Shown here in pieces: positions 1 through 64,000 of a stretch of DNA of 64,000 nt. Location of the stretch: assembly GCF_030389965.1 (NCBI RefSeq), contig NZ_CP128400.1, positions 2,356,001-2,420,000 of the forward strand. The letters run 5' to 3'. This stretch comes from Candidatus Chlorohelix allophototropha (GTDB lineage: Bacteria > Chloroflexota > Chloroflexia > Chloroheliales > Chloroheliaceae). A model generated the notes under the pieces. That model made no database searches. It was not told where the DNA came from and worked only from the letters and a program-made list of their open reading frames with translations. Position 1 is the first letter of the stretch; each line of letters begins with the position of its first letter. Position numbers and translations under genes: made by a program.

Positions 1-154
1 CATGGTCAAAATGCAGCGGGTTAGTGTTTAGGGTAAGCAAGGTAAACCAGCTATTATCGGTAGAGGTAATGGTTCGCCCGCTAGGATGGATATAAACATC
101 CCCCACTTCAAAATCTTCGTAACAGCGACTTTCCCAACCGGGTTTTAGAGACAT
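1..154 (-). CDS. MaoC-family (R)-hydratase/dehydratase, N-terminal part (cut by window edge)
   Basis: Reading the minus strand from the ATG at 154-152 gives 51 residues before the window edge. They begin MSLKPGWESRCYEDFEVGDV and include G-R-T-I-T and, near the edge, N-T-N-P-L-H-F-D. The E-D-F-x-V-G-D opening and the N-P-L-H-x-D segment, where the catalytic Asp and His of the hot-dog hydratase fold lie, are typical of MaoC enoyl-CoA hydratases. A GAGGTGG ribosome-binding site precedes the start. The gene begins 13 nt after the stop of the acyl-CoA dehydrogenase upstream, so the two are probably one transcript handling the same acyl-CoA. The substrate cannot be deduced. Only the N-terminus is visible, so family assignment is good but not certain. 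Confidence 0.75.
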   Translation of the reverse strand, partial: MSLKPGWESRCYEDFEVGDVYIHPSGRTITSTDNSWFTLLTLNTNPLHFDH

Positions 155-167
155 GTTTCCACCTCGC

Positions 168-1334
168 TCAGTAGCTTTTTGGCATATTCAAGACGTGCTG
201 CCCGATGTACGCCAGCACTAGATTATTATTTATCGGGGCTACCTGATATAGTCGGGTTTCCCTGAATTTGCGCTCTATGTCGTATTCACAGGCAAAGCCG
301 TAGCCCCCATGGGCGTTGAGGCAGGCGTTAGCGGCATCCCACGAGGCTTCAGAGGCAAGCAACTTAGCCATATTTGCCTCCGCGCCGCATTTTTCGCCGC
401 TATCAAAAAGGGCGGCGGCTTTGTAGCGCATCAAATCGGCGGCTTCAACCGCCGCATAGGCTCGGGCTAATGGGAATTGCACTCCCTGATTCGCCCCGAT
501 GGGCTTCCCAAAAACAATTCGGTCGCTGGTATATTTGGCGGCACGTTCAATAAACCAATGTCCATCGCCGATACATTCTGCTGCAATCAGAATACGCTCG
601 GCATTCCAGCCATCTATGATGTAGCGAAAACCCATGCCTTCTTCGCCGATTAGGTTCTCTGCCGGGACTTCCAGATTATTAATAAAGACCTGATTGGTTT
701 CATGATTTACCATGTTCAAAATCGGGCGCACTTCCAGCGCGTCTCCAGCTTTTCGCAAATCTACCAGAAATACCGAAAGCCCCTTAGTCTTATCCTTGAG
801 TTGGTCGTAAGGGGTAGTACGTGCCAACAACAGCATCAGGTCGGAGTGCTGCACTCGCGAAGTCCAGATTTTCTGACCGTTTATGATATAGCGGTCACCT
901 TTGCGGACGGCGGTGGTGCTGATACGGGTGGTTTCCGACCCGGCATCCGGTTCGGTTACGCCGAAAGCTTGCAAGCGCAAATCGCCGGAGGCAATGCCCG
1001 GTAAGTAACGCTGTTTTTGTTCGGGGTTGCCGTGTCGCAAAAGTGTTCCCATGATATACATTTGGGCATGACACGCGCCCGAATTACCGCCGCAATGATT
1101 AATTTCTTCGAGGATTATACTGGCTTCGGTAATGCCCAAACCTGCGCCACCGTATTCTTCAGGGATTAAAGCTGCCAGCCAACCCGCTTTGGTCAGTTCC
1201 GTTACAAAGGCTTCAGGATAACCACGCCTCTCATCCACCTCGCGCCAGTAGGTATCGGGATAACGGGCGCAACTATCTCTTACGCCTTCGCGGATAGCCT
1301 TTTGTTCATCGCTCAGTTTGAAAGAATAGTTCAT
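168..1334 (-). CDS. Acyl-CoA dehydrogenase family flavoprotein
   Basis: This 388-residue protein has the usual acyl-CoA dehydrogenase length and order: helical N-domain, central beta domain (F-G-V-T-E-P-D-A-G-S-E at about 124-134, then I-W-T-S at 156-159, which contact FAD), and C-terminal helical domain (A-H-G-G-Y-G at 341-346). It should oxidise an acyl-CoA to the 2,3-enoyl-CoA with FAD, passing electrons to ETF. The Glu used by medium/short-chain enzymes in the Y-E-G-T motif is absent; the aligned segment reads Y-Q-V-A-P-I. A Glu lies at 246 in W-N-A-E-R, the position used as base in isovaleryl- and long-chain enzymes. The next gene is a MaoC hydratase, fitting consecutive beta-oxidation-like steps. 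The exact substrate is not visible. Confidence 0.9.
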   Translation of the reverse strand: MNYSFKLSDEQKAIREGVRDSCARYPDTYWREVDERRGYPEAFVTELTKAGWLAALIPEEYGGAGLGITEASIILEEINHCGGNSGACHAQMYIMGTLLRHGNPEQKQRYLPGIASGDLRLQAFGVTEPDAGSETTRISTTAVRKGDRYIINGQKIWTSRVQHSDLMLLLARTTPYDQLKDKTKGLSVFLVDLRKAGDALEVRPILNMVNHETNQVFINNLEVPAENLIGEEGMGFRYIIDGWNAERILIAAECIGDGHWFIERAAKYTSDRIVFGKPIGANQGVQFPLARAYAAVEAADLMRYKAAALFDSGEKCGAEANMAKLLASEASWDAANACLNAHGGYGFACEYDIERKFRETRLYQVAPINNNLVLAYIGQHVLNMPKSY

Positions 1335-1661
1335 CGCAACATCCTTTTTGAGGGCTATAATTATCGGGCGGGAAAACCGAATACGGTTAAATTTTCAGAC
1401 ATTTTTTGCCCGGTGTCAAACCGATTTGAAGGCATATTATTTCGTAATTACTCACCCCCTCACAAGGGGGAAAAGAGAGATGAGTTCAAGGAGACACCCT
1501 TTGCGACCCCGGCAGGGATTCCCCTGCACCCTTTTTCGTTCAAACGACCTGAGTAATTACATTATTTCAAGCGATAACGCTTGTAAATAGCTCACTGTCT
1601 GAATAAGGGGTAAAATAGGGCTACGAAATAACTATCAAACGTAAAATAAAGGAATAGGGGA
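1335..1661. other. Divergent intergenic region with two small hairpins
   Basis: This gap separates two divergent genes and must hold both promoters, but I see no convincing -35/-10 pair. It contains CCCCCT-CACA-AGGGGG (1455-1470) and GCAGGG-ATTC-CCCTGC followed by ACCCTTTTT (1512-1536), which looks like a factor-independent terminator although no plus-strand gene ends here. These may be dispersed intergenic repeats. The short reading frames inside it have no plausible start signals. Confidence 0.4.
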
Positions 1662-2342
1662 ATGCAAGAAAAGATTCTGGTAACGGGCGCAAATGGTTTT
1701 ATAGGCTCGGAAATTTGCCGATTAGGGGTTCTAATGGGGCATAAGGTGGTAGGTGTGGCACGTAAGGGGCGCGGTTCACTAAAAGAGGGTTGGGCTGATA
1801 AGGTGGAATGGGTAAAAGCCGATGTACTCAAGCCCGAAGATTGGGTTGAGAATCTTCAAGGCTGTAAAGCGGTAATACATTGCGTTTCAATTATCATCGA
1901 AAACGGCAAAGATTCAACCTATCAGCGCGTTAATATCGGCACTGCCGAGGTAGTAGCGCGTGAAGCGGAAAAGGCGGGCGTTGCAAAAGTAATTTATCTG
2001 TCGGTAAATTCACAAGTCTCCCTTTTGCCAGCCTTTTATGATTCAAAGCGAAAAGCAGAAGCGGCATTAAAAGGGCATAGCTATCAGTTGGCTATCTTGC
2101 GCCCCGGTTTAGTGTATGGGGAACGTCGCGCTCCTACTATTTTGGCGGGAAATGCGCTCAAGGCTTTTGGCTCGTTGCCGCTAATCGGTAAAACCATGCG
2201 CCAGAATAACCCGTTGAGTGTTTGGCAAGTAGCGACTGCCGCGCTTGTTTCCGCTTTTGATGACGGTGTTGAAGGGACACTTAACGTTGAAACTATAGAA
2301 AAGCTGGCACAACGCAAGCTTAGAAACTTTGCCGCCAAGTAG
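1662..2342 (+). CDS. Atypical SDR / NAD(P)-binding epimerase-like protein (NDUFA9-type)
   Basis: The 226-residue protein starts with a Rossmann fingerprint, T-G-A-N-G-F-I-G at residues 8-15, followed by the usual second strand ending V-A-R, a D-V segment near 55, and A-V-I-H-C near 70. It has a K in the Y-D-S-K-R-K-A segment and an R-P-G-L-V-Y-G motif typical of extended/atypical SDRs related to the complex I accessory subunit NDUFA9. Such proteins bind NAD(P)H and often have no known substrate in bacteria. The start ATG follows an AGGGG ribosome-binding site. It stands alone, convergent with the lacI-type gene downstream and separated from it by 13 nt. Its specific reaction is unknown. Confidence 0.8.
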   Translation: MQEKILVTGANGFIGSEICRLGVLMGHKVVGVARKGRGSLKEGWADKVEWVKADVLKPEDWVENLQGCKAVIHCVSIIIENGKDSTYQRVNIGTAEVVAREAEKAGVAKVIYLSVNSQVSLLPAFYDSKRKAEAALKGHSYQLAILRPGLVYGERRAPTILAGNALKAFGSLPLIGKTMRQNNPLSVWQVATAALVSAFDDGVEGTLNVETIEKLAQRKLRNFAAK

Positions 2343-2355
2343 CGCTTGATTTTAA

Positions 2356-3390
2356 CTAGGGTTGCTCTTTTCGGCGATTTTTAGCCAGCTTTGCGCCACA
2401 AGATTCACGAATTATCAGTTCAGCCGCTAACGTAACATGCCGTTGCTCTATGGCGCGTCCGCTGATTCGATCCAGCAAAAGTTGTAGTGCAATTGTACCA
2501 AACGACTCAGCCGGTTGCGCCATAACGGTTAGGAAAGGGCAGATTATCGAAGCATATTCAATATCGTCAAAACAAACCAGCGCAAGGTTTTTGGGTATAG
2601 CCAGCCCTATTTCTTCGGCAGCCTGCACCACTCCCACCGCCACAAGATTATTAACGGCAAAAATGGCATCCGGTCGTTCTTTGAGTTTTAGGATTTTTTT
2701 GGCAGCTTGATAGCCCCCGTTTTGATCTACTTTAGTCTGGATAACCAACTCTGATTTATAGCTTAATTGGGCGGCTTCCAACGCTTGACGATAGCCTTTC
2801 AAGCGATCGCGAGAGGTGGAGATATTCAAAGGTCCGTTGATAAATGCAATATTGCGATGTCCCAGACTAATTAAATGTTCAACGAGGCGACGCGCTCCGG
2901 TTTGGTTATCGCCTTCCACCAAATCGTACTCCAGCCCTTCTACCGAGCGGTCAACCATTACTACCGGAATATTGTGTTGCTCAAGCGCTTTGAGATGTTG
3001 GCGGGTCTGGTCAGAAGTGGGGGCGATAATTAACCCTTCTACGCGCTGCGCCGTCATATCTTGAAGATAGGCTTTTTCCCGGTTTAAGTCATTTTCTGTA
3101 TTGCACAAAATAGCCCGAAAGCCGTTATGCCAAGCGACATTTTCAGCGCCGCGCACCAACTTTGTAAAGAAGGGATTGGCAACATCCGGCACGATTAGCG
3201 CCACAACTCCGGTTTTTTGGCTGGATAATCCTCGCGCCAACCCATTGGGTACATAGCCAAGCTCAGCGATAGCCCGCTCTACTTTTTGCCTTGTTTCAGG
3301 CTGCACCCGGTTACTATCATTCAAGACTCGTGATACGGTCATTGTAGAAACACCGGCACGGTCCGCTACTTCGCGAATTGTTACTGCCAT
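2356..3390 (-). CDS. LacI-family transcriptional regulator (likely repressor of the adjacent sugar ABC operon)
   Basis: A 344-residue LacI/GalR protein. The N-terminal helix-turn-helix reads T-I-R-E-V-A-D-R-A-G-V-S then T-V-S-R-V-L-N, followed by a hinge helix region (about 45-60) and a periplasmic-binding-like effector domain with I-V-P-D-V-A-N-P-F-F near 65-74. I set the start at the ATG at 3390 because the family begins M-x-x-T-I-x-E-V-A; the open frame continues 53 codons upstream without family similarity. The gene is divergent from frcBCA. A 14-bp near-palindrome (3420-3433) lies just before this gene and a better one (3527-3544) overlaps the transcription start expected for frcB. I infer sugar-responsive repression of frcBCA plus autoregulation. 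Confidence 0.92.
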   Translation of the reverse strand: MAVTIREVADRAGVSTMTVSRVLNDSNRVQPETRQKVERAIAELGYVPNGLARGLSSQKTGVVALIVPDVANPFFTKLVRGAENVAWHNGFRAILCNTENDLNREKAYLQDMTAQRVEGLIIAPTSDQTRQHLKALEQHNIPVVMVDRSVEGLEYDLVEGDNQTGARRLVEHLISLGHRNIAFINGPLNISTSRDRLKGYRQALEAAQLSYKSELVIQTKVDQNGGYQAAKKILKLKERPDAIFAVNNLVAVGVVQAAEEIGLAIPKNLALVCFDDIEYASIICPFLTVMAQPAESFGTIALQLLLDRISGRAIEQRHVTLAAELIIRESCGAKLAKNRRKEQP

Positions 3391-3419
3391 ATTTATATAG
3401 TTTCCCACAGAATCAGATT

Positions 3420-3433
3420 TGATAACCGTAACA
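3420..3433. promoter_or_regulatory. Second, imperfect LacI-type operator (candidate autoregulation site)
   Basis: TGATA-ACCG-TAACA differs at one base from the symmetric TGTTA-ACCG-TAACA at 10185-10198 and has half-sites like the operator at 3527-3544. It lies between a possible minus-strand promoter (TTGTTA at 3465-3460 and a TATA-rich -10 near 3441-3435) and the start codon of the regulator gene, a position suited to autorepression. The CpG is one base off the symmetry centre, which lowers confidence. Confidence 0.45.
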
Positions 3434-3497
3434 TAATATAATTCTATCCTAAACAAGTGTAACAACCTTTTCAAAAAAATCAAGCACGAATCAGGTA

Positions 3498-3526
3498 TTG
3501 ACAGCGAGAAAATGTTGTGATATTGT
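3498..3526 (+). promoter_or_regulatory. Promoter of the frcBCA sugar ABC operon
   Basis: A consensus -35 TTGACA (3498-3503) is followed, after a 17-bp spacer, by TATTGT (3521-3526) preceded by TG one base before it (extended -10). Transcription would start near 3533, inside the palindrome at 3527-3544, leaving a leader of about 275 nt before frcB. Confidence 0.7.
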
Positions 3527-3544
3527 AATGTTACCGATAACATT
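3527..3544. promoter_or_regulatory. LacI-type operator overlapping the frc transcription start
   Basis: AATGTTA-CCGA-TAACATT is an 18-bp inverted repeat with perfect 7-bp arms and a central CpG, the layout expected for LacI/GalR regulators; it closely resembles the gluconate repressor type of operator. It begins immediately after the -10 element, so a bound repressor would block initiation. Confidence 0.75.
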
Positions 3545-3810
3545 CTCAAACAAGCAAAATCTTTGTATTATTGACCTCTTTATGGGTGTGTTTTATACTC
3601 ATACCACATACATATGGAGAGTTCTGTACCCTCGAAGAAAAACAAAATTTAAATTTCGCTTTGCCACGATTTTATAGCCTTGGGTTGAATTTCCGTTACA
3701 AAAGCTTGCCTTGTAGAGAATTAACCAAAGTTGGTGTTCTAACCGCACTGTGTTCACAGTCGGTTCTTCTTAGTTAACGCATACGCAAGTGAATTATGAG
3801 GAGGATAACA

Positions 3811-4908
3811 ATGTTGTTAGGAAAGGTATCCGGTTCCAACCGACGCTCTAAGATTCGGCGGAGTTGGCCCGTTTTAGTTTTGGTTGTTTTGGTAGGACAA
3901 ATCTTTCTGGCTGCTTGTGGCGATAATACTGCTACCCCTGTTCCGGCTGCCACTACCGCAGGGGCGGCTACTGCCGCAGGCGCTACAACCGCTGCCGGCG
4001 CTTCGGGTGGTCAGGTAATAGTTGGACTTATTACAAAGACTGAAACTAACCCCTTCTTTGTGAAAATGCGAGAAGGCGCGCAGAAGGAAGCCGATGCCAA
4101 AGGTGTCAAGCTCTTAACTGCGGCTGGCAAGTTTGACGGCGACAATGCCAGTCAGGTTACTGCTATAGAGAATATGATTACTGCGGGCGCTAAAGGTATT
4201 TTGTTAGTGCCGAGCGATACCAAAGCGATTGTTCCCACCGTTCAGAAAGCTCGCGCGGCGGGCGTGCTGGTTATTACGCTGGATACCCCGCTTGACCCGC
4301 AGGATGCCGCCGATGCTTTGTTCGCTACTGACAACTTGAAAGCCGGGGTGTTGATCGGGCAGTATGCCAAAGCAGCTTTTGGTACTAAGGCTGCCAAGAT
4401 TGCAATGATGGACCTTAACCCCGGTATTACCGTAGGTGATTTGCGCCATAACGGCTTCCTTCAGGGCTTTGGAATCAAGGAAGGCGATGCTTCCATAGTG
4501 TGCGCTCAATACACCGCCGGTGATCAGGCAAAGGGTCAGACCGCGATGGAAACCTGTCTCCAGAAAGACCCCGGCATCAACCTTGTTTACACCATTAACG
4601 AACCTGCCGCTTTGGGCGCATATACCGCTTTGAAAGCTGCGGGCAAGGATAAAGATGTAACAATTGTATCGGTTGACGGTGGTTGCACCGGCGTACAGGG
4701 TGTGGTTGATGGGAAGATTGCCGCTACCTCGCAGCAATACCCGCTCAAGATGGCGGTTCAGGGTGTAGATGCAGTGGTGGACTATGCCAAGAACGGCAAG
4801 AAGGTGTCCGGTTACACTGACACCGGCGTAACTCTAATCGCCGGGAAGGCTGTAACAGGCATTGACTCCAAGGATGTTCAGTTCGGCAAAGATAATTGCT
4901 GGGGTTAA
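3811..4908 (+). CDS. frcB: Sugar ABC transporter substrate-binding lipoprotein (FrcB-like)
   Basis: A 365-residue type I periplasmic-binding protein. A basic N-terminus and hydrophobic stretch end in the lipobox L-A-A-C, followed by an Ala/Thr linker; the mature domain begins V-I-V-G-L-I-T-K-T near residue 70 and contains [10 protein letters not shown]. It should bind a monosaccharide at the outer face of the membrane and deliver it to the permease. I start it at the ATG at 3811 because AGGAGG lies about 7 nt upstream; an ATG at 3796 lies before that site. The gene order B-C-A and the short single-domain ATPase match the fructose importer of rhizobia rather than the ribose or galactose systems. 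Fructose, or a related sugar such as ribose or mannose, is inferred. Confidence 0.88.
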
Positions 4909-4926
4909 TAGATAAGTTGTAAGTTT

Positions 4927-4963
4927 GTGGTACGAACCAGACCTTCGGCGAGGTTCGTACCAC
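4927..4963 (+). other. Stem-loop between frcB and frcC
   Basis: Perfect 12-bp arms (GTGGTACGAACC at 4927-4938 and its complement at 4952-4963) enclose a 13-nt loop. There is no following U-run, so it is unlikely to be a full terminator. In binding-protein-dependent operons such hairpins often stabilise the upstream message so that the binding protein is made in excess; that role is inferred here. Confidence 0.7.
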
Positions 4964-4982
4964 GTATTAGCAAAGGGGTTCA

Positions 4983-6002
4983 ATGATGAGCAATTTGGCA
5001 ACCCAAGAGCAAGAAAGGGCTGACCCAAGCTTTACTACTCGTATGCGTGAGATGTTCGCCGGTTCGTTAAATGTTTCCACCCTCGGTCCGCTGCTTGCCC
5101 TTATTATCGCCAGTATCTTTTTTGCCACACAATCACCCCGGTTTTTAACCGGAACAAACCTCTCTTTGGTGGTACAGCAAGTGATGGTTGTTGGTACGCT
5201 GGCAATCGGACAGACCATTGTAATTCTAACTGCCGGAATTGACCTGTCCAACGGGGCGGTAATGGCTTTTGGCACGATAGTTATGACCCGTTTTGCGGTA
5301 GATTTTGGTTTTCCGCCAATCGTGGCAATCGTGGCGGGTCTGGCGGTTTGCGCTCTGTTCGGTGTCTTGAACGGTACATTGGTAACTAGTCTCCAGTTGC
5401 CTCCGTTTATTGTAACGCTCGGTACACTGAACATAGCATTTGCCATGACCCATATCTTTTCTGGAGAAAAGACCGTTTCCAACCTCCCGGATATCCTAAT
5501 ATTTTTTGGTAATACCTTCAAAATTGGGGAAACCGCTATTACCTATGGTACGGTATTGATGGTTTTGCTGTTTCTAGTGACATGGTTCATTCTGAGGCAA
5601 ACTGCTGTGGGACGACACGTGTATGCTTTGGGGAACAACGCGGAAGCAGCCCGCTTGACTGGTATCAATACCCGCCGTTTGCTGGTAATTGTTTATAGTG
5701 TGGCAGGTTTGGTTTATGGTATAGCAGGAATGTTGCTGGTAGCACGTACCGAAGTGGGTGACCCGCAAGCAGGACAAACCGATAACCTTGATAGCATTAC
5801 GGCAGTGGTGTTGGGCGGTACAAGCCTATTCGGGGGTCGTGGTAGTGTGATAGGCACGTTGGTTGGTGCGCTAATTGTGGGTATTTTCCGAAACGGTCTC
5901 CAATTGATGGGTGTTCTGGCTATCTACCAAGTATTGATTACTGGTGTATTGGTTATTCTGGCGGTCGCAGTTGACCAACTTGCACGCAGGAGGCAAAAAT
6001 GA
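4983..6002 (+). CDS. frcC: Sugar ABC transporter permease (FrcC/RbsC family)
   Basis: This 339-residue membrane protein belongs to the BPD_transp_2 family. It has a short cytoplasmic N-terminus, about 8-10 hydrophobic segments, the conserved [11 protein letters not shown] near residue 84, and the late cytoplasmic loop [12 protein letters not shown] that contacts the ATPase. It forms the membrane channel of the sugar importer. An ATG at 4986 has better spacing to AAGGGG than the one at 4983. Its stop overlaps the start of the ATPase gene (ATGA), so the two are translationally coupled. Its substrate should be that of the binding protein. Confidence 0.9.
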
Positions 6003-6766
6003 CCGACACTTCTAAAACCCCGGTGCTTCAGGCTAAGGGTCTGGTTAAACGCTATGGGCATGTTACTGCTTTGGATGGCTGTGATTTTGAACTGTATCCG
6101 GGTGAGATACTGGCAGTTATCGGTGATAACGGAGCGGGTAAATCTACTCTAATCAAGGCGCTTTCGGGTGCGCTCATTCCAGATGAGGGTGAAATGTACC
6201 TGGACGGTAAGCGGGTAACATTTCACAGCCCGTTAGATGCGCGGCGTGCCGGAATAGAAACGGTGTATCAAGATTTGGCGGTTGCGCCTGCGCTGGATAT
6301 TGCCGATAACCTGTTTCTAGGTCGCGAACTCCGCCGCCCCGGTATTCTGGGTTCGGTTTTTCGGATGATTGATAAGAAGCGGATGGTGGATGAAGCTACC
6401 AACCATATGAAAGACCTCAAAATTGGAATACGCTCGATGCGACAGGCGGTAGAGACTCTCTCTGGCGGTCAGCGACAGGGTGTTGCGGTGGCACGTAGCG
6501 CGGCTTTTGCGCGCCACGTAGTTATCATGGATGAGCCTACCGCTGCGCTAGGGGTGAAGGAATCGGGCATGGTGCTGGACTTAATTCGGCGCGTCAAGGA
6601 AAAAGGCTTGCCGGTTATTTTAATCAGCCATAACATGCCGCACGTTTTTGAAGTTTCCGACCGGGTGCATATCCAACGCCTCGGCAAACGCGCCACGGTA
6701 ATTGAACCGCACAAGTTTAGTATGTCCGATGCGGTGGCAATTATGACGGGCGCTATGGTAGCCTAA
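5999..6766 (+). CDS. frcA: Sugar ABC transporter ATP-binding protein (FrcA-like, single domain)
   Basis: A 255-residue ATPase with a single nucleotide-binding domain: Walker A G-D-N-G-A-G-K-S-T (about 42-50), Q-loop in Y-Q-D-L-A, signature L-S-G-G-Q-R-Q-G, Walker B V-V-I-M-D-E-P-T-A-A-L, and switch His in I-S-H-N. Ribose and galactose importers use a fused double ATPase of about 500 residues; the short single-domain form is characteristic of the rhizobial fructose transporter FrcA. It powers import by dimerising on the permease. It is the last gene of the operon; a large hairpin lies 50 nt downstream. Confidence 0.9.
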   Translation: MTDTSKTPVLQAKGLVKRYGHVTALDGCDFELYPGEILAVIGDNGAGKSTLIKALSGALIPDEGEMYLDGKRVTFHSPLDARRAGIETVYQDLAVAPALDIADNLFLGRELRRPGILGSVFRMIDKKRMVDEATNHMKDLKIGIRSMRQAVETLSGGQRQGVAVARSAAFARHVVIMDEPTAALGVKESGMVLDLIRRVKEKGLPVILISHNMPHVFEVSDRVHIQRLGKRATVIEPHKFSMSDAVAIMTGAMVA

Positions 6767-6815
6767 CAGGATTTACACCTCGAATTTGCTCATCATTTTT
6801 CGACTTCTTGCACCA

Positions 6816-6860
6816 GTAGAATCGGTTAAAAGACTTCTCCAGTCACTTAGCCGATTCTAC
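6816..6860 (+). terminator. Candidate terminator / nested hairpin after frcA
   Basis: Arms GTAGAATCGG (6816-6825) and CCGATTCTAC (6851-6860) enclose a smaller GACT-TCTCC-AGTC hairpin. It is followed by CTATAATG rather than a clean U-run, so termination is probable but not certain. The nested layout resembles the hairpin after the DyP gene. Confidence 0.5.
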
Positions 6861-7008
6861 CTATAATGTAGCCTTTTTAGTAATAAATTCTCCTTTGTAC
6901 ATATTGCTAAGCTAAAAACCTTAACATATAATGCAATTAATGTTTACCTAATATTTACCATTCTGGTTGTAATAATTTTGTACTTGTATTACCCAAGGGA
7001 GAAAGCTG

Positions 7009-8241
7009 ATGCAACAACATCCCCTGGCGGTCATTCTGAATATCAAGCCTGAGCAAAAAGCTCAGCTTAAAGATATTTTGCACACTATCCAAGCCGACAT
7101 TAATAACAATCCTTATCTTCGTTTCCCTGAGATTACTACCACCCATTTTGCCCGTTTTGTACTTATCGGGGGTGGTATTAAAGCTACTCGTGATTTGGAA
7201 ACGCGCCTCTATTTTTCTGCCAATCATGATGGCGAGTGGGAAGAATATATAGATTTGCTGCTGGATAAAGCCGGAAAAGCGCTTGAGGCTATTTTTAGCG
7301 CGTGCGAGGGCTACCCGAACGTTTCTTTGACCGACCCGGCTTTCAAGGCGCGGTTCAAAGATTATCTTCGGGCAAACTCTTGCCAGGTTAATACTTTCTA
7401 TCAGGGCTATCCGGGAAAATCGGTGCAGGAAGTGCAGCATTCTATTGAACGACATGCAGTTCTTGAAAGGCTGGCTAATCAGAAAGGGCTTGACGGAATC
7501 AAAGCTGAGTTCAAGCCTTCGTCTGGACCTGCTTTTGGCAATATTATTTCGAAAATTTGGGATAATACCGGCGGCAAACTAATTTCTATTATAACTGCCC
7601 CTTTGCGCGATTTTCTGGGAAACGTGCTGAAAAAACTTCTCGATTTTGTTCTTGGAAAAATCGTAGGGATAAGGCTATTTCCCGAAACGCTTCCACCGCT
7701 TCAAGAACCAAGCCCTGAAGTTGATACCCGCATAGCGCAAACCGATTATCTAGAGTCGGTGCAAAACGAAATGACCACCATTTCGGCGATTGACCCGAAG
7801 CAATTACGCGCCTTAAAAATTATGCTGTGGATAGTAAACATGGCTGCGCGGTATTTATTTAATAAGGGTGAGCTTGGGGGAATCAGCACTATCCATTTCG
7901 CCCGCTGGATTATCATTGATAATGGTAAGACGCTACTGTTTGAAAGCAATTACGACGGTAACTGGGAACAATATATCGGCGACTTTGTAGATAAGGCTGC
8001 TTTCGGAATGAACTCGATTTGGGGCAATAGCGACCCTAGCGTGAATTACCCTAAATATGGCGCAAAAGATTTGCAGACTTTCAAGAAGGTAATTATAGAT
8101 CATCAGGTTCCAGCCGCAGTATTTTATACTGCCTATCGTAATGACTCGGTTAGGAATATCTTGAATGACCTAGCGATAGACAATTTGTTTGGTGGCGCAA
8201 AAAGCAGCGATGCTTTTAACGAACTAACTAGCCGTTTATAA
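7009..8241 (+). CDS. Duplicated-domain protein of unknown function, partner of DyP peroxidase
   Basis: I do not recognise a named family. The 410-residue protein has no signal peptide and contains an internal duplication. Residues 45-140 run T-H-F-A-R-F-V ... L-Y-F-S-A-N-H-D-G-E-W-E-E-Y-I ... F-Y-Q-G-Y; residues 295-385 run I-H-F-A-R-W-I ... L-F-E-S-N-Y-D-G-N-W-E-Q-Y-I ... F-Y-T-A-Y. The two copies are joined by a hydrophobic/helical linker (about 178-225). The F-A-R-[FW] and [HY]-D-G-x-W-E-x-Y-I signatures suggest a conserved pocket. It has a GGGAGA ribosome-binding site, and its stop lies 13 nt before the DyP peroxidase start, so the two are coexpressed. I infer a function tied to the peroxidase, such as substrate supply or scaffold, without direct evidence. 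Confidence 0.8.
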   Translation: MQQHPLAVILNIKPEQKAQLKDILHTIQADINNNPYLRFPEITTTHFARFVLIGGGIKATRDLETRLYFSANHDGEWEEYIDLLLDKAGKALEAIFSACEGYPNVSLTDPAFKARFKDYLRANSCQVNTFYQGYPGKSVQEVQHSIERHAVLERLANQKGLDGIKAEFKPSSGPAFGNIISKIWDNTGGKLISIITAPLRDFLGNVLKKLLDFVLGKIVGIRLFPETLPPLQEPSPEVDTRIAQTDYLESVQNEMTTISAIDPKQLRALKIMLWIVNMAARYLFNKGELGGISTIHFARWIIIDNGKTLLFESNYDGNWEQYIGDFVDKAAFGMNSIWGNSDPSVNYPKYGAKDLQTFKKVIIDHQVPAAVFYTAYRNDSVRNILNDLAIDNLFGGAKSSDAFNELTSRL

Positions 8242-8254
8242 ACGAGGAAACTAT

Positions 8255-9712
8255 ATGGTAGCCGCTTCTAATCTTGAATTTGAGTATATACAGGGCTTCG
8301 TGTTGAGTCCTTATAAGCATTTGCCTGTTTCCTGTTACGTTTTTTTGCAAATGGCTGAATCTACCTCGGCGCGTAGTTGGTTGCAGGAAATTGTGCCACA
8401 GGTACTATCGGCGGCGCGTTGGTCTAGTAGGGCGGATGGAACTCTAATCAAACCTGAGACGGTTTTGAATATCGCCTTCACTGCTCCCGCGCTTGATTTG
8501 CTAAATATTCAAGCGGAAGGGTTTTTGACCGAGTTTCGGGAGGGAATCGCGCCCCCGACTCCCGGTAATCCCGCTCAATTGCCTGCTCGTTCGCGTCGTC
8601 TGGGCGACACCGGCCCAAGCGACCCGGCTAACTGGGAATTTGGGGGTGTCAAGAACAAGCCCATCCACTTTATGTTGCTGCTATTCGCCGCCGATCAGCC
8701 TGCTTTGAAGGAGTTGGTGCAAAGGCAGCGCGCTAACTGGGAGCGTTTCGGGCTGACTCAGCTTGCGGAGGAATACAGCTATCGTCCGGCACATGGACGT
8801 GAGCCGTTCGGTTTTAAGGATGGGCTTTCACAACCGGGCTTGGCAGGGCTAAATACGAAAGATGAAGAAATGGGCGCGGGGGCTGAAACCATAGCCACCG
8901 GAGAGTTTATTCAAGGATATTACAATGAATACAATTACCTGCCGCCTGTTTCAAGTGAACCAAAATTATCACGCAACGGCACATATTTGGTTTATCGCAA
9001 GCTAGAGCAGGATATAACTACTTTCTGGAATTTTGTTTATGCTGCCGCCGCTAATGATTCTAAAATGGCAGATTATATTGCCGCAAAGTTTGTAGGACGT
9101 TGGCGAAGCGGTGCGCCGCTAACCTTAAGCCCTGAGCATGATAATCCTGCGCTTGCCGCCGACCCGAAACGGAATAACACTTTTAAATTTGTTGCCAATG
9201 ACGATAAGGCGGGCTATGGTTGCCCGGTTGGTTCGCACATTCGGCGCACAAACCCACGCGACTCGTTGATGCCCGGTACAGATGAGTCAACTACGGCGGT
9301 GCGGCGACATCGAATCATCAGGCGGGGGAGAGTTTATGGTCCTGAATATCCTGAAGATGTGGTGGAATATCTCAACCGGATAAAGCGCCAAAATTCAGCC
9401 GATAAATTTGTAGCCGATACCGAGCAACCGCGTGGCATAGCATTTATCGCGATAAATACCGACATCAAACGTCAGTTTGAATTTATCCAGCAAACGTGGG
9501 TGAATGACCCCAAATTCGACGGGCTTTACGATAATAAAGACCCGCTTCTCGGTAGCAACGAAGAAGGGGTAAGTTCGACTATGACCATTCAGCGCAAGCC
9601 CTTACGTACACAGATTGAAAATCTGCCACGTTTTGTAACCGTCCGAGCGGGAGGGTATTTTTATATGCCGGGTATGTCCGGTTTACGTTTTATCGCCGGG
9701 TTAGGTAGCTAA
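8255..9712 (+). CDS. DyP-type heme peroxidase
   Basis: The 485-residue protein carries the DyP hallmarks: G-F-K-D-G-L-S-Q-P at 186-194, with the distal Asp of the G-x-x-D-G motif at 189, and the proximal heme-ligand His at 328 in V-G-S-H-I-R-R-T-N-P-R-D. It should use hydrogen peroxide to oxidise bulky organic substrates. It is longer than the ~300-residue encapsulin-associated class, and no encapsulin gene is visible here. There is no Tat or Sec signal, so it probably acts in the cytoplasm. A GAGG ribosome-binding site precedes the ATG. It follows the duplicated-domain gene by 13 nt and a strong nested hairpin follows it. Confidence 0.93.
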   Translation: MVAASNLEFEYIQGFVLSPYKHLPVSCYVFLQMAESTSARSWLQEIVPQVLSAARWSSRADGTLIKPETVLNIAFTAPALDLLNIQAEGFLTEFREGIAPPTPGNPAQLPARSRRLGDTGPSDPANWEFGGVKNKPIHFMLLLFAADQPALKELVQRQRANWERFGLTQLAEEYSYRPAHGREPFGFKDGLSQPGLAGLNTKDEEMGAGAETIATGEFIQGYYNEYNYLPPVSSEPKLSRNGTYLVYRKLEQDITTFWNFVYAAAANDSKMADYIAAKFVGRWRSGAPLTLSPEHDNPALAADPKRNNTFKFVANDDKAGYGCPVGSHIRRTNPRDSLMPGTDESTTAVRRHRIIRRGRVYGPEYPEDVVEYLNRIKRQNSADKFVADTEQPRGIAFIAINTDIKRQFEFIQQTWVNDPKFDGLYDNKDPLLGSNEEGVSSTMTIQRKPLRTQIENLPRFVTVRAGGYFYMPGMSGLRFIAGLGS

Positions 9713-9744
9713 ATGGTTTTGAAAAGTTAGGGGTTTTAGGGGGA

Positions 9745-9789
9745 CAGAACCGCTCGCTCCGGCAGAAAAAGCCGGTTAAAGCGGTTCTG
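9745..9789 (+). terminator. Nested hairpin terminator after the DyP gene
   Basis: Outer arms CAGAACCGCT (9745-9754) and AGCGGTTCTG (9780-9789) enclose an inner hairpin CCGGC-AGAAAAA-GCCGG. It is GC-rich and lies about 30 nt after the stop, followed by CCTCATTA rather than a long U-tract. Confidence 0.6.
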
Positions 9790-9868
9790 CCTCATTACAG
9801 TTCGCTATTCAGTTTTGTGGCTGGCTTCCGGTCTGATCATTGAATCCGGTTTCCAGTATTACTAGGCG

Positions 9869-10027
9869 TTATTTGCTGCTACCCTTGAGGTAGTAGATGA
9901 TAGTGGCTATTCTTTGCCAATCATTTTGTGCTGTTGCTTTGCGCAATTCTTCAAACAATAAGCGCCGAACTTCTCCAGCCAGGTTTTCCCTGTGAGTTAT
10001 TGAATCAATTTCGTTTACCGTTAACAT
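9869..10027 (-). CDS. Small protein (52 aa) of unknown function
   Basis: The frame is open further upstream, but the ATG at 10027 is preceded by GGAAAGGAAG, an excellent ribosome-binding site, and the upstream codons have no signal of their own. The product begins MLTVNEIDSITHRENLAGEV and is mostly helical and charged, ending I-Y-Y-L-K-G-S-S-K. I recognise no family. It lies alone behind a perfect-consensus promoter at 10240-10213 with a ~180-nt leader, which argues that it is truly expressed. A palindrome matching the LacI-type operator lies just downstream of that promoter. Confidence 0.6.
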   Translation of the reverse strand: MLTVNEIDSITHRENLAGEVRRLLFEELRKATAQNDWQRIATIIYYLKGSSK

Positions 10028-10184
10028 AGTTACTTCCTTTCCTTTGCAAGAGCCTGTTTGAGTCTTTACCGGAAAGGTAATAAATTTTAACTTCAACTTC
10101 ATTGGAAGAAAATTTAGAGACAGCCTCCATATCAAACAAACTCTTACTATATATACTATGTTGAGTGCTTGCAAGGTTCATTTG

Positions 10185-10198
10185 TGTTAACCGTAACA
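10185..10198. promoter_or_regulatory. LacI-type operator-like palindrome downstream of the small-protein promoter
   Basis: TGTTA-ACCG-TAACA has perfect 5-bp arms with a 4-bp centre, the same arms and spacing as the core of the operator at 3527-3544. It lies at about +8 to +21 of the promoter at 10240-10213, where a repressor could act. The CpG is one base off centre. Confidence 0.45.
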
Positions 10199-10212
10199 AT
10201 CACTTCACATGC

Positions 10213-10240
10213 ATTATACCAGAAAAGGAGTAATTGTCAA
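10213..10240 (-). promoter_or_regulatory. Consensus sigma-70-type promoter for the 52-aa protein gene
   Basis: On the minus strand TTGACA (10240-10235) and TATAAT (10218-10213) are separated by 16 bp; both hexamers match the consensus exactly. Transcription would start near 10206. Confidence 0.8.
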
Positions 10241-10304
10241 TAATACGTGAAGTATTTTAATATAAGCTTAGCGGTTAGTTGCACGTTTTATTCATAGTTT
10301 CGGC

Positions 10305-11402
10305 TTAAAGCTCTCCGAAAGAGGAGTTATAAGGAGTATCCTTCTCTGGCTTTTTCTCTGCGAGAATCCCGAAGTCCACTAATTTTTGCACTAGCCCCTC
10401 ACTGAGCTTGAGATTTTTTTCTTGCCTGATTTGTTCTAGTGTTTTTTCCACCGCTTTGCCGTCAAAATAATCTAGCGTATCGTGTAGCGCAACGGGCATA
10501 TTAATCGGGTCGAGGGGGCTATAGCCGCTAACCATAACAGAGGTTTCTACCTGCAGTACTACGTTGAATCTTCCTTTGTAAAGGGCGGGTGGTAAGGTTT
10601 TAGTGTTACGTTTTTGATTGGCAGCTTCCAACAAGCGGCGATAAGCTTCCAGCTTTACTCCACCGGCTTCTGCTATTTGTTGCCAACTCAGCTTTTCCAC
10701 CAGTTGCGCACATTCAATATAAAATTCTTTTTCCCGCCCTAGCCATTTGCCCCATGCTTGTTGGTACACTTCCGGTTCGAGGGTGCTTTTGGGCGGAAAA
10801 AAACTGTCATAGGAAAGAGGGAAAAGGTAAGCCAGTGAATCCGTACCGGGGTCAAGCTGTAATACGCACCAGTGGGTAAGAGCTATTTCGAGTACGTTCA
10901 AGAACTCGTGCATAACTTTCCAGAACTCACGCGATACCTGCCCACGTTCATTTTTGCAAAACCAAGTCATACACACCGAGTTCCGGTTGCGCCATATCCC
11001 ACATAACCCGCCCTCCTCGATATAATGAGGACAGCGCAGTTCAAGGTTCTGCCCAAACTCTTTGGGGTTATCCTTATATTGTTTTGTGAATTTATCGGTT
11101 TTGCCTACCCCAAACGGGGTTATGGCTTCTTTTGCTTCGATGCGGGCTTCTACCCCTTGCTTGCCAAAAGCGGCTGCCGGATCGGAGTCGAGCAAGATTC
11201 GCCCAACCAGAAAATTGGGTAATTCGGGTAAATAGGTGCAGCATTTGGTTAGAGGGTTGTAGAAGCCGATTGTTTTTTTAGCTTCGGCGTTACTGCCCGA
11301 ACACATTGCACAATTATCACAGGTGGCATGTTTTTCACCCTTTATTTCATCGGGTATTATTTCGCTGAGCCATTTTGCATATAGCGGTGGTAATGCGCCC
11401 AT
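10305..11402 (-). CDS. Cysteine-cluster protein, YkgJ-like (zinc/iron-chelating type)
   Basis: A 365-residue soluble protein with nine Cys in its first 150 residues: C-D-N-C-A-M-C (28, 31, 34), a C-C pair at 54-55, then C124, C134, C144 and C149 in L-R-C-P-H-Y ... G-L-C-G-I-W-R-N-R ... V-C-M-T-W-F-C-K. The C-x2-C-x2-C opening and the G-x-C-x-I-W-x-x-R-x-x-x-C-x-x-x-x-C pattern resemble the YkgJ cluster family, which binds a metal or Fe-S centre, but the rest is longer and not recognised. It lies 31 nt downstream of a rhodanese gene on the same strand, so a link to sulfur or Fe-S chemistry is plausible. No enzymatic role can be assigned. Confidence 0.7.
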   Translation of the reverse strand: MGALPPLYAKWLSEIIPDEIKGEKHATCDNCAMCSGSNAEAKKTIGFYNPLTKCCTYLPELPNFLVGRILLDSDPAAAFGKQGVEARIEAKEAITPFGVGKTDKFTKQYKDNPKEFGQNLELRCPHYIEEGGLCGIWRNRNSVCMTWFCKNERGQVSREFWKVMHEFLNVLEIALTHWCVLQLDPGTDSLAYLFPLSYDSFFPPKSTLEPEVYQQAWGKWLGREKEFYIECAQLVEKLSWQQIAEAGGVKLEAYRRLLEAANQKRNTKTLPPALYKGRFNVVLQVETSVMVSGYSPLDPINMPVALHDTLDYFDGKAVEKTLEQIRQEKNLKLSEGLVQKLVDFGILAEKKPEKDTPYNSSFGEL

Positions 11403-11433
11403 TTAGAACCTGCTTTCAACTCATGCAACAATT

Positions 11434-11778
11434 CTATTTATAAAGTGGTAGCCCTTCTCGTGCCCATGCCATAGTACCACCGATAATATTCGATAGATTG
11501 GTAAAACCTTGCGCCGCCAACATGTTGGCGGCATAACTACTGCGACCACCGCTATGACAAACGAGTATAATTTCCCCTTCTTTTGGTCCAAGTTCATCAA
11601 TGCGCATACCTACCTGACCGAGCGGGATTAATACGCTATCCTTGATATGCCCCGCCGCATATTCATTGGGTTCTCTTACATCCACTACCAAAGGGTTGGT
11701 CTCTTTTATGCGTTGTTCCGCCTGAATGGGTGTTATATCGGAATATCCTTTTTGGAAAGCTCCACGAAGGTTACTCAT
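11434..11778 (-). CDS. Rhodanese-like domain protein
   Basis: A single-domain rhodanese of 114 residues. It has the V-V-D-V-R-E-P-N-E-Y-A-A-G-H-I signature (31-45) and the active-site loop C-H-S-G-G-R-S with the persulfide-carrying Cys74. Such proteins carry sulfane sulfur for thiol transfer. A GGAG ribosome-binding site lies upstream of the ATG. It is the first gene of a two-gene minus-strand operon with the Cys-cluster protein. A second rhodanese of very similar sequence is encoded at 30874-31209, next to a glutaredoxin. Confidence 0.92.
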   Translation of the reverse strand: MSNLRGAFQKGYSDITPIQAEQRIKETNPLVVDVREPNEYAAGHIKDSVLIPLGQVGMRIDELGPKEGEIILVCHSGGRSSYAANMLAAQGFTNLSNIIGGTMAWAREGLPLYK

Positions 11779-12118
11779 AATTAGAAGGACTCCTTTTTAC
11801 AAATATATAATTTTCACTTTTAGGCAATTTGCTCAAGAAGGTTAACAATTAAATCTGTAATTAGCCAGCAAACGTGGGCGCATCGCGATGCACCCCCTTT
11901 CCAAACTTGCAACTAGAAAGTAATCAACTATACAAATATTCTTCCAAATTGTCTATTACTTCATTACTTCTGAATTTTACCGATTTTATCAATATGGGGA
12001 TGGTCTGGTATAATTTGCTAAACACAAAAGTCATTTTTCTTCTAATTCAAGAGTATTGTTGTTTAATTAGCGCAATATAGAATCACAGCAAACGCTATAG
12101 AAAGGGTATGGAGCAAGC
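11779..12118. promoter_or_regulatory. Divergent intergenic region; extended -10 promoter for the plus-strand gene
   Basis: TGGTATAAT at 12006-12014 is an extended -10 element about 100 nt before the membrane-protein start; the -35 region (TTTATC near 11986) is poor, as tolerated by extended -10 promoters. A 17-codon reading frame from the ATG at 12108 to 12161 overlaps the proposed TTG start of the membrane protein in another frame. I see nothing else in the gap. Confidence 0.5.
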
Positions 12119-14380
12119 TTGGAAGAAAATGGAGAAGAACAACCGGAAGCGGTTGGGCTGAGTCGTAAGCTTGAGCCTAAGTCGAACAAGACTAAGTTGC
12201 AGCTTTTTATTAATAGATACTCGAACTGGCTTTCCCTTTGTTTTTTTCTAGTTGCTTCTTGCATTCAGTTGTGGCCCTTGCCTGTTAATCTTACCAATAC
12301 TCTTTTTGATCTCGGTGATCCAGCAGACTCGACCTATCGAATCGGTACTATTGCCAACAATCTTTTGCATAATCCCCTAGATTTATATCAAACTAATGCG
12401 CTGTATCCGGTGCCTAATGCTATTGCTTTAGACGAATTATTGACCGGAAATGCGTTACTAGCCGCCCCTCTCGTCTGGTTAACCAATAATCCGGTGCTGG
12501 CATTTAACCTTTTAATTTTGGCGGCTTACGTTTTGAGCGGCTTTTCAATGTGGTTGGTGGCAGTAAAGCTAACCGGAAGCAAAACTGCCGGACTGGTGGC
12601 AGGGTTGGTTTATGCTTTCTCGCCATGGCACATGTCGCATTATGGTCATGTCGGCATAACCTCGCAAGAGTGGATGATGTTTGCGCTTTACTTCTTGCTG
12701 CTTTATTTTGAAAAACCCCCGCTTAGCCGACAAGCTTTTCTCAATCTTGGCTTGTTTGCCTTCTTTTTCTGGCTTCAAATCCTAGTGGCAGGTTATCTGG
12801 CTTTTTTTGCAGCGATACTGTTCAGTATCTATCTGCTGTATCACTTTGGCTTTAAGAGCGGTCTTGTTGGATATTTACTGGCAAAGATAATTCGCAGACA
12901 TTCTAAAAAAACCGCGCCTGAATATAGGAAACTGGCGGTTCAGTTGCTATCACTAGCGGGAGTCGCTGTTATTATTCTGGTGGCTGTGTTGCCTTTTGTG
13001 CTACCATTTTTGGAAAATCAGCAGAAATATGATTTCAAGCGCAGTTTGGTGGAAGCGCGTTATTGGAGTGCCGCACCCCCTAGTTTTTTACAGACGAACC
13101 CGCAAAGCTGGCAATATCAGCCTATTCAACGCGGCATTTTTAAACTTAAAACAAGCCCCGAACGTGCAATGTATCCGGGCTTGTCGGTATTGCTGCTGGC
13201 AGCTATTGGGTTGGCTTTTGGAAGAAGGCTAGGCGTAGGGCGTTGGGTTTTTGCTCTAGTCGCGCTGGCTGGTTTACTCCTGTCATTTGGGCCTGCTTTG
13301 AATCTTGATAATTTTGGGCAAAGCCCTACTGATATTCCATTACCTTACCAATGGTTATATCAGCTAGTGCCGGGCTTTGATTCATTGCGCGTGCCTTTCC
13401 GGTTCGCCCAATTACTTATGTTAGGGCTGGCAATGTGCGCCGGGTATGGCGTAGCCGCTTTACAATGTTTCAGGTGGAACCGTAAGAAAGCGTCAAGCCT
13501 GTCATATGCCCCAATTTTAGTAGCGCTTATCACTATATCGCTGGTGACAACAGATTTTATTGCACCCGGTTGGCCCTTTTCCAATCCTCCTACCCCGATT
13601 GGCTTAAATGAAAATGCGCCTGAACTTTATAAATGGTTTGTGAATACCCCTGAAGCAAATTCTATTGTCCCGCTTGATACTTTGATGGTTGACCTTCCCT
13701 TGAGCGGTTCTAATTCCATCAATACACGCCCTGCTTACCTCGTTTATGGACTAGGGCTTAAACGCCCCTTACTTAACGGTAGCGCCAATATTTTACCGCC
13801 GGGCTATAGTCGTATGCTAAATGAATTAAGCGATTTTCCGGCGGATAGTAGTATTGATATGCTGGAGGGTTTGGGCGTTAAATTTGCGATAATCCATAAA
13901 GCTGTACTAACTGACGCAGCAAAAAAAGCCTTGCCTGCTTTTTACGCGCCAAACGGTAGGCTAGAAGTGGTTAAAGATTTCAACGATCAAATGTTGGTGC
14001 GCTTGAAACGGAGTGGGCGTTTCAATGAGCCAGCAAAGCTATTGCCGCGAGGCTCCAAAGTACTTTTGGCAGAAGCCCGAAAGGCTAAAAGTCTCTATAT
14101 GCATGCGCTTCCGGGTTTATTAGGTACTCCACCGGGAGTGAAATTTTATACGCCCTACCGCAGTATTTATAGTGATTTACACCAAGTAGAACAAGCAACT
14201 TCTAATACTACATACGATTATGCTTTTATCTATCGTTGGGATTCACCACAGACTTACAGTTTTAACCCTTCCGAAGTTGTTTGGCAAAATGAATTTGTGC
14301 AGCTTTTTCAAAAAAGTAAACCTTACTCAACCTATGGAATAAGCAAAATCCCAAGAAAATTAAAAACGGCAGTTAGTTAG
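12119..14380 (+). CDS. Large polytopic membrane protein, GT-C glycosyltransferase-like
   Basis: The 753-residue protein has about ten or more hydrophobic segments in its first 480 residues and a large extracytoplasmic C-terminal domain. An early acidic loop, L-F-D-L-G-D-P-A-D-S, followed by N-P-L-D-L-Y-Q-T-N-A-L-Y-P, sits where GT-C enzymes place their catalytic Asp; this pattern recurs in Chloroflexota proteins annotated as family 39-like transferases or simply as membrane proteins. It probably moves sugars from lipid carriers, but donor and acceptor are unknown. The start is uncertain: the frame opens with TTG at 12119, with no close Shine-Dalgarno, and the nearest ATG (12108) is in another frame. 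It ends inside a terminator hairpin. Confidence 0.75.
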   Translation: MEENGEEQPEAVGLSRKLEPKSNKTKLQLFINRYSNWLSLCFFLVASCIQLWPLPVNLTNTLFDLGDPADSTYRIGTIANNLLHNPLDLYQTNALYPVPNAIALDELLTGNALLAAPLVWLTNNPVLAFNLLILAAYVLSGFSMWLVAVKLTGSKTAGLVAGLVYAFSPWHMSHYGHVGITSQEWMMFALYFLLLYFEKPPLSRQAFLNLGLFAFFFWLQILVAGYLAFFAAILFSIYLLYHFGFKSGLVGYLLAKIIRRHSKKTAPEYRKLAVQLLSLAGVAVIILVAVLPFVLPFLENQQKYDFKRSLVEARYWSAAPPSFLQTNPQSWQYQPIQRGIFKLKTSPERAMYPGLSVLLLAAIGLAFGRRLGVGRWVFALVALAGLLLSFGPALNLDNFGQSPTDIPLPYQWLYQLVPGFDSLRVPFRFAQLLMLGLAMCAGYGVAALQCFRWNRKKASSLSYAPILVALITISLVTTDFIAPGWPFSNPPTPIGLNENAPELYKWFVNTPEANSIVPLDTLMVDLPLSGSNSINTRPAYLVYGLGLKRPLLNGSANILPPGYSRMLNELSDFPADSSIDMLEGLGVKFAIIHKAVLTDAAKKALPAFYAPNGRLEVVKDFNDQMLVRLKRSGRFNEPAKLLPRGSKVLLAEARKAKSLYMHALPGLLGTPPGVKFYTPYRSIYSDLHQVEQATSNTTYDYAFIYRWDSPQTYSFNPSEVVWQNEFVQLFQKSKPYSTYGISKIPRKLKTAVS

Positions 14381-14388
14381 CTGCCGTT
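14365..14388. terminator. Bidirectional terminator between convergent genes
   Basis: AACGGCAG-TTAGTTAG-CTGCCGTT contains the stop codon of the membrane-protein gene in its loop. On the plus strand it is followed by CGTTTGCTATTT; on the minus strand by TTTTTAATTTTC. It therefore serves both that gene and the SLATT gene ending at 14399. Confidence 0.8.
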
Positions 14389-14398
14389 CGTTTGCTAT

Positions 14399-15190
14399 TT
14401 ATTTCCCATCGGGGTTATTTACCGGTGGTATAACACGCGGCGTTTGCGGCGTGGTAGTGGTAGGTTGGGGCGCAGGAATGGGCTTTGGAGGTGTTGGGCT
14501 TGCCGCCGCAGGGGTAACTACAGGCGGGATAACTTTAGGCGCTACTACATTTTGTGCTCCCGGAAGAGGAATCGGCACAGGTTTTGGTAGCGGTGGTTGC
14601 GCAATTATCGGTGTGGGCTGATCTGTCTGATCATCTGTAGCTGCTGAAGCCGGTTCGCTCTTATCGGTTGAACTTTGCTTCATAAATTCATCCACATCTG
14701 CGCGCAAGATTGTTTCCACATTCTCAGAGAATTTTGCAAAAGCAAGGTTGTGCGTAGTAAATTTTGAATAGGGCCCGATAAGGTTAACGAATTCCCAACC
14801 CTCGATTTTGAGCAATTCGGAAAAACGACGATTATGCCGCCACGTATCACCAAATTTGAAGAACTGGTCGATGCCGCTGGCAATTGTCACCATTAAGCTG
14901 ATTACAACGGTGACAATGGTGAGCGCATATTTAGCCCACTCTGGAAATACGCTTGCCTGTGTATTCAAGCTGACCAGTGTGGCAACAATCGCGCTCCCGA
15001 TTATGATGAAAATTCTGAAATTGGTATAACGCTTCTTAGTACTTCGCGCTTCCCGGCTCATGTAATTAACTTGGTCAAGCCACCGATCTCGCAAAATGTT
15101 TTTTTGCAAGGGAGTCAGTTCTAATTGTTCAATAAGTTCCAGGAGTTTCTCAGCGCTTGACCGTGAATTTCTTGCGTTTTTTTCTGCCAT
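14399..15190 (-). CDS. SLATT-domain (DUF4231-like) two-TM protein with Pro-rich tail
   Basis: A 263-residue protein. An N-terminal helix (about 15-55) leads to K-K-R-Y-T-N-F-R-I and two membrane helices (about 58-76 and 87-106) split by a short loop; a conserved amphipathic region follows with D-Q-F-F-K-F-G-D-T-W-R-H-N-R-R and E-G-W-E-F. This is the SLATT/DUF4231 layout. The last ~75 residues are a Pro/Thr/Ala-rich tail. SLATT proteins are predicted membrane or pore effectors controlled by partner nucleotide-sensing SLOG proteins in bacterial conflict systems. Exactly that partner is encoded 1 nt upstream. Conflict or stress signalling is inferred from family knowledge, not shown by the sequence. 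A bidirectional terminator follows. Confidence 0.82.
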   Translation of the reverse strand: MAEKNARNSRSSAEKLLELIEQLELTPLQKNILRDRWLDQVNYMSREARSTKKRYTNFRIFIIIGSAIVATLVSLNTQASVFPEWAKYALTIVTVVISLMVTIASGIDQFFKFGDTWRHNRRFSELLKIEGWEFVNLIGPYSKFTTHNLAFAKFSENVETILRADVDEFMKQSSTDKSEPASAATDDQTDQPTPIIAQPPLPKPVPIPLPGAQNVVAPKVIPPVVTPAAASPTPPKPIPAPQPTTTTPQTPRVIPPVNNPDGK

Positions 15191-15191
15191 C

Positions 15192-15932
15192 TTATTGCTC
15201 CTGATTATAGTGACTTAATAATTGCTGGAGAACTACACTACTATTGTCGTATAGATTCACCTTAAATAGCAAGCCACTCTGAACTAATTTTGTTGCTCTT
15301 TCTTCTAATTGCTCCCCCTCAATTGTTTTACCTAGCACATCGGCAGTTCGCCCGCTGCCTTGTACTACTGCCACTTTCCGTCCGGCTTCCACACTTTGCG
15401 CTACATCCCGATATGCCACCTCTCCGCCATTAATCAAGATTGTAAGGCTTGGCAAGGTTGCAGAAATTAATGAAGCAGCTTGTGACATCCAAGGTATTTC
15501 GTCACCCCAGTTTGAACCGGGAATCAGCAAAAAATGAGTGTGATTTTGCTCAAGGTCTGTAGTATTTTCGGGACGGATTGTGCCGGGAATATAAACGAGT
15601 TTTTCAGGGACTACGCCTAGCAACGGGAAAGAGGCGTTTCGCGCTGCTCTGGCGTTGCCCATTAAGCGTATTACGCCTGCATCTGTAGCGCCATCAATTA
15701 CTATTGCCCCTACTTGCTCTGCCAATTCCACTAGCACCTCTGCAAAGAAACGCTTTTGGATTTCGTATTGTTCAGACTCCATCTTGCCTGCCCCACCTAC
15801 CAGAACAATAACAGGGGCGGGTGAGTTCAAGCCAAGCTGGCGCAAATATTCTTTTAAATTATCTAAATGGGTGGCGTGAATAGCTAATGCAGTTGCTTTA
15901 TTCTCAAATGAGATAGAAAAAACTTCTGGCAT
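15192..15932 (-). CDS. SLOG-domain protein, LSDAT type (TRPM-like nucleotide sensor)
   Basis: The 246-residue protein is a Rossmann-like SLOG domain. It has V-I-V-L-V-G-G-A-G-K-M at 41-51, a long helix, A-I-V-I-D-G-A-T-D-A-G-V near 75-87, L-L-G-V-V-P-E-K-L-V, H-T-H-F-L-L-I-P-G-S-N-W-G-D-E and I-L-I-N-G-G-E-V-A-Y-R-D. These match the prokaryotic LSDAT family related to the cytoplasmic ligand-sensing region of TRPM channels, thought to bind ADP-ribose-like or other nucleotides. It sits with 1-nt gaps between an MFS transporter upstream and the SLATT protein downstream, so it is translated in step with both. I infer that it senses a nucleotide signal and gates the SLATT partner. Confidence 0.82.
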   Translation of the reverse strand: MPEVFSISFENKATALAIHATHLDNLKEYLRQLGLNSPAPVIVLVGGAGKMESEQYEIQKRFFAEVLVELAEQVGAIVIDGATDAGVIRLMGNARAARNASFPLLGVVPEKLVYIPGTIRPENTTDLEQNHTHFLLIPGSNWGDEIPWMSQAASLISATLPSLTILINGGEVAYRDVAQSVEAGRKVAVVQGSGRTADVLGKTIEGEQLEERATKLVQSGLLFKVNLYDNSSVVLQQLLSHYNQEQ

Positions 15933-15933
15933 A

Positions 15934-17406
15934 TTAATGCATCCCGGTTTTAATCAGATCGTGTTTATGCGAGCGCATGTAGAGGACACTCCACAGCGAG
16001 ATAAAGCCAAGAATTGCGGAGTAGAGCATCAATCCATAGAAACCGCCAGCATCAACAAAAATACTGCCTAGCAAAGTTCCTAACAACTGCCCGATACCCA
16101 GTAAAACCGAATATAAGCCCATTACTGCGCCACGTTTACCGGGCATTGTTTCGGATATTGCGCCCAAGTGAGTCAAAGAGGAGGGCGTGAAGCCGCTCAA
16201 CACCATTATTCCTAGCAAGGCTATCGGAATCATGCTAAATACCAGCGTCTTGCCATTGCTTGAGAGAGTTGCAGGATTATCAGCCGCGCTATTTATAATG
16301 CAGAAAGCTATAATTGCGACTAACAGCCCGCTCAAGCCGATTAACATTACGGTGGTGCGCCTAAAGCGTGGTAATACGAAAGTCCATAAACCCATGCCAA
16401 TCAGGAAAAACAAACCAAAAACGCCAACCAACGCGGTGGCTTCGCTTTGTCCAAACCCTCCGTACAGGAGTTGATCGGGATGGCGTTTATCCGCATCCTG
16501 TCCGGCAAGCAGGAAATTATAATTATGTATAACGCTGCCAATAAAATGTATTACTCTAGGCGAACTTTGCGGGAAAGAAGCGGGTTCAAAAGCGCGATTA
16601 GCATTCGGGGTTGGGTATGCCAGCATAATAGTTATCAGGCTAATCCACGCGCCTACCATCATATTTACCGAAAGCCACGCCGGCATAAAAGTAAAAACTT
16701 GCTTTTCGCGGATAACATCGAGGCTTGCAAATAGAGAGCCATGATTACTACTTTGTTCTTCCCGTGATAGGCTTTCTTGCATAAAGAAGAATATAGTCAG
16801 GAAACAAAGCGCCTGTAGCCCAATCACTACAAAAAATCCGGCTGTCCCTAAAAAGTGGCTAACCTGCCCACCGAAAGGAATTGCCAGCGCAAGACCACCC
16901 ACCGTAGCGATTTCAAACCCAGTCATAACACGGGCGCGCAATTTGTCCGCGCCAATAGTGGCATCCGTTAGGTATCCGAGGTTAGCGGGGGTATTAAGGG
17001 CGGTTGCCGCGCCTTCTAGCAAGCGTCCTGCCATTATCAGCAATAGCAAGGTTATCAACTCCAAATTGAATTGCTCGGCGTTAGGACGAGGGAATAAGAA
17101 TGAGGCAATTGCCATCAATAGCGCCGCCAACGCCCCAACTATCGGGGCATATAGCATGTAGGGTTTGCGCCCATGGCGATCAGAAAGTGCACCCACGATA
17201 GGGGCAAGCAATAGTTCACTTACGTAGAAAGCTTCGATTACGATTACTACCAAAGCAGCAGATTCAAAGTTCTTACCGAGGTAAAAGCCAAGCACTACGA
17301 AACTTGTACGGCTGGCAATGCGTAAAAGCAATACTGAAAAAATACTGGCAATAATTGAAAGCCGATTTACCAGCAGCTTCTCTTTAGTATCTTTATGAAC
17401 AATCAT
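15934..17406 (-). CDS. MFS transporter
   Basis: A 490-residue major facilitator protein with about 12 hydrophobic segments. The loop 2-3 signature reads G-A-L-S-D-R-H-G-R-K-P (about 76-86), and a large loop lies between helices 7 and 8 (about 255-325, Asn/Pro/Phe-rich), longer than in most family members. It probably exports or imports a small molecule by proton exchange; the substrate is not visible. It ends 1 nt before the SLOG gene and begins 31 nt after the peptidase gene, within a five-gene minus-strand run. Whether the transport step serves the SLOG/SLATT module or merely shares its transcript is unknown. Confidence 0.85.
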   Translation of the reverse strand: MIVHKDTKEKLLVNRLSIIASIFSVLLLRIASRTSFVVLGFYLGKNFESAALVVIVIEAFYVSELLLAPIVGALSDRHGRKPYMLYAPIVGALAALLMAIASFLFPRPNAEQFNLELITLLLLIMAGRLLEGAATALNTPANLGYLTDATIGADKLRARVMTGFEIATVGGLALAIPFGGQVSHFLGTAGFFVVIGLQALCFLTIFFFMQESLSREEQSSNHGSLFASLDVIREKQVFTFMPAWLSVNMMVGAWISLITIMLAYPTPNANRAFEPASFPQSSPRVIHFIGSVIHNYNFLLAGQDADKRHPDQLLYGGFGQSEATALVGVFGLFFLIGMGLWTFVLPRFRRTTVMLIGLSGLLVAIIAFCIINSAADNPATLSSNGKTLVFSMIPIALLGIMVLSGFTPSSLTHLGAISETMPGKRGAVMGLYSVLLGIGQLLGTLLGSIFVDAGGFYGLMLYSAILGFISLWSVLYMRSHKHDLIKTGMH

Positions 17407-17437
17407 TTAAAACCCTTACCGCAGTGGTTTAAGTTGG

Positions 17438-18514
17438 CTACAGGCAAATTAATTCTTTGGGAGAGCGCGGCAATACTTCTGCGCCCGCTGCTGTAACCAG
17501 CAAATCATCTTCTATTCTTACGCCACCCCAATTACTATAATACAAACCGGGTTCTACTGTCACCACCATTCCCGGTTCGAGGGGGGTAGTATCTAGCGTG
17601 GATAGGAAGGGGGCTTCATGTACTTCTCGTCCGAGGCTATGCCCAAGGCTGTGCAAGAAATAATCCAGTTCCCCGGCTTTCTCCAATATTTGGCGAGAAA
17701 CAGCATCCACTTCTTTGCAGATTGCGCCCGGTTTTACCGCTTCTACTCCCGCCAATTGTGCCGCAAGTACCAACTGATAAATTTCACGTTGGCGCGAGTC
17801 TGGTTCACCTACAAAGATAGTGCGGGTAATATCTGAATTATAGCCCTCAAAATGCGCTCCAAAATCAATGGTGACAAATTCGCCCTGCTGTATTACCTTC
17901 TCGCTGGCACGACCATGCGGTAAGGCGCTGCGCCAACCACTTGCCACGATAGTGTCAAAGGCGTTGCGCTCTGCTCCCAAACGGCGCATTGTAAATTCCA
18001 GTTCGATAGCCACATCACGCTCGGTGATTCCCGGCTTGATAAAGCCTAGAATATGCTCAAAAGCGTCATCGGCAATCGCTACCGCTTTTTTAATTAACGC
18101 CACCTCTTGCGGGTCTTTGCAACGCCGCAATTTGGAAATATCTCCGCTAGTGGGTATCCAATTAATGCCGGGTAATTTTTCAGTCCAGCTTTTATATTCT
18201 GCAAAGGTAAGCTGCTCTGCTTCAAACCCCATACGTTCGATGCCTATGCGCTTGATTTCAGCCGCGACATTTTCTTCGTAAGGGCGTTGAATGCGGATTA
18301 CGTTCCAGCCTTGCGCCTGCGCGGTTGCCTGTTCGGTATAGCGTCCGTCAGTAAACAAAACTGCTTCTGTAGCAGTAATTAGCAAAAAACCGTAGCTGCC
18401 GGTAAAGCCGCTCAAATATGCCCGATTTTCCGGTTTGGTTACAAAGACAGCCTCAAGGTTGCCATTATTTTGTGACAGGTACTCACGTACTCGGCTTAAA
18501 CGTTCGCTGGTCAT
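17438..18514 (-). CDS. M24 metallopeptidase, Xaa-Pro aminopeptidase/dipeptidase
   Basis: The 358-residue protein has an N-terminal creatinase-like domain (1-125) and a C-terminal pita-bread domain. All five metal ligands are visible: D217 (V-T-I-D-F-G-A), D228 (N-S-D-I-T-R-T), H292 (S-L-G-H-S-L-G), E321 (T-V-E-P-G-L-Y) and E335 (R-I-E-D-D). It should remove N-terminal residues preceding proline, using two Mn or Co ions, in the cytoplasm. Length and R-x-C-K-D-x-x-E fit the PepP/PepQ-type family common in Gram-positives and Chloroflexota. An AAGGTGA ribosome-binding site precedes the ATG. It lies 47 nt after the TPR gene and 31 nt before the MFS gene. Confidence 0.92.
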   Translation of the reverse strand: MTSERLSRVREYLSQNNGNLEAVFVTKPENRAYLSGFTGSYGFLLITATEAVLFTDGRYTEQATAQAQGWNVIRIQRPYEENVAAEIKRIGIERMGFEAEQLTFAEYKSWTEKLPGINWIPTSGDISKLRRCKDPQEVALIKKAVAIADDAFEHILGFIKPGITERDVAIELEFTMRRLGAERNAFDTIVASGWRSALPHGRASEKVIQQGEFVTIDFGAHFEGYNSDITRTIFVGEPDSRQREIYQLVLAAQLAGVEAVKPGAICKEVDAVSRQILEKAGELDYFLHSLGHSLGREVHEAPFLSTLDTTPLEPGMVVTVEPGLYYSNWGGVRIEDDLLVTAAGAEVLPRSPKELICL

Positions 18515-18561
18515 AATTCACCTTTTATATTTGTACTACCAAAAAAGTCTAAGTAAAGCTG

Positions 18562-19275
18562 CTATTTGGTCGCAGTTGGAGTAGGCTTGACACGCACCTT
18601 CCCCTGTTTAATATCATCAATCATAGTCTGCGCCAATTTGGAAGCCTCAGTATTAGGCGAGAGGGTTAATACCTTTTCCAGATATGGCACTGCCTGCGGT
18701 GGGTCGCTAAGATATAGGGTTGTACCCAACCATATCAACGCCGACACGTTATTTTGATCTTCACTCAGGACAGTACGAAAGGCTTGCTCAGCTTGTTTTA
18801 GTCGCTGCGTTTGGAGATAGGCAGTGCCGAGACTGACATAGGCTACGTGGCGATCATCAACAGAAACTTTGTCGGGCGAAGTATTAGCAACATTTACGGA
18901 TAGTTCAAACGCCGATATTGCGGCGGGATAGTCCTTTTTGCAATCTTGGTTATAAGTACCCCAATCCATCAAGGTGACAAAATCATTTGAATTTTGGCGA
19001 AGCGCTTGCCTCAAACGATTCTCTTCTACTGGGTCGGTACAACTTTGATTGGCGATGTCTGTCGCTGAAGGAATAGCAGAGTTCTGATGGACAAAGGCAA
19101 AAATACTACCCGCGCCTACACTTAACGCAAGTAAGCCTAGCATTATATAGCGTAAAATACGCGGTGCAGGGGCTGAACTTTGTTTTGAGACGGAGGGGGT
19201 TTTTACTTGGTTCCGCTCTTCAGTTCCAATTTCAGAATCAACTTGTGATTGCCGCTTTTCGGTTGAATTATCCAT
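18562..19275 (-). CDS. Membrane-anchored TPR protein
   Basis: The 237-residue protein has a hydrophilic N-terminus (1-38), one membrane helix (about 40-63) and an extracytoplasmic region with at least three tetratricopeptide repeats (about 105-220; for example A-Y-V-S-L-G-T-A-Y-L-Q-T-Q-R-L-K-Q-A-E-Q-A-F). TPR domains bind other proteins; no partner can be named. It heads the minus-strand run that continues with the M24 peptidase, MFS, SLOG and SLATT genes. A TATAAT lies shortly upstream (around 19290) with a TTTACA at a rather long 19-bp spacing. Confidence 0.8.
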   Translation of the reverse strand: MDNSTEKRQSQVDSEIGTEERNQVKTPSVSKQSSAPAPRILRYIMLGLLALSVGAGSIFAFVHQNSAIPSATDIANQSCTDPVEENRLRQALRQNSNDFVTLMDWGTYNQDCKKDYPAAISAFELSVNVANTSPDKVSVDDRHVAYVSLGTAYLQTQRLKQAEQAFRTVLSEDQNNVSALIWLGTTLYLSDPPQAVPYLEKVLTLSPNTEASKLAQTMIDDIKQGKVRVKPTPTATK

Positions 19276-19383
19276 AGCAGTGGTATTATAACTTTCTTGT
19301 GGGCGAATTTGTAAATATATATACTTTACAGTATGTTAACATCAGGTCGTTGAAGCGTCAACGCTAGCTAAGTAAAGGTATGA

Positions 19384-20250
19384 TTAATGAAAAATGGGAG
19401 ATGGTCGCTGACGGGTCATATTCCAAGTCAGGTTGTTGTATTTCTCAGTTACCAACCTTGTAGCAAGCTCACTTTCAGATGACGTAACTGTATCTTCTAG
19501 CAGATTTACTTCCAACCCCTTCGCAAATCCGCTTATAAATGCCTTCTCAATTTCCTCAAAGGCAATTTCACTTCCCAATATCTGACTGATACTGATCAAT
19601 CGTGCGCCAACCTGCTCAATCGCCTCGGTTCTATTCAAGCGAGGCGGCGGCTTCAAGGCGGTAAAGAGCCTTTCCATATCAACTGAAACCAATATTGTGC
19701 CTTGCTGTAACATGCTATCGCCGCGCCGAGCTTGTGCGCTCCCGATTACTTTTCGCCCCTGATAGGTCACCTCATAGGCGCTTGGTGCGTCAAAACAAGC
19801 GGCGGTATTGGCAACTACTTTAGCATTTTCTTTTCCGGCAAGGCTGGCTTCAATCCCCAAATTTTTTAACCCTATCAATAGGGCATTGCTAATGCGGCGA
19901 TATGATTCAAGGATTCCGCCTGCAATTCCCGGTTCATCTCCGGCGGCGATTACGCTATAGGTTAGCTCACTACTTTCATGTAGAATTGCGCGTCCCCCTG
20001 TTGGTCTTCTGACCCAATCAAGCGCGAGGGCTTTGCAACCGTCAAAATCCACCTCACGCTCGGCACGTTGCGCATAGCCTAGCGAGAGACAAGCCGGTTG
20101 CCAGCTATAAAACCTGATAATCGGCAGCGGTTTCTCATTATTCTGATGTTGTGCAAGGTAGTTTTCGAGTAAAGCCTCATCCAACGCCATATTCCAAGCG
20201 CCGGAGTTATGCCCACTTCTGATAAGTCTCCAATTATTTTTGTTACCCAT
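19384..20250 (-). CDS. Lipoate-protein ligase A family (LplA/LipM-type)
   Basis: A 288-residue BPL/LplA-fold protein. It opens N-W-R-L-I-R-S-G then N-M-A-L-D-E-A-L-L, has R-R-P-T-G-G-R-A-I-L-H near 75-85 in place of the usual R-R-x-S-G-G-G-x-V-x-H, and carries the lysine of the active site in G-R-K-V-I-G-S-A-Q. Members attach lipoate or octanoate to E2 or GcvH proteins. The frame extends 18 codons upstream to an ATG at 20304; I prefer the ATG at 20250 because the family starts directly at x-x-W-R-L-I, and a TATAAT lies about 10 nt before it, suggesting a very short or absent leader. Whether it is a ligase or an octanoyltransferase cannot be settled from sequence. Confidence 0.82.
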   Translation of the reverse strand: MGNKNNWRLIRSGHNSGAWNMALDEALLENYLAQHQNNEKPLPIIRFYSWQPACLSLGYAQRAEREVDFDGCKALALDWVRRPTGGRAILHESSELTYSVIAAGDEPGIAGGILESYRRISNALLIGLKNLGIEASLAGKENAKVVANTAACFDAPSAYEVTYQGRKVIGSAQARRGDSMLQQGTILVSVDMERLFTALKPPPRLNRTEAIEQVGARLISISQILGSEIAFEEIEKAFISGFAKGLEVNLLEDTVTSSESELATRLVTEKYNNLTWNMTRQRPSPIFH

Positions 20251-20465
20251 AGGTTTAATTATAGTAATATTTCCCAAATTTGTATGCAATAAAGTGTATC
20301 TCATGCTACTATAATAATATTGTCGCTTTAAAGATATAGCTTACACTGCATACTGGTAACGAGGCTATAGTGGTAGTGGGAAGAAGAACGAGAATATGGT
20401 TGATCAAGTTTTATAGGCTAAAATTTATCAAATTAATAGCCAGAATGAAGAGCGATTTTTAAAAA

Positions 20466-22064
20466 ATGAAAAAAAATCCTAACTTGCAAGACAAGAATGG
20501 TGCCCGCAAGAAAGGTTTGTCTATCTGGGTATGGATAGCAGGTTCTCTCCTAATTGTGTTATTGGGTATCGGTATTTACGGCTTTACTCGTTTTAACAGT
20601 TTTAAGGATGATACTTTTGGTGGTCGGGATGAAGTTTCTCTACTGAATACCACATCTACTTCTTCAAATCTCACATCCGGCACAACAACTTCCTTAACCC
20701 CTATTTCCGCTCCGGCGACAGTTTCAATAGTAACAACCTTGCCGCCTACTGCTACTCCAGAACCGGCTGACCCTATTGTACAGAAAATAAGGCGGGGCGA
20801 AAAAGTAAGTCTTATGATACTTGGCTATGGCGGTGGTGGTCACGATGGCGGCTATCTCACCGATACTATACTTCAGGTGATTTTTGACCCGGCGAAAAAA
20901 GCCGTCACAATGGTCAGTATTCCGCGTGATTTGTGGGTTTTCGTACCCTATGGCGGCACAAAAACGGGCTATTGGGGCAAAGTTAACTCAGCTTTTTCCT
21001 ATATTATGGAAAATAACGATACCAAAGGGCTTTCCAGCCGCTATCGTTATAATTCTGAGAACTTTAATTCACGGGTGGATGCTGCCTCTATTCTCACCAA
21101 AGATATTATTGAAAATATTACGGGTGTGCCGGTTGACTACTGGGCAGTAGTGAGTTTTGACGGTTTCAGGCAATTTATAAATGCTATCGGTGGTGTTTAT
21201 CTAAATGTTGAAAAGACCTTCGATGATTACGAATATCCTCGCAATGATGACCCAAGCATTGACCCCGGTTATATGCATATCCACTTTGATGCTGGTTGGC
21301 AAACCTTGAACGGTGAACGCGCGATTGAGTATTCGCGTAGCCGTCACTCTTTGCAGGATGGCAACGATTTTGGACGTAGCAAACGGCAGATGAATGTTAT
21401 TCAGGCTGTAAAGGATAAAGTTACAAAACCGGATATTTTGCTCAAAGCCTTGCCGATTATGGATGCTTTGCAGGGGAAAGTACGCACCAGCCTTAGTTTT
21501 GATCGGGTTACTGCGCTGGCAAGTTATTTCCGTTCTTCGGAAGGCTCTAGCCTGACCAGCGGGGTGTATTTTGTACCGATGGTTCTGAGCAATACGAATT
21601 ACTTGACCGACTCGAATTCAGACCCAAGTATTTATTACCTAGAGCCGATTGAAGGTGAAGGGAATTACAAGGCGATTCAGGAGTGGATTCGTAATGCACT
21701 GCTATATCCTGAGCTTAAACGTGAAAATCTGACCTTACAGGTGCAAAATGCTACCGGTTTATCCAAACCGGGCGTTACTGCTTCAACCCTATTAAAGGAG
21801 CAAGGTCTTACCGTTTTGGAACCACAATGGGCTACTTCCCAACTCTTTACGCAGATTGTGGATTATACAAACGGAAAAGGCGCTGCCAGTTTGAAAGCCT
21901 TGCGCAATGTCTTTCCGACTGTACCGATAACGCAAAGAGACATTCCTTATAAGGGTTACACCGGACCGGATGTAGTGATAGTGTTGGGCAAAGACTATAG
22001 CAAGGATAACAGCTTTGACATCATCACTAACACAGATTTATATTCTCCATCCATAAAAAATTAG
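20466..22064 (+). CDS. LytR-CpsA-Psr (LCP) family cell-wall polymer ligase
   Basis: The 532-residue protein has a cytoplasmic N-terminus, one membrane helix (about 20-42), a Ser/Thr-rich linker and an LCP catalytic domain starting near 110. That domain has Y-L-T-D-T-I-L-Q (metal-binding Asp), V-S-I-P-R-D-L-W-V and, later, Y-S-R-S-R-H with the conserved Arg residues that hold the polyprenyl pyrophosphate. A LytR_C-type C-terminal domain follows (about 420-525, beginning L-T-L-Q-V-Q-N-A-T-G). LCP enzymes move glycopolymers from lipid carriers to peptidoglycan or protein outside the membrane. It is a single gene, ending before a hairpin terminator shared with the convergent phosphotransferase gene. 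Confidence 0.92.
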   Translation: MKKNPNLQDKNGARKKGLSIWVWIAGSLLIVLLGIGIYGFTRFNSFKDDTFGGRDEVSLLNTTSTSSNLTSGTTTSLTPISAPATVSIVTTLPPTATPEPADPIVQKIRRGEKVSLMILGYGGGGHDGGYLTDTILQVIFDPAKKAVTMVSIPRDLWVFVPYGGTKTGYWGKVNSAFSYIMENNDTKGLSSRYRYNSENFNSRVDAASILTKDIIENITGVPVDYWAVVSFDGFRQFINAIGGVYLNVEKTFDDYEYPRNDDPSIDPGYMHIHFDAGWQTLNGERAIEYSRSRHSLQDGNDFGRSKRQMNVIQAVKDKVTKPDILLKALPIMDALQGKVRTSLSFDRVTALASYFRSSEGSSLTSGVYFVPMVLSNTNYLTDSNSDPSIYYLEPIEGEGNYKAIQEWIRNALLYPELKRENLTLQVQNATGLSKPGVTASTLLKEQGLTVLEPQWATSQLFTQIVDYTNGKGAASLKALRNVFPTVPITQRDIPYKGYTGPDVVIVLGKDYSKDNSFDIITNTDLYSPSIKN

Positions 22065-22089
22065 CGGGTATAACACAGGGATTACAGAC

Positions 22090-22107
22090 AAGGGGCTTAT
22101 GCCCCTT
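22090..22107. terminator. Hairpin terminator between convergent LCP and phosphotransferase genes
   Basis: AAGGGGC-TTAT-GCCCCTT lies 26 nt after the LCP stop. Its core and left flank (ACAGAC) are almost the same as those of the terminator at 53987-54005, suggesting a repeated terminator module. No long U-run follows on the plus strand. Confidence 0.6.
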
Positions 22108-22180
22108 ACCTGAAAACTATTTACGGATTTATTTCTCAACTGAAGCGGCGCTACTAATTATATTTGCACGTATTCAGCAA

Positions 22181-24862
<2,682 letters not shown>

Positions 24863-24884
24863 CTATTTCACGTCCGTTTTTATG

Positions 24885-26162
24885 CTAAGCTATTTGCCAG
24901 AAACGCAAGGTGCCATCATCTCCCCCTGCTATTAGTACCCCTGCACTACCCCATGACAGCGTATTTATCGGCTTGTTGCCGGTATTTATCTCGAATAAAA
25001 ATTGCCCGGTTATGGCGTTCCATAAACTGATTCTTCCCGATGCTGGCACATTGGCGGTAGCAAGCCATTTTGAATCGGGTGAGAAAGCAACACGCTTGCC
25101 TAGCTTTAATTGATCACGCGGAATACTTAGCGAATCTTCGTATTGCGCTTTACCCAGTAATTTGCTAACCGACAAAGAGGTTTGGGTCGGGGCTTCAAAA
25201 CGCGCCATTTTGAAATCTTCAGCGGTAACAGCCAGCATTTTGCCATCCGCCGACCATGCCACGCCTTGCGGTTTTTCGCTTGTAACTCGCACCGCCCCAG
25301 CCGCAGTATAACTAAGCCCGTTTGCCAATTGATGCACTTTTAAATACTCGTCTGCAATTAGCTTGCCATCGGGCGACCAAGCAAAGAACCCGGCGTAATC
25401 GGCGTTAAAGCTATACAACTGAGTGTAATATTCGCTATCCCAGATAACCAGTGTGCCTTCGTTACCTAATCCGGCGATATATTTACCATCGGGGGAAAAG
25501 CTCACTTCTACTTGCTCTCCGAAGTTAACCGATGAGGCATCCGGTCTTAATCTGGCTGCGCCCGGACGCAAGCGATTGTCAATACTATCCCAACGCCACA
25601 TATTGGTGATGCCGTGAAACCCGCCTGCCACAAGCTTACGCCCGTCTGCCGCCCAACTCAGCGAAGCTGCGCCCCGCTCATCTGGGTCAGAGGCGTTTAT
25701 ATAATATATCTGGAATTTGCCGCTTGCCACTTCCATTAGCCATATTTGGTAGCGACTCGAAAATGCCAACCATTTACGGTCATACGATAAAGCGGCGGCA
25801 GTAATACCACCCGGTACACCGGAAAATTGCCCGATACTGATGGCTTTGGAAGGAGTCGAAATCGGCGCAGCTATATTGCTAAAAGCCGGAATTTTCCCGT
25901 TTAATGATGGTGATGGGGCAGGAGTAGGGGTTGGCGCAACCTCATCCTCATTTGACTGGGAGAACTCAATTGGCACAGTCGGTTGGGCTGCCTCAGTCGC
26001 GGCTAAGGCAGCAATAATTGTAGCTTGCGCGGCTACATCAGGCGTGCCGGAAGGAGTAGTTTTGTTTATAGGAATAGTCGGGGAATTATCTCCACACGCT
26101 ATTAAGAGTATGGAAAGCATAATGCCAACTAGTAATTTAGGTACTAATTTATATACATTCAT
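24885..26162 (-). CDS. WD40-repeat lipoprotein
   Basis: A 425-residue secreted lipoprotein: signal peptide with L-I-A-C lipobox (Cys23), then an Ala/Pro/Thr-rich linker to about residue 95, then a beta-propeller of roughly six or seven WD40-like blades. Clear blade units include F-S-P-D-G-K-Y-I-A-G-L-G and W-S-P-D-G-K-L-I-A-D, each followed by a strand. Such domains are binding platforms; no partner or enzymatic motif is seen. It starts close upstream of a divergent TPR-MshEN gene and ends 88 nt upstream of the rph gene on the same strand, so some read-through into rph is possible. Confidence 0.85.
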   Translation of the reverse strand: MNVYKLVPKLLVGIMLSILLIACGDNSPTIPINKTTPSGTPDVAAQATIIAALAATEAAQPTVPIEFSQSNEDEVAPTPTPAPSPSLNGKIPAFSNIAAPISTPSKAISIGQFSGVPGGITAAALSYDRKWLAFSSRYQIWLMEVASGKFQIYYINASDPDERGAASLSWAADGRKLVAGGFHGITNMWRWDSIDNRLRPGAARLRPDASSVNFGEQVEVSFSPDGKYIAGLGNEGTLVIWDSEYYTQLYSFNADYAGFFAWSPDGKLIADEYLKVHQLANGLSYTAAGAVRVTSEKPQGVAWSADGKMLAVTAEDFKMARFEAPTQTSLSVSKLLGKAQYEDSLSIPRDQLKLGKRVAFSPDSKWLATANVPASGRISLWNAITGQFLFEINTGNKPINTLSWGSAGVLIAGGDDGTLRFWQIA

Positions 26163-26234
26163 TGGTAACTATCTCTTAAGCTGCCTACAATTTTTTTGAT
26201 TATACCATCAACTTTAGACCGAGTTGTAATATTA

Positions 26235-26266
26235 TTGCAATACTGCTGCAATTATCACTTAATATT
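26235..26266. repeat. TTGCA/TGCAA inverted-repeat element (copy 1)
   Basis: TTGCA-ATACTGC-TGCAA followed by TTATCACTTAATATT. A segment at 43966-43995 matches 25 of the 30 bases of 26237-26266 and also carries TTGCA/TGCAA arms. Here it lies about 60-90 nt before the TPR-MshEN start codon, where a regulator could bind. Confidence 0.45.
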
Positions 26267-26326
26267 AAGTTGTTACTCTGTATACAGAAGAACAAACCTT
26301 TCAATATAAAGAAAGAAAGGCAGCAT

Positions 26327-26887
26327 ATGTATACAGTAGTCACAGTTGACCCGAAAATAGCAATAAACACATTATTAAAACATGGATTAGCCAAAGCGCG
26401 AATGGGTGACAAGGAAAGCGCGCGAGCTTGTTTTGAACAGGTGTACGAGGTAGAACCTGAAAATGAAATTGCTTTGTTCGGACTAGCTTACTTTGCTTCC
26501 AACCCTTTTGATGCTAAAGATTATCTTAAGCAATTGCTGGTGAAGAACCCAGAAAATAAAACTGCTAGGATATTTTACAATAAAGTTTACTTTCGCTGTC
26601 TAGAGCTTGAGGTCATTCTTAAGAATTCAGCGCTTTTAAATAAATGGACGAGTGGTAGTGATAATGATAAAGAAGCTCTTCCGCGCTTAGGTACTTACCT
26701 AATAAAAAAGAGATATATAAACGAGGAACAACTTGTTACCGCTCTGAAATTCCAAAAGTATCTGACCAATTGCAGCATTAAAGAAAAGATTGGGCAGGTG
26801 TTTGTCTCACTAGGGTTAATCAGCCAAGAGAAGTTGGAAGAGGTACTTACCGACCTAAAGCTTGAGTTTAACAGTCGTTTCATCTGA
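26327..26887 (+). CDS. TPR plus MshEN-like protein (possible c-di-GMP receptor)
   Basis: I start this 186-residue protein at the ATG at 26327, preceded by GAAAGAAAGG; the frame opens earlier with a TTG lacking such a site. Residues about 10-85 form tetratricopeptide-like helices (A-R-M-G-D-K-E-S-A-R-A-C-F-E-Q). Residues about 120-178 carry two GspE-N/MshEN-type units: R-L-G-x-x-L-I-x-x-x-x-I-N-x-x-x-L-x-x-A-L-x-x-Q and K-I-G-x-x-F-V-x-x-G-L-I-S-x-x-x-L-x-x-V-L. Canonical MshEN domains bind cyclic di-GMP through RLG...G...L...Q motifs; here the first unit has Arg in place of the second Gly. No secretion ATPase is nearby, so it is a free-standing sensor or adaptor candidate. Confidence 0.65.
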   Translation: MYTVVTVDPKIAINTLLKHGLAKARMGDKESARACFEQVYEVEPENEIALFGLAYFASNPFDAKDYLKQLLVKNPENKTARIFYNKVYFRCLELEVILKNSALLNKWTSGSDNDKEALPRLGTYLIKKRYINEEQLVTALKFQKYLTNCSIKEKIGQVFVSLGLISQEKLEEVLTDLKLEFNSRFI

Positions 26888-27033
26888 ACTAAGCCTTAAG
26901 ATCTAGAAACTAGTTCAACTGATTACCAAATTGAAATTAATCCTTTTTCAAATGGTAATATGATAAATATCGCAGTATTATATAATCATCTACAGTAAAA
27001 TTATTTGAAGATAGACTGATTCCAATCAAAGAA

Positions 27034-27064
27034 AAAGGGCTGACGAGCATGGCCGTCTCCCTTT
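27034..27064 (+). terminator. Hairpin (possible terminator of the TPR-MshEN gene)
   Basis: AAAGGG (27034-27039) pairs with CCCTTT (27059-27064), and GACG/CGTC form the inner stem. It lies about 150 nt after the stop codon and is followed by ACCAAGTTTCTATA. Confidence 0.45.
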
Positions 27065-27102
27065 ACCAAGTTTCTATAAACTCTGTAGAAACACTGTAAA
27101 GT

Positions 27103-27122
27103 CCCTACCGCAGATGGTAGGG
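27103..27122. terminator. Hairpin terminator after the 74-aa protein gene
   Basis: CCCTACC-GCAGAT-GGTAGGG has perfect 7-bp arms. It lies 23 nt beyond the stop of the minus-strand 74-residue gene, and on that strand is followed by ACTTTACAG; on the plus strand by CTTTATTA. It may serve both directions. Confidence 0.65.
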
Positions 27123-27145
27123 CTTTATTAGTTTATATCGGAAAT

Positions 27146-27370
27146 TTAATCTGCGGCGACTGCTTCACGCTCAGGGCATGGTATCGCGATGCACTCATCG
27201 AGGGTACGGCTGCAACCGCTGCATTGGGTTTGGCTGAGATACATTTGCGCTTCGTTAACTGCTTCTTCCCACTTGGCGGTTAACTCCCTATCGCCCTTTA
27301 CCTGCCCGCTTGCTTCTTTAAGGCATACTACCAAATTTTGAATATATTTGCCTGATTCTCTGTTTATCAT
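27146..27370 (-). CDS. Small cysteine-containing protein (74 aa), unknown function
   Basis: The product begins MINRESGKYIQNLVVCLKEA and ends with a Cys-rich segment: C-S-G-C, then C-I-A-I-P-C, in the last 25 residues. The C-x2-C ... C-x4-C arrangement could bind zinc, but I recognise no named family. A good AGGAG ribosome-binding site lies before the ATG, and a clean hairpin terminator follows, so it appears to be a genuine single-gene unit. No functional link to its neighbours is apparent. Confidence 0.65.
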   Translation of the reverse strand: MINRESGKYIQNLVVCLKEASGQVKGDRELTAKWEEAVNEAQMYLSQTQCSGCSRTLDECIAIPCPEREAVAAD

Positions 27371-27649
27371 TGCCTTTACTCCTTGAATAACATTACTTCT
27401 ACCCCTTATCGTATTTTGATTCTATCCGGCGAAAGTAAATAACTGGGTAAAAAAGGTGGAAATCTGGTAAACAAGGACATAGCAATAGTATGGGAAAAAA
27501 AAACATTGCTGCGATGAGGGGTCACCGATGTTTTTACTTGTCAAGAGGGTCGTATCAAAACTAAACAATCTTTTTTTTAGACAAACCAAAATTACCCTAA
27601 TTGAAATTAAGGTTATAACTTGTTATTAGTGACTGAATCTTACCCCGTC
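27371..27649. other. Intergenic region beside the transposase remnant
   Basis: An AT-rich stretch with A/T homopolymers (for example around 27496 and 27570). I find no gene, promoter pair or clear terminal inverted repeat that would mark the element's edge. Confidence 0.3.
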
Positions 27650-28102
27650 TTAATCGCTAATTAACCGCAGACCGGTCTGGGGCTGGTTCTTTGGGCGGCG
27701 AAAGGTGCCAGCGCACAAGGTTGACCAGACTTCAAGACGTTGCTGCAACAACTGGGAAATATGTTGAAACAAGGCTTGCAAGGGTTTAATATCGGCACGT
27801 TCTAGCCGTTTGTACACCGCTTCATCGCTGATAGGAAAGCGGTGGATAATGCCAGAGTTTACCCAGATACAGCATGCGCCACAGAGATAATTGTTGGGAA
27901 AAGCTCCGCAAGACACACACCAACAAACCAAACCATAAGCACAGATGGGGTATGATGGCGGGGCGTCCTCTTCTTTCGCTACGCTCAGGTTCAGGGGCAA
28001 ATGAGCAGAGCGCGGTTTGGAGGAAAGTCTCGATGTCAGTAAGGAGTGGTTCGAGCGCAGGGTCAGGCTTTGCACCTTCGGATTGCAGGTTAGGCAAGGC
28101 AT
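27650..28102 (-). pseudogene. Transposase remnant, frameshifted and truncated
   Basis: Two overlapping minus-strand frames together read like the N-terminal region of a transposase. The first (from about 28097) gives R-R-G-R-P-A-I-I-P-H-L-C-L-W-F-G-L-L-V-C-V-L-R and L-W-R-M-L-Y-L-G-K-L-W-H-Y. The second (ending at 27650) continues with F-P-I-S-D-E-A-V-Y-K-R-L-E-R-A and L-F-Q-H-I-S. Reading must switch frame near 27840. The catalytic core expected further on is absent and the frame stops soon after. It is a decayed insertion-sequence fragment; no terminal repeats were found. The family name is not certain. Confidence 0.65.
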
Positions 28103-28227
28103 AATCCTTTCTTTCTAAAGCAAACCATAGAAATTGGAAAGATTATGCCAAATTCCCCCACCCCTTGCAACGACTTTATCCATTCCTTTTTAGAACATTC
28201 GTATTTGTTGGTCTAAATGATCCTTAT

Positions 28228-29940
28228 TTATGCCCCTGAATGCGCTGTTGGAGTTGCTTCAGGATTCGCATTTTTTATATGGCGTGCGAATGAAGCGGGT
28301 ATCACCCCTATTAGGATAAAGATACCACCTAGCAACCATGTATAACGGAAGGCATCAACGCTGGCTTTATTGAACTCATTGCCAATTTTGGTGTTCAAAA
28401 CTGCAAGCTGCGGTTGTATTGCTTCCATTCCCGGCATTCCTTTCGACATTGTTACCAAGTCAAAGGCTTGGGATTTACCGCTTTGCATGCTCGACCCCTG
28501 TGCACCCATATTTCCCAGTTGTTGTACTATCATAGTGCGTGCAACTTCCGGTATCGTGGTATCGCTGCGAACTATTTCTACTACTCTTGCCTTTGCGTCA
28601 ATCATGTTGTCCTTGACTTGTCCGGTAAAGAAACTGATCATAATTGCTACACCAAGCGCAAAGCCGATTTGACGGAAGGTATTGAACACCCCACTTCCCA
28701 CTCCCGCTTTGGCATGAGGCACTTCTGATAGTACGATGTTTGAGAAGGTCATGAAACTTGTTCCAAGTCCGATACCTACCAGCACACCGCGCCAGATAAC
28801 TTGAATATATTCCGAGTTGTAATCCAAGCTAAAGAAGCTCAATAAACCTACACCCGATACTATTAACCCTCCCATTGCGACATATCGCAGGTTGGCTTTG
28901 CGGCTGAACATCCCAAATACGCCGGAGGTAATGAAGCCTGCAATCGGCATTGGTAAGAGCGCGTAGGCGGCTTCAAGCTCGTTGTAGCCTCTGGAGGTGA
29001 TGAAGTATAGCACCAGCATTAACATACCGGCTTGAATACCGATACCAAAAAGGAACATTGCAAAATTGGAGGCAACGAAGCTGCGTATTCTGAAAAGGCT
29101 AAAATCAATAATTGGGTGTTTTTCCTTTAATTCGACAATGATAAAGATTGTCATTGACAGCACTGAGACGGCAAAAAACCCAATAATCCCGGCTGAACCC
29201 CACCCCCAGCTATTGCCGTTAATGATTGCCAATACCAAACAGAGTAGAGAGCTGCTGAGCAAAAGCATACCCGGCAAATCAATTGCACTGGATGTATTGG
29301 GGTCGCGGTTTTCCGGTACATTGCGCCACACCATAAACAGCGCCACTATACACACCGGGATATTGACAAAGAATATAGAGCGCCAATCATAATTATCTAC
29401 CAAGAAGCCGCCAATAATTGGTCCTAACGCCATCGCCATACCGGTTATTGCTCCCCATATACCGATAGCTGCACCACGTTTTTCGGGTGGGAACACAATG
29501 GTGATAATAGCGAGGCTTATAGGGTTTAAGGCTGCCGCACCGATGCCTTGTACTGCCCGGAAGCCAATCAGCCACTCAATGCTGGGCGCAACCGCGCATA
29601 GCAATGAACCGATTGTGAACAGTACCATACCGCTCATGAAAACTCGTTTGCGTCCGAATTGGTCGGCAAGCCTGCCCATTGTCACCAACAGCACTGCGAA
29701 AACGAGATTATAGGCATTTAATACCCAACTTGTAGTTGTGGTATCCGATTTTAGATCAGCAGAGATAGCGTTGTAAGCGATATTTACGATTGTTCCATCC
29801 AGCAACGCCATAAATAGCCCCATTACCAGTGAAACCAATACTAACCAAGGGTTAATTGGTCTGCCGTCTGGAAAGTGCATAACCGACTGATTTTGCGGTT
29901 CGGTAGTTGTTACAGTTTTATGCTTATTTTCAACCTGCAT
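28228..29940 (-). CDS. DHA2-family MFS multidrug exporter (EmrB/QacA type)
   Basis: A 570-residue, 14-helix drug:H+ antiporter. It has L-D-G-T-I-V-N-I-A near 48-56 (motif D1 of the 14-TM class), G-R-L-A-D-Q-F-G-R-K-R (motif A) and G-x-x-x-G-P-x-x-G-G (motif C, A-L-G-P-I-I-G-G-F-L). A ~80-residue extracytoplasmic loop precedes the last helix. I start it at the ATG at 29940, preceded by GGAGAG; the frame extends further up into the PadR gene. The PadR-type repressor gene ends 31 nt upstream on the same strand, so exporter and regulator form one operon, a familiar drug-responsive pair. The drug range is unknown. Confidence 0.92.
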   Translation of the reverse strand: MQVENKHKTVTTTEPQNQSVMHFPDGRPINPWLVLVSLVMGLFMALLDGTIVNIAYNAISADLKSDTTTTSWVLNAYNLVFAVLLVTMGRLADQFGRKRVFMSGMVLFTIGSLLCAVAPSIEWLIGFRAVQGIGAAALNPISLAIITIVFPPEKRGAAIGIWGAITGMAMALGPIIGGFLVDNYDWRSIFFVNIPVCIVALFMVWRNVPENRDPNTSSAIDLPGMLLLSSSLLCLVLAIINGNSWGWGSAGIIGFFAVSVLSMTIFIIVELKEKHPIIDFSLFRIRSFVASNFAMFLFGIGIQAGMLMLVLYFITSRGYNELEAAYALLPMPIAGFITSGVFGMFSRKANLRYVAMGGLIVSGVGLLSFFSLDYNSEYIQVIWRGVLVGIGLGTSFMTFSNIVLSEVPHAKAGVGSGVFNTFRQIGFALGVAIMISFFTGQVKDNMIDAKARVVEIVRSDTTIPEVARTMIVQQLGNMGAQGSSMQSGKSQAFDLVTMSKGMPGMEAIQPQLAVLNTKIGNEFNKASVDAFRYTWLLGGIFILIGVIPASFARHIKNANPEATPTAHSGA

Positions 29941-29971
29941 TTTAGCTCTCCTGCATTTGTTTAGGGTAAGC

Positions 29972-30538
29972 TCAGACCCCGATTTTCTGTTCAACCAACT
30001 CTTGCTGCTTTAAACTTACACCCCACTCCAATTCGTGTTGCCAATGTTCTGCCCGATGTTCAATGGCATGTACAATTGAGTAGCGGTGCTGAGGGATTTC
30101 ATTGTGGGATAGCCCCTGTTTTAGTTCCTCACATTTGGCTTTCAAGTAGAGAACATGCGACTGGCAATAGTTGATGTAATGCTCAATCAGAAATAGACGC
30201 TCATCGGGATTAAGGGTATCCATCATCGCGGCTTTTAGCCAGAAAATTTTCTGGTAATCTCCGGGATTTGAAGAGGTATCCAGCATTAACCGTCGGAATA
30301 GCTGCGTTCCCTTAGCGGTTATCCGGTAAGCGTTGGTTTGCCGCCCGCTTTCTTTTTGAGTTGAATCCGGCTCGATGGCTTCGATTGCGCCCTGTTCTTC
30401 TAGTTTAGCCAGTAGCGGGTATAGCCGTCCGCTGTTTACTTTGGCGTAGGGTCCCAACACATTATTGACTATCTTGGCAATCAGGTAGCCATGTGCCGGG
30501 GTTCCTAACAGTATTGAGAGTATTATTAGTTCATACAT
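29972..30538 (-). CDS. PadR-family transcriptional regulator
   Basis: A 188-residue regulator. The winged helix-turn-helix reads E-L-I-I-L-S-I-L-L-G-T-P-A-H-G-Y-L-I-A-K-I at 3-23, then N-S-G-R-L-Y-P-L-L-A-K-L-E-E-Q-G and the wing with G-R-Q-T-N-A-Y-R-I-T. A C-terminal helical dimerisation region (about 95-180) makes it a two-domain PadR (Vir_act_alpha_C type). PadR proteins repress efflux genes and release DNA when a ligand binds. It is cotranscribed with the DHA2 exporter. A palindrome at 30556-30578 directly upstream is the likely operator. Confidence 0.92.
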   Translation of the reverse strand: MYELIILSILLGTPAHGYLIAKIVNNVLGPYAKVNSGRLYPLLAKLEEQGAIEAIEPDSTQKESGRQTNAYRITAKGTQLFRRLMLDTSSNPGDYQKIFWLKAAMMDTLNPDERLFLIEHYINYCQSHVLYLKAKCEELKQGLSHNEIPQHRYSIVHAIEHRAEHWQHELEWGVSLKQQELVEQKIGV

Positions 30539-30555
30539 AGCATCTTATCTCATTC

Positions 30556-30578
30556 TGATATATCACACTGATATATTA
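30556..30578. promoter_or_regulatory. Candidate PadR operator
   Basis: TATATCA-CAC-TGATATA (30559-30575) is a perfect inverted repeat, extended as two TGATATATYA units (30556-30565 and 30569-30578). It lies 18-40 nt before the padR start codon, where it could block transcription of the regulator-exporter operon. Confidence 0.6.
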
Positions 30579-30873
30579 TTATGACATATTTTATCACTTA
30601 TATTTTTTTATTGCATGTAATTTTTACTACAAATTTATGGCTAAAATGGCTACTTAATCTGGCTGATTCAAAGCTCTTTCAATTTGGCAAGAGGTTAAGT
30701 TTTTCGAGAAGGATTTCTTTGGAGAAGGTTTCTGCTTTTCACGCCCGCTTATTTAATATCGACAATATCTTTAAGGTTTCTTCATACTTGCCTCAAAGTT
30801 TCTTAAAATCTGCCTGCTAAGATAATAAAGTCTGATTAACCATACTTATCTAATATTGGAGCGAATAATACTG
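30579..30873. other. AT-rich intergenic region between divergent PadR and rhodanese genes
   Basis: A 79-codon frame (30581-30820) exists but lacks a ribosome-binding site and resembles no family; it is probably chance. The region must carry the rhodanese promoter, but no strong hexamer pair is evident. Confidence 0.3.
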
Positions 30874-31209
30874 ATGTTTGGCACAAAAAAATTAACATTC
30901 GAAGCTATTACGCCACAGCAAGGCGCGCAACGTATCCGTGAGGGCAACCCACTGGTGATTGATGTTCGCGAGTCTAACGAATATGCAATGGGTCACATCG
31001 CCGGTTCGAAACTTATCCCACTTGGTCAATTGAGTAGCAAATTGGATGGATTAGGCGCAAAGGATCAGGAAATTATCGTGGTTTGCCAAAGCGGCGCACG
31101 AAGTAACTACGCTGCCAATATACTATCGGCTGCCGGTTTTAACAAAGTGGCTGATCTTAAAGGTGGCATGAGCAATTGGACTTGGACTGGGCTTCCGGTG
31201 CAAAGATAG
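30874..31209 (+). CDS. Rhodanese-like domain protein (second copy)
   Basis: A 111-residue single-domain rhodanese with L-V-I-D-V-R-E-S-N-E-Y-A-M-G-H-I (27-42) and active-site loop C-Q-S-G-A-R-S (Cys71). The ATG at 30874 lies 12 nt after GGAG; an earlier TTG overlaps that site and is unlikely. It resembles the rhodanese at 11434-11778 along its whole length, including the T-P-x-Q-x-x-x-R-I and I-P-L-G-Q segments, so the two are probably paralogues. A glutaredoxin-like gene follows after 78 nt on the same strand, fitting a shared role in thiol or persulfide handling. Confidence 0.9.
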   Translation: MFGTKKLTFEAITPQQGAQRIREGNPLVIDVRESNEYAMGHIAGSKLIPLGQLSSKLDGLGAKDQEIIVVCQSGARSNYAANILSAAGFNKVADLKGGMSNWTWTGLPVQR

Positions 31210-31287
31210 CATTTTATGCTAATTTAATCCAACCTTTTATTAATAAATTATTATTACACAGTTCTTAAAATCAGAAAGAGGCTCAAG

Positions 31288-31551
31288 TTGGCAAACAACT
31301 CTGAAAATAATCAGATCGTAATGTACGGTACTACTATGTGCAGTGATTGCCGTCGTACCAAGCAGTTTTTTGAGGCTAATAAGGTTTCTTACAAGTGGGT
31401 TGACCTTGCTAATGACCCGGATGCAGTTGAGTTTGTGCTGAAGCATAACAACGGTATGCAATCCGTACCCACTATCATTTTCCCCGATGGCTCGATAATG
31501 GTTGAGCCTTCCAATAAAGAGTTGGCAGAAAAATTGGCAGTACTGGTTTAA
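31288..31551 (+). CDS. Glutaredoxin-like protein (mycoredoxin/NrdH type)
   Basis: An 87-residue thioredoxin-fold protein with the active site M-C-S-D-C (Cys18, Cys21), the cis-proline in S-V-P-T-I-I and a C-terminal helix. It should reduce disulfides or mixed thiols in the cytoplasm. The start is a TTG preceded by AGAGG; no ATG is suitable because the N-terminal strand would be lost. It follows the rhodanese gene. A 16-bp perfect hairpin terminator lies 22 nt after the stop. Confidence 0.85.
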   Translation: MANNSENNQIVMYGTTMCSDCRRTKQFFEANKVSYKWVDLANDPDAVEFVLKHNNGMQSVPTIIFPDGSIMVEPSNKELAEKLAVLV

Positions 31552-31573
31552 TCCACTTGGTTGCTTAATAGAC

Positions 31574-31610
31574 AAGAAAGGAACTGATAGAAAATATCAG
31601 TTCCTTTCTT
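31574..31610. terminator. Strong bidirectional terminator between glutaredoxin and copA
   Basis: Perfect 16-bp arms (31574-31589 and 31595-31610, the left arm starting AAGAAAGGAACTG) enclose a GAAAA loop. The stem's A/T ends supply the U-tract in either direction, suiting the convergent glutaredoxin and ATPase genes. Confidence 0.85.
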
Positions 31611-31644
31611 AATTTCTGTCCGACTTCAACTGTTGGGAAAATCT

Positions 31645-34600
31645 TTATGCTACATCCAGTACGAAGCTGAATAGTTGCATTTTGCCCCCATATTGGAATT
31701 CCATCCAGAATTTGTAATTACCGGGTTTATCAAACTTGAGATTATAGACCAATGCTGCACCAGTCATACTATGCCCTTGCATACCCGTATTGGACATATT
31801 TTCCAGTTTAGAAATCTGCCCATTGACTAGCTGGAAGCTTTTACCATCTTGGGGTACTATCACCATAGTTGATATTTCACCCAGATAAGATTCAAGGTTA
31901 TTTAACGGCATGCCACTCTTATCAAAAGTGAAGGCGATTTGACTATCCTCTCCGGCTTTCAGCATATCCGGCAACATTAGAGTACCTTTCAAGTCTCCAA
32001 ATTGCTGGATAAACTGTTGATCCTGTGCGTTTGCATTTCCAGCTTTTTCTTGACCATCCCCAACCGTAATATCATGACGAATGAATATCTGTTGCCCGTT
32101 CTTCAACTGAATCTCATCGAACAAGGCATATTGCCCTGATAGCGGGAAATTAACCGTAAAGGTGTAAAGTCCCTGATTGGTTCCTTCTGGACTCAAGTGT
32201 TGGTAGAAACTCAGGTCTTTGTCTAACAGAATTAAATTCATCAGCTTAGTATTAACCGGTTCAATTTGATCGGCTGTTATGGCTCTACCCGTTTTTACAT
32301 TGGTTAGGCGCATAATAATTAGCGCAGGTTGTAGCGGTTGCGGTTTCTCTGGAAAGGTATCTACTTGGATAAAAGTGTCACCCAACTGGAAATTCGCGGA
32401 AAAATGAGCATTGTCCCCGCCCATACCCATGCCTGCGCTTCTAGGCACAGCATATCCCGATACCGTATTTGCGGATTGAAAGTAGGTGGTATAGGCTTGC
32501 CATGAAATTAATGCCACCAACCCAAGCATTGCCGCGACTAACCCTGCCTGCCACGCCAGCATCATTCGGCGTGTCTTTTTCTCTTTATCATTCAATGGCA
32601 AGGCAAACTTACTACGGAAGCGTCCTAACAGCAGTGAATTTGTTACCACCGTAACGCTGCTGATTGCCATTGCGCCTGCCGCCAATATCGGGTTAATAAT
32701 TCCGAAGATTGCCAAGGGTATAAGTAATAAGTTATAGAAGAAAGCCCAAAACAAGTTTTGCTTTATTTTGCGCATAGTGGCTTTGGATAAGGCAATACCG
32801 GTTGCTACGGCGCGTACATCTCCCTGTATCAGAGTAATATCGGCGACTTCCATCGCAATATCGGTTCCGGTTCCAATTGCAATACCAATATCAGCCTGCG
32901 CTAAAGCCGGGGCATCGTTAATACCATCGCCGACCATCGCCACGGTTTTACCTTCGGCTTGCAGTTTTTGCACCATTAAGGCTTTATCTGCCGGGCGCAC
33001 CTCTGCGAAAATTCTTTCAATACCAGCCTGTTTTGCAATGGTTTCGGCGGTACGCTGATTATCCCCGGTCATCATAACTGGTTCGATGCCCATTTTTTTG
33101 AGTTCGGCGATGGCTTCAGCGCTGGTGGACTTGATTGTATCTGCTACTGCTACAAGTCCTTCCGGTTTGCCATCAACCGCTACCAGCATAACCGTGCGCC
33201 CTTCGCTCTCAAGGTGGCTCATTTTTTCTTCAATTGAGGAGACGAGCGCTATTTCGTGCTGTGCCAGAAGGCGGCGAGTACCGACCAATATGCTGCGCCC
33301 GGAAATATTTGCGCTAACGCCTGCGCCAGTAAAGCTCTGGAAATTTTGAAGTTCTGCGCCGGGTGTATTAAGTTCAAAGCCTCTGGCTTTAGCTTCTCGT
33401 ACAATCGCTTCACCCAGTGGATGCTCACTACCTTTTTCGACTTGCGCCGCAAACTTCAGAATAGCGTTTTCGTCCAAAGTACCGAGTTTTACAATTCCGG
33501 TTACTTCCGGTTTACCTCTGGTAAGAGTGCCTGTTTTGTCGAAAATAACCGCTTTGATATTGCGAGCGCGTTCTAGGCTTTCGCCTCCTTTTATGAGAAT
33601 ACCCTGATCTGCTCCTGCACCGGTTCCAACCATAATAGCGGTAGGAGTCGCCAAGCCCAATGCACAGGGGCAAGCCACTACCAGCACTGCCACAGCGGGA
33701 AGTAAAGCTGCTTGAAAGTTGTGCCCGGTAAGCATCCAGCCTGCGAAACTGAGCAGCGCAATAACAATAATCACAGGTACAAATATACCGCTGATAGTGT
33801 CGGCAAGTCTTTGTACAGGCGCTTTACTGCCTTGCGCCTGTTCTACTAGCCTGATAATCTGGGAAAGTACAGTATTTCGTCCAATTTTGTTAGCTCTAAC
33901 CCATAATAAACCGTTCTGGTTAACCGTAGCGCCGATCGCAGTATCGCCCGGTTCTTTTTCAACCGGAATACTTTCTCCGGTGAGCATGCTCTCGTCAACA
34001 CTGCTGTTGCCCTTTTCAACGATACCATCCGCCGGAATCTTTTCGCCGGGACGTACCAGCAACAGATCACCCACAACCACCTCAGACAGTGGCAATTCAT
34101 ATTCCTGACCATTTCGGATTACTCTTGCGGTGCGGGGTTGCAAGCCCATCAGTTTGTGGATGGCATCGCTGGTGCGACTCCGGGCTACTAACTCAAGATA
34201 TTTACCTAGATATATCAAAGTAATGATAAGCGCGGTTGTTTCAAAATAGGTTACGGCTTCTCCGCCATTTGGTCCTATCGACATTCCGCCATCATTGGCA
34301 TATTTGTTTCCGAAGAAGAGCAACCATACGCTATAAAAATAAGCGGCGCTTGAACCCAATGATATTAGGGTATCCATATTGGCGGAAAAATGGCGGGCGG
34401 TTTTCAAAGCAACCTTATGGAATTCCCAGCCAATATCACCCCATACTAAGGTGGTTAAAATAAATAGAAACAAGTCTCGTAAAAAGGCGTTGCTAATCCA
34501 GGTCATCCCGAACATATTGATGACAAAAATCGGGATTGTCACTGCGAACGCATAAATAAGCTGGTTTCTGCGGCGCAATAATTCCTTTTGGCGGCGTTGG

Positions 34601-35274
34601 GTATCTTTGTCTTGTTCTACCGGAGCTTCACCGGCAGTTGTAGCTGGCTTTTTTACTGTCGGGGCGGCAGTTGAAGTTGGTTGTACCGCAACTTGGGCTG
34701 GCGCAACTTCTTGCTCAGAAGAACGTGCCCGGTAGCCTGCCGCTTCTATGGCATTGATTAGTTGTGGCACATTTACTTTATTTGTGTCAAAGAGCACAGT
34801 TCCACGTTCAGTAGCAAGATTAACCGCCGCGCTCTCGACTCCCTCAACTTTTTTCAGCTTCTTCTCAATGCGCGCCACACAACTGGCACAGGTCATACCC
34901 TCAATTTCCAACTCGACAGAAGTATGCTGTGCTAATGTATCTAAAGGTTTTTCAATTGTCTTAACTGCGGTTGTAGTTGGTGCAGGTTTTTCTTCTTCTA
35001 AGGGAGTGGCTTTGTAACCGGCGTTTTCCACCGCTTTAACCAATTCGCTAATGCCTACCTGCTGCGCATCAAACGACACCGTACCTTTTTCGGTAGCAAG
35101 GTTGACGGTTGCTTCCAATACTCCGGGAACTTTCTTCAATTTCTTTTCGATACGTATCACACAACTGGCGCAGGTCATCCCTTCTAGGGTCATTGTCACA
35201 GTAGATTTTGTGTTATCTGTATTATTTTCGTCTGAATTGGATACATCTGATTGCCTGTTGAGAAGCTCAGACAT
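31645..35274 (-). CDS. copA: P1B-type copper-transporting ATPase with C-terminal extracytoplasmic extension
   Basis: A 1209-residue ATPase, about 300-400 residues longer than usual CopA. Two HMA domains carry G-M-T-C-A-S-C (Cys35/38 and Cys129/132). The core has T-G-E-S (actuator), C-P-C in A-C-P-C-A-L-G (about 533-539), the phosphorylated Asp in D-K-T-G-T-L-T (about 578), the H-P of E-H-P-L-G-E and G-D-G-I-N-D-A-P. It should pump Cu(I) out of the cytoplasm. After the last core helix, one more membrane helix (about 890-910) leads to a ~300-residue extension with two beta-rich modules reminiscent of YtkA/FixH-like domains and a Met/Gly/His stretch. I infer that this tail receives or senses copper outside. 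A structured 177-nt gap separates it from copZ upstream. Confidence 0.9.
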
Positions 35275-35373
35275 TTATAACCTCACTTTCAAAGAAAAGG
35301 GCTGACCATACAAGCTCATTTTTATTTTTTGAGAATTTTTATATATAAATTTATTATATACATAATTGCAACA

Positions 35374-35403
35374 GCCACTGACCTTTCTAAGTTTGTCAGT
35401 GGC
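35374..35403. other. Stem-loop between copZ and copA
   Basis: GCCACTGAC (35374-35382) and GTCAGTGGC (35395-35403) form a perfect 9-bp stem with a 12-nt loop. The minus-strand sequence after it is not U-rich, so it may attenuate or stabilise transcript rather than fully terminate it. Confidence 0.6.
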
Positions 35404-35451
35404 GGTTTAATTACTCAGATTTGAGTCAGAATCGTTGCCAACTCAATTATA

Positions 35452-35664
35452 TTATAGAACTTTGGCTTTGTAACCCACTTGGGATATTGCGGTAATAATT
35501 GTAGCCTCATCCGTTTTCTGTTCGTCAAACTGGACTTCAGATACCTGCCGCGCATAGTTGGTTTTAGATTGGAGAATACCTTGTAATTCTTCCAGTTCTT
35601 CATCTATTAGCAAAGCACAGCTAGTACAATGCATTCCTTCTATTTGAAACTTCAATTTTTTCAT
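35452..35664 (-). CDS. copZ: CopZ-like copper chaperone (HMA domain)
   Basis: A 70-residue single HMA domain with I-E-G-M-H-C-T-S-C (Cys13 and Cys16) and the usual beta-alpha-beta pattern ending V-G-Y-K-A-K-V-L. It should carry Cu(I) in the cytoplasm to the ATPase encoded downstream. An AGGTG ribosome-binding site precedes the ATG. It lies 20 nt downstream of the TauE/SafE-cupredoxin gene and upstream of copA, so the three form a copper operon. Confidence 0.88.
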   Translation of the reverse strand: MKKLKFQIEGMHCTSCALLIDEELEELQGILQSKTNYARQVSEVQFDEQKTDEATIITAISQVGYKAKVL

Positions 35665-35684
35665 TTACAACACCTATCAATTTG

Positions 35685-36938
35685 TTAAACTACAGTCAAT
35701 TTTCCTGAATACATCCCCATGCTGCATATGTAGCGGATAACTCCGGGCGATTGTGCCGGAAGGTCAATATCGACTTGACCGGTAATGGGTAAAACTTTCC
35801 TGATGCCAAAACTTCCAATAGTGAACGACCGAGTGCAGCCGGTTGTGTTATTGGTTACCAGTCTGAGGCGAATAGGCTTACCGCTGCTTACCTGTTCCCG
35901 ATTGGGGACATAGGCTTCATCTTCCACCTTGATAACTACTAACTGATAATCGCCTTCCTGCAAATCGGCGGCGGCGGCAACTACATTTACGCTCTTGTTG
36001 CTCGGAAAGATTGAGGCGGTAATAGAGTTGATACTTATCGGTGATTCTAGCAGGTTTAACGCGCTATTAACCGAGAAAAGAGATAGTAGGATAATAGCAA
36101 CCGCCGCTATTTTCATAAATTTGGATTGCAACGCCGCCCCTAACTTTGAGGCAAAATAGCCCAATGTAAAGAATACCGGAGTTGTACCTAGAATGAATGC
36201 GCCCATAATCAAAGCGCCGTTAATCGCATTGCCGGAACTTATCGCCAACGCTTCCATTGCTACGGTAGTGCCGCAAGGAATCAATACGGTTAAGGTGCCA
36301 AGTATGGCGGTGGCGTAGAAATCATCGCTCTTACTGTAACGGCGCAGATAGCGCATTACCGAACGCGGTGGCTGGATCATCACATACCGGAAAATAGGGT
36401 GTACTTCGAGTAAATTTAGGGCAGTTGCCAACATAAATAAACCCGCCAGCAGGTTTATAATTCCCTGTAGAGTGTTGGTCATAGTAATCAATGAGCCAAC
36501 CCAACCCAATATTCCGCCTAGCAAGGTATAGGCAGTCAGTTTGCCACCCAGAAACACTAAAATGTTTACGGCGTGACCACCATCATTTTTACCTAGCTTT
36601 TGGCGATTTTGCTCGCGCTGCGCTATAGAAGTTGCCAGCAAGCCGCTCTGGACTGCCAAGCAAGAGAGACCGCCCATTGTTAGCCCCGTTAAAAAGACCA
36701 GCAATAAACTGCCCGCATCTGAAAATGAGGTAATACTATCAACCTTGAGTATCCAGGGTAACGCAAGAATGGCTAGACACCCAATACCCAGTAGTACCAT
36801 TACTATTATGCTTGCCTTATTATTGCTTAATTGAAGCGGTGTCTTGGTAATGACTTTTGCAGGTAATTCTGAAGCTTTGGTTTGAAGGCTGGGCGGCTCT
36901 ACTATAGTAGTTACTTTTGTTTTAAATTTTGTCGCCAT
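35685..36938 (-). CDS. TauE/SafE (UreH-2)-like membrane protein with C-terminal cupredoxin-like domain
   Basis: The 417-residue protein has one N-terminal membrane helix (about 42-66), then a six-helix DsbD/SafE-like unit (about 75-290) with G-L-S-C-L-A-V-Q-S-G and L-I-P-C-G-T-T-V-A-M-E, each placing a Cys or Pro-Cys in a membrane helix. A ~95-residue extracytoplasmic cupredoxin-like domain ends it, with T-T-G-C-T-R-S-F and I-C-S-M-G-M-Y-S-G-K. The Cys and Met residues in that last segment are likely copper ligands. It resembles fusions found in copper-handling loci, where the membrane part may move copper or electrons. It heads the copZ-copA operon. Its exact transport substrate is inferred, not shown. 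Confidence 0.8.
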   Translation of the reverse strand: MATKFKTKVTTIVEPPSLQTKASELPAKVITKTPLQLSNNKASIIVMVLLGIGCLAILALPWILKVDSITSFSDAGSLLLVFLTGLTMGGLSCLAVQSGLLATSIAQREQNRQKLGKNDGGHAVNILVFLGGKLTAYTLLGGILGWVGSLITMTNTLQGIINLLAGLFMLATALNLLEVHPIFRYVMIQPPRSVMRYLRRYSKSDDFYATAILGTLTVLIPCGTTVAMEALAISSGNAINGALIMGAFILGTTPVFFTLGYFASKLGAALQSKFMKIAAVAIILLSLFSVNSALNLLESPISINSITASIFPSNKSVNVVAAAADLQEGDYQLVVIKVEDEAYVPNREQVSSGKPIRLRLVTNNTTGCTRSFTIGSFGIRKVLPITGQVDIDLPAQSPGVIRYICSMGMYSGKLTVV

Positions 36939-37842
36939 TGGTATTTCTCTTGTTTCTTTAACTGGTAGGGGTTATAACACTGCCCACCGCTATTTTGATT
37001 TAGCCTACATTGTGCGTGGAAACCGATAAAACAACACTACCCTTTAGATGCGCCAGCTATTTTTTCATTGATAATGAAATTCTACAAAAGCAATTAGACT
37101 AAGGCAATATGAAAGAAGTTAATACTTAGCCCTAAAACCCTTTTTACGAAAAATGTAATCAGCAAGCAACAATAGGTAGTTGAATAATAATAGACCGGAT
37201 GCCGCTAACTTTAATAGTAATAAACCCTACACCTGTAGGGATTTACCCCACAAAGCCTCTAGGTATTATGATTTAAAGAAGATAAAAATCTAGATAACGA
37301 ATGTAAATATTATATAAAATCGAGTTTTTTAGTCAAGTTTCTATGTAGTAATGATAATTATTAACTATTATTCATATAGAATGAGCAAATTTACACCAAT
37401 ATTTTTACCATAATAATAAATTTCATATACTGAAGCTAATGTGCTAGCTCCTGCACCTATTTTAGATTAATCCCTTTGCCTAAATGACGCTCCTTTTCTT
37501 ACCATATAGCCCTCTAGCGTAGTTCGTCAGCTGGTGGTAATAGCCTCTAGACTAGTTATATTTCGTGCAAACCCCCCGCTTTTTGAACCTGAATATCTGT
37601 ACGCCAAGTAAAACTGCTAGAACTGCATCTAATGGAACTATTTTCTAACTGCCGAGAACTAGCTCCTTTTCACAGGTGTTTATCTATCCAAACAGTTATT
37701 ACTTAGTTTAGCGCAAATCTTATTTATAAATAATCAAAATCACGATAAGGTAAAAATATGGTAAAAATCAGTAAATAAATGGTAAATCCAAAAATATGTA
37801 TCTTATTATTCTCATTTAACCCTTAGATTACTAATTTAACAC
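36939..37842. other. Divergent intergenic region between copper operon and oxidase cassette
   Basis: About 900 nt, AT-rich, with no credible gene. The clearest element is CCCTACA-CC-TGTAGGG at 37225-37240, containing TACA-N2-TGTA, the core pattern of CopY-type copper boxes. It lies about 290 nt before the copper operon start. The rest shows only A/T tracts and short repeats; a mobile-element scar cannot be excluded. Confidence 0.4.
37225..37240. promoter_or_regulatory. Copper-box-like palindrome
   Basis: Perfect 7-bp arms CCCTACA/TGTAGGG with a 2-bp centre; includes TACACCTGTA, matching the TACA-N2-TGTA core known from CopY operators. Its placement between a copper efflux operon and copper oxidases makes a metal-responsive site plausible, although no CopY or CsoR gene is in the window. 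Confidence 0.45.
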
Positions 37843-37870
37843 TTGACTAATGAAAATTTTTTTATATAAT
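37843..37870 (+). promoter_or_regulatory. Promoter of the first oxidase-tatA cassette
   Basis: TTGACT (37843-37848) and a perfect TATAAT (37865-37870) are separated by 16 bp. Transcription would begin near 37877, giving a leader of about 460 nt before the oxidase start. Confidence 0.7.
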
Positions 37871-37876
37871 ATTATC

Positions 37877-38339
37877 AAAGGTTAACAAAAATATTTACCT
37901 GTGAAGTGAATTCTTTACCGGTGTATGTTAGGGTTTTGTCTCCTGAGGAGGTTACCCTTAAAACTTAAGCTAAAGCTAAGTTTTGGAGGCGAAAAGAATT
38001 GTTAAGGTGCTACTTATCTGCCAGCACAAATAGCTAGATAGTACGACACTTAAGAACTAATTCCCCTGATTACCAACTCAATTTATTATTGGTTTTGTGT
38101 TTGATTACAGCCAAAAACTGGCATAGTCGCAGCGTATTCATTTGCTCAAAAATAGGGAACGTATTATTGGGTACACCCTGTTAGATGTACTCTGGACTTT
38201 TTGTTGCCTTTTATCAGGCGGCTAAAAAATAAAAACTTATTTAAAATTATCGGTTTATTCCTTTTCTTAGTTAGCTCGTAATTCCCGCTCATGTCTGTCA
38301 AGTTGATAGGCAAAAAAGTAACATGTAAGGAGTGATTGT
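37877..38339 (+). other. Long structured 5' leader of the first multicopper oxidase gene
   Basis: Two adjacent hairpins stand out: AGGGT ... CTCC-TGA-GGAG ... ACCCT (37930-37958) and AAAACTTA-AGCTAAAGC-TAAGTTTT (37960-37984), followed by GGAGGCG. I do not recognise a known riboswitch. The last ~45 nt, ending AAGGAGTGATTGT before the ATG, are clearly similar to the region before the second oxidase gene; the two hairpins are not obviously present there. A regulatory leader is possible but unproven. Confidence 0.45.
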
Positions 38340-41300
38340 ATGAAGCGGAGAAAGTTCTTAATCGGATTGGGGGCATCAGGAGCAGCGGCAGTTGCCATAA
38401 AACTCAGTCCCACCCAAGTAAGCGCGGTTGCTCAAACCAAGGGGGCGTATGATCCCACCAAACTTCCGTATTTACTAAAACGCAGAGTGACCCATGCAGA
38501 CAGGAAGCTGGCAGCTTCTAATCGGGCTGCTTTCTACAAAACCCATCCTCGCCTTGCAGGCGCCAACTCCAGTATTAATGCTACTGGTACAACTGCGGGC
38601 ATCTTGGCGGCAATTCCTACTCCTACACCCGGCGGTATCCCTGATTATTTCGGGTCATATCCAAACTATTCGTTGAGTCCAATACTTCCAAAATTTGTCG
38701 ACTCGCTGCCCGGTTTGACCTCGCTTGCTGGTGTTGGTCCTGGTTTCGGTAAAAATAATATCAATAATTATCTTCCGATAGCAGCTCCCGATACAACTTC
38801 TTATCCCGGTTCGGATTATTATGAAATTGGTTTGGTTGAATATAGCGGTCAATTTCATTCCAAGTTGGGTAAAACCAAGTTGCGCGGCTATGTGCAGCTA
38901 AATACCGTAGATAAAAATGGAGCTCCCCTCACAGACCTCTTAGGCAATCCGGTTACAACCACCCCTCATTACCTTGGTCCGGTTATTGTTGCTACAAAAG
39001 GTCGCCCAGTTCGGGTTAAATTCACCAACAAGTTAGCTACCGGCACGGGCGGAAATCTCTTTATCCCGGTTGATACCACCGTTATGGGGGCTGGAACGGG
39101 TTATAACAATACTAATAATACTACTCAGACTTATACTCAGAACCGCGCAACATTGCACCTTCACGGCGGTAATACCCCTTGGATCAGTGATGGTACTGCC
39201 CATCAGTGGACGGTTCCGGTTGGCGAAACTTCTACAACCTTAACCAAGGGCACCAGCTCGCAGGATGTACCGGATATGCCTCCCACTGGGGTAGGTGAAC
39301 TCACCTTCTACTGGACCAACCAGCAAAGCGGACGCTTGATGTTCTACCACGACCACGCTTATGGTATTACCCGCTTGAACGTTTATGCCGGGGAAGCGGC
39401 GGGCTATCTCCTGACCGATCCCGATGAAGCAAGCTTGGTGGCAGATGGCTCTGTTCCTCCACTTACTGATACAGTACCGTTGGTAATTCAGGACAAAACC
39501 TTTCTTGACTCAACTGTTAACACAACCCTAGCTAATGGTACCAATACGTTGCCCAATTGGCAGTTGCTCGACCCAACTTGGCCCTTCGCGGTTGATTCGA
39601 CTCGAAACGACCTGTGGTTCCCCCATGTTTATATGCCTAACCAGAATCCCTATGATTTCAGCGGGGCGAATGCAATGGGACGTTGGGATTACGGGCCGTG
39701 GTTCTGGCCCCCGATGACCACCATTGTAAATAAACCTACTCAGGCAAACCCATATTATGATCCGGCTAATCCTAGCTCTCCGCCGATTATCCCGGCTACT
39801 CCCAGTATTTCGATTGTGCCGGAAGGGTTTATGGATACGCCGATAGTCAACGGTCAGGCTTATCCTTATGTAGAAGTCGAGCCGAAGGCTTATCGCTTCA
39901 TGATTTTGAACGCTTGCAACGACCGCTTCCTTAACCTCCAGCTTTACAAAGCGCAGTCGCAAGCTGTGATGTGGAATATTGATGGCACCTTAAATGATGC
40001 CAACGCTGGTGAAGTAAAAATGGTTCCCGCTTCAAATGCAGCGGGTATCACATGGCCTGCAGATTGGCCTACACGCGATGGTCGTGATGGCGGTTTCCCT
40101 GATCCGGCAGCAATCGGTCCTAATTTTATCCAGATTGGTACTGAAGGTGGTTTGTTGCCTGCGCCTGTCACTATCCCGAACAGGCCAGTTGGTTATGACT
40201 ACAACCGCCGCAATATCGTAGTGCTGAATGTGCTTGAAAAAGCTCTGTTCCTAGGTCCTGCCGAACGCGCCGATACTATCATTGACTTTTCCGCATATGC
40301 AGGTCAAACCATAATTCTGTATAATGATGCGCCTGCTCCGGTTCCGGCTTTCGACCCACGCAATGATTATTACACCGGCGCTCCGGATCAAACCTCGACC
40401 GGTGGTGCACCTACAACAGTGGCTGGTTACGGTCCTAATACTCGCACCATCATGCAAATCCGCGTTAAAGCTGCGGTTACTACGCCCAATAACTATAAAT
40501 CGGGACAAATCGCTGCCTCTTTGCCTGCGGTTTTCGCCAAAACGCAAGACCGGATTATTGTCCTGAACAATAACTACAATAGTGTTTATGGCGTAACCAA
40601 TCTTCCGGCAGATTCTTATGTCAGGATCCAGGATACGGCTTTGGCTAGCACCAATATTAAGGACAATAGACTCTATAACAATATAGTTAATGGAATCACC
40701 CTTACTAATGCTGGAACAGGCTATGTCACTCCTCCCGTAGTTACCGTTAGCGGTGGCAATGGCTTAGGTGCAACGGCAGTTGCCAATATGGTAACAACCG
40801 GGGTTGTACAGTCTTTCAATCTGTTGAGCGGTGGTGCTGGTTATACTGTACCTCCGACCGTTACGTTAGCAGCTTCTCCGGCAGGTGTAAGTGGTCAGGC
40901 TACTGCAAGGGCTATTTTGTCACCGACTTCGATCGCTTCGATCGCGGTAACCAACGGTGGTAGCGGCTACACTACTGCTCCTACCGTAAATATCACCGGC
41001 GGCGGTGGTACTGGTGCAACCGCAACGGCTGTACTCAAAGGCGGCGGGGCGGTAGCCAGCATAACTATTACGAACGGTGGTAGTGGTTATAACAGAGCTC
41101 CAACTCTAACGCTTTCGGCTCCTCCGGCTGGTGGTGTCAGGGCAACTGCTACTGCGACAATAGCTCGTAGAGTTACTGCACTTACTTTAACCAATGGCGG
41201 TACCGGCTACACTACTGCTCCAACTGTAAACATTACCGGTGGTGCCGGAACTGGCGCAACTGCAACGGCTGCTATCTCTGGTGTTCTAAACACCATAACT

Positions 41301-43067
41301 GTTGGAAACGGTGGTACCGGATATCGAAACGCTCCTACTGTAAATATCACCGGTGGCGGTGGCACCGGTGCAACCGCATCGGCTACTGTAAACAGGAATA
41401 CAGGTAGAATTACTGCTATTACTATAACTAACCGTGGTTCAGGCTATACAAGCGCTCCCACTATAAGCTTTACCGGTGGCGGTGGCACCGGCGCAACTGC
41501 AACCGCAGCTATCATTAATGTAGTAGTAAGTCTTACGCTTACAAGCGGTGGTACTGGCTATACCGGAACTCCTACAGTCAGTTTCACCGGTGGCGGTGGA
41601 ACCGGCGCGGCTGCAACGGCTACAGTGGCAAGTGCGGTTAATGCTATTACGTTGACTAATGCCGGTAGTGGTTATACTACTGCTCCTACGGTAACATTTA
41701 ATAATAATGGTACCGGTGGAACCGGTGCAACGGCTACTGCTACCCTGCTGAGCGTGATTGGCAGCATAACTGTAACAAACCCCGGCAGTGGCTATACAAG
41801 CGTTCCGACAATAAGCTTTAACGGTGGCGGTGGAACCGGCGCGGTTGCAACAGCCCTACTTAATCCTACCTCGGTGGCTGGTATAACTGTTGTTGTCGGT
41901 GGGAGCGGTTACACAACTGCCCCGGCTGTGACTATCACTTCTGCTAATGCTAGCGGTGGTGGCGCGGCGGCAATTTCCGTACTGGCACACAACGGCACTG
42001 TTGGGTCTGTAACTGTCACTAATGGTGGTGGCGGCTTCTTAACTGTACCAACGGTTACCTTCTCGGCTGCTCCAGCGGGTGGTGTCCCAGCAGCAGGTTT
42101 CGCAACAATTGCTTCTAGTCCGTTGACTATGCCACTGGAGCCAAAAGCGATCCAGGAACTGTTCGATATGAACTACGGTCGAATGAATGCTATCTTGGGA
42201 ACTGAAATCCCGAACACCACCGGTGTGAACCAGACGACACTCCCGAATGCTTTCATTGATCCGCCGAATGAAATCATTAAAACCGCTGATTACACTCAAC
42301 CGATTGGCTCAACGGCAGATGGTACCCAAATCTGGAAGATCACGCACAACGGTGTAGATACCCACGCGATCCATTGGCACCTAATGAACGTGCAGGTAAT
42401 CAACCGGGTAGGATGGGACGGTGCAATTAGGGTACCGGATGCCAACGAACTAGGTTGGAAGGAAACTGTGCGGATGAACCCATTGGAAGATATCATTGTG
42501 GCTTTACGACCATACGCGCAAAACCTGCCTTGGGATCTTCCTAATAGTGTACGCTACATGGATCCAACCCAAAAGGCTGGCGGAAGCGCTGACTTTACGG
42601 GAGTAGATCCTAATAACTTACCAGCGCCGGTTACTAACGATTTGGTTAACTTTGGCTGGGAGTACACGTGGCACTGTCACTTGTTGGGTCACGAAGAGAA
42701 CGATATGATGCGCCCTATCATCTTTGGGGTAGCGCCTAAAGCTCCTACTAGTGTTACTACAAGTGCAGCAGCTGGTTCAGTGACTGTAAACTGGACGAGC
42801 ATTGCCAAGAACGCAACAGGTTTCACCGTTCAGAGAGCTACCGCTTGGAATGGTCCTTGGACTACTGTTGGGACAACAGGGGCTACAACATATACCTATC
42901 AAGATAAGACTACTGTCAAGGGAACTACCTATTTCTATCGGGTAATTGCCAACAACGTGGTCGGTTATACCAAGGCATATCCTGCAGTCGGTACAACTAA
43001 GGTTGGGTATCCGAACGCTTCGTTCGACTCAACGCCTACAAACGCACTACCGGTTTCAGCCTTGTAA
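38340..43067 (+). CDS. Giant Tat-exported multicopper oxidase with 12-repeat insertion and FN3 domain (copy 1)
   Basis: A 1575-residue protein. The N-terminus M-K-R-R-K-F-L-I-G-L-G is a twin-arginine signal. All four copper motifs are present: H-L-H-G-G (about 272), Y-H-D-H-A (about 336), H-A-I-H-W-H (about 1340) and W-H-C-H-L-L-G-H-E-E-N-D-M (about 1443-1454), the last with the type 1 Cys and an axial Met ten residues on. Between the second and third cupredoxin parts, residues about 782-1258 hold 12 tandem Gly-Tyr-x-x-x-Pro repeats. An FN3 domain (about 1475-1560) ends the protein. H-L-H-G-G-N-T-P-W and the size recall giant MofA/OmpB-type oxidases linked to Mn and Fe minerals; the substrate here is unknown. 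A tatA gene follows. Confidence 0.9.
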   Translation: MKRRKFLIGLGASGAAAVAIKLSPTQVSAVAQTKGAYDPTKLPYLLKRRVTHADRKLAASNRAAFYKTHPRLAGANSSINATGTTAGILAAIPTPTPGGIPDYFGSYPNYSLSPILPKFVDSLPGLTSLAGVGPGFGKNNINNYLPIAAPDTTSYPGSDYYEIGLVEYSGQFHSKLGKTKLRGYVQLNTVDKNGAPLTDLLGNPVTTTPHYLGPVIVATKGRPVRVKFTNKLATGTGGNLFIPVDTTVMGAGTGYNNTNNTTQTYTQNRATLHLHGGNTPWISDGTAHQWTVPVGETSTTLTKGTSSQDVPDMPPTGVGELTFYWTNQQSGRLMFYHDHAYGITRLNVYAGEAAGYLLTDPDEASLVADGSVPPLTDTVPLVIQDKTFLDSTVNTTLANGTNTLPNWQLLDPTWPFAVDSTRNDLWFPHVYMPNQNPYDFSGANAMGRWDYGPWFWPPMTTIVNKPTQANPYYDPANPSSPPIIPATPSISIVPEGFMDTPIVNGQAYPYVEVEPKAYRFMILNACNDRFLNLQLYKAQSQAVMWNIDGTLNDANAGEVKMVPASNAAGITWPADWPTRDGRDGGFPDPAAIGPNFIQIGTEGGLLPAPVTIPNRPVGYDYNRRNIVVLNVLEKALFLGPAERADTIIDFSAYAGQTIILYNDAPAPVPAFDPRNDYYTGAPDQTSTGGAPTTVAGYGPNTRTIMQIRVKAAVTTPNNYKSGQIAASLPAVFAKTQDRIIVLNNNYNSVYGVTNLPADSYVRIQDTALASTNIKDNRLYNNIVNGITLTNAGTGYVTPPVVTVSGGNGLGATAVANMVTTGVVQSFNLLSGGAGYTVPPTVTLAASPAGVSGQATARAILSPTSIASIAVTNGGSGYTTAPTVNITGGGGTGATATAVLKGGGAVASITITNGGSGYNRAPTLTLSAPPAGGVRATATATIARRVTALTLTNGGTGYTTAPTVNITGGAGTGATATAAISGVLNTITVGNGGTGYRNAPTVNITGGGGTGATASATVNRNTGRITAITITNRGSGYTSAPTISFTGGGGTGATATAAIINVVVSLTLTSGGTGYTGTPTVSFTGGGGTGAAATATVASAVNAITLTNAGSGYTTAPTVTFNNNGTGGTGATATATLLSVIGSITVTNPGSGYTSVPTISFNGGGGTGAVATALLNPTSVAGITVVVGGSGYTTAPAVTITSANASGGGAAAISVLAHNGTVGSVTVTNGGGGFLTVPTVTFSAAPAGGVPAAGFATIASSPLTMPLEPKAIQELFDMNYGRMNAILGTEIPNTTGVNQTTLPNAFIDPPNEIIKTADYTQPIGSTADGTQIWKITHNGVDTHAIHWHLMNVQVINRVGWDGAIRVPDANELGWKETVRMNPLEDIIVALRPYAQNLPWDLPNSVRYMDPTQKAGGSADFTGVDPNNLPAPVTNDLVNFGWEYTWHCHLLGHEENDMMRPIIFGVAPKAPTSVTTSAAAGSVTVNWTSIAKNATGFTVQRATAWNGPWTTVGTTGATTYTYQDKTTVKGTTYFYRVIANNVVGYTKAYPAVGTTKVGYPNASFDSTPTNALPVSAL
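40685..42110 (+). repeat. 12 tandem coding repeats inside oxidase copy 1
   Basis: Each unit of ~35-40 residues reads approximately I-x-[VL]-T-N-G-G-[ST]-G-Y-x-x-[AP]-P-T-[VIL]-x-[IF]-x-G-G-G-G-T-G-A-x-A-x-A. Codon choice varies between units, so they are old repeats rather than a recent expansion. Confidence 0.85.
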
Positions 43068-43082
43068 TCACTCCTTTGCAAT

Positions 43083-43108
43083 TCAGGGGGGGAGAAATCC
43101 CTCCCTGA
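43083..43108 (+). other. Hairpin between oxidase copy 1 and tatA copy 1
   Basis: TCAGGGGGGG pairs with CCCTCCCTGA around an AGAAAT loop (one G-U pair). It lies 15 nt after the oxidase stop and 52 nt before tatA. It is followed by GTTTCATC, a weak U-tract, so partial termination or message stabilisation is likely. The same hairpin occurs in unit 2. Confidence 0.7.
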
Positions 43109-43160
43109 GTTTCATCCGTATCCTGCAAATATCTTTACATAATATGTTTGGAGGTATTTA

Positions 43161-43445
43161 ATGTTCGCCTTTGATAAACCAATAGTATGGGTAATTATCC
43201 TTCTTATAATTGTATTATTATTCGGTGCTAATCGTCTGACCGATATCGGTAAATCGCTCGGCAAAGGAATCCGCGAGTTCAAAGAAGAAACCAGCACTCT
43301 CAAGGAAAACAAAGTCGTAGCTTCTACCAGCAGCAACCTTGCTAATGATGAAGAAGTGGTTGTAACCAAGCGCGAGGGAAAACGCGAAGATGGCTCAATC
43401 GAAATTATCGAAGAGCGAGTTGTCAGGAAACGAGCGCAAGTTTAG
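43161..43445 (+). CDS. tatA: TatA/E-family Sec-independent translocase protein (copy 1)
   Basis: A 94-residue TatA: short N-terminus, a membrane helix (about 8-21), the F-G-A-N-R-L hinge, an amphipathic helix (G-K-S-L-G-K-G-I-R-E-F-K-E-E) and an unusual charged tail rich in Val/Glu/Arg. TatA oligomers form the passage for folded twin-arginine substrates, with TatC as receptor; no tatC is in this window. It lies directly after a Tat-dependent oxidase gene, so a dedicated export role is inferred. A GGAGG ribosome-binding site precedes the ATG. The DNA differs from copy 2 at only about 10 of 285 positions. Confidence 0.92.
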   Translation: MFAFDKPIVWVIILLIIVLLFGANRLTDIGKSLGKGIREFKEETSTLKENKVVASTSSNLANDEEVVVTKREGKREDGSIEIIEERVVRKRAQV

Positions 43446-43493
43446 GGCTACAACTGGCATATCGGCTTTTGTTCAAGCTAAACCAAGGTAATC

Positions 43494-43540
43494 CAACCGG
43501 TACAAGAGGAGTAACCCACTTGTAGCGGTTGTTTGTTTTT
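43494..43540 (+). terminator. Strong intrinsic terminator after cassette 1
   Basis: CAACCGGTACAAG (43494-43506) pairs with CTTGTAGCGGTTG (43519-43531), 12 of 13 positions complementary, and is followed directly by TTTGTTTTT. It lies 48 nt after the tatA stop and should end the cassette-1 transcript. Confidence 0.88.
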
Positions 43541-44427
43541 ATAACTGGTGCCGCTATTAAGAACGCTTGTAAAGATGTAACTAACCCTCCCCACTATTAG
43601 TCAGTCCGTTTGACACTTTAGAACTAGTCCTCCATCTACCATTATATAGTCCATAGCCTTTTACGGAAGCTGCTGTGGTTTCAGCAAGTTCGCTTGTCGG
43701 CGAAGGCTGTGTTTCCCATCCATATATAAACTTACGACAGGGATGGGATAAACTAACAGATAGTGGACTTTTTGTTATGCCGATTCCGTCAGATGTTAAA
43801 GTTTATTAATTAACGTTTATATACATTAAATCACAAACAACATTGAAATAGTGGGATTATAGCAACACACTAATGCCTCTACTGCAATAATGACTTGACC
43901 ATGAAATATCAATTCTACAAATACATATAGAATCGTCAATCGACTGCATAATTCGTAATATTGCAGCAATATTACTGCAATTATTGCTTAATATACCTTT
44001 GTTAATATTTCATTAGAATATATATAACCCAAAGAATTTGATTTAGAATGAACAAAATGCAACGTGCAGGGGTTTTGTAAGCTATATTGTAAGGTTGTAG
44101 CGTTATAATAGTTTACGAAGGTTAATTTAGAAAAGATACAGCACAGCGATATTATGAACTCGCACTAAGATTCAGATGTAGAAATGTTGAAATAAATCAG
44201 ATTTTGGATAAACTTATTAAAGGAATTTTATTCTGTTTATTTAAACAACATTCAATATATAGCTAGTAATACCACAGCTATTTGAAACATATTGAACAAG
44301 TATTAGATTATTTTCATACAAACTAAGTACTAAATATCAGTGTTTATTTATTTCTTAGATTCTGCACAAATACAGCACATGTTAATCATGTTGATTGGCA
44401 TAATCGAAACACATAAGGAGTGATCGT
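43541..44427. other. Intergenic region between the two oxidase-tatA cassettes
   Basis: About 890 nt without a credible gene. It contains a nested hairpin CAGC...TTCGC-TTGTCG-GCGAA...GCTG (43682-43709), an inverted repeat TCCCATCC/GGATGGGA (43714-43748), a copy of the TTGCA/TGCAA element (43962-43995) and the conserved proximal leader ending AAGGAGTGATCGT. No -35/-10 pair as good as that of unit 1 is seen, but separate transcription is expected because a strong terminator precedes it. Confidence 0.45.
43962..43995. repeat. TTGCA/TGCAA inverted-repeat element (copy 2)
   Basis: TTGCAG-CAATATTA-CTGCAA followed by TTATTGCTTAATATA; 25 of 30 bases of 43966-43995 match 26237-26266. It lies about 430 nt before the second oxidase start. 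Confidence 0.45.
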
Positions 44428-47400
44428 ATGAAGCGTAGGAAGTTCCTTATAGGGTTAGGGGCAACCGGAGCAGCAGTAGCTACTCTGAATATTAAAGCCC
44501 CCTCTACAAGCGCGCTAGCTCAATCCAAGGGTGGGTATGATCCCACGAAACTCCCGTATTTACTGAAACGCAAAGTTACCCATGCAGACAGGAAGTTGGC
44601 TGCCTCTAATCAGGCAAAGTTCCGCAAGGTCAGACCAGGCGTAAGAGGAGTCGACTCTAGCATTAATGCTACTGGTACAAATGCGAATATATTGGGAACA
44701 GGTCCTACTCCAACCCCGGGTGGTATTGCTGATTATTTCGGTACCGACCCAAACTGGGCGTTAAGTCCTACAACAATTCGCAAATTCGTTGACTCATTAC
44801 CCGGGTTGACCCCTGCCGGCGCCAATACTCGCGGGAGTTTTATTCCTTTGGGTGCTCCTGATACAACTTCTTATCCGGGTTCGGATTATTATGAAATCGG
44901 CTTGGTTGAGTATGATGCCCAGTTCCATTCCGATCTGGGTTTGACCAAGTTGCGAGGTTATAAACAACTAAATACGGTAGATAAGAACAATGCGCCTCTC
45001 AAAGATCCATTTGGGAATGCAGTTACAACTACCCCTCATTACCTTGGTCCTATCATTGTTGCCCAACGTGACCGACCAGTTCGCGTCAAATTTACTAACC
45101 TGTTGCCCTCCACGGCGAATGGCGGCAATCTCTTTATCCCGGTAGATACTACCGTAATGGGCGCCGGTACGGGTATTAATGGCGCAAAATATACTGAAAA
45201 CCGCGCCATACTTCACTTGCACGGTGGTAATACTCCCTGGATCAGTGACGGTACTGCTCATCAGTGGACGGCTCCGGTAAGTGAAAACTCTACCACGCTG
45301 CTAAAGGGTGTCAGCGCGCAAGATGTACCGGATATGCCTGCCACGGGAGCAGGTGAGCTTACTTTCTATTGGACCAACCAGCAAAGCGCTCGCTTGATGT
45401 TCTATCACGATCATGCTTATGGCTTGACCCGTCTAAACGTTTATGCCGGTGAGGCAGCGGGCTACATCGTTCAGGACCCGGATGAGCAGAGCTTGGTGAC
45501 AAACGGCTCGATTCCGCCTCTTACCGATACTATTCCTCTGATAATTCAGGATAAGACCTTTATTGACTCAGATTCAACTAGTTATAATTATGTTTTGACG
45601 CTCGATCCAACTTGGCCCTTCGCGGTCGATTCAACTCGAAATGACCTGTGGTTCCCCCACGTATATATGCCCAACCAGAATCCCTATGATTTGAGTGGGG
45701 CAAATGCAATGGGACGTTGGGATTACGGGCCGTGGTTCTGGCCCCCGAATCTCACTATCGCACATCTACCTACTCAGACGAACCCATACCAAGATCTCAA
45801 TAATCCCGGCTCGCCGCCGATTATTCCGGCGACTCCTAATGCTTCGATTGTGCCGGAAGGATTTATGGATACACCGCTGGTTAACGGTCAGGCTTATCCT
45901 TATTTGGAAGTCGAGCCGAAAGCTTACCGTTTCATGGTTTTGAATGCCTGCAACGACCGCTTCCTTAACCTACAGCTTTACAAAGCAAAATCGCAAGCCG
46001 TGATGTGGAATACTAACTCTAATGGCGTAGCAACCACATTGAATGACGGCGATGTCGGTGAAGTGAATATGGTTCCGGCTGCTCCCGGTGTATGGCCTGC
46101 CGGTTGGCCTACTGCCGATGGTCGCGATGGTGGTTTCCCCGATCCTCTGGCAGTTGGACCTAATTTTATCCAGATTGGTACCGAAGGCGGTTTATTGCCT
46201 GCGCCTGTCACTATCCCGAACAGACCGGTTGGCTATGATTACAACCGCCGCAATATCGTAGTGCTGAACGTGCTTGAAAAAGCTCTCTTCATGGGGCCTG
46301 CCGAGCGCGCCGATACGATTGTTGACTTTACCAATTACGCAGGTCAAACCATAATTCTGTATAATGATGCGCCCGCTCCGGTTCCGGCTTTCGACCCACG
46401 CAATGATTATTACACCGGTGCCCCGGATCACTCGCTGACTGGCGATGGTACCGGAGGCGCTTATACAACAATGCCGGGTTACGGACCGAATACTCGTACC
46501 ATTATGCAAATTCGGGTTAAGGGTACGGTTGCTACTTCAAACAACTATGTATCGGGCAAGATTGCTACCACTTTACCTGCGGTTTTTGCCAAATCTCAGG
46601 ATCGGGTTATTGTTCTAAACAATAATTACAATAGTACCTATGGAGTAAATAATCTTCCGACAGATTCTTACGTCCGTATCCAAGACAAAACTACTTCGAA
46701 AGGTGTCTATAACAATATAGTTTCTGGCATTGCCCTCACAAATGCAGGTTCAGGCTATGTCAATCCTCCAACAGTAACTATTAGTGGCGGCTACGGTGTA
46801 GGTGCAACGGCTGTTGCCAATATGGTGACTACCGGTATAGTGCAGTCTTTCAACCTGTTGAGCGGTGGTGCTGGCTATACCCAACCTCCTACAGTTCTAT
46901 TAGTTGCTCCTGCGGTAGGTGGAGTGCAAGCAACTGCAAGTTCTACCTTGGCTGGGACATCGATAAAATCTATCGCGATAGTCAACGGTGGTACTGGCTA
47001 CTCCTCCGCTCCAACAGTAAATATCACTGGCGGCGGTGGGAGTGGTGCAACTGCTACTGCGGTACTCAAAGCCGGTGGCACAGTAAGCAGTATTACTATT
47101 ACCAATCGCGGTGCTAACTATACTTCTGCTCCCACTGTAACCTTATCTGCTCCCCCAGCCGGTGGAACGAGGGCAACTGCTACTGCAACAATGACTCGTT
47201 TGGTTAGTGCCCTTACCTTAACCGGGGCTGGTACTGGCTACTCATCTGCTCCAACTGTAACTATCAGTGGTGGTGGTGGTAGTGGTGCAACCGCAACTGC
47301 AACTATCACCGGTTATATAAGTAATATAACTGTTGGAAACGGCGGCTCCGGTTATCGAAATGCGCCTAATGTAGCCATCAGTGGCGGTGGCGGTACTGGC

Positions 47401-49110
47401 GCAGCCGCAACTGCTACTATAAACAGGACGACTGGTAAAGTTACCCTTATCACAATTACTAACGCCGGTACTGGATATACATCTGTACCAACAGTAACAC
47501 TGTCAGGCGGTAGTGGCACCAATGCTACAGGTACGGCAACTATTTCTACTAAGGTGGCAAGTCTAACTATTACAGCCAATGGTAGCGGCTATACCGGAAC
47601 TCCAACAGTAAGTTTCAGCGGTGGTGGTGGAACTGGCGCAGCGGCTACAGCAACAGTGTCCAGTTCGATTGCTTCAGTCACCGTGGTTAATGCAGGTAGT
47701 GGCTATACTACAGCTCCAACAGTAAGCTTCAGCGGTGGTGGTGGAACTGGCGCAGCCGCTACAGCCTCATTGACTGGTTCGATTGCCAGCATTACGGTTA
47801 CAAATGCGGGTAGCGGTTACACTTCGTTACCTACCGTAGGTTTCAGCGGTGGTGGTGGTAGCGGTGCAACTACTACTGTTGTGCTTAACCCGACCTCGGT
47901 TGCCGCAATAACGATTGTTAACGGTGGTAGTGGCTACGCTACTGCTCCGGCTGTATCTATCACACCTACCGATGGTAAGGGTGGGGGCGCAGCAGCAACT
48001 TCCGTGCTGGCGCACAATGGCATTGTCAAGGATGTCACCGTTACTAATGGTGGTGGTGGTTATATATCTGTACCAACTGTCACCTTCTCGGCTCCTCCGA
48101 GTGGTATAACAACTGTGGGTACTGCGGCTATACTAAAAAGCAACTTGACCCTGAAGTTGGAGCCAAAATGCATCCAGGAACTGTTTGAGATGGAATACGG
48201 ACGGATGAATGCTATCCTTGGTAGTGAAGTCCCGAACACCACCGGTGTGAACCAGACGACGCTCCCGAACTCTTTCATTGATCCGCCTAATGAAATCGTC
48301 AAAGACTCTGACCCTACACAACCGATTGGTTCAGCGGCAGACGGAACCCAAATCTGGAAGATAACGCATAACGGTGTAGATACCCATGCGATCCACTTCC
48401 ACTTGTTCAATGTGCAAGTGCTAAATCGGGTAGGTTGGGATGGCGCGGTCAGATTGCCAGATGCCAACGAACTCGGTTGGAAGGATACTGTGCGGATGAA
48501 CCCATTGGAAGACTGTATTGTGGCTTTGCGTCCGTTTAAGCAAAACCTACCCACTACCGGCGCTTGGGCTGGCGGGCTTCCCAATAGTGTTCGCTCGATG
48601 GATGTCACCCAACCGACTACCTCGACTATGGGCTTTACCGGCATAGATCCGACTAACATGCCAGCGCCTGTTACAAACCAGAAGATTAACTTCGGCTGGG
48701 AGTACACTTGGCACTGTCACCTGTTAGGTCACGAAGAGAACGATATGATGCGCCCTATCATCTTTGGGGTTGCACCGGTCGCTCCTACTGGTGTGGCTGC
48801 AACCGCACAAGTTGGCAAAGTGGTAGTGGGCTGGACGAACGCTGCACGTAGCGCAACGCAGTTCACTGTTCAGAGAGCTACCACCTGGAATGGTCCTTGG
48901 ACAACTCTAGGTTCACCGGTGCCGGTAACAGTAGCAACTACTTATTCCTATACTGATACCACTGTTGTGAGTGGCACTACCTACTTCTACAGGGTGATTG
49001 CCAGCAACGTGGTCGGTTATACCCAGACCTATGCTGCTCCAAGTGTTGGGTATGCCAATACTTCAATCGACTCAACGCCTGCAAATGCACTTCCGGTTTC
49101 AGCGTTGTAA
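44428..49110 (+). CDS. Giant Tat-exported multicopper oxidase with 12-repeat insertion and FN3 domain (copy 2)
   Basis: A 1560-residue paralogue of the oxidase upstream, colinear throughout. It has the same twin-arginine start (K-R-R-K-F-L-I-G-L-G), copper motifs H-L-H-G-G (about 263), Y-H-D-H-A (about 327), H-A-I-H-F-H (about 1318) and W-H-C-H-L-L-G-H-E-E-N-D-M (about 1428), 12 repeats at about 761-1233 and a terminal FN3 domain. The third copper motif has Phe instead of Trp next to its last His. The two proteins have diverged: 16 of the first 60 coding bases differ, and repeat sequences differ in most units, yet repeat number and order are kept. Both copies retain all copper ligands, so both are probably active, perhaps with different substrates or expression. 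Confidence 0.9.
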   Translation: MKRRKFLIGLGATGAAVATLNIKAPSTSALAQSKGGYDPTKLPYLLKRKVTHADRKLAASNQAKFRKVRPGVRGVDSSINATGTNANILGTGPTPTPGGIADYFGTDPNWALSPTTIRKFVDSLPGLTPAGANTRGSFIPLGAPDTTSYPGSDYYEIGLVEYDAQFHSDLGLTKLRGYKQLNTVDKNNAPLKDPFGNAVTTTPHYLGPIIVAQRDRPVRVKFTNLLPSTANGGNLFIPVDTTVMGAGTGINGAKYTENRAILHLHGGNTPWISDGTAHQWTAPVSENSTTLLKGVSAQDVPDMPATGAGELTFYWTNQQSARLMFYHDHAYGLTRLNVYAGEAAGYIVQDPDEQSLVTNGSIPPLTDTIPLIIQDKTFIDSDSTSYNYVLTLDPTWPFAVDSTRNDLWFPHVYMPNQNPYDLSGANAMGRWDYGPWFWPPNLTIAHLPTQTNPYQDLNNPGSPPIIPATPNASIVPEGFMDTPLVNGQAYPYLEVEPKAYRFMVLNACNDRFLNLQLYKAKSQAVMWNTNSNGVATTLNDGDVGEVNMVPAAPGVWPAGWPTADGRDGGFPDPLAVGPNFIQIGTEGGLLPAPVTIPNRPVGYDYNRRNIVVLNVLEKALFMGPAERADTIVDFTNYAGQTIILYNDAPAPVPAFDPRNDYYTGAPDHSLTGDGTGGAYTTMPGYGPNTRTIMQIRVKGTVATSNNYVSGKIATTLPAVFAKSQDRVIVLNNNYNSTYGVNNLPTDSYVRIQDKTTSKGVYNNIVSGIALTNAGSGYVNPPTVTISGGYGVGATAVANMVTTGIVQSFNLLSGGAGYTQPPTVLLVAPAVGGVQATASSTLAGTSIKSIAIVNGGTGYSSAPTVNITGGGGSGATATAVLKAGGTVSSITITNRGANYTSAPTVTLSAPPAGGTRATATATMTRLVSALTLTGAGTGYSSAPTVTISGGGGSGATATATITGYISNITVGNGGSGYRNAPNVAISGGGGTGAAATATINRTTGKVTLITITNAGTGYTSVPTVTLSGGSGTNATGTATISTKVASLTITANGSGYTGTPTVSFSGGGGTGAAATATVSSSIASVTVVNAGSGYTTAPTVSFSGGGGTGAAATASLTGSIASITVTNAGSGYTSLPTVGFSGGGGSGATTTVVLNPTSVAAITIVNGGSGYATAPAVSITPTDGKGGGAAATSVLAHNGIVKDVTVTNGGGGYISVPTVTFSAPPSGITTVGTAAILKSNLTLKLEPKCIQELFEMEYGRMNAILGSEVPNTTGVNQTTLPNSFIDPPNEIVKDSDPTQPIGSAADGTQIWKITHNGVDTHAIHFHLFNVQVLNRVGWDGAVRLPDANELGWKDTVRMNPLEDCIVALRPFKQNLPTTGAWAGGLPNSVRSMDVTQPTTSTMGFTGIDPTNMPAPVTNQKINFGWEYTWHCHLLGHEENDMMRPIIFGVAPVAPTGVAATAQVGKVVVGWTNAARSATQFTVQRATTWNGPWTTLGSPVPVTVATTYSYTDTTVVSGTTYFYRVIASNVVGYTQTYAAPSVGYANTSIDSTPANALPVSAL
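46710..48125 (+). repeat. 12 tandem coding repeats inside oxidase copy 2
   Basis: Same repeat type and number as in copy 1 (units marked by S-G-Y-V-N-P-P, A-G-Y-T-Q-P-P, T-G-Y-S-S-A-P and so on). One unit has A-N-Y in place of S-G-Y. Units correspond one to one with copy 1. Confidence 0.85.
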
Positions 49111-49125
49111 TCACTCCTATGTTCT

Positions 49126-49154
49126 TCAGGGGGGAGAAATCCCCCCTGATTTTT
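49126..49154 (+). terminator. Terminator-like hairpin between oxidase copy 2 and tatA copy 2
   Basis: TCAGGGGGG-AGAAAT-CCCCCCTGA followed by TTTTT is a textbook factor-independent terminator, yet it lies inside the cassette, 16 nt after the oxidase stop and 52 nt before tatA. It would let only part of the transcription reach tatA, setting oxidase above TatA, unless tatA has its own promoter. Confidence 0.8.
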
Positions 49155-49205
49155 AACCAAACAATCAAACTATATAACTTTACATAATATGTTCGGGGGT
49201 ATTTA

Positions 49206-49490
49206 ATGTTCGCCTTTGATAAACCAATAGTATGGGTAATTATCCTTCTTATAATTGTATTATTGTTCGGTGCTAATCGTCTGACCGATATCGGTAAATC
49301 GCTCGGCAAAGGAATCCGCGAGTTCAAAGAAGAAACCAGCACTCTCAAAGATAGCAAGCTTGTAGCTTCTACCAGCAGCAACCTTGCTAATGATGAAGAA
49401 GTGGTTGTAACCAAGCGCGAGGGAAAACGCGAAGATGGCTCAATCGAAATTATCGAAGAGCGAGTTGTCAGGAAACGAGTTCAGGTTTAG
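49206..49490 (+). CDS. tatA: TatA/E-family Sec-independent translocase protein (copy 2)
   Basis: A 94-residue TatA nearly identical to copy 1; protein differences are confined to a K-D-S-K-L patch (copy 1 K-E-N-K-V) and one residue near the end (Val for Ala). Silent positions are also nearly all the same, in contrast with the diverged oxidase genes upstream. The membrane helix, F-G hinge and amphipathic helix are intact. It is preceded by CGGGGGT, a weaker ribosome-binding site than GGAGG in copy 1. It probably serves export of oxidase copy 2, with TatC supplied from elsewhere. The next gene is convergent, 26 nt away. Confidence 0.92.
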   Translation: MFAFDKPIVWVIILLIIVLLFGANRLTDIGKSLGKGIREFKEETSTLKDSKLVASTSSNLANDEEVVVTKREGKREDGSIEIIEERVVRKRVQV

Positions 49491-49516
49491 GGCTACAAAA
49501 GGTTTTATATCTTCTT

Positions 49517-51106
49517 TTAAGCCCCTGAAGTATCGGGTAGTATAAGCAGAGAACCACTATTGAACATGATATAGATGCGCCGCCCTACCATATCTACCGG
49601 ATTCAAGAATAATCTGCCGCCTGCGAAAAGTTGGGTTATGCCCGTTCTGGAACTGGTATCAAGCACGCCGGGACATCCTACTAGGTTTCTTACCTCAAGA
49701 TTGGCTCGCCATACATTCGCAAAGGCTGCCGCCGGGCTGATGCTACAGCCGAAATTGCCGGGTGTTGCAGTTGGCGTTGGGGTAGTAAGTTGCGCTACTA
49801 AGGTGGTTGCAGTACCCGTTGCTTGGATAGTGACAGAACTTGCAGTTGCAGTGGGAGTCGGCGTTGGAGTGGTAGCGGGAATATCCGCATAAGAACGCCA
49901 GCTACTGCTAAGGGTGGAGAAGGCATATATTTGCCCACCGCTCGCCAGCATAAAGCCCTTTTCGTACACCTGATATGCCAACGTCACCGTATTTTCTGCG
50001 GCTGAAGGACAGCCCAATTTCGTTGCAATATCTGGATTATCCGTCAGTAATTTGGTGAAGGAGGTAGAAACAGCAACGTTACAGGTAGGCGTGGGTGAGG
50101 GAGTTACAGGAACGGTAGTCGCCGTAATATCGGTTGTGACCGTTACAGGCGGGGAGGTAGTGACGGTAGTAGTTAGCGGGATAGTTGTAACGGTCGGGAT
50201 TGTAGTCAAGGTTAAAGAGCTTGTAGTAGTTACAACTTCCGTAGGGCTTATAACCGTTGTGCTGGTTAGAATTGGAGTAGTTACAGTTGTGAAAACAGTA
50301 GTAGCGGTTATTGCCGCAGTAGTAGTGATGGTAGGCGTAGCGCTTACAGCGGTAGTAGAAGTGATAGAAGGTGTAACGGTTGCTACCTGTGCTATTACGG
50401 TTGTGCGCGGCTGAGTTGTGGCTACAGTGGTGGTTTGACGGGTAGTAGCAGGCGCAGGCGAAACTATTTTAACTTCAATATGCTTTTGCGCTAAATTCTC
50501 CCCACTTTTATTCAAAACACTGGTATTAGTCTCAACATTAACCTGCTGTCCGGCAACTAAAGTTTCTTTGGGTTCAAGCACTACCGTCTGACTGTCGATT
50601 ACTTTTATATCGTAATCAATTTTTTTACCATTATCGTCTTTAACGTTGAAAAACAACTGCCCCTTATCTCGGATTAGAGCTTCGTCCACCGCCTGATTAA
50701 AGTGGATTGTAATTTCCTGACTATTGGCGGCAATGTCCGCTACTTCAAAAGCGGAATTGCGGTTTGTAAAAAATGCAATTAAGACGGCGGCAATTATGAG
50801 AACAATAGCAGCCATTAAAGACAAGGACAGAATTTTCAGACCATTGCCACGAAGCAGTGCCGGTTTTGCACCCCTTATTCTTTCCTGATGTACCCGGTTC
50901 AAGAGGGTGCGGCGTAATTCGGGAGGTGGCAAAGGGTCAGGTACACGCTTTAATTGTACCCGAATACCCCGGTAAGATTCTAGTGCAGAACGGCAATCAA
51001 GGCAGGTTAGTAGATGTTGCCGGATAAATTCTTCTTCTCGCGCGGTTGTCTCTTTATCAATATACGCAGAAAGCAGCGGTTGGCATCGCTGGCAATTCGC
51101 ATTCAT
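49517..51106 (-). CDS. Anti-sigma factor with zinc-finger domain and large extracytoplasmic region
   Basis: A 529-residue membrane protein. The N-terminal zf-HC2 anti-sigma domain has C5, C8 and H31-x3-C35-x2-C38, the H-x3-C-x2-C signature. One membrane helix lies at about 92-113. Outside, a ~100-residue Ig-like domain (I-T-I-H-F-N-Q-A-V-D-E) is followed by a long Thr/Val/Pro-rich linker (about 215-345) and two short similar modules (D-I-A-T-K-L-G-C-P and E-V-R-N-L-V-G-C-P). Its start codon shares one base with the stop of the ECF sigma gene, so the pair is translationally coupled. It likely holds the sigma factor until an external, cell-envelope signal is sensed. Confidence 0.88.
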   Translation of the reverse strand: MNANCQRCQPLLSAYIDKETTAREEEFIRQHLLTCLDCRSALESYRGIRVQLKRVPDPLPPPELRRTLLNRVHQERIRGAKPALLRGNGLKILSLSLMAAIVLIIAAVLIAFFTNRNSAFEVADIAANSQEITIHFNQAVDEALIRDKGQLFFNVKDDNGKKIDYDIKVIDSQTVVLEPKETLVAGQQVNVETNTSVLNKSGENLAQKHIEVKIVSPAPATTRQTTTVATTQPRTTVIAQVATVTPSITSTTAVSATPTITTTAAITATTVFTTVTTPILTSTTVISPTEVVTTTSSLTLTTIPTVTTIPLTTTVTTSPPVTVTTDITATTVPVTPSPTPTCNVAVSTSFTKLLTDNPDIATKLGCPSAAENTVTLAYQVYEKGFMLASGGQIYAFSTLSSSWRSYADIPATTPTPTPTATASSVTIQATGTATTLVAQLTTPTPTATPGNFGCSISPAAAFANVWRANLEVRNLVGCPGVLDTSSRTGITQLFAGGRLFLNPVDMVGRRIYIMFNSGSLLILPDTSGA

Positions 51107-51849
51107 TAGCTTTTATCCCCCTGCCGTCCCCTGGCTTTAACGATAGTCCCGGCTTTCCAGCCTGCGCTTTCAAATTCGGTGTAGATTTCGCGAAATTGCT
51201 CCCGCGCTCGGAATAGCAGTGATTTGACAGCGGCGCGCGAAGTGCCGATTACAACGGCAATCTCATCACAGCTCATATCTTGGTATTCGCGCAATACCAA
51301 ACAAAGACGGTATTTTTCGCTCATACGACTTAGCACCAATTGCACCTGTTGTCGGGTTTCGTGCAATTCAACATTATATTCAGGTTCATCGGTATCCAAG
51401 GCAGGGGTTATATTGGCATGTACGGCAGGATCCCACGGCAGCCAACGTACAATCTTACGCCGCCGTAAAATATCCATACAGGCATTTGAGGCAATACGAT
51501 GCAGCCAAGCAGATAAATTTAAATCAGGGGTTGTTTTGGATAACGCCCGGTAGGCTTTCACAAAGACATCCTGAGTAATATCATAAGCATCTTCGGAGTT
51601 GCCCATCAGTCGATATATAAAGGAATAGATGGGTTTTTGAAAATGGTCGTATATGGCAGCAAAGGCTACCTCATCGCCCTGACGAGCCTGCTCTACGAGT
51701 GAGGCATCATCCAACAATGTTTTGATTCCCTCTTCCCAGCTACGACCCGTTGTGGCAGATTTTACGGGCGTGCATCCTAGAATTCGCGTTGTTGGTAGTC
51801 CTGTACTATCAACCAGCCCATAACTTAATTGTACAACCAAAAGCCTCAA
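51106..51849 (-). CDS. ECF-type RNA polymerase sigma factor
   Basis: A 247-residue sigma-70-family protein with region 2 (D-E-V-A-F-A-A-I-Y-D-H-F, then D-A-Y-D-I-T-Q-D-V-F-V-K-A-Y) and region 4 (L-S-R-M-S-E-K-Y-R-L-C-L-V-L-R-E and S-C-D-E-I-A-V-V-I-G-T-S-R-A-A-V-K-S-L-L-F-R-A-R). It lacks regions 1 and 3, as ECF factors do. The frame opens with TTG at 51849 abutting AGGAGG; the TTG three codons later (51840) has better spacing. About 45 residues precede the usual ECF start, so the N-terminus is extended or the true start is internal. It is regulated by the coupled anti-sigma gene. Confidence 0.92.
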   Translation of the reverse strand: MRLLVVQLSYGLVDSTGLPTTRILGCTPVKSATTGRSWEEGIKTLLDDASLVEQARQGDEVAFAAIYDHFQKPIYSFIYRLMGNSEDAYDITQDVFVKAYRALSKTTPDLNLSAWLHRIASNACMDILRRRKIVRWLPWDPAVHANITPALDTDEPEYNVELHETRQQVQLVLSRMSEKYRLCLVLREYQDMSCDEIAVVIGTSRAAVKSLLFRAREQFREIYTEFESAGWKAGTIVKARGRQGDKS

Positions 51850-52087
51850 CCTCCTGTCAATCCGACTATCTTCATAATATAAGACGGATTATGACTGATG
51901 AGGTTGCATTGCTTTGATAGTATCGCCTCAATTTGAGCCATTGAGTATAAAAATATTGTGATATAATTTATACTAATTCGCCCAATAAGTTTGGATAATT
52001 GCAATATAATATAATACTATTTTCAGCGTTATTATAACATGTCATAACATAATATCGTCTAAACCTTTTCTACATAGGAGAAAACGA

Positions 52088-53956
52088 ATGAGCGGTCAGC
52101 TCGAAAAAGGCTATAAACTTGGACAATACGAAATTATTGAACCACTTGGAAAGGGCGGTATGGCTTCGGTTTATCGCGCTCACCAACCTAGCCTAGAGCG
52201 GGATGTGGCGATTAAAATTATGGCGGAGCAGTATGCCACAGACCCCTCATTCGTAGAACGCTTTCGGCGAGAGGCGCGTTCTATAGCCAAGTTGCGCCAC
52301 CCGAATATTTTGACGGTTTATGATGCCGGTGAAGATCACGGCTTGTTATATATGGTTATGGAACTGATAGAAGGACCTACCCTGAAAGATGAGATTCAGG
52401 GAAAGCCGCTTTCGCTGGATAAAACTGCCAAGGTTATGCAGCAAATCAGCGGCGCGCTGCATTACGCCAATAATTCCGGGATTATTCACCGTGATGTTAA
52501 ACCTTCCAATGTGCTGATCGACAAAACCGGGCGCGCTGTTTTGAGTGATTTTGGCATCGCAAAAATGGCAGAAGCCAAGACGCAATTGACCAGCACCGGA
52601 ACCGGCGTGGGTACGCCTGATTATATGAGTCCCGAACAGGCGATGGGTGAAGAATTGGACGCTCGCAGCGATGAGTATTCGCTAGGGGTGATGTTATATG
52701 AGATGTTGACGGGTCGCCCACCGTTTACCGGAGATACGCCGATTGCAGTGGTGATGGGGCATGTTAGCAAACCGCTGCCTTCCCCACGCCAGTATAATCC
52801 TGATATACCCCCTTCGGTTGAGCGCGTGATTAGCAAAGCCCTATCAAAGAAGGCAGAAGATCGCTATAAGGATTGCGAAACCTTTAATGATGCTTTGGTC
52901 GAGGCAATAAAAAATAAAGAGCGTGAGGCAACTCCTCCGGTTTCAACTTCCGGCGTAACGCAAGTGCAGGGTTATGCCCAACCCCGCCCCGGCAGCGGTT
53001 CTTACCAGACTGTAACTAACCCCGAGGCAGAGCAATTGTATGCGGAAGCTCGCCGTTTGGAACAGCAAAATAATTTTTATGGTTCTTACGATGCTTTCAA
53101 TCGGTTAAATAGTCGTTTCCCCGCTTATCGGGATGTAAATACCATATTACAGCGTTACCAATTGATGGGTTATGGAACAGGTCAGAACGTGGCATGGTCG
53201 AATCAGGTTCCAAGCGGTACAGGCTATCAGTCTTCACGCTCCTATACACCGGCATCAGGGCAGTATTATGGTGGTCAAACTCCGCCCCCGCTTGTCCCGA
53301 ATACCTCGGCAAAATCGGGCAGTTCCTTGCCAATTGTGCTGGGAATTGTAGGCGCGCTGGCGTTGGTGGCAGTGGTGGTGCTGGGAGTTTTGGTGGCGAC
53401 AGGCGGCGATAAGAAAGGAACTCCTACTGCGCAGGCGGCAGTGACCCCAACGAGTGCGCCTACAACTGCAGCTAACACAACTTCTGCCACTACTAAGGCT
53501 GTAACCACTACTGCGGTTACTTCCAAAGCCGCTACGACTACGGTTCGTCCGAATACTACTACCAGCGCGCCCCAAAACGGGACGGTTAATTTGGCTTATC
53601 CCGGCGCTGCTACTCTGGATATTCCCGATGTATTGCTATCGGATTTAGGAGATTCCTTTTCTCAACTTCAAAATGGGAAGGTGGAAGCCTATAAAACTTT
53701 GGATGATGCCAACAAGGTTAAAGATTACTATGTGAATAGTCTTTCTAAAGGGGGTTGGCAGGATCAAACCGATCAATTGAATATGGGTTCATCCTTGACC
53801 ACGCTTGAGAGTTTGGGCGCTTTTGTTCTGGGTTATCAGAAAGGTACGGACGCAGTGGCGATTATGTCTTTGCCCGGTTCGTTGGGTGGCGCGCTTGGCT
53901 TCACAAATGTTGGTCAGAAGGACACTTTAATTTTGGTTATTACCGGCAGCATGTAA
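52088..53956 (+). CDS. PknB-like transmembrane Ser/Thr protein kinase
   Basis: A 622-residue kinase with a Hanks-type domain in residues about 14-275: G-K-G-G-M-A-S-V-Y (glycine loop), V-A-I-K-I-M (ATP lysine), H-R-D-V-K-P-S-N-V (catalytic loop), D-F-G-I-A-K and the activation segment, S-P-E-Q-A. A Tyr/Gln/Pro-rich juxtamembrane region with a short TPR-like stretch (about 318-355) leads to one membrane helix (about 412-436), a Thr/Ala-rich linker and a ~125-residue extracytoplasmic domain, without PASTA repeats. It phosphorylates Ser/Thr in the cytoplasm in response to an outside cue. It stands alone, divergent from the sigma/anti-sigma pair, and ends at a strong terminator. Confidence 0.93.
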   Translation: MSGQLEKGYKLGQYEIIEPLGKGGMASVYRAHQPSLERDVAIKIMAEQYATDPSFVERFRREARSIAKLRHPNILTVYDAGEDHGLLYMVMELIEGPTLKDEIQGKPLSLDKTAKVMQQISGALHYANNSGIIHRDVKPSNVLIDKTGRAVLSDFGIAKMAEAKTQLTSTGTGVGTPDYMSPEQAMGEELDARSDEYSLGVMLYEMLTGRPPFTGDTPIAVVMGHVSKPLPSPRQYNPDIPPSVERVISKALSKKAEDRYKDCETFNDALVEAIKNKEREATPPVSTSGVTQVQGYAQPRPGSGSYQTVTNPEAEQLYAEARRLEQQNNFYGSYDAFNRLNSRFPAYRDVNTILQRYQLMGYGTGQNVAWSNQVPSGTGYQSSRSYTPASGQYYGGQTPPPLVPNTSAKSGSSLPIVLGIVGALALVAVVVLGVLVATGGDKKGTPTAQAAVTPTSAPTTAANTTSATTKAVTTTAVTSKAATTTVRPNTTTSAPQNGTVNLAYPGAATLDIPDVLLSDLGDSFSQLQNGKVEAYKTLDDANKVKDYYVNSLSKGGWQDQTDQLNMGSSLTTLESLGAFVLGYQKGTDAVAIMSLPGSLGGALGFTNVGQKDTLILVITGSM

Positions 53957-53986
53957 GAAGATATTTGAGATAGTTATGTATTCAGA

Positions 53987-54011
53987 CAAGGGGCTTATCC
54001 CCTTGTTTTTT
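53987..54011 (+). terminator. Intrinsic terminator after the kinase gene
   Basis: CAAGGGG-CTTAT-CCCCTTG followed by TTTTTTA, 31 nt after the stop. Its core and left flank repeat those of the hairpin at 22090-22107. Confidence 0.9.
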
Positions 54012-54088
54012 ATTATAATCTGGATGGTGTTGTGGTAGAATCGGGTTAAGTATTACAGTATTCAGGCTTTACGAGGACAGGAGTCACA

Positions 54089-54460
54089 ATGTCTGAAACA
54101 GTTACCACCCTACATGATGTGCAAATTCTGATTTGCACTCCCCACGAAAAGAAACTGGCAAGCGAAGCTGATGCTATAGCTCTGATCGGTGACGCGCTGT
54201 ACCACGGAACCGAGTTGATTGTTATTCCAGTAGAAAGACTTGAAGCTGCTTTTTTCCAACTCAAAACAGGTCTGGCAGGTCAAATACTTCAGAAATTCGT
54301 AACTTATAAACGGCGGTTGGTGATTCTAGGCGATATCTCACAGCATATTGCGCAAAGTCGCGCCTTTAAAGACTTTGTGTACGAAGCAAATCATGGCAAT
54401 CAGATTTGGTTTGTAACAAGCCTTCAGGAACTTAGCGAACGATTGAATCCTAAACGCTAG
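54089..54460 (+). CDS. DUF4180-family protein
   Basis: A 123-residue soluble protein. It has A-D-A-I-A-L-I-G-D-A-L-Y-H-G-T-E-L-I-V-I-P near 30-50, L-E-A-A-F-F-Q-L-K-T-G-L-A-G-Q-I-L-Q-K-F, and V-I-L-G-D-I-S, which together match the DUF4180 family; the family's function is not known. An AGGAG ribosome-binding site precedes the ATG. Its 3' end overlaps by 4 nt that of the convergent DNA methyltransferase gene. Confidence 0.85.
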   Translation: MSETVTTLHDVQILICTPHEKKLASEADAIALIGDALYHGTELIVIPVERLEAAFFQLKTGLAGQILQKFVTYKRRLVILGDISQHIAQSRAFKDFVYEANHGNQIWFVTSLQELSERLNPKR

Positions 54461-55413
54461 CCCTCGGCACTATTTGTTTCAGCAGAACTAAGTAAATCAT
54501 CGGAAAAAGGGTTGCTGTTTTGCCATCCGGTCAGCTTATTTTTGCGCCACTGTTCGAGGCGGCGAATAGTAATTTCGCAGAACACCGGATCAATATCGCT
54601 GGTTAAACAGACTCGCTCGCTCATTTCGGCTGCCAGCAAGGTAGTTCCGGCATGCGCGAAGAAATCCAGCACAATATCGCCGGGTTGGCTGCTTGCCTGA
54701 AGTATGCGATCAATGGCACGAAGCGGCTTTTGGGCATAACAGCCGTTCACGTTTTCTTTCATGCGGTAAAAGACCTGTTGCACATCGAACCAAACGTTAC
54801 CGGCTCTGATATTGGGGCTATGTCCGCGCTCAAGGTTCTCGCGGAAAGTTCCATCAATTTCCTTGTAATAGCCTTTAAGCGATTTGGGGATTTCGGTATA
54901 TTGAGGCGTAAAGAAAGGGTTGCCTAGAGTATAGAAAAGCAATTCTTGCCGTACCGACATCCAGTTTTTTTGAGTGCCGTAGCCGCGCTGATTGCGCAGG
55001 GTGATAAAGCTGCGGCTCGCAAAAGAAGTTTGGCGCATCATCAGCATAAATTCGGGCAGGGGTTGGAAGCCGTTATTTTGATCTGCACCAAGCCAAACAT
55101 AGAAACTGCTGTTTTCACAAAGATGTGCTTGGCTATTATCTATCCAACGGCGACACCATTCAATGTATTCTTCCACCGATCTAGTTTCAAATGCCACAAG
55201 GTTATATGGTGGGTCTTGAATGGCAAGGCTGGCGGCTGGCGAATCTTCGCAAAGACGATTTATCTGTTGGTTGTCTGTTGCGTCTAGGCAGCCCACTCGA
55301 TGCCCTTTTACCGGGTCACACCATATTTCGCCGGGCTTCAAACGACAAAACTCAAGGAGTTTTTGATGAATTTCGGGCGCAGTATCGAGGCGAGGTAAAG
55401 GGTCTTTTCTCAT
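54457..55413 (-). CDS. Site-specific DNA methyltransferase (orphan, N4/N6 amino type)
   Basis: A 318-residue methyltransferase. Catalytic motif D-P-P-Y is at 67-70 and the AdoMet-binding motif follows at the other end, D-F-F-A-H-A-G-T-T at 250-258, the order of the beta class. In the latter the usual G-S-G-T-T is A-H-A-G-T-T. It should methylate adenine N6 or cytosine N4 in a short DNA site; the site cannot be read from sequence. No restriction enzyme is nearby, so it is an orphan, perhaps regulatory or protective. Its start overlaps the stop of the dgt gene by 4 nt (ATGA), placing it last in a phaC-dgt-methyltransferase operon. Confidence 0.88.
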   Translation of the reverse strand: MRKDPLPRLDTAPEIHQKLLEFCRLKPGEIWCDPVKGHRVGCLDATDNQQINRLCEDSPAASLAIQDPPYNLVAFETRSVEEYIEWCRRWIDNSQAHLCENSSFYVWLGADQNNGFQPLPEFMLMMRQTSFASRSFITLRNQRGYGTQKNWMSVRQELLFYTLGNPFFTPQYTEIPKSLKGYYKEIDGTFRENLERGHSPNIRAGNVWFDVQQVFYRMKENVNGCYAQKPLRAIDRILQASSQPGDIVLDFFAHAGTTLLAAEMSERVCLTSDIDPVFCEITIRRLEQWRKNKLTGWQNSNPFSDDLLSSAETNSAEG

Positions 55414-56630
55414 ATGTTATAGATGCTACCGGTATTGGGTAAAAATAGTCGTGCGTAAACTTTTTCAGCGTATTCATCGGTCATTCCGGCGATATAGTCG
55501 CAAGCGATACGGAGTTTGCCCTCGTTGTCAGCTTCACGCCAAAGGTCTCTGAAATCGTTTGGAAACAGATAGGCGGTACGTTCTTCCGGGTTGCTGAAGA
55601 TTGAAAATAGCCCTTCTATAATACGCGCTGCTTTATTCTCTAGGGTGGCGATTCGTTCATCCTGAACCATAAGATGTAGCATCACTTCCATGAGCGCTTT
55701 GCTACGCGCTTTTTGTATCGGGTCAATCATCAGCTTGTAACGATAACGGTTGCTTATCTCGGCTGGTAAATCCGCCCCACTAACTTCTAACCTTTCGCTA
55801 GAAGTGATAAACTCGTGAATAAGGCGGCTAGTGTGTTGCTTGCGGGCGGCTTTGCGGCTGCGTTCGCTGGGTTGATTCTCGATAAAATGCATTTGTTCCA
55901 GCGCCCATTTTAGCAAATTATCATCAATAAAGGCAGTAGCCGCTTTGAGACGGGCGGAGGTTATCATGCCGCTTTTGATGCCATCCTCGAAATCATGCAC
56001 GCTGTAAGCGATTTCGTCCGCCCAATCCATTAGCTGACAATCGAAGCTACGCTCTGTCAAACTTCCGCCAAGACAAGCCCACTCTACTAGAGGTTGATCT
56101 TCCGTGTAATAGAATTTATGGCGATCAGGGGAATAGGGATATTTATATTTAAGGACACCATCCAGCGTGGCGCGTGTTAAGTTTAAGCCATCATAGTTAA
56201 GGGCTTTAATAGATAAGCGGCTTACTAGGCGCAAGTTTTGAGCATTACCTTCGAAGCCCCCGTGTCCTTGCATGCACCGATTTAACGCTGCTTCTCCGGC
56301 ATGCCCGAAGGGAGGATGACCGAGGTCGTGGGTTAGGCTTACACCTTCGAGTAAATCAGGGTTTGCTCCTAAGCGAAGCGCTAGTCCTTTGGCAATTTGG
56401 GCGGCTTCAAGCGAATGGGTCAGACGAGTTCGATAGAAGTCACCGCTGCCGCGCATAAATACCTGTGTTTTGCCCTGCAAGCGGCGGAAAGCAGAACTGT
56501 GAATTACGCGGGAACGATCAACCTCAAATTCGCCGCGCTCTTCGTCAGAAGGATGCGATTCGAGGTAAATACGCTCCCAATCGTGCGGACTGTATTCGAT
56601 TTGTGGCAAATTTCTGGAAATATTAGGCAC
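55410..56630 (-). CDS. dgt: dGTPase-like HD-domain deoxynucleotide triphosphohydrolase
   Basis: The 406-residue protein has R-V-I-H-S-S-A-F-R-R-L-Q-G-K-T-Q-V-F near 40-57, the metal His in R-L-T-H-S-L-E-A, and the H-D pair in L-T-H-D-L-G-H-P-P-F-G-H-A-G, followed by M-D-W-A-D-E-I-A-Y-S-V-H-D. These are the markers of dGTP triphosphohydrolases, which split dNTPs to nucleoside and triphosphate. It overlaps the phaC gene upstream by 8 nt and the methyltransferase gene downstream by 4 nt. Members can limit phage DNA synthesis by draining dNTPs, but here a housekeeping role is equally likely. Confidence 0.9.
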   Translation of the reverse strand: MPNISRNLPQIEYSPHDWERIYLESHPSDEERGEFEVDRSRVIHSSAFRRLQGKTQVFMRGSGDFYRTRLTHSLEAAQIAKGLALRLGANPDLLEGVSLTHDLGHPPFGHAGEAALNRCMQGHGGFEGNAQNLRLVSRLSIKALNYDGLNLTRATLDGVLKYKYPYSPDRHKFYYTEDQPLVEWACLGGSLTERSFDCQLMDWADEIAYSVHDFEDGIKSGMITSARLKAATAFIDDNLLKWALEQMHFIENQPSERSRKAARKQHTSRLIHEFITSSERLEVSGADLPAEISNRYRYKLMIDPIQKARSKALMEVMLHLMVQDERIATLENKAARIIEGLFSIFSNPEERTAYLFPNDFRDLWREADNEGKLRIACDYIAGMTDEYAEKVYARLFLPNTGSIYNI

Positions 56631-57750
56631 TACGTTGTTCCAACCAATTAGCGATTAGGGGCCAAAGCTGTGTTACTGCGCCGCGTCCGGCTACCATACC
56701 CACATGCCCGGCAGAAATGATGTGCTGAGTTTTATCCTCGCTGCTTATCATATCCACCAGAGTGCTACTCATATCCGGTGGTACAAGGTGATCTCTATCG
56801 GCGATAATACTGAGCAAGGAACAAGTTAGATTATTTAAATTGACGCACTTACCGCGAAGGGTAAGCCCACCCTTTACCAATTTGTTATTTCGATAGAAAT
56901 CTATAACCCAGCGACGGAACGTTTCACCTGCCATTGGGATACCATCGTTTATCCATTTGTTCATGGCTAGCCAAGATTCTACGTAATGATCATCCCACAA
57001 TTTCCCATGTAAATCGAGATAATTTTGAACATAATTCTGGAAGGGTTTAAGCATCTTAGTGCCGTAGTCTATTAAATCAGCAGGAATGATGCCAAGCCCA
57101 TCTACCAGCAAATCCACATTGAAATATTGTTCTTGAAGCCAGAGTGAGAAAGTATTGGCTTTTTCAAAGTCGATAGGGGCTGCCAGCAAAATCAGGTTTT
57201 TTGGCTGGTCGTCAGGGTGAGCAGCAGCATAGATAGTGCTCATTGTACCGCCCATACAATAGCCCAACAGCGAAAACTCATTTTGCCCGGTGATTTGGCG
57301 CATTTTGCCAATGGCGCGGGGGATATATTCGAGTACGTAATCTTCCAGATCCATTTCGGCATCTTCAAAAGCGGGTGTGCCCCAATCCAGTAAGAAAATA
57401 TCAAAGCCACGCTCTAACATGTAGCGTATGAAGCTGCTATTCGGGCGTAAATCGAGGATATAGGGCTTATTAATCAGCGCATAGATAATTAAGAGAGGGA
57501 TTCGGGGGCGTGTTTGCCCTAAGTTTCCACTATCATTAGCCAGATGATAACGGTACAAAGAAGCTTTATTGCGAAACCAGACTCTTTCTCGCGGTGTGGT
57601 TCCAACTTGTACAGAATTAATTTTTTCAGTTAGCTCAAGCGCGTTCAGGAGCTTACGTTCCCCGTGGGAAACTTGTTCCATAAACTTGTTATAGTAGCTT
57701 TCTTGGATTTCGGTAAGACTAAGCCATTCATCGGGTTTGGCAGTGGTCAT
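56623..57750 (-). CDS. phaC: Poly(3-hydroxyalkanoate) synthase, class III PhaC-like
   Basis: A 375-residue alpha/beta-hydrolase with the synthase lipase-like box G-Y-C-M-G-G (nucleophile Cys165), Asp320 in A-D-R-D-H-L-V-P-P and His349 in G-H-V-G-M-V-A-G. The size and motif fit class III PhaC, which polymerises hydroxyacyl-CoA. Class III enzymes need a PhaE partner, and none is seen in this window. I choose the ATG at 57750 because GGAGG lies 5 nt before it; an ATG at 57762 overlaps that site. It is the first gene of the phaC-dgt-methyltransferase operon and divergent from an acyl-CoA ligase that could supply CoA thioesters. Confidence 0.88.
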   Translation of the reverse strand: MTTAKPDEWLSLTEIQESYYNKFMEQVSHGERKLLNALELTEKINSVQVGTTPRERVWFRNKASLYRYHLANDSGNLGQTRPRIPLLIIYALINKPYILDLRPNSSFIRYMLERGFDIFLLDWGTPAFEDAEMDLEDYVLEYIPRAIGKMRQITGQNEFSLLGYCMGGTMSTIYAAAHPDDQPKNLILLAAPIDFEKANTFSLWLQEQYFNVDLLVDGLGIIPADLIDYGTKMLKPFQNYVQNYLDLHGKLWDDHYVESWLAMNKWINDGIPMAGETFRRWVIDFYRNNKLVKGGLTLRGKCVNLNNLTCSLLSIIADRDHLVPPDMSSTLVDMISSEDKTQHIISAGHVGMVAGRGAVTQLWPLIANWLEQRSA

Positions 57751-57957
57751 ATCCTCCTCCATTTTTAACGGCGTTCACTCACACTTATATGTTTTATGAT
57801 AACATCAAAACGTTCAAATTTCCAACAATATTTTCTATTTCTACACAGAGTAGCCGGATAAAAACCCTTGCCCGGAACGGAAAGTATATTTACATAACTT
57901 GACAAATTAAGGTAAAATAAATACACCGAATAATAAACTTGAATAAGGCTACCATTG

Positions 57958-59535
57958 ATGAATAACGCTATTCCGCTTGATGATCTGGTTCGGCGTATGG
58001 CTGACCGGGAGGCTTCCCGAACTGCGCTGGTATGGCGAGATCAGACTACCAGTTATCTGACACTCGATGCCCGAATTGACCGGGTTGCTTATGGTTTGTT
58101 ACGTATGGGTGTAACTGCGGGAAGTCGAGTCGTCCTCTACATGCATAATATTCCGCAGTTCATTGAAAGTTATATGGCGATAACGCGGATAGGCGCACTT
58201 GTTGTGCCGATAAATGTGCTTCACGAAGGGCGCGACCTCGAGTATTTGCTGGCAAATTGTGGGGCAGTGGGCATTATTACGATTGCGCCTTATTATCCCC
58301 GAATTAAAGAGGTGCGCAACACACTGGTGCGGTTGAAATGGGTTGTGTCGATTCGAGGGAACGCGCCTCAACCACCCAATACTATCGCGTGGGAAGATTT
58401 GATTGGGGAAGCGCTACCGGGTCGGCTGGATTCTTTTGCCGAACCGGATGATATAGCCCTGTTGGCTTATACTTCTGGAACTAGCGGGCCTCCTAAAGGG
58501 GTTTTACACACTCACAATAGTTTGCTAACAAACTGCCGACAGTTTAGTACGATGCAGCAAGTAGATTTTGGAAATATCGGTCCCGATGTGGTTTTATTAC
58601 CGATACCCCTTTTCAACCTCTATGGGCTTAATATTGGACTTAACCATACTCTTATGATGGGCGGCATGTTAGTTTTAATGGAGCGGTTCGACGCTATTCA
58701 TGCTCTGGAACTAATTCAGACACATGCCTGCACCGTTATACATGGCACCCCTTCTATTTTTCGTGATTTGGTTAATTCACCTGATTTATCGCAGGTTGAT
58801 TTAACCAGCCTCCGCTATGCCTTTTGTTATGGCGCTGCTCTCTCCGATGAAGTAGCTTCGGCTTTCTTGCGCCGAACTCGGCTGCAAATATTGGAGTGTT
58901 ACGGGTTGACTGAGGCAAGTCCTGTAGTAGCTTGTGCGGCGACCTCTAATAATTTCCGCCCCGGTTCGGTTGGACAACCCTTGCCGGGGGTAAAGGTACG
59001 GATGGTGGATGCCAACGATAATGACCTGCGCCCCGGTACGATCGGGGAAGTGGTGGTGTCGGGCGCGAACCTGATGCAAGATTATTTCAACCTACGTAAA
59101 TTTGAGGCAGCTTACAATTCCGCTTCTTCGGAGGAGTCGCCTGTTTCTTCTGATGCGCCATTATGGCTACATACCGGCGATATGGGCTGGATGGATCCTG
59201 ACTTTAATCTCTATCTGATAGACCGTCGTGAGGATATGATGTTTATCGATGGGGAGATGGTATTCCCACGCGAAATTGAGGAAGCATTAATCCAGCATCC
59301 GGCAGTGGCAGAAGCGGCAGCAATTCCGGTGCGATTGCCCGGTACTGAGCCACATTTTCAAGCAGTGGTAGTTTTGGACAGTTATCAGCAAAATGTACGC
59401 GAAAACGAATTGATCGAGTATTTGCGGAACTCTTTACCCGCCAAGCATATGCCTCAAAGAATCTACCTCGCAGATTACTTGCCGCGCCTAGTGAATGGGC
59501 GAATAATGCGCCGCGCCATTCGCTTAGGAAGCTAA
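57958..59535 (+). CDS. AMP-binding acyl-CoA synthetase (fatty acid CoA ligase family)
   Basis: A 525-residue adenylate-forming enzyme. The P-loop motif reads T-S-G-T-S-G-P-P-K-G-V (about 175-185), then Y-G-L-T-E-A-S-P (A5), L-H-T-G-D-M-G (A7), D-R-R-E-D-M (A8) and a C-terminal domain ending P-R-L-V-N-G-R-I-M-R-R, where the catalytic lysine is usually found as G-K-[IV]; here Arg occupies that place. It should activate a carboxylic acid through an acyl-AMP to the CoA thioester. The replacement of the A10 lysine could lower adenylation activity. An ATG at 57958 follows an AAGG site; the TTG one codon before is less likely. It is divergent from phaC. Confidence 0.88.
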   Translation: MNNAIPLDDLVRRMADREASRTALVWRDQTTSYLTLDARIDRVAYGLLRMGVTAGSRVVLYMHNIPQFIESYMAITRIGALVVPINVLHEGRDLEYLLANCGAVGIITIAPYYPRIKEVRNTLVRLKWVVSIRGNAPQPPNTIAWEDLIGEALPGRLDSFAEPDDIALLAYTSGTSGPPKGVLHTHNSLLTNCRQFSTMQQVDFGNIGPDVVLLPIPLFNLYGLNIGLNHTLMMGGMLVLMERFDAIHALELIQTHACTVIHGTPSIFRDLVNSPDLSQVDLTSLRYAFCYGAALSDEVASAFLRRTRLQILECYGLTEASPVVACAATSNNFRPGSVGQPLPGVKVRMVDANDNDLRPGTIGEVVVSGANLMQDYFNLRKFEAAYNSASSEESPVSSDAPLWLHTGDMGWMDPDFNLYLIDRREDMMFIDGEMVFPREIEEALIQHPAVAEAAAIPVRLPGTEPHFQAVVVLDSYQQNVRENELIEYLRNSLPAKHMPQRIYLADYLPRLVNGRIMRRAIRLGS

Positions 59536-59611
59536 GAAACCTGGTGTTAAGCCGAAAACGATGGATTCGCATTAAAATTTGGTAAATTCAAGAAATTGGG
59601 CTTAAAAGGGC

Positions 59612-59640
59612 TTGACATGCCTTGCGAGAAGTAGTATATT
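59612..59640 (+). promoter_or_regulatory. rRNA operon promoter
   Basis: TTGACA (59612-59617) and TATATT (59635-59640) are separated by 17 bp; transcription would start near 59647. A small hairpin TCGCCC/GGGCGA (59646-59651 with 59662-59667) lies at the start of the transcript. Confidence 0.85.
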
Positions 59641-59736
59641 AGCACTCGCCCCAAAAAAACAGGGCGACGCAAAAACAAAGGTAAGACTGGATAAGTATTA
59701 CAAATGCGTTTTGGCGGCGAGCTAATACTCGCGAGA

Positions 59737-59747
59737 GCACTTTAACA
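59737..59747 (+). promoter_or_regulatory. boxA antitermination element in the rRNA leader
   Basis: GCACTTTAACA matches the E. coli rrn boxA core GCTCTTTAACA at 10 of 11 bases and lies at the expected place between promoter and processing stem. Confidence 0.7.
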
Positions 59748-59750
59748 GTC

Positions 59751-59795
59751 GAGGAGTGATAGAGAAAAAAGAGATCACTCTCAAATATTGAATAG
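59751..59795 (+). other. 5' strand of the pre-16S processing stem
   Basis: GAGGAGTGATAGAGAAAA (59751-59768) and AATATTGAATAG (59784-59795) are complementary to TTTTCTCTGTCACTCCTC (61603-61620) and CTATTCAATATT (61591-61602). The 15 nt between the two 5' blocks contain an ATCACTC that can instead fold back on GAGTGAT (59754-59760). This long stem, bringing the ends of 16S together, is a probable RNase III substrate. Confidence 0.85.
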
Positions 59796-59887
59796 ATAAT
59801 CCATGAGAATTCAGGAACGTGACGGAGAAATCGTCAATTAAAGCTTTTTCTATTGAAGCCCGATCTAGGTCGGCGCTAAAAAGAAAA

Positions 59888-61364
<1,477 letters not shown>

Positions 61365-61590
61365 TAGGGATTAGAGCTGATCTCACGATCAGTTATCCCA
61401 GGTCAATGCGACAAGCATTGAAAGCGAGATAGGATGTCGGAAGAGGTGCGAAAGTAGGCATAGCCGAAAAGTAGCCCCACTTCGGTTCACTCGACTGGAG
61501 TTTGTCGTAACCTGTAGCACAGTATAACTGTGCAATAAAGGAATTTTGGAAAAGGCGTAGGCGATTATTCTAACGTTCTTTCTCAAAGAA

Positions 61591-61620
61591 CTATTCAATA
61601 TTTTTTCTCTGTCACTCCTC
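61591..61620 (+). other. 3' strand of the pre-16S processing stem
   Basis: Complementary to 59751-59768 and 59784-59795 over nearly its whole length, with a single G-U pair; it lies about 230 nt after the 16S end. A small hairpin GTTCTTT-CTC-AAAGAAC (61575-61591) precedes it. Confidence 0.85.
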
Positions 61621-61679
61621 GCATGTTAGGGTGGGCTCTTGAGAGGGCAACATCACTCGTGACCAACCCATTTAATTAT

Positions 61680-61752
61680 GGGGATGTAGCTCAGTTGGGA
61701 GAGCACCTCCTTTGCAAGGAGGGGGTCAGGGGTTCGAGCCCCCTCATCTCCA
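61680..61752 (+). tRNA. tRNA-Ala (anticodon TGC)
   Basis: A 73-nt cloverleaf: acceptor GGGGATG/CATCTCC with discriminator A, D-arm A-G-C-T-C-A-G-T-T-G-G-G-A-G-A-G-C, anticodon stem CCTCC/GGAGG with loop TTTGCAA (anticodon TGC, Ala), and T-arm with GGTTCGAGCC. CCA is not encoded. It sits in the 16S-23S spacer; the tRNA-Ile often found beside it is absent. Confidence 0.96.
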
Positions 61753-61899
61753 TCGACCCAAACAGATGGGCGAGTACTAGCAGTAAGCACATTAAAAAGC
61801 GAATAGAGGATTTGAGGTCCAAAGAAATAAAGAAAATTGTAAGAGTAACCTGTAAAAGTGTCTCGGAATAAGCGAGGGACTTAACGGGGGAGTTAAGCA
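61753..61899 (+). other. Spacer between tRNA-Ala and 23S rRNA
   Basis: No second tRNA. Part of the 23S processing stem is expected here; near its end CTTAAC-GGGGGA-GTTAAG (61879-61896) forms a small hairpin just before the 23S 5' end. Confidence 0.6.

Positions 61900-64000
<2,101 letters not shown>

Follow-up and report, generated by a model that had tools for sequence, protein, structure and literature searches.

What is a long array of near-identical-length repeats doing inside a multicopper oxidase, and why do two neighbouring genes carry it with exactly the same number of units? The question is raised by two tandem open reading frames in the window analysed here, a stretch of 64,000 nucleotides from Candidatus Chlorohelix allophototropha. 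Gene A (38340..43067, plus strand) encodes 1575 amino acids and is assigned as a multicopper oxidase by the Pfam Cu-oxidase_2 model, a PhsA/CueO-like NCBIfam model and homology to CotA. Its paralogue, gene B (44428..49110, plus strand), encodes 1560 amino acids and is 76% identical to A from end to end; both are real open frames. A twin-arginine type signal stands at the start of both proteins, that of A being the Tat-type MKRRKFLIGLGASGAAA.

Just ahead of the oxidases, the minus strand carries two adjoining genes. One of them (35685..36938; Pfam PF13386 and PF13473) encodes a DsbD-like membrane domain with a cupredoxin, possibly involved in copper handling, and the other (31645..35274; Pfam and NCBIfam) encodes a CopA-type copper P-type ATPase of 1209 amino acids with heavy-metal-associated domains and a long C-terminal extension. 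It is plausible that these neighbours provide a copper-supply context for the oxidases. The right end of the window (59888-64000) is occupied by a ribosomal RNA operon (16S, tRNA-Ala, 23S).

In A, cupredoxin domain 1 (38685..39524, plus strand, residues 116-395) contains the motifs HLHGG (at 39156, residue 273) and YHDHA (at 39345, residue 336). Domain 2 follows at 39780..40559 (plus strand, residues 481-740), and domain 3 (42108..42734, plus strand, residues 1257-1465) contains HAIHWHL (at 42363, residue 1342) and HCHLLGHEENDM (at 42672, residue 1445). The corresponding motifs of B begin at residues 263, 326, 1320 and 1429, the last two in its domain 3 (48145..48774, plus strand; HAIHFHL at 48385, HCHLLGHEENDM at 48712). 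All four copper-ligand motifs (HxHG, HxH, HxxHxH and HCHxxxHxxxxM) are thus intact in both proteins. Sequence alignment with CotA, the best solved relative, covers all three cupredoxin domains of A and B, and the profile of alignment A1 matches CotA at 8e-61. Judged by motifs and predicted fold, A and B belong to the CotA-like multicopper oxidases, with an enzyme core of a known kind. Beyond the core, the C-terminus of A (42735..43064, plus strand) resembles a fibronectin type III domain (phmmer to the Fn3-like 3mpc, E 7e-4), as does that of B (E 9e-6); when scanned alone, the Fn3-like segment gave no Pfam match.

The repeat array of A (40674..42107, plus strand, residues 779-1256) consists of 12 units of 38-42 amino acids, each of about 40 residues around the core G-Y-x-x-x-P, and agrees closely with the position that an earlier note on this DNA had given (40685-42110). 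The array of B (46708..48129, plus strand, residues 761-1234) also has 12 units, the fourth with NY in place of GY. Both arrays sit in the segment that links the second cupredoxin domain to the third, directly ahead of the latter, whose first strand is 'MPLEPKAIQELF'. Array-less homologues place the boundaries of the insert at '...SYVRIQDT' and 'PLEPKAIQELF'. The earlier note had correctly placed the array just before the third cupredoxin part, with the copper motifs in the first and third parts, and had described 12 units in register in each paralogue; unit-by-unit comparison likewise is best on the diagonal. For nearly all units of A the best match is the same-numbered unit of B (60-80% identity), with off-diagonal values mostly at 30-60%. 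Since the units correspond one to one between the paralogues, the 12-unit array must be older than the gene duplication, and the equal numbers in A and B are, on this sequence evidence, a matter of common descent. The same repeat number in two paralogues therefore need not imply selection for that number.

Within A, the units share on average 57% DNA identity and at most 74%, showing that they are not recent copies. For A against B, dN/dS is 0.22 within the array and 0.15 over the three-domain core, meaning that the array sequence is under purifying selection, if somewhat less constrained than the core. Its composition is peculiar: Asp, Glu and Cys are absent, there is a single His, and Thr, Gly and Ala together make up about 55% of the residues. 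Genes A and B are the only places in this genome where the array was found.

The earlier note proposed that the array splits the catalytic fold. L008, a homologue that carries six units at the site used in A and B, speaks against this. It was modelled whole with AF2, and its predicted core superposes on CotA over 468 residues (2.4 A, Z 27.8), this whole-fold evidence coming from the homologue model while A and B themselves are tied to CotA by sequence alignment. The superposition spans model residues 3-1112, that is, across the array. As the core of this homologue is intact on both sides of its array, the enzyme would not be split; rather, the array leaves and re-enters through a surface connection. 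Of the two roles that had been suggested for the repeats, to loop out of the enzyme or to scaffold it, looping out is the probable one, the array of the homologue being extruded, in the model, from the linker between domains 2 and 3.

If the number and order of the units were themselves selected, as the earlier note had also supposed, relatives should keep them; it had named widely varying number and position among orthologues as the observation that would speak against it, and such variation is what we found. Among relatives sampled from Bacillota, Actinomycetota, Chloroflexota, Planctomycetota, Methanoperedens and others, the site occupied in A and B holds 0, 2, 4, 6, 8 or 12 units, a range that gives no support to selection for a fixed number of 12. 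Many homologues, some of them close, have the same copper motifs and no array at all. Arrays were found at four sites in the oxidase family: before domain 3, earlier in the linker between domains 2 and 3, inside domain 2, and in an N-terminal loop, the three sites other than that of A and B holding 2 to 38 units. Earlier-linker arrays have 6 (L005) or 4 units (L006 and L027), and those inside domain 2 have 2 units (L038 and L110). The nearest homologue, L110, which belongs to the same GTDB family, combines 8 units in the linker between domains 2 and 3 with its 2 in domain 2. In the N-terminal loop, which is short in array-less relatives, arrays of 2 to 38 units stand between 'PNYANSP' and 'GGIRKFVD'. 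They are usually phase-shifted by half a unit, the latter half of a unit opening the array and the former half closing it, and the total is nonetheless whole and even. Unit number and position are thus, as far as these sequences tell, not fixed in the oxidase family. At the upper extreme, the protein encoded from nt 6360 of a Dehalococcoidia locus (L010) has 4057 residues, with 36+2 units ahead of domain 1 and a further 4 in the linker between domains 2 and 3; an open frame of equal length (4057 aa) stands at the matching place in G218, a genome of the window's phylum.

A different regularity emerged from these counts. All cleanly counted oxidase arrays, the phase-shifted N-terminal ones included, have an even number of units (2, 4, 6, 8, 10, 12, 14 and 36+2); in the divergent actinobacterial arrays L012, L020 and L030, the count of 12 was made partly by eye. 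Parsimony on the oxidase-core tree gave 34 changes of unit number over the four sites, every one of them an even step, and seven of these occurred within existing arrays (for example 8 to 12, 6 to 8, 4 to 6 and 2 to 4). Were odd and even steps equally likely, the chance of seeing only even ones would be 6e-11 for the 34 changes and 0.008 for the seven within-array changes, both values assuming independent changes and carrying the uncertainty of the core tree. It therefore appears, from the sequences compared, that the conserved quantity is parity and not number. Alternation of two unit types was considered as a basis for the pairing but found no support, as odd and even inner units of the oxidase arrays show no systematic difference (p 0.65 for the multicopper oxidases, p 0.04 over all arrays). 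Nor does similarity peak between next-but-one units, at 50.1% against 51.1% for immediate neighbours. Together, the missing peak and the likeness of odd and even inner units mean that duplication by pairs has left no trace in the sequence, and that any pairing would join equivalent halves.

The same repeat is met outside the oxidases. By profile, the GY-x3-P unit (about 38 residues) matches many PHROG virion families (701, 460, 5342, 708 and others), with E values down to 1e-82, placing the similarity of the array far beyond chance; by tblastn it was also met in cyanophage structural proteins and across viral loci. A first, cruder count of viral clusters gave 86 even and 24 odd of 110, the odd ones including ten isolated single hits and several others that by eye were missed or half units. 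We recounted contiguous arrays only, grouped by flanking sequence, with a counter aware of half units. Taking whole-number modes, 30 of the 31 viral flank families with at least two units were even, and the exception, called as 5, reads as 6. A further 13 flank families gave half-integer counts, mostly two-unit arrays in which the last strand or half unit went unrecognised, and four had a single unit; some viral arrays do end in half units or miss strands. All seven viral arrays that start about 20 residues or less from the first Met have exactly 2 units. Two viral loci are worth recording for their architecture. At L159 (2733-10538), with an odd terminal array, the gene is frameshifted inside the array, three units lying in one frame and the fourth in another. 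At L151 (2736-10439), a viral protein of more than 2500 residues combines GY-x3-P pairs with a subtilase domain and with YHYH domains that give weak cupredoxin-like matches.

The array alone found no match in Pfam even at E 10, the NCBIfam scan of the full-length protein placed no match within it, and a sequence search of the PDB with it returned nothing credible, the matches to 3ip1 (a zinc alcohol dehydrogenase) and 7kgz (a beta-glucuronidase) being dismissed as chance. Fold searches with the model of the window protein, in which the array is of low confidence, retrieved oxidase parts or meaningless matches and no convincing fold for the array, and none of the solved structures or viral models matched it. 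Among viral proteins, the model gave only one significant fold match, a 'copper oxidase' of 1102 residues from a giant virus, Satyrvirus (A0A3G5AHN9). A literature search for the GY-x3-P motif or for even-repeat rules returned nothing relevant. In the resources consulted here, then, the repeat is known only within the PHROG virion families, with neither a curated Pfam family nor a solved structure. Both AF2 models give three strands per unit with a period of 39 residues, at low pLDDT in the array (about 40-60), and any fold proposed from them is accordingly tentative. Covariation within the unit (I24-A34, G26-G31, V22-A34 and T23-T33, from about 880 effective sequences) indicates that the second and third strands, s2 and s3, form an antiparallel hairpin. 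The covariation gave no sign that the closing strand of a unit pairs in hairpin register with the opening strand of its successor (s3-s1'), and this arrangement was discarded; where equivalent positions in neighbouring units appear coupled, homogenisation of the repeats confounds the signal.

How, then, could evenness arise? It is likely, in our judgement, that the array forms a beta-rich accessory insert, built of two-unit modules and extruded from a surface linker of an intact, exported CotA-type oxidase, with a role in spacing or binding. According to this model, two consecutive units, about 78 residues, probably close into one folding module, and the 12 units of A and B would make six modules. 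The ends of each pair would lie close together, allowing pairs to be accommodated in almost any exposed loop or terminus with the host fold undisturbed. An odd unit would remain unpaired, and arrays would for this reason lengthen and shorten in twos.

An alternative is that the units stack into a beta-solenoid or continuous rod, and that evenness reflects only the need for entry and exit to share a side when a loop receives an insertion, because the chain changes direction with every unit when the strands per unit are odd in number. Both AF2 models, with three strands to a unit, fit this idea, as does the fact that every oxidase array is a loop insertion with conserved sequence on both sides. 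However, the extreme N-terminal viral arrays have no loop to close and still have exactly two units, an observation easier to explain by a pair that folds as a unit than by loop closure alone, and the covariation at the s3-s1' junction lacks the hairpin register; we therefore regard the rod as rather unlikely. More doubtful still is the reading of the array as a mostly disordered, flexible Gly/Thr linker whose only role is to space domain 3. The low pLDDT and the abundance of Gly, Thr and Ala would suit it, but a random coil has no need of even counts, and the regular hydrophobic strand pattern, the strict periodicity of the predicted strands, the covariation within the unit, the purifying selection on the array and the one-to-one conservation of units between A and B all speak against it. 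Finally, the array is flanked by the two halves of the trinuclear copper site and might be pictured as an integral lid over it, acting in catalysis or substrate gating. Such a lid is hard to reconcile with the many close homologues that have the same copper motifs and lack the array or carry it in other loops, or with the near absence of charged and metal-binding residues from the array, and we consider it the least probable of these readings.

Returning to the two-unit module, the modules in the oxidase would most likely form a surface-displayed spacer or a binding scaffold, directed at the cell surface, the matrix or an insoluble substrate, and would have no part in catalysis. The combination of an uncharged, Thr- and Gly-rich surface insert of variable length with an Fn3 domain in an exported oxidase suggests display, spacing or binding. 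More broadly, the repeat is shared between phage particles and the exported oxidases of bacteria and archaea. One may speculate that this widespread repeat, found in secreted multicopper oxidases of many phyla and in phage virions, is a new mobile beta module made of a pair of about 78 residues, whose arrays change in length by twos, a view towards which we lean on balance. A paired repeat of this kind would be a natural cassette for loop insertion, and the even-number rule leads to a concrete and testable structural prediction, namely that the pair is the domain. A and B present a known enzyme fold that carries an uncharacterised repeat insert quantised in pairs.

Comparison with known systems places these features in context. 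Like CotA laccase and bacterial bilirubin oxidase, A and B have three cupredoxin domains and all of the copper-ligand motifs, the structural likeness being given by the homologue model (Z 27.8). They differ in size, with 1575 and 1560 amino acids against the 513 of CotA, and have in addition long loops in domains 1 and 2, the 12-unit insert before domain 3, an Fn3-like C-terminus and a Tat-type export signal. The OmpB/MofA-type extracellular oxidases of metal-cycling bacteria also invite comparison: OmpB is, in the excerpt that serves as our source, likewise a multicopper oxidase of large size that is exported and has a fibronectin type III domain (PMC5566968). Homologues of A and B were found in Geobacter-related genomes (L060, L063 and L075). 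The same excerpt cites EXXE as the Fe(III)-binding motif of OmpB (PMC5566968); this motif is absent from A and occurs once in B (ELFE, 1251). It mentions no repeat arrays in OmpB (PMC5566968), whereas A and B have them. A relationship of A and B to the OmpB/MofA-type extracellular oxidases is plausible by analogy, the likeness being one of size and Fn3 domain. The arrays of phage virions, for their part, share with A and B the same unit by profile and the even numbers, mostly 2 or 4 in phages. They are found, however, in head, tail or baseplate proteins, whereas those of A and B belong to a secreted enzyme and reach 12 units, and 38 in a relative.
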